Positions 1-18,353 of a stretch of 18,353 nucleotides of DNA are shown one piece after another. The DNA is from a bacterium (GTDB taxonomy: Bacteria; CAIWAD01). The stretch's first letter is position 1. The number at the start of each line of letters is the position of its first letter. The notes under the pieces are model-generated. The model was not told the DNA's origin. It saw nothing but the letters and a program-made list of their open reading frames with translations, and ran no database searches. The translations under genes were made by a program, and so were the position numbers. The stretch covers positions 1-18,353 of the forward strand of contig JAUXWS010000037.1 of assembly GCA_030685015.1 (NCBI GenBank), read 5' to 3'.

Positions 1-12
1 AAGAGCGCGGAG

Positions 13-984
13 GTGGTCCTCCCCACCTCCATGCACACCCTGTTTGCCTTCATCCATGTGCTGTTTCTGACGCCGCTGCTGGTGGCGCCATTACTGGCAG
101 TGGGGTGGTGGCTGGCCCGACGTGCCCACTGGCCCCTGCCGGGCAACCTGACGATGCAGGGGAGCACCCATGGCGCACGCGGCCTCACACGGCACAATCG
201 TGCGGTTGCCGGCTGGGCGCATAGGAACCCCATGGACTACACGCCCTTCGGCCGCGAGCTGGCGCTTTCCGTCGAGGCCAAAACCACGCCCGAAGGCTAC
301 ACGGGCAAGCCGCTGGATCTTACCTTTGGCCTGCAGGCGATGAATTACGGCGCAAGGTTCTATGATCCGCGGCTGGGGAGGTGGTGGCAGAGGGATCCGT
401 TGGCGGAGGAATATGCTAGCATAAGCCCTTATCTGGCAATGAACAATAATCCGGTATCACTGGTTGACCCAGATGGAAGGTCAACGCAAGTGTTAGAAGA
501 TGGTACTGTTGTTAACGTTTTTGACGATGGATCGTTAGACATTAATATGTGGTTGACTGGGCAAAACAGCTCTTATCTTGTCAAGGTTGGAGAGACGGAA
601 TATTACGATGAATTTATGGATGGTAAGATTCCCAGCGGGAGAATCCGGTTGGGAGAAGATTGGAATAGTGCGCTCGCGGTTGGGCTGGATCTTGGTAGCA
701 AGCTAAACCACTTCGGCTTAGCAGTATTGTCTGGACACAAGGGTGTATTGGATTTGAAGACGCGTTCTGATATTGCTCCTGATGGCCCATATACAGGCCG
801 GTTACTGAACGGGAAATACATCAGTGCCAGATCGTTGGGAAATTACGTGTTCGGTAAGAACTGCTACAACAGTGGCGCTACGTGGGAGGAAACCATTTAC
901 CCAATTACGCAGGAGAATCAGCCAGTCGTAGGGTCCTCAGGGGTCGCTGTGCCGATCTTGCTGCCAGACGCAGAGTGCCGGTGA
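13..984 (+). CDS. RHS-core domain protein with toxin-like tail, truncated by an insertion sequence
   Basis: This is the tail end of an RHS/YD-repeat polymorphic toxin. The RHS-core signature is clear at about residues 75-153: DYTPFGREL, then GYTGKPLD, ARFYDPRLGRWWQRDPLAEE, and SPYLAMNNNPVSLVDPDG. In this family the core is followed by a variable effector. Here the following ~145 residues are AT-richer than the neighbourhood and contain GPYTGRLLNGKYISARSLGNY, possibly a polymorphic-toxin type 44-like domain (weak recollection, unverified). From about base 901 the frame runs into the IS left end, so the last ~27 residues come from IS DNA and the native C-terminus is lost. The frame is open to base 1; GTG at 13 and ATG at 31 are possible starts, so the gene may be 5'-partial. 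Residues 9-36 are hydrophobic and membrane-like rather than YD repeats, which is odd for an RHS protein. It is probably non-functional. Confidence 0.7.
   Translation: MVLPTSMHTLFAFIHVLFLTPLLVAPLLAVGWWLARRAHWPLPGNLTMQGSTHGARGLTRHNRAVAGWAHRNPMDYTPFGRELALSVEAKTTPEGYTGKPLDLTFGLQAMNYGARFYDPRLGRWWQRDPLAEEYASISPYLAMNNNPVSLVDPDGRSTQVLEDGTVVNVFDDGSLDINMWLTGQNSSYLVKVGETEYYDEFMDGKIPSGRIRLGEDWNSALAVGLDLGSKLNHFGLAVLSGHKGVLDLKTRSDIAPDGPYTGRLLNGKYISARSLGNYVFGKNCYNSGATWEETIYPITQENQPVVGSSGVAVPILLPDAECR
901..924 (+). repeat. Left terminal inverted repeat of the IS
   Basis: Begins ccaattacgcag and pairs with the reverse complement of 1939-1962, with 19 of 24 bases identical. The transposase stop codon (907-905, minus strand) lies inside this repeat. 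Confidence 0.7.
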
Positions 985-1852
985 TGAGCCAGACCAGATT
1001 CATGCGGCGATTGAACCGGTATTGGAACAAGGCAAAGAAGCGGTGGACATACTTGCGGTTGGCCTGGTGATACACCCCCAACAAGCTGGTCTTCAGGTTG
1101 GCCAGCACGGTGCTGGTCCAGTAAAAAATCGTATTCATGATGGTCCGGTCTCCCTTGACGAGCACGGATTGGTGATCACAGCCTTGAACCCTGACTTCGC
1201 TGAAGCACGACAGTCCATCGCTGGTGACGAGGCTTCCAGGCACGATGTGTTGGCGCATCCAATCCCGGATCACCGCTTTGCGAAACCCACCGACCACGGT
1301 GATGAGCACACGCAGGGGTCGACCGGCTTTGGTCTTCTCGATGGCCAGCAAAAAGGGCACCTTATTGGGGGATCCACGCCCGACCTTCTGGTCGTGCAAC
1401 TGTCCGCCCAAGTAGGCGTCGTCCACCTCAATGTGGCCCGTCAGCCGTCGCCCAGCCTCCTTGTCGGCCATGGCTGCCATCGTTTTGTGAAGCATCATCC
1501 AGGCCGTGTTCTGTCGTACCCCCAAGTGCCGGGCCAACTCCAAGCTGGACATGCCGGTCTTGGTCTGGGCGATCAAGTAGAGGGCCAGAAACCAGGTGGG
1601 CAGCGGCAGCTTCGTGCAGTGAAACAGGGTGTTGGCGGTCAGGGAGCTTTGTTTCCGGCAACGGGCGCATTGGACCAAGGGCCGAGTCTTCAGCACATGT
1701 CCATGAGCGTGTCCACAGCGCGGGCAGCAAAACCCGGTCGGCCAGCGCAGTTGGTACACCGCCGCTCGGCACTGTTCGACGGACCCATATAGACGTTGAA
1801 AGTCAGTCAGGCTGAGACCTTTCTGAAACTGGATACTGAGTGAGGACGGCAT
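905..1852 (-). CDS. IS1595-family transposase (zinc ribbon plus ISXO2-like DDE/N domain)
   Basis: This catalyses cut-and-paste or copy movement of the surrounding IS. Visible domains are an N-terminal zinc ribbon with CxxC pairs at C43/C46 and C62/C65, a helix-turn-helix-like stretch at about 105-125 (ELARHLGVRQNTAWMMLHK), and the ISXO2-like catalytic core. That core has the first Asp in IEVDDAYLGG (D144/D145), the second in VTSDGLSCF (D212), and Asn in RFNRR (N281), the DDN-type triad known for this family. The length is 315 residues from ATG 1852. That start was preferred over a 17-codon-longer frame opening at 1903 because AAGGAG lies seven bases upstream of it. The protein looks intact, with all catalytic residues present, so the element may still be active. 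Confidence 0.85.
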   Translation of the reverse strand: MPSSLSIQFQKGLSLTDFQRLYGSVEQCRAAVYQLRWPTGFCCPRCGHAHGHVLKTRPLVQCARCRKQSSLTANTLFHCTKLPLPTWFLALYLIAQTKTGMSSLELARHLGVRQNTAWMMLHKTMAAMADKEAGRRLTGHIEVDDAYLGGQLHDQKVGRGSPNKVPFLLAIEKTKAGRPLRVLITVVGGFRKAVIRDWMRQHIVPGSLVTSDGLSCFSEVRVQGCDHQSVLVKGDRTIMNTIFYWTSTVLANLKTSLLGVYHQANRKYVHRFFALFQYRFNRRMNLVWLITGTLRLAARSAQRPLRTLRLADSPA

Positions 1853-1938
1853 GATGGGCTCCTTTCGTGAATGCGTCACGAAGATCGGCCCGGGGTGGGA
1901 CATGTCAACTCATTGACCTTGATCAGCAGCCACTTCGG

Positions 1939-1962
1939 TAGCTGAAACTGCTGCGTAATCGG
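1939..1962 (-). repeat. Right terminal inverted repeat of the IS
   Basis: Read on the minus strand it begins ccgattacgcag and matches the left end at 19 of 24 positions. It lies upstream of the transposase start. Confidence 0.7.
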
Positions 1963-1963
1963 A

Positions 1964-2206
1964 TACCGCGTTGACCAGAACACCTTTTACCTGGACAATG
2001 GCCGGCTTGCCCTGGAAAGCTATTCCACCGATGCCGTCGCCGGGGTCTTCACCGGCCACTTCTACGACTCAAGCTCCGATCCTAGCGGCACCAATGATGC
2101 GTGTTTCTCCCTGCGCATGGAGTTTGAGGCCGCGGCCACCACGGCCGAGGCGGCGCCCCGCCAAGAGCCTCGCCGCCGGGAGCCGCCGGGGTTCCGGCTG
2201 CGCTGA
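1964..2206 (+). pseudogene. C-terminal remnant of an unrecognised protein, cut by the IS
   Basis: Immediately right of the IS an open frame of about 80 codons runs to TGA at 2204-2206. It reads YRVDQNTFYLDNGRLALES, then GVFTGHFYDSSSDPSGTNDACFSLRMEFEA, and ends in an Ala/Pro/Arg-rich tail. It has no start codon of its own; going upstream the frame enters the IS end and meets a stop. The pattern of alternating hydrophobic residues with G-x-F-x-G-x-FYD and a final strand resembles the C-terminal beta-sheet of a secreted or lipoprotein beta domain, but I do not recognise the family. It does not look like RHS sequence, so it is probably a different gene joined here by deletion. The terminal Arg-rich part may be frame run-on rather than native protein. 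Confidence 0.5.
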
Positions 2207-2230
2207 GCTTTCGGCTTGCCGACCCCAACC

Positions 2231-2261
2231 AGAAAAAGAGAAGCGCCCCTCGCGGGGCGCT
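2231..2261 (-). terminator. Intrinsic terminator after gyrA
   Basis: On the minus strand an 8-bp perfect GC-rich stem (AGCGCCCC/GGGGCGCT, arms 2254-2261 and 2242-2249) with a 4-base loop is followed by TTCTCTTTTTCT. It sits 12 bases past the gyrA stop and would end the gyrB-gyrA transcript. Confidence 0.85.
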
Positions 2262-2273
2262 ACGGCATGTCGA

Positions 2274-4853
2274 CTATTCCTCGTCGTCCGGGTCTTCCGC
2301 CGCCGCGGGCGGCGCCTCGTCCTCCCCCGCATCCGGCTGAACTCCATTCTCCTCGCCATTGCCCTCGTCCAGCTCCTCGCCGTCGTCCGGGCCGATGGGG
2401 ATGCCCATGGCGTCCATCTCGCGGTCGGCCACCACTTTGTCGATGCTGGCGATCTTGTCGCCCTCGTCCAGGCGGATGAGCTTGACGCCCTGGGTGGCGC
2501 GGCCGATGAGGCGGATCTGGTCGACGGGCTGGCGGATCATCACGCCGCGCTCGGTGATGATCATCAAGTCGTTCTCGTCGGACACCTCCATCATGGTGAC
2601 CATGCGGCCCGTCTTCTCGGTCACCTTGACCGTGATGATACCCTTGCCGCCGCGGTGGGTGGCGCGGTACTCCTCGAGGCTGGTGCGCTTGCCCATGCCG
2701 CTCTCGCAGGCGACCAGGATCTGGGCGTCCTGCTTGGCCGTCACCACCATGCCCACCACCTTGACCCCGTCGTCGAGCTGGATGCCGATCACGCCGCTGG
2801 CGGTGCGTCCCATGGGGCGCACCTCCTTCTCGGAGAAGCGGATGGCCTTGCCCTCGTCGGTGCCCAGCAGGATTTCGTGGCTGCCGTCCGTCAGCTTGCA
2901 GTTCATCAGGCGGTCGCCCTCGCGGATCTCGATGGCGTTGATGCCCGCCTTGCGCGGCCGGCTGTAGGCCTCCAGGCTGGTCTTCTTGATGATGCCATTC
3001 TCGGTGGCCATCACGATGTAGCGTTCGGGGTCGAAGCTCTTCACGTTGATGACGGCGGCGATCTTCTCGTCGCGCGGCTTCTCCAGCAGGTTGACGATGG
3101 CCCGCCCCTTGCTGGCGCGCCCCGCCTGCGGGATCTCGTGCACCTTCAGCCAGTAGCAGTGCCCGTTCTCGGTGAAGAAGAGCATGTGGTTGTGGGTCGA
3201 GGCGATGAAGAGGTGCTCGATGTGGTCCTCTTCCTTGGTGCCCGACCCCGTGATGCCGCGCCCGCCGCGATTCTGCCGGCGGAAGGCGGAGACGGGCTGG
3301 CGCTTGATGAAGCCGTCGTCGGACAGGGTGACGACCACGTCCTCCTCGGCGATCATGTCCTCGATGGTGAACTCGCCCTCGTCGGGGATGATCTCCGTGC
3401 GGCGCTTGTCGCCGTAGCGGGCCACGGCGTCGTCCAGCTCCTCCTTGATGATGGCGCGCTGGCGGGCCTCGTCGGCAAGGATCTGCTTGAGGTCGAAGAT
3501 GAGTTCGCGCAGGGCTTTCAGTTCCTGCTCCAGCTTGTCGCGCTCCAGGCCGGTGAGGCGCTGCAGGCGCATCTCGAGGATGGCCTTGGCCTGCAGCTCG
3601 CTCAGGGCGAAGCGCGCCATCAGGCCGTCCCGGGCAATCTCCGTGGTGGCGCTGGCGCGGATCAGCTTGATCACCTCGTCGATGTGGTCGAGGGCGATCT
3701 TGAGGCCTTCCAGGATGTGGGCGCGGGCCTCGGCCTTGTCCAGGTCGAAGCGCGTACGGCGCACGATCACCTCCAGGCGGTGGAGGATGAACTGCTCCAT
3801 CACCTGTTTCAGCGTCAGCACGCGGGGTTGGCCCTTGACCAGCGCCAGCATGATCACGCCGAAGGTGGACTGCATCTGCGTGTGCTTGTAGAGCTGGTTG
3901 AGCACCACCTTGGCCACGGCGTCACGCTTCAGCTCGATGACGAGGCGCATGCCCTCGCGGTCGGACTCGTCGCGGATGTCGGAGATGCCGTTGACCTTCT
4001 TGTCGCGCACCAGCTCGACGATCTTCTCGATGAGGCGCGTCTTGTTGACCTGGTAGGGGATCTCCGTGACGACGATGGCGTCCTTGCCGCCCTTGCTCGA
4101 TTCGATGGTGGCCCGGGCGCGGATCACCACCCGGCCGCGGCCCGTGCGGTAGGCCTCGCGGATGCCGGCGCTGCCGTAGATGAAGGCGCCGGTGGGGAAG
4201 TCCGGCCCCTTGACCAGCTTCATCAGGTCCTCGGCGGTGGCGTCGGGATGGTCCACCAGCAGTTTGATGCCCGCCGCCGTCTCGTTCAGGTTGTGGGGCG
4301 GGAAGTTGGTGGCCATGCCCACGGCGATGCCGGAGCTGCCGTTGATGAGCAGGTTGGGCAGGCGGCTGGGCAGGACGGTGGGCTCCTGCAGGCTGCCGTC
4401 GTAGTTGGGCAGGAAGTCCACCGTGTTCTTCTCGATATCCTCCAGCACGTCCTCGGCCAGCTTGTCCAGGCGCGACTCGGTGTAGCGCATGGCCGCCGCG
4501 CCGTCGCCGTCGATGCTGCCGAAGTTGCCCTGCCCGTCGATGAGCGGGTAGCGCAGGCTGAAGTCCTGCACCATGCGCACCAGGGTGTCGTAGATGGCGC
4601 TGTCGCCGTGGGGATGGAACTTGCCCATCACCTCGCCCACGATGCGGGCGCTTTTCTTGTAGGGCTTGTTGGAGGCGCAGCCCAGTTCGTTCATGCCGAA
4701 AAGGATGCGGCGGTGCACCGGCTTGAGGCCGTCGCGCACGTCCGGAAGAGCCCGCTGGACGATCACCGACATGGAGTAGTCCAGGTAGGAGTTCTTCATC
4801 TCCTCTTCGATGTTGATGTTGACGATGTGCTGGCCGTCGGATAGCATGGTCAC
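2274..4853 (-). CDS. gyrA: DNA gyrase subunit A
   Basis: This is the breakage-reunion subunit of gyrase (A2B2), which introduces negative supercoils using ATP hydrolysed by GyrB. It has 859 residues, normal for the family. The catalytic tyrosine is in AAAMRYTES (Tyr124). The quinolone-determining segment [10 protein letters not shown] carries the sensitive-type Ser85 and Asp89 (E. coli Ser83/Asp87). The GyrA box QNRGGRG at about residue 527 marks gyrase rather than topoisomerase IV, and a second RGGKG-type motif lies near residue 731 in the C-terminal pinwheel. The last ~45 residues are strongly acidic (runs of D/E), a feature known to modulate wrapping in some GyrAs. GTG 4853 was chosen because AGAGGA lies nine bases upstream; ATG 4847 is the alternative. 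It is separated from gyrB by a 148-base repeat-containing spacer and followed by a terminator. Confidence 0.97.
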
Positions 4854-4870
4854 GGATTCGGGTCCTCTTT

Positions 4871-4909
4871 CACCTTCCCCCTCCCAGGGGGAAGGCCGGG
4901 ATGGGGGTT
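4871..4909. repeat. 39-bp hairpin repeat, copy A (gyrB-gyrA spacer)
   Basis: It matches 17922-17960 at 38 of 39 bases. It contains a perfect 10-bp stem (ccttccccct/agggggaagg, 4873-4882 and 4886-4895) with a 3-base loop, followed by ccgggatgggggtt. The only difference from the other copy is in the loop. This looks like a dispersed REP-like element. Its place between gyrB and gyrA means it is transcribed if the two genes share a message. Confidence 0.8.
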
Positions 4910-4960
4910 CTCCGTCGCTTCGTCGCCGTGTATCACGACTCTCTCTTGGGTTTCGATCTC

Positions 4961-4984
4961 GCTATCGGGATCGCTATCGGGATC
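4961..4984. repeat. Tandem 12-bp repeat (gctatcgggatc x2)
   Basis: Two exact adjacent copies at 4961-4972 and 4973-4984, followed by a partial gatcg continuation, lie just past the gyrB stop in the gyrB-gyrA spacer. No coding role was seen. Confidence 0.75.
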
Positions 4985-5001
4985 GATCGCCGCGCGCGCC
5001 T

Positions 5002-7833
<2,832 letters not shown>

Positions 7834-7834
<1 letters not shown>

Positions 7835-8952
7835 CAAGCCTCCCCGCGGAATGTCCCGCCCGCGCAGTGCAGCACCTGGGCCCCATCCCCCGCCCCGCGG
7901 GCCAGCAGGTCCACATGGCGCAGACTGGTGGTGCTGATGATCACCTGCACCTCGGCATCCACCGCCTCGGCCAGGGCGCGGATCTTGTCATCGTCCAGCA
8001 GGCCGAAGAGGTCGTCGAGCAGAAGCAGGGGCGCCTCCCCCGTCATTTCCTTGAGCAGCTCCGTTTCCGCCAAGGTCAGGCAGAGCATGAAGAGCTTGTG
8101 CTGCCCCTGGCTGCCGAAGTGGCGCAGGGGCAGGCCGTCCAATAGGACCGGCAACTCGTCCCGGTGGGGACCCCGGCGCGTCCAGCCGCGGCGCGCGTCC
8201 CCCTCGCGGTCGGCGGCCCAGGCCGCCTGCGCGGCGGCGGCGTCCAGCCCTTCGTCCAGGCTGGCCTCGTAGCCCAGGCCGAAAGCCCCCTGGGGGTGGA
8301 AATGGCGCCGATGGATCTCCGCCACGCGCGCCGCCAGACCATCAACGAACGAACGACGGCGGCGGGTCAGCTCCAGGCCATGACGGGCCAACCCCTCTTC
8401 CCAGACGGCGGTCCCGTCGTCCTGCGGGCCTTGCTGGATCAAGAGCGCACTTCGCTGCCGCAAGGCTCGCTGATAGCGCAGGAGTTGATCCAGGTAGAGC
8501 GGGCTGGCCGCCGACATGAGCCGGTCCAGCGTGCGCCGACGTGCTTCCGGCCCCCCCTGCGAGACGTCCAGGCTTTCCGGGGAAAGGAGGACAAGGGGTA
8601 GTTGCCCGAAGTAATCCCGCCCCCGGCAGCGGTTGCCGTCCAGTTCAAAGACCAGCACGCCGTCCCGGAACTGCGCCCGGGCCTGGCGCAAACCACGTCG
8701 CGACGTGGCAAAATCCCCCTCCACCAGGAAGGCCTCGGGCGCCCCACCGACAGGGTCCCGCGGTTGCCGCAGCAGTTGACGCATCCTCGTGGTTCGGAAG
8801 GCGCGGGTGAGGCAGAGCAGATGAAGGGCTTCCAGCAGATTTGTCTTGCCTTGGCCGTTGTCGCCCAGCACCACCACGCGCCGGCTCCGGAACACGATCT
8901 CCGCGGCCGGGATGTTGCGGAAATCCCGGATCCGGATCCGTTCCAGACGCAC
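7834..8952 (-). CDS. recF: DNA replication and repair protein RecF
   Basis: This SMC-like ABC ATPase acts with RecO and RecR to load RecA at single-strand gaps. The start of the protein, RLERIRIRDFRNI, matches the family opening. Walker A is GDNGQGKT at residues 30-37, the signature motif is FGSQGQHK near residue 280, and Walker B is LLLLDDLFGLLD near 307. The length is 372 residues, as expected. The start is GTG 8952, eight bases after the dnaN TAA; no in-frame ATG or TTG exists nearby and longer frames run back into dnaN. The Shine-Dalgarno is weak (GGTAA), suggesting coupling to dnaN translation. It overlaps dciA by one base downstream. Confidence 0.93.
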
Positions 8953-8960
8953 GGTGGCGC

Positions 8961-10079
8961 TTACCGCATCAAGCGCACAGGCATCAACAGCATGAGCAGA
9001 TCCTCGGCCTCCTGGTTGATCTCCGGCAGGATGAGGGCGGCACGCTCCGCCGTTCCAAATTTGAGGACGACCTGCTCGTTGTCCAGATGGCGCAGCATCT
9101 GGTCCAGGTAGTTGGCGTTGAAGGCAATTTCCAGGGCATCGCCGTGATAATCCACATCCAGCTCGTTGCGGGCGCGGCTGCCGTACTCGTTGTCCTCCGC
9201 CGTGATCACCAGCTTGTTTTCCTGCAGGGCGAGGTTGATCTGCCGCGTGACGTTGTTGGCGCAATTGGACACCTGCTTGACGGCCCGGGACAAGGCGGGG
9301 CGGGTGGCCTGCATGACGTTCTCGTTCTGGAGTGGAATGACGCCTTCGTAGGCCGGATAGCGGCCGCTGATCAGCGTGGAGTAGATCTGCGCGCCACCCT
9401 GGGTGAAAACCAGATGGTTCTGCGCCAGGCTGAGTTTCACCTTGTCGATGCTTCCGTCCAAGCTGCGGCTGACCAGATTGAGCGCCTTGATGGGAACGAT
9501 CATGGAACCCAGTTTGGTCTGGCCGGCTTGTTTGTGGTCCTGGATGCGCACTAGTCGGTGTCCGTCCGTGGCCACCAGGTTGAGGGATTCCTCGCGGAAT
9601 TCGAAAAGCACGCCGGTGAGCACGGGTCGCAGGTCGTCCGTGGAGACGGCGAACGCGAGACGCTCCACATGCTGGCGCAACCGATCGGTGGACATCTCCA
9701 ATTCAGCCGAAACCTCGATGCCGGGCAGCTTGGGAAAGTTTTCCGCCTGTTCGCTGGGAATGGTGAAGCTGGCTTGGCCGCTCAGGATCTCCACCTGGCC
9801 TTGACGGTCCGTCTGCACGGTGATCGGCCGCTCATCCAGCTCCCGCACGATCTCGACCAGGCGCTTGGCCGGGATGGCCAAGTCTTCCCCCTCGCCGCCT
9901 TCGACCTTCATCCTCGTCACAAGAGAGATCTCGAGGTCGGTGGCGGTCATGCGCACCTCGGTCGGCTCCACGTGGAAGAGAATGTTGTTGAGGATGGGGT
10001 GCGTGGTCTTGCCGGGCACCACCGCGAACAGCTTCTGCAGGTGGGCCAGGAAATCCTTCTGGGGAACTGTGAATCGCAT
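8961..10079 (-). CDS. dnaN: DNA polymerase III beta subunit (sliding clamp)
   Basis: This is the ring-shaped processivity clamp that tethers the replicative polymerase and many repair enzymes to DNA. It is 372 residues, normal length, with the family opening MRFTVPQKDFLAHLQKLFAV, the ATDLEISL and ATDGHRLVR motifs of the repeated clamp domains, SGRYPAYEGVIP, and the C-terminal LMLLMPVRL that forms the floor of the peptide-binding pocket. Two ATGs are possible. ATG 10079 (MRFTV) was preferred because AGAGG lies nine bases upstream; for ATG 10085 the spacing would be only three. It is the first gene of the dnaN-recF-dciA-gyrB run, separated from dnaA by about 400 bases of regulatory or origin DNA. 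Confidence 0.96.
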   Translation of the reverse strand: MRFTVPQKDFLAHLQKLFAVVPGKTTHPILNNILFHVEPTEVRMTATDLEISLVTRMKVEGGEGEDLAIPAKRLVEIVRELDERPITVQTDRQGQVEILSGQASFTIPSEQAENFPKLPGIEVSAELEMSTDRLRQHVERLAFAVSTDDLRPVLTGVLFEFREESLNLVATDGHRLVRIQDHKQAGQTKLGSMIVPIKALNLVSRSLDGSIDKVKLSLAQNHLVFTQGGAQIYSTLISGRYPAYEGVIPLQNENVMQATRPALSRAVKQVSNCANNVTRQINLALQENKLVITAEDNEYGSRARNELDVDYHGDALEIAFNANYLDQMLRHLDNEQVVLKFGTAERAALILPEINQEAEDLLMLLMPVRLMR

Positions 10080-10482
10080 GGTCATGGACCTCTTCTCTTC
10101 GAGACGGGAGAATACTCACTCGTCGTCGTCATCACCGGCTGGTGGATTTGGGGGACAAGCCACAGGCTGCTATCTGATCTTGTTGAATGGCAATAAGAAA
10201 GATCACTTCTGGCGCGGAGGAAATCACGTGCCGAACTGGTGGATAAGCTAAAGAACAAGCCCAGCTTTATCAACCGGATGAGGGGTCGACCAGCCTTGTC
10301 CACCAGCTGTCCGCCAGCGTCTCCACACTTCTCCACCACCCATCCACCAGGGCAACCACTTGGCTTCAGCACGCATCCGGCGACCAGGGAGAGAAACCCG
10401 GGCGGAGATTGGGCGGACGCCCAGGCCCGGAGTTCCCCCTCAACAGAGAGGGAAAGAGGAAGGTGGTGTGACATGGCGCAGG
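10080..10482. other. dnaA-dnaN intergenic region, candidate oriC subregion with DnaA-box-like cluster
   Basis: There is no gene here. The stretch holds several near-consensus DnaA boxes: TTATCCACC on the minus strand at 10238-10246, and on the plus strand TTATCAACC at 10267-10275, TTGTCCACC at 10296-10304 and TTCTCCACC at 10329-10337. All share a final C instead of the consensus A. An A/T-richer patch lies at about 10163-10206. A hairpin with arms 10433-10441 and 10446-10454 sits after the dnaA stop but lacks a T-tract, so I do not call it a terminator. I see no convincing sigma70 promoter for dnaN, although one must lie here unless it is read from dnaA. Confidence 0.5.
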
Positions 10483-11874
10483 TCAGGCGTGCAGTTCGAT
10501 GGAGCGGATCAGGTCTTCCATCTCGCTGGCGAAGACCTTGTCGGCCCCGATCCGGTCCTCCACGGTTTTCACCGCGTGGATGACCGTGCTGTGATCGCGG
10601 CGACCGAAGTGGATGGCAATGCCGCGCAGACTGTGGCGCGTCAGTTTGTTGCAGATGTACATGGCCACCTGCCGGGTGTGGGCCACCTCCTTTTTGCGGC
10701 CACGATCCTTGAGGTCGACCAGGGGAATGTTGTTGTAGCGGGCACATGCCTCGGCGATGGTTTCCATGGAGATGGGCCCGCGCCGGCTGGGTGTGAACTT
10801 GCGGGCCACGCTGTGCGCCATTTCCAGGTCGATGGGCTTGCGCAGGAACTGGGCCTGCGCGATGAGCTGCAGCAGGGCGCCTTCCAGGTCCCTCACGTTG
10901 GTGACGATGTGGCTGGCGAGGAAGGCGACAACCTTGGGCTCAAGGGTGGCGCGATGCTCGTCGGCGCGTTTCTCCAGAATGGCGACCCGCGTCTCGTAGT
11001 CGGGCAGGGTCAGCTCCGTGACCAGCCCGGAGGCGAAGCGCGAGGTAAGCCGCTCGTCCAGATCCTCCAGATCACGTGGCGGACGGTCGGAGGAGAGAAT
11101 GATCTGCTTGCCGGCTTGGTATAGCGAGTTGAAGGTGTGGAAGAATTCGGTGAGAGTGCGCTCCTTGCCCGTGAAGAACTGGATATCATCCAGGATGAGC
11201 ATGTCGACGTTGCGGTAGATGTGGGCGAAGTCGGTGGTGCGCTTGGTTCGAATGGACGCGATGAACTGGTTGACGAATTGCTCGCTGGTGACGTAGACGA
11301 CGCGCCGAAGAAAACCTGTGCGCAAAACCTGGTTGCCGATGGCCTGGATGAGGTGCGTCTTGCCATAGCCGGCGCCACCATAAACGAAATAGGGGTTGAA
11401 GGGCGTCGTGGTGGGCGTGTCGGCCACGCTGCGGGCCGAGGCAACGGCGAAGCGGTTTGATTCGCCCTCGATGTAGTTGTCGAAGCGGTAGCGTGGATTG
11501 AGGTTGGCCTTCACCGGTTCCTGGGACAGGGTTGGATCGGGCAGGTGGAGCTGCTCCGCCTCCAGCTCGCCGGGCATCTCTTCAGGCACGCTTTCCCGCT
11601 TCAGGATGGACAACTCCGCGCCCTTGCCGAAGGTGGCGTCCAGCGCCTGGCGAATCAGGTCGCCGTGGGTGTTGAGCAGATAGTCGACGAAGGCGGTGGG
11701 AGGGGCCAGGGCCGTCAAGGTGTGTCCATCGAAAGACAATGGGCGCAGCTTGCGGAACCAGATGTCGGCCACCTTTTTGCTGGGGGCCAGGGTGTCGATG
11801 CAACGGACAAAGGTCTCCCACTGTGCCAGGATCTTTTCCCCCGACACATCCAGACTTTGAAGCTGTTGTGGCAT
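10483..11874 (-). CDS. dnaA: Chromosomal replication initiator protein DnaA
   Basis: This AAA+ initiator binds DnaA boxes, melts oriC and recruits helicase. It has 463 residues. Domain I is at about 1-90 and contains the conserved-type W39FRKL; a variable linker runs to about 125. The AAA+ core has Walker A GGAGYGKT at 166-173, Walker B MLILDD at 225-230 and the arginine-finger region LTSRFASGL at about 277-285. Domain IV contains RQVAMYICNKLT and the DnaA signature RDHSTVIHA at 426-434, which reads DNA boxes. ATG 11874 is the start, preceded by TAGGAACC with rather short spacing. Its own promoter (11941-11969) and a perfect DnaA box in the leader (11901-11909) point to autoregulation. Confidence 0.97.
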   Translation of the reverse strand: MPQQLQSLDVSGEKILAQWETFVRCIDTLAPSKKVADIWFRKLRPLSFDGHTLTALAPPTAFVDYLLNTHGDLIRQALDATFGKGAELSILKRESVPEEMPGELEAEQLHLPDPTLSQEPVKANLNPRYRFDNYIEGESNRFAVASARSVADTPTTTPFNPYFVYGGAGYGKTHLIQAIGNQVLRTGFLRRVVYVTSEQFVNQFIASIRTKRTTDFAHIYRNVDMLILDDIQFFTGKERTLTEFFHTFNSLYQAGKQIILSSDRPPRDLEDLDERLTSRFASGLVTELTLPDYETRVAILEKRADEHRATLEPKVVAFLASHIVTNVRDLEGALLQLIAQAQFLRKPIDLEMAHSVARKFTPSRRGPISMETIAEACARYNNIPLVDLKDRGRKKEVAHTRQVAMYICNKLTRHSLRGIAIHFGRRDHSTVIHAVKTVEDRIGADKVFASEMEDLIRSIELHA

Positions 11875-11900
11875 GGTTCCTAGCTGGGGCTATTCACGAG

Positions 11901-11909
11901 TTATCCACA
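11901..11909 (+). promoter_or_regulatory. Perfect DnaA box in dnaA leader
   Basis: TTATCCACA, exact consensus. It lies between the dnaA -10 element and the start codon, so DnaA binding would block its own transcription. It may also belong to the origin. Confidence 0.8.
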
Positions 11910-11940
11910 AGTACCCAACCCACTGGGTGATGCGGGGCGC

Positions 11941-11969
11941 AATATAGCGGGCCACTCCAGGGGAGTCAA
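11941..11969 (-). promoter_or_regulatory. Sigma70-type promoter of dnaA
   Basis: On the minus strand TTGACT (11969-11964), a 17-base spacer and TATATT (11946-11941) form a near-consensus promoter. Transcription would begin near 11934, giving a leader of about 60 bases before dnaA. Confidence 0.75.
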
Positions 11970-12168
11970 GGATGGTCCTCTTGAAATGCGGGAAAAGAGG
12001 TGGCGAGGGAAGAAATTCTAATGGATCCACTTGACCATCAAATGGAACAATATGCACGAGCTTGAGCCTCAAGCGCTTCGACCCGGAGCGCCTTATTCTG
12101 AAATTCAAAGAACAATTCTCCATACGCCACTCTTCGGGGCGACAGCCCTTTCCAACAAGGGCTTCTGG

Positions 12169-12177
12169 TTATCCACA
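12169..12177 (+). promoter_or_regulatory. Perfect DnaA box next to AT-rich stretch
   Basis: TTATCCACA, exact consensus, immediately followed by the A/T-rich stretch at about 12178-12227. It is a candidate initiator-binding site for origin melting. Confidence 0.75.
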
Positions 12178-12379
12178 AGATTTCTACATGAATTGATGAA
12201 CATTGAATTATTAATGACAAGGGTTTTTCCCCACCTTGGACCTGCTTCTTGTGTACGGGGAGGACGCCGACAAGGGGTCCACGGGATGACCTTAGGCCGC
12301 AGGTAACGGCGGAGTCCTTACCTTGCCCTGGCCCGACGACGCGGCGGCATGACCCGGCACGAATTCTGGAAGGGCCCTC

Positions 12380-13429
12380 ATGGATCCGAACCAGCTGGAG
12401 CGATGGCGCATGACCCAGTACGCATGCTCGGGCGGCTGAGCGGCAAAACTGGGTCCGGTGGACCTGTTCAAGCTGTTGCCGGCCGCCCACGCGGATGAGC
12501 GCCTCCTGGTCGGCATGGAAACACACGACGACGCCGGCGTGATGCTGCTGAGGCCGGATCTGGCCCTGGTCAGCACGGTGGATCTCATCACCCCGGTGGC
12601 GGACGACCCATACCTGTTCGGCCAGGTCGCCGCCGCCAATTCCTTGAGCGACATCTATGCCATGGGCGGCGAGCCCATCTGCGCGCTCAACATCTGCTGC
12701 TTTCCAGAGTCGGGGCCGGCGCCGGAAGCGCTGGCCCGCATTCTTGAGGGCGGGCAAGAACGATTGCGGGAGGCGGGCGCCCTGCTGCTGGGCGGCCACA
12801 CGGTGCGGGATCCCGAACTCAAGTACGGCCTCGCTGTCACGGGCACCATCCATCCGGACCACATCCTGCGCAACCACACGGTGCAGGAAGGCGATGCACT
12901 GGTCTTGACCAAGCCCCTGGGCACAGGCCTGCTGTTGACGGCCCAGAAAAAGGGCGAGTTGGAGGAGGGGCAGTTTGACGCGGCCCTGGCCGGCATGGTC
13001 CGCCTCAATCGCGACGCTGCCCGCGCCATGCTCGCGGTGGGGGTCCACGCCGCCACCGATGTGACGGGATTCGGACTGCTGGGGCATCTGTGGGAAATGC
13101 TTCAGCCGGGCGGGCACGGGGTGGCGCTACACTTGTCGTCCCTGCCGCTTTATGACGGCGCCCTCGCCGCCGCCCGGCGCCACGGGGTGTCCGGACCCAT
13201 GCGTCGCAATCTCGCCCTGCCCGCCGCCTTCTTCGGCCTGCCGGATGACCTGCCACCGCCCTGGACGGCGCTCATGGCCGATCCACAGACATCGGGCGGC
13301 CTGCTCATCGCCGTGGCGCCGGATCGGGCCGGCGAGCTGCTGAAGCGGCTGGCTGATGGCGGAGACGCCGCCGCCCGCCTGATTGGCGAGGTGCGATCCG
13401 CCGGTGGCGAATCCCTTCTGGAAATCTGA
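12380..13429 (+). CDS. selD: Selenide, water dikinase (selenophosphate synthetase), selenocysteine-containing
   Basis: SelD makes selenophosphate from selenide and ATP, the selenium donor for Sec-tRNA and selenouridine. The gene reads through an in-frame TGA at 12437-12439. The N-terminus is then MTQYACSGG-U-AAKLGPVDL, with Sec20 and Lys23 at the same spacing as catalytic Cys17/Lys20 of the E. coli enzyme (known for the family). Downstream motifs fit: THDDAGV, STVDLITPVADDPYLFG, SLSDIYAMGG, TDVTGFGLLGHL and DPQTSGGLL. The total is 349 residues, a normal length. ATG 12380 has GGAAGGG five bases upstream. A shorter GTG start at 12458 would delete the catalytic Sec/Lys segment and is rejected. 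It is transcribed away from dnaA and followed by an HU gene. Confidence 0.93.
12437..12466 (+). promoter_or_regulatory. UGA selenocysteine codon with SECIS-like hairpin
   Basis: The UGA (12437-12439) is followed by a stem of seven pairs, TGGGTCC (12450-12456) with GGACCTG (12460-12466), two of them G-T, closing a GGT loop (12457-12459). The loop begins 17 bases after the UGA. Bacterial SECIS elements are known to place a small G-containing apical loop about 16-37 bases downstream, where SelB binds. Confidence 0.75.
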
Positions 13430-13543
13430 TATTCAGCCACCCATCACCCCCCCGGTGACTACACTCATCCCGGCGGCGCCGGTCAAGGATTGTTCCACCC
13501 CGCGCAGCCCGGTCGTTGTCCATTTCAGGGAGGGGGTCGCCAC

Positions 13544-13951
13544 ATGAAGACGTACATCAAGAAGGATCTGATCGACCGAGTGGCGGAACAGACCGGCGTG
13601 CGGCTGGTGGACAGTTCGCGCATGGTGGATGCGCTATTCCAGGTCCTGCGGGATGTCATGAGCGAGCCGGGGCCCGACTGCCGCATCGAAATCAGGGATT
13701 TCGGCGTCTTCGAGGTGAAGCAGACCCGGGCCAAACCCAATGCGCGCAATCCCCGCACCAATGAGCTGGTGTACGTACCCGCCCGGCGCAAGACTCATTT
13801 CCGCCCGGGCAAGCATTTGAAGGAAGCCCTGCGTCGGTTGCGCGAGGACGAGTCCCAACCAGAGGGGCAAGCGCCGAAGGAGCCGGACCCGGTCGTCCAC
13901 CAGCTTCCGGCCACCCAGCCGATCAGCCGCGAGCTGATGGCCGACGGCTGA
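13544..13951 (+). CDS. HU/IHF-family DNA-binding protein with C-terminal extension
   Basis: This is a nucleoid-type dimeric DNA-bending protein. Residues 1-95 match the family: helical KKDLIDRVAEQTGV start, IEIRDFGVFEVKQTRA, the beta-arm tip with the intercalating-proline context ARNPRTNE, and THFRPGKHLKEALRR. The usual length is about 90-100 residues; this has 135. The extra ~38 residues (PEGQAPKEPDP, VHQLPATQP) are Pro/Gln/Glu-rich and probably disordered. ATG 13544 is preceded by GGGAGGGGG at good spacing; an upstream in-frame TTG (13490) is less likely. It lies 114 bases after selD in the same direction. Its stop codon directly abuts the stop of the convergent outer membrane gene. I cannot tell whether it is HU or IHF-like. 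Confidence 0.88.
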   Translation: MKTYIKKDLIDRVAEQTGVRLVDSSRMVDALFQVLRDVMSEPGPDCRIEIRDFGVFEVKQTRAKPNARNPRTNELVYVPARRKTHFRPGKHLKEALRRLREDESQPEGQAPKEPDPVVHQLPATQPISRELMADG

Positions 13952-15235
13952 TCAAATCCGATATACAACGGCCAACTGCACTCTCCAGCGGGACACGCGC
14001 TGGGAGATGACGCTCTCGTAGTCGCCCTGGCCATATTCCAGCCAATGCTCCTTCCAGCTTTCCCGCGCCAGGGCCAGATCCAGCGCTACTACTTCCTGCA
14101 CCAGCCAGCTGAGTCCGGCCGATACGCCGGTCCTCACGCTGGTCCTGTCCACAGCCCAGTAGAGGTACGGCTGGGAGTCCTCGTCCCAGGCGGTCAACCG
14201 CTCGCCGCTGCGGGCGGAGTTCTCCCGCCAGGCGCCGCCGCGCAGGCGCAGATCCGTCTGGGGGATGGTCCATTCCCCACCCACCCGAAGGCGCTGGCGG
14301 GGCTGGAAGGCCCGCGCCAGCAACTGGTCGCTGAGACTGATATCTAGTCCGGAGGGCAGATCGTCGTAGCTCAGGTTGGACCAATCCTGCCAGTCCCAGG
14401 CCAGACCGGCTTGCCAGAAGCGCGTCTTCCAACCGGTGCCCAGGCCAACCAGTGCCGGCATGCGCAGGGAGTAGCCGGAGCTGCCGCGGACGCCAGGGGG
14501 CGGAGTCACGCCCAGGTCGCCCTCCTGCTGGTGGAAGCGATAGTCCACATCCAGCGTGTGGGCCGGCTCCAGCAGGAGCCCGAGGCGGAGCGGCCCCTCC
14601 CGCCAGGCCAGGCCCAGCCGCAAACCGACGCCGTCCAGCTCGACACGTTCGTAACTGCGCCAGAAGGTGGCGGCGTCCAAGTCCTCCTCCCGCTCAACGC
14701 GCTCCAACTCCCCGTGGTGAAAGGCCAGGCTGAGGCCACCGGCCAGGGATGCCGTCCATTGGGCGGCCACGGACAGCAGCCAGGCGCCCTGCTGGCCGGC
14801 GAAATCCTCAGACACACGCCACGTCCGGTCCGGGAAGGCGGCGCGCTGGTCGAAGTCAGCCAGCCGCACCCAGCCCAACCCCCAGCACAGGCCGCCGCGC
14901 AGGGCGGGGAGAGGGTGGGCGTAACCGGCATGGGACAGCCCGGTGGCAGAGACATCCGATTCGGTCTCGCCGCCATCCGTTGAAACGGACCGCGCCACGG
15001 ATAGGCCGCTGCCTTCAAACCCCAGGTTGAACTCGGTGCGCCGCTGCCAGGCCAGCAGGGCCGGATTGTGCCAGGAGGCGGTCCAGTCCTCGGCCAGGGC
15101 GGTCAGGGCGCCACCCATGCCCAGGGCCTGGGCGCCCGGCAGGCGCTCATGATCCAGCCAGGCCATCGCCTCCGGCGAGGAGGCGCGCCCCAGGGTTGGC
15201 AAGAGGAACAGGGCGAGAACGAGACGGCGTGCCAT
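13952..15235 (-). CDS. PorV/FadL-like outer membrane beta-barrel protein
   Basis: Predicted outer membrane barrel of 427 residues. The signal peptide is MARRLVLALFLLPTLGRA, with likely cleavage near residue 18. Residues 34-61 (GAQALGMGGALTALAEDWTA, then SWHNPALLAW) match the opening of UPF0164/PorV-type and FadL-like barrels, where G-x-x-x-x-GMGGA..A.A.D..A...NPA is characteristic. Many later segments alternate hydrophobic/polar and contain Trp/Tyr/Leu, such as GGLCWGLGWVRLADFDQR and AGLAWDWQDWSNLSY, and the last strand ends QLAVVYRI. The substrate is unknown. ATG 15235 was chosen over a 48-codon extension because AGGTGAC is just upstream and the signal peptide starts there. It follows the monoheme lipoprotein gene by seven bases, so the two are almost certainly cotranscribed. 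Confidence 0.75.
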   Translation of the reverse strand: MARRLVLALFLLPTLGRASSPEAMAWLDHERLPGAQALGMGGALTALAEDWTASWHNPALLAWQRRTEFNLGFEGSGLSVARSVSTDGGETESDVSATGLSHAGYAHPLPALRGGLCWGLGWVRLADFDQRAAFPDRTWRVSEDFAGQQGAWLLSVAAQWTASLAGGLSLAFHHGELERVEREEDLDAATFWRSYERVELDGVGLRLGLAWREGPLRLGLLLEPAHTLDVDYRFHQQEGDLGVTPPPGVRGSSGYSLRMPALVGLGTGWKTRFWQAGLAWDWQDWSNLSYDDLPSGLDISLSDQLLARAFQPRQRLRVGGEWTIPQTDLRLRGGAWRENSARSGERLTAWDEDSQPYLYWAVDRTSVRTGVSAGLSWLVQEVVALDLALARESWKEHWLEYGQGDYESVISQRVSRWRVQLAVVYRI

Positions 15236-15242
15236 GGTCACC

Positions 15243-15749
15243 TCAACTTCCTTTGCGGGCGCTGTCGGCGGGGGCGGCCGGCTGGACAGGATCCACCGCC
15301 GGCTGGCGCGGCCGCCGGGGACCGGGCCGGTCCTTGGTGCCGGGGGGCGGATCCGGCCGGGTACCGCTGGTGTCCGCACTCAGGCCGACATGCCGTGCCC
15401 CGCTTGTGACGGACCCCATCACCTGTGGCGGCGGAGCGGGTGGCGGGGCCTCCTCGTTGGCGGGCGCTGGACCCGCGAACGCCGGAGGGGCGGAACTCGT
15501 TCCCGCATCCCCACTCCACCACGCCCCGGAGCGGAAGGAGTGCCAGCGGTCTGCCTCGGCGGGCCAGGGTCGTGACCAGCCGTCCCCCTCCAGGTCGGCC
15601 AACCAGGCCTCTCCCACGTGACAGGAGCGGCAATCGCTGTCATTGGCGGGTGTGAAGAGCCGGCTCTCCTGGCGGATGAGCGGGTGATTGAGCGTCGTAT
15701 AGCACGACAGGGCCAGCGCCAGGGGCAGCAACAACAACAAGCGGCGCAT
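15243..15749 (-). CDS. Monoheme c-type cytochrome-like lipoprotein
   Basis: A 168-residue exported lipoprotein. The signal is MRRLLLLLPLALALSC with lipobox LALS-C16, so Cys16 would be lipidated. A single CxxCH heme-attachment motif, CRSCH, is at residues 40-44. A short Trp-rich middle (WSRPWPAEADRWHSFRSGAWW) follows, and from about residue 85 the chain is Pro/Ala-rich with few hydrophobics, probably a flexible tether. There is no clear distal Met-containing cytochrome fold, so a role in electron transfer is unproved; the CxxCH could also bind metal. ATG 15749 has GAGGTG upstream and a fair promoter at 15792-15820. The TGA overlaps the ribosome-binding site of the downstream outer membrane gene, suggesting partnership. 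I do not recognise a named family. Confidence 0.7.
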   Translation of the reverse strand: MRRLLLLLPLALALSCYTTLNHPLIRQESRLFTPANDSDCRSCHVGEAWLADLEGDGWSRPWPAEADRWHSFRSGAWWSGDAGTSSAPPAFAGPAPANEEAPPPAPPPQVMGSVTSGARHVGLSADTSGTRPDPPPGTKDRPGPRRPRQPAVDPVQPAAPADSARKGS

Positions 15750-15791
15750 GGAACACCTCGCGGCTGGGACCGCCACCGGCGACGGCGCCCC

Positions 15792-15820
15792 AGTATCGGC
15801 CTTGGCCAGCGCAGTCGCAA
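15792..15820 (-). promoter_or_regulatory. Possible sigma70 promoter for the heme lipoprotein/barrel pair
   Basis: On the minus strand TTGCGA (15820-15815), a 17-base spacer and GATACT (15797-15792) lie about 43 bases before the lipoprotein start, in a 161-base gap. The elements are moderate matches to consensus. Confidence 0.4.
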
Positions 15821-15910
15821 GCGAAATGGACACGTCTTGGCGGCCGGACTTCAGTGAACAGGTCCGCTGGACGGGGCGCAACCTGTGGCAGGCGATCAGA
15901 CGACCAGAAA

Positions 15911-16708
15911 TCAGAAAGCTTCCATGTAGGTGATGCGGATCTCGCGGCTGACACTGTCGATGGGCCGGCCCAGCAGGTCTTCCCGGTTGGTCAGCACGTC
16001 GCGGAAGTCCACCTCCAGCGAAAGGCGCTCGGCGAAGGTCCAGCGGGCGCCCAGGTTGAGGAAGCCGTTTTTCTTGGACAGGTGGGAGCGGTCGTCCCAG
16101 GCGAAGTCGTACTCGGCGACGAGGGAGATCTCGTCGTTGATCGCCTTGTCCATGCCCACCCATACGTTGAGGCCGGTGTCGTCGTCGTTCTCCATGGGGT
16201 TGACATTGGCGCCCAGATGAAGGCCCAGCAGGCCCATGTTGCCCACCAGGTAGTTCTTGCCCGCCGCGGCGTAGAAGCCCTTGGCCTTGATCTCGTAGCG
16301 GTTCTCCTTCTCCCCGTCGCCGTCCAGATCCTTGTCCAGCCAACGGCCATGACCCTGGCCCGAGTAGCCCAGGACGAGGGCGGGCCAGGTGACGGTCTCA
16401 TCGATCAGCCGATACTTGAGCGAAAGCTCAGGGCGACCATTCCAATCCGGCGACTGGTCGGAGATGATCTGCGTGCCGCCGTAGGAGGCGCCCATGTTGA
16501 GGCGGTCGAGCAGGCCCACGCCGAATGCGATGAGCACGCCGCCGTCGGCGTAGAGGGACATGTCGAAGTCGAAGTGGCCCTTCTGCAGGATGCCGGCCGT
16601 GGGATTGTCGATGAGCCGGTTGACCGGCAAATCCTTCATGTTCTGGGCGCCGACTGAACAGACGGTCAGGGCCAGCGCCGCCAGGGCGCATGCGAAGCGC
16701 TTCATCAT
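15911..16708 (-). CDS. Outer membrane protein of unknown function (beta-barrel type)
   Basis: A 265-residue exported protein with signal peptide MMKRFACALAALALTVCSVGA (cleavage near residue 21). The mature part is rich in beta-strand-like alternation (HFDFDMSLYADGG, PELSLKYRLIDE, LNLGARWTFAERLSLEVDFR) and ends YMEAF, a C-terminal Phe typical of barrel proteins recognised by BAM. The segment NPTAGILQKGHFDFDMSLY resembles the start of small conserved barrels in FCB-type bacteria, from recollection only. An EF-hand-like acidic loop, DKDLDGDGE at residues 125-133, could bind calcium. ATG 16708 (or 16705) follows GGCGAGG. It lies 12 bases after the KOW-protein gene, so the two form an operon. Function is not known to me. 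Confidence 0.65.
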   Translation of the reverse strand: MMKRFACALAALALTVCSVGAQNMKDLPVNRLIDNPTAGILQKGHFDFDMSLYADGGVLIAFGVGLLDRLNMGASYGGTQIISDQSPDWNGRPELSLKYRLIDETVTWPALVLGYSGQGHGRWLDKDLDGDGEKENRYEIKAKGFYAAAGKNYLVGNMGLLGLHLGANVNPMENDDDTGLNVWVGMDKAINDEISLVAEYDFAWDDRSHLSKKNGFLNLGARWTFAERLSLEVDFRDVLTNREDLLGRPIDSVSREIRITYMEAF

Positions 16709-16720
16709 GGATACCTCGCC

Positions 16721-17839
16721 TTAGCTCTCGATCAATTCAATGTTGGCCCGGGGCAGCGTGACGCGCTGGCCGGCCTCCGTCTCCACTTCGAGGACGCGGA
16801 CACGGGCGCCGCTCTCCACCATGGTCGGCTCGGGGGGCAGGGCCGTCACCCGGCCCTTCTGTCCAAACCAAGGCTGGCGGATGATGCGTACCTCGCTTCC
16901 GATCTCCATGGCGCCGGTGTGGAGAGACTCGGCGACGAGAGTCTGGTCGGCCAGCGGCACCACGATCTCCGGCCGGATGACGCCGGCGCGGATCTGGGTG
17001 GCGCCATTGACTGATGCATGGCGGCCGGCCAGACTGGAGAGCAACTCCCAGGTGCGGCGGGTCATGGGGATCTCGCCAAAGCCCTCGGTCAGGATGAGGG
17101 TGATGCCGATCTCCTCGTTCCCCGTGATGGCCACGCCCAGCTCGTAGCCGAGCAATTCCTTCAGGTCGCCCTTGTCGAAACCGCCCGCGATGATGCCCGA
17201 GACCCCCATCTCCCGCGCCTTGAACAGCGCCTCGAGCGTGACCATGCTGCCCCCCACCACCAGTTTGCCGCGCTGCTCCGGCTTGATGTGGGCCGCCGTC
17301 AACTTCTCCGCGGGTCCGGCGACAGCCGGCTGCAACTCGCCCCAGGCTTCGCCGCCCACGCCGAAGATGCCCTGGATGTAGGCCCCCTTCGTGCGGACGG
17401 TCACCCCCTCCCGCTCGTGGACTTCCACCACCTTGCCATCCATGAAGGCGTTCACTTCCACCGGGACGGGCGGACGCTGAAGGATGACCTGACCCGTGCG
17501 CAGGGAGATGGACTCCACCGTCCCGTCGATGGGACTCTCGCATGTGGATTTGAAGAGGCCGAAGAAGGAGCGGGAAAGAGCGATGACTTCGCCCTTGGCC
17601 ACCGGATCCTTCTCCCGCTTGAGCATGGCGTCCTTGAGTTCGCCCGGCTCCACGCCCAGGACGTGGGCCACCTGGACGGGATAGATGTCGCCGGGCAGCA
17701 GGGTGCGGGCCACCACGTCGCTGTGTCGCACATGGTCGCCCTCCTTGACGACGACATCCCCCAACAGGGGGAGCCGCCGTTCCTTGGTGACCACCGTGCC
17801 ACGCGCCACGCGCAAGCCGGGAGTGAAGGAGCTGGCCAT
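16721..17839 (-). CDS. Conserved protein with barrel-sandwich-like segments and C-terminal KOW-like domain, function unknown
   Basis: A 372-residue soluble protein with no signal peptide. The N-terminus (TPGLRVARGTVVTKERRLPL, then GDVVVKEGDHVRHSDVVARTL) and residues ~85-125 (DPVAKGEVIALSR, SPIDGTVESISLRTGQVIL) show the glycine-turn pattern of biotinyl/lipoyl-like barrel-sandwich domains as in RnfC, but without a modifiable Lys motif. A middle region at ~190-290 (GKLVVGGSMVTLEALFKARE, SGIIAGGF) looks alpha/beta. Residues 315-335 (SEVRIIRQPWFGQKGRVTAL) fit a KOW motif, which binds RNA or protein in NusG and ribosomal proteins. ATG 17839 has GAGG upstream; an 82-codon upstream extension crosses repeat DNA and is rejected. 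It is the first gene of an operon with the outer membrane protein. Confidence 0.6.
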   Translation of the reverse strand: MASSFTPGLRVARGTVVTKERRLPLLGDVVVKEGDHVRHSDVVARTLLPGDIYPVQVAHVLGVEPGELKDAMLKREKDPVAKGEVIALSRSFFGLFKSTCESPIDGTVESISLRTGQVILQRPPVPVEVNAFMDGKVVEVHEREGVTVRTKGAYIQGIFGVGGEAWGELQPAVAGPAEKLTAAHIKPEQRGKLVVGGSMVTLEALFKAREMGVSGIIAGGFDKGDLKELLGYELGVAITGNEEIGITLILTEGFGEIPMTRRTWELLSSLAGRHASVNGATQIRAGVIRPEIVVPLADQTLVAESLHTGAMEIGSEVRIIRQPWFGQKGRVTALPPEPTMVESGARVRVLEVETEAGQRVTLPRANIELIES

Positions 17840-17921
17840 GGAACCTCGCGCTTTGGTGCCGCGAAAGTGGCAAAATGCGCCCGGTCCCCCTGCCCTGCCT
17901 GGCGGCCTGAACCGCGGAGAC

Positions 17922-17960
17922 CACCTTCCCCCTGCCAGGGGGAAGGCCGGGATGGGGGTT
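17922..17960. repeat. 39-bp hairpin repeat, copy B
   Basis: Matches 4871-4909 at 38 of 39 bases. The 10-bp stem (17924-17933 with 17937-17946) is intact and the single difference is in the loop (gcc instead of ccc). Confidence 0.8.
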
Positions 17961-17973
17961 TGCCCCAGGGTCA

Positions 17974-18061
17974 CTGTTTTCGGCCTCGTCACCCGCCGCG
18001 TCGGATCTTGCGGCGCAAGCGCCGCGCCCTCTTCCCACCTTTCTTCTGGCGAGAAGAAAGG
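17974..18061. repeat. ~90-bp structured repeat, copy 1
   Basis: Shares ctgttttcggcctcgtc, then ggatcttgcggcgcaagc and gccgcgc, with copy 2. It has two hairpins: GCGGCG/CGCCGC (18010-18025) and cctttcttc/gaagaaagg (18038-18046 with 18053-18061). The second stem differs from copy 2 but stays fully paired. Confidence 0.75.
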
Positions 18062-18105
18062 TTGCGCCAAGGAAGCGCCCTCCAAGACATGCAGGGCCCC
18101 AACTA

Positions 18106-18123
18106 GGCGGCCTCACGGCCGCC
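18106..18123. repeat. Short GC-rich hairpin
   Basis: GGCGGCC and GGCCGCC form a perfect 7-bp stem around a tcac loop. There is no T-tract on either side, so it is not called a terminator. Confidence 0.45.
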
Positions 18124-18168
18124 GTCGAACAGAGGGCCCTATCACCTGATGCGGTCCCCATGGCAATT

Positions 18169-18211
18169 GGTTCAGGCCGTGGCCAACCGCTGGTTGGCCT
18201 CGGCCTGAACC
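18169..18211. repeat. 43-base near-perfect palindrome
   Basis: Arms 18169-18188 and 18192-18211 pair at 19 of 20 positions around a gct loop (ggttcaggccgtggccaacc and its inverse). This is a very stable cruciform or RNA hairpin. Neither side carries a clear T-tract. Confidence 0.75.
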
Positions 18212-18263
18212 TCACGTAGTCATGTTTCATCTATGGCGCAGTTGCACCTGGCAAATCCAGACC

Positions 18264-18353
18264 CTGTTTTCGGCCTCGTCGCGCGTCACGACGCTGGATC
18301 TTGCGGCGCAAGCGCCGCGCTCTTGCACCTTTCTTTCACGGGCGAAAGAAAGG
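18264..18353. repeat. ~90-bp structured repeat, copy 2 (reaches window end)
   Basis: Second copy of 17974-18061. Its hairpins are GCGGCG/CGCCGC (18303-18318) and cctttctttc/gaaagaaagg (18328-18337 with 18344-18353), one pair longer than in copy 1. It may continue past the window. Confidence 0.75.

Follow-up and report, generated by a model that had tools for sequence, protein, structure and literature searches.

The selD gene in the 18,353-nt window (the whole stretch of DNA that was analysed) almost certainly encodes a selenocysteine (Sec)-containing selenophosphate synthetase, as judged from its sequence and from that of its homologues. The active-site UGA is predicted to be read as Sec, so the enzyme would need selenium to be made. 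The reading frame contains a single in-frame TGA at 12437-12439 and is then open until the TGA at 13427-13429, and the N-terminus of the readthrough product is MDPNQLERWRMTQYACSGGUAAKLGPVDLFKLLP... The first-pass annotation had described an upstream frame that passes through one TGA to an ATG with a ribosome-binding site, and the sequence reads in this way. The features of the locus are as follows.

12380..13429, + strand: selD, selenide, water dikinase with predicted Sec20 (349 residues plus stop; TIGR00476 and E. coli SelD 3u0o)
12364..12379, + strand: ribosome-binding site GGAAGG (about 12368-12373), 6 nt before the ATG at 12380
12437..12439, + strand: UGA codon of predicted selenocysteine 20, at the position of E. 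coli Cys17 (codon in homologues, alignment)
12450..12466, + strand: putative SECIS hairpin of 7 pairs with the GGU apical loop at 12457-12459 (folding, comparison)
12458..12460, + strand: GTG, apparent start of a truncated reading of 323 residues, inside the SECIS loop and probably unused

Against TIGR00476, the readthrough protein reaches 347 bits, passing the equivalog cut-off of 125, and the match covers residues 10-316 and profile positions 1-310, that is, it begins at the first position of the profile. Whole-length homology to E. coli SelD (PDB 3u0o) was found with an E value of 3e-68, and the alignment places U20 opposite Cys17 and Lys23 opposite Lys20, in agreement with the earlier proposal of a SelD catalytic segment carrying U at the Cys position and Lys three residues later. 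The two enzymes thus correspond at the residues Cys17/Lys20 and U20/K23, whereas the E. coli protein has Cys in a GACGCK-type loop (GAGCGCK) and the protein encoded here has the predicted Sec in GGUAAK. With the Sec-containing bacterial SelD proteins of TIGR00476 it shares Sec at the catalytic position of the N-terminal loop, a Lys three residues further on, a SECIS element directly downstream, and the co-occurrence of SelA, SelB, tRNA-Sec and FdhA; no difference of substance from these proteins was seen, and the identity outside the genus is 40-51%.

A mechanical gene call for selD starts at the GTG at 12458, within the hairpin loop, and yields a product that retains both AIR-synthase (AIRS) domains without the catalytic loop, bearing out the expectation that simple gene calling would lose the active site. 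Taken at face value, this open frame of 323 residues with two AIRS domains could represent a truncated SelD-like AIR-synthase protein behind a coincidental upstream frame, a reading that is very unlikely. The 20 upstream codons are conserved as protein in the sister species together with the start codon and ribosome-binding site, the upstream residues match the family profile, and the truncated reading of the sister species first starts at another codon (TTG). The GTG at 12458 is therefore probably not the true start of selD, and the truncated reading is refuted in practice by the codon found at the position of the UGA, which is either TGA or a Cys codon in all readable homologues.

The conservation of this codon carries the Sec assignment. 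Two other species of the genus (76% and 71% identity) have this frame, likewise with a single TGA at the corresponding position, and both have a start codon and an AG-rich ribosome-binding site at the same place; the UGA is kept in all five genomes of the class that were examined (5/5). A set of 104 SelD homologues, drawn from relatives and from named genomes across many phyla, has TGA at the homologous position in 58 members, TGT or TGC in 45, and an unread (masked) N in one; no other amino acid or stop occurs in the readable homologues (0). Besides the present gene, the TGA occurs in the two sister species, in two more class members and in 53 further homologues. This column of TGA or Cys codons is regarded as the decisive evidence for the predicted Sec reading.

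The same column bears on two other explanations of the in-frame stop. With one stop in the frame of a draft genome, selD could be a pseudogene, or, as the first-pass annotation had allowed for, a TGC or TGT might have been misread as TGA during sequencing or assembly. The same TGA is present in the separately assembled genomes of the sister species, in the class members and in the 53 further homologues, and it is therefore not a sequencing error; moreover, the remainder of the frame is intact and the genome contains the Sec machinery, leaving a defective or misread gene extremely improbable. The frame would be open likewise if UGA were decoded as another residue, such as Trp in a changed genetic code. 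However, selD itself terminates in TGA (13427-13429), the only alternative used by the homologues is Cys, and a tRNA-Sec with a UCA anticodon is encoded in the genome, so that decoding as a residue other than Sec is hardly credible. Around the SECIS, synonymous sites of the three sister species give a suggestive but weak signal of conservation, with 5 of 10 shared degenerate codons identical in codons 21-32 versus 58 of 188 elsewhere.

The seven-pair hairpin with a GGU loop, reported earlier to start 10 bases past the UGA, is present as claimed: TGGGTCC (12450-12456) pairs with GGACCTG (12460-12466) around the loop GGT (12457-12459), two of the pairs being G-U, and the hairpin begins 10 nt and its loop 17 nt after the UGA. 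The bSECIS model specifies an apical loop of 3-9 nt with a G in the first two positions, a stem of 4-16 pairs, a distance of 16-37 nt from the UGA, and a minimum free energy of at most -7.5 kcal/mol (PMC13188914). With its GGU loop, 7 pairs and 17-nt spacing, the hairpin fits this model, and folding gave -8.2 kcal/mol for the hairpin alone and -8.8 kcal/mol with flanks; the fixed 7-pair structure evaluates to only -7.1 because of the terminal U-G pair. The UGA-loop distance is close to the minimum allowed by the model (PMC13188914), so that the element belongs to the short form seen in 18 of the 58 Sec-SelD sequences, the present one included.

Considered as a single sequence, the hairpin is only moderately unusual, with a folding z of -1.88 against dinucleotide shuffles. 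The synonymous-codon control gave p = 0.0125 for the energy, p = 0.06 for a generic hairpin and p = 0.02 for a stem at the exact place. Approximately 12% of the TGAs in the window are followed by a generic SECIS-like hairpin of equal or greater stability; because of this, the hairpin alone is not decisive, and a generic hairpin criterion at the observed energy was not accepted as the only evidence. A stricter combination of a GG loop, at least 6 pairs and a distance of 16-22 nt is found after 1 of the 502 TGAs, namely that of selD. Part of the stem is dictated by the conserved GPxDL codons, and the hairpin is therefore not independent of the protein. An Rfam scan of the window gave no match at the gathering threshold.

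Comparison across homologues points to a role of the hairpin in UGA readthrough. Hairpins are stronger after TGA than after Cys codons (mean stem score 6.3 vs 4.1, Mann-Whitney p = 4.5e-10), and the synonymous-codon z also differs between TGA and Cys homologues (mean -1.26 vs -0.35, p = 8.8e-7), with both p-values being too small because the rows are related and not independent. In 19 sequences of the same geometry, stem pairs 2, 3 and 5 show more than one Watson-Crick type, as in compensatory changes: C-G/G-C at pair 2, U-A/A-U/C-G at pair 3, and G-C/A-U at pair 5. A relative in the family (G003) has the hairpin CAGUCC-GGUC-GGACUG over the peptide SPVGL, and a relative in the class (G004) has GACCC-GGUC-GGGUU over DPVGL, both at the same place, so that class members with differing peptides (GPVDL, SPVGL, DPVGL) retain the loop position and the GGU(C) loop. 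The hairpin is identical in sequence in the two sister species, yet their fold energy is no lower than in synonymous controls (p = 0.26 and p = 0.40).

The source genome (3.6 Mb, 97% complete) contains the machinery for Sec insertion, and selA, selB and selC, which had been predicted to lie elsewhere in the genome and whose absence had been named as an argument against the Sec reading, were all found. The selA gene is located at C67:52249-53385 (386 bits), and its neighbour selB begins at C67:54242, about 860 bases past the selA match, as one frame of 640 residues. The tRNA-Sec gene (selC) with the anticodon tca (UCA) is located at C59:55448-55541 (59 bits). In the sister drafts, selB in G001 and selC in G002 were not found over the cut-off, which is attributed to their completeness of 90-91%. 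Family searches of the genome for further selenium-related genes covered FdhA and SelU; the selenouridine synthase SelU was not found, and a second selenoprotein gene was identified on C99 (L148:2327-5383, - strand), encoding an FdnG/FdhA-type formate dehydrogenase alpha subunit. This periplasmic enzyme of 1018 residues has a twin-arginine start, and its UGA lies exactly at the Sec position of the Sec-containing Desulfovibrio and E. coli enzymes (ARIUHSSTVASLA), with a hairpin of its own downstream. The Sec trait of this organism is therefore not explained by SelD alone.

Three species of the genus have selD between dnaA and an HU-like gene (12380-13951). Two DnaA boxes with the exact sequence TTATCCACA, at 11901 and at 12169, lie in the gap between dnaA and selD (11875-12379) and suggest that this gap is probably oriC; the genes that run leftward from the gap are dnaA, dnaN, recF, a DciA-like gene, gyrB and gyrA. 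The family's other genus has the HU gene directly after dnaA (L154:1070-3376), and its selD, encoding a SelD of 43% identity, is on another contig. A quick SelD tree did not join the two genera of the family, its forks being weak. It is conceivable, though doubtful, that the Sec-dependent selD was acquired by, or moved to, the origin-side site in this genus, which might tie the dosage of the selenium pathway to replication. Near the window edge, an intact-looking ISXO2/IS1595-type transposase gene (905-1903, - strand; PF12762, PF12760) overlaps the 3' end of a partial RHS-like frame (1-984, no Pfam match). A further frame at 16721-18085 (- strand), with its proper start probably near MASSFTPGLRVARGTVV, has no Pfam match and is conserved in the sister species G001 (L134:12440-13558).

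By analogy with the known family, we infer how the Sec decoding, chemistry and feedback of SelD would proceed. Translation would start at the ATG at 12380, and at the UGA at 12437 the hairpin, 17 nt further on, would tether the SelB-GTP-Sec-tRNA(Sec) complex, which would insert Sec instead of allowing termination. Sec20, in the flexible N-terminal loop, and Lys23 would then contribute to the synthesis of selenophosphate from selenide and ATP, and the selenophosphate would supply SelA for the Sec-tRNA needed by SelD itself and by formate dehydrogenase. The product of SelD would feed the Sec-tRNA pathway, and its own synthesis would thus depend on that pathway.

Sec-SelD is a textbook selenoprotein family, and this arrangement has long been known from many bacteria. 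Among bacterial selenoproteins, the Sec-containing SelD is the second most widespread (PMC13188914, PMC1794560), so the gene described here adds one more of a known type and leaves the knowledge of selenium use unchanged. It also illustrates how the active site of such a gene is lost in simple gene calling. For the class, which is sparsely sampled (five genomes in this analysis), it provides a well-supported Sec-SelD accompanied by the complete Sec machinery and by a Sec formate dehydrogenase.
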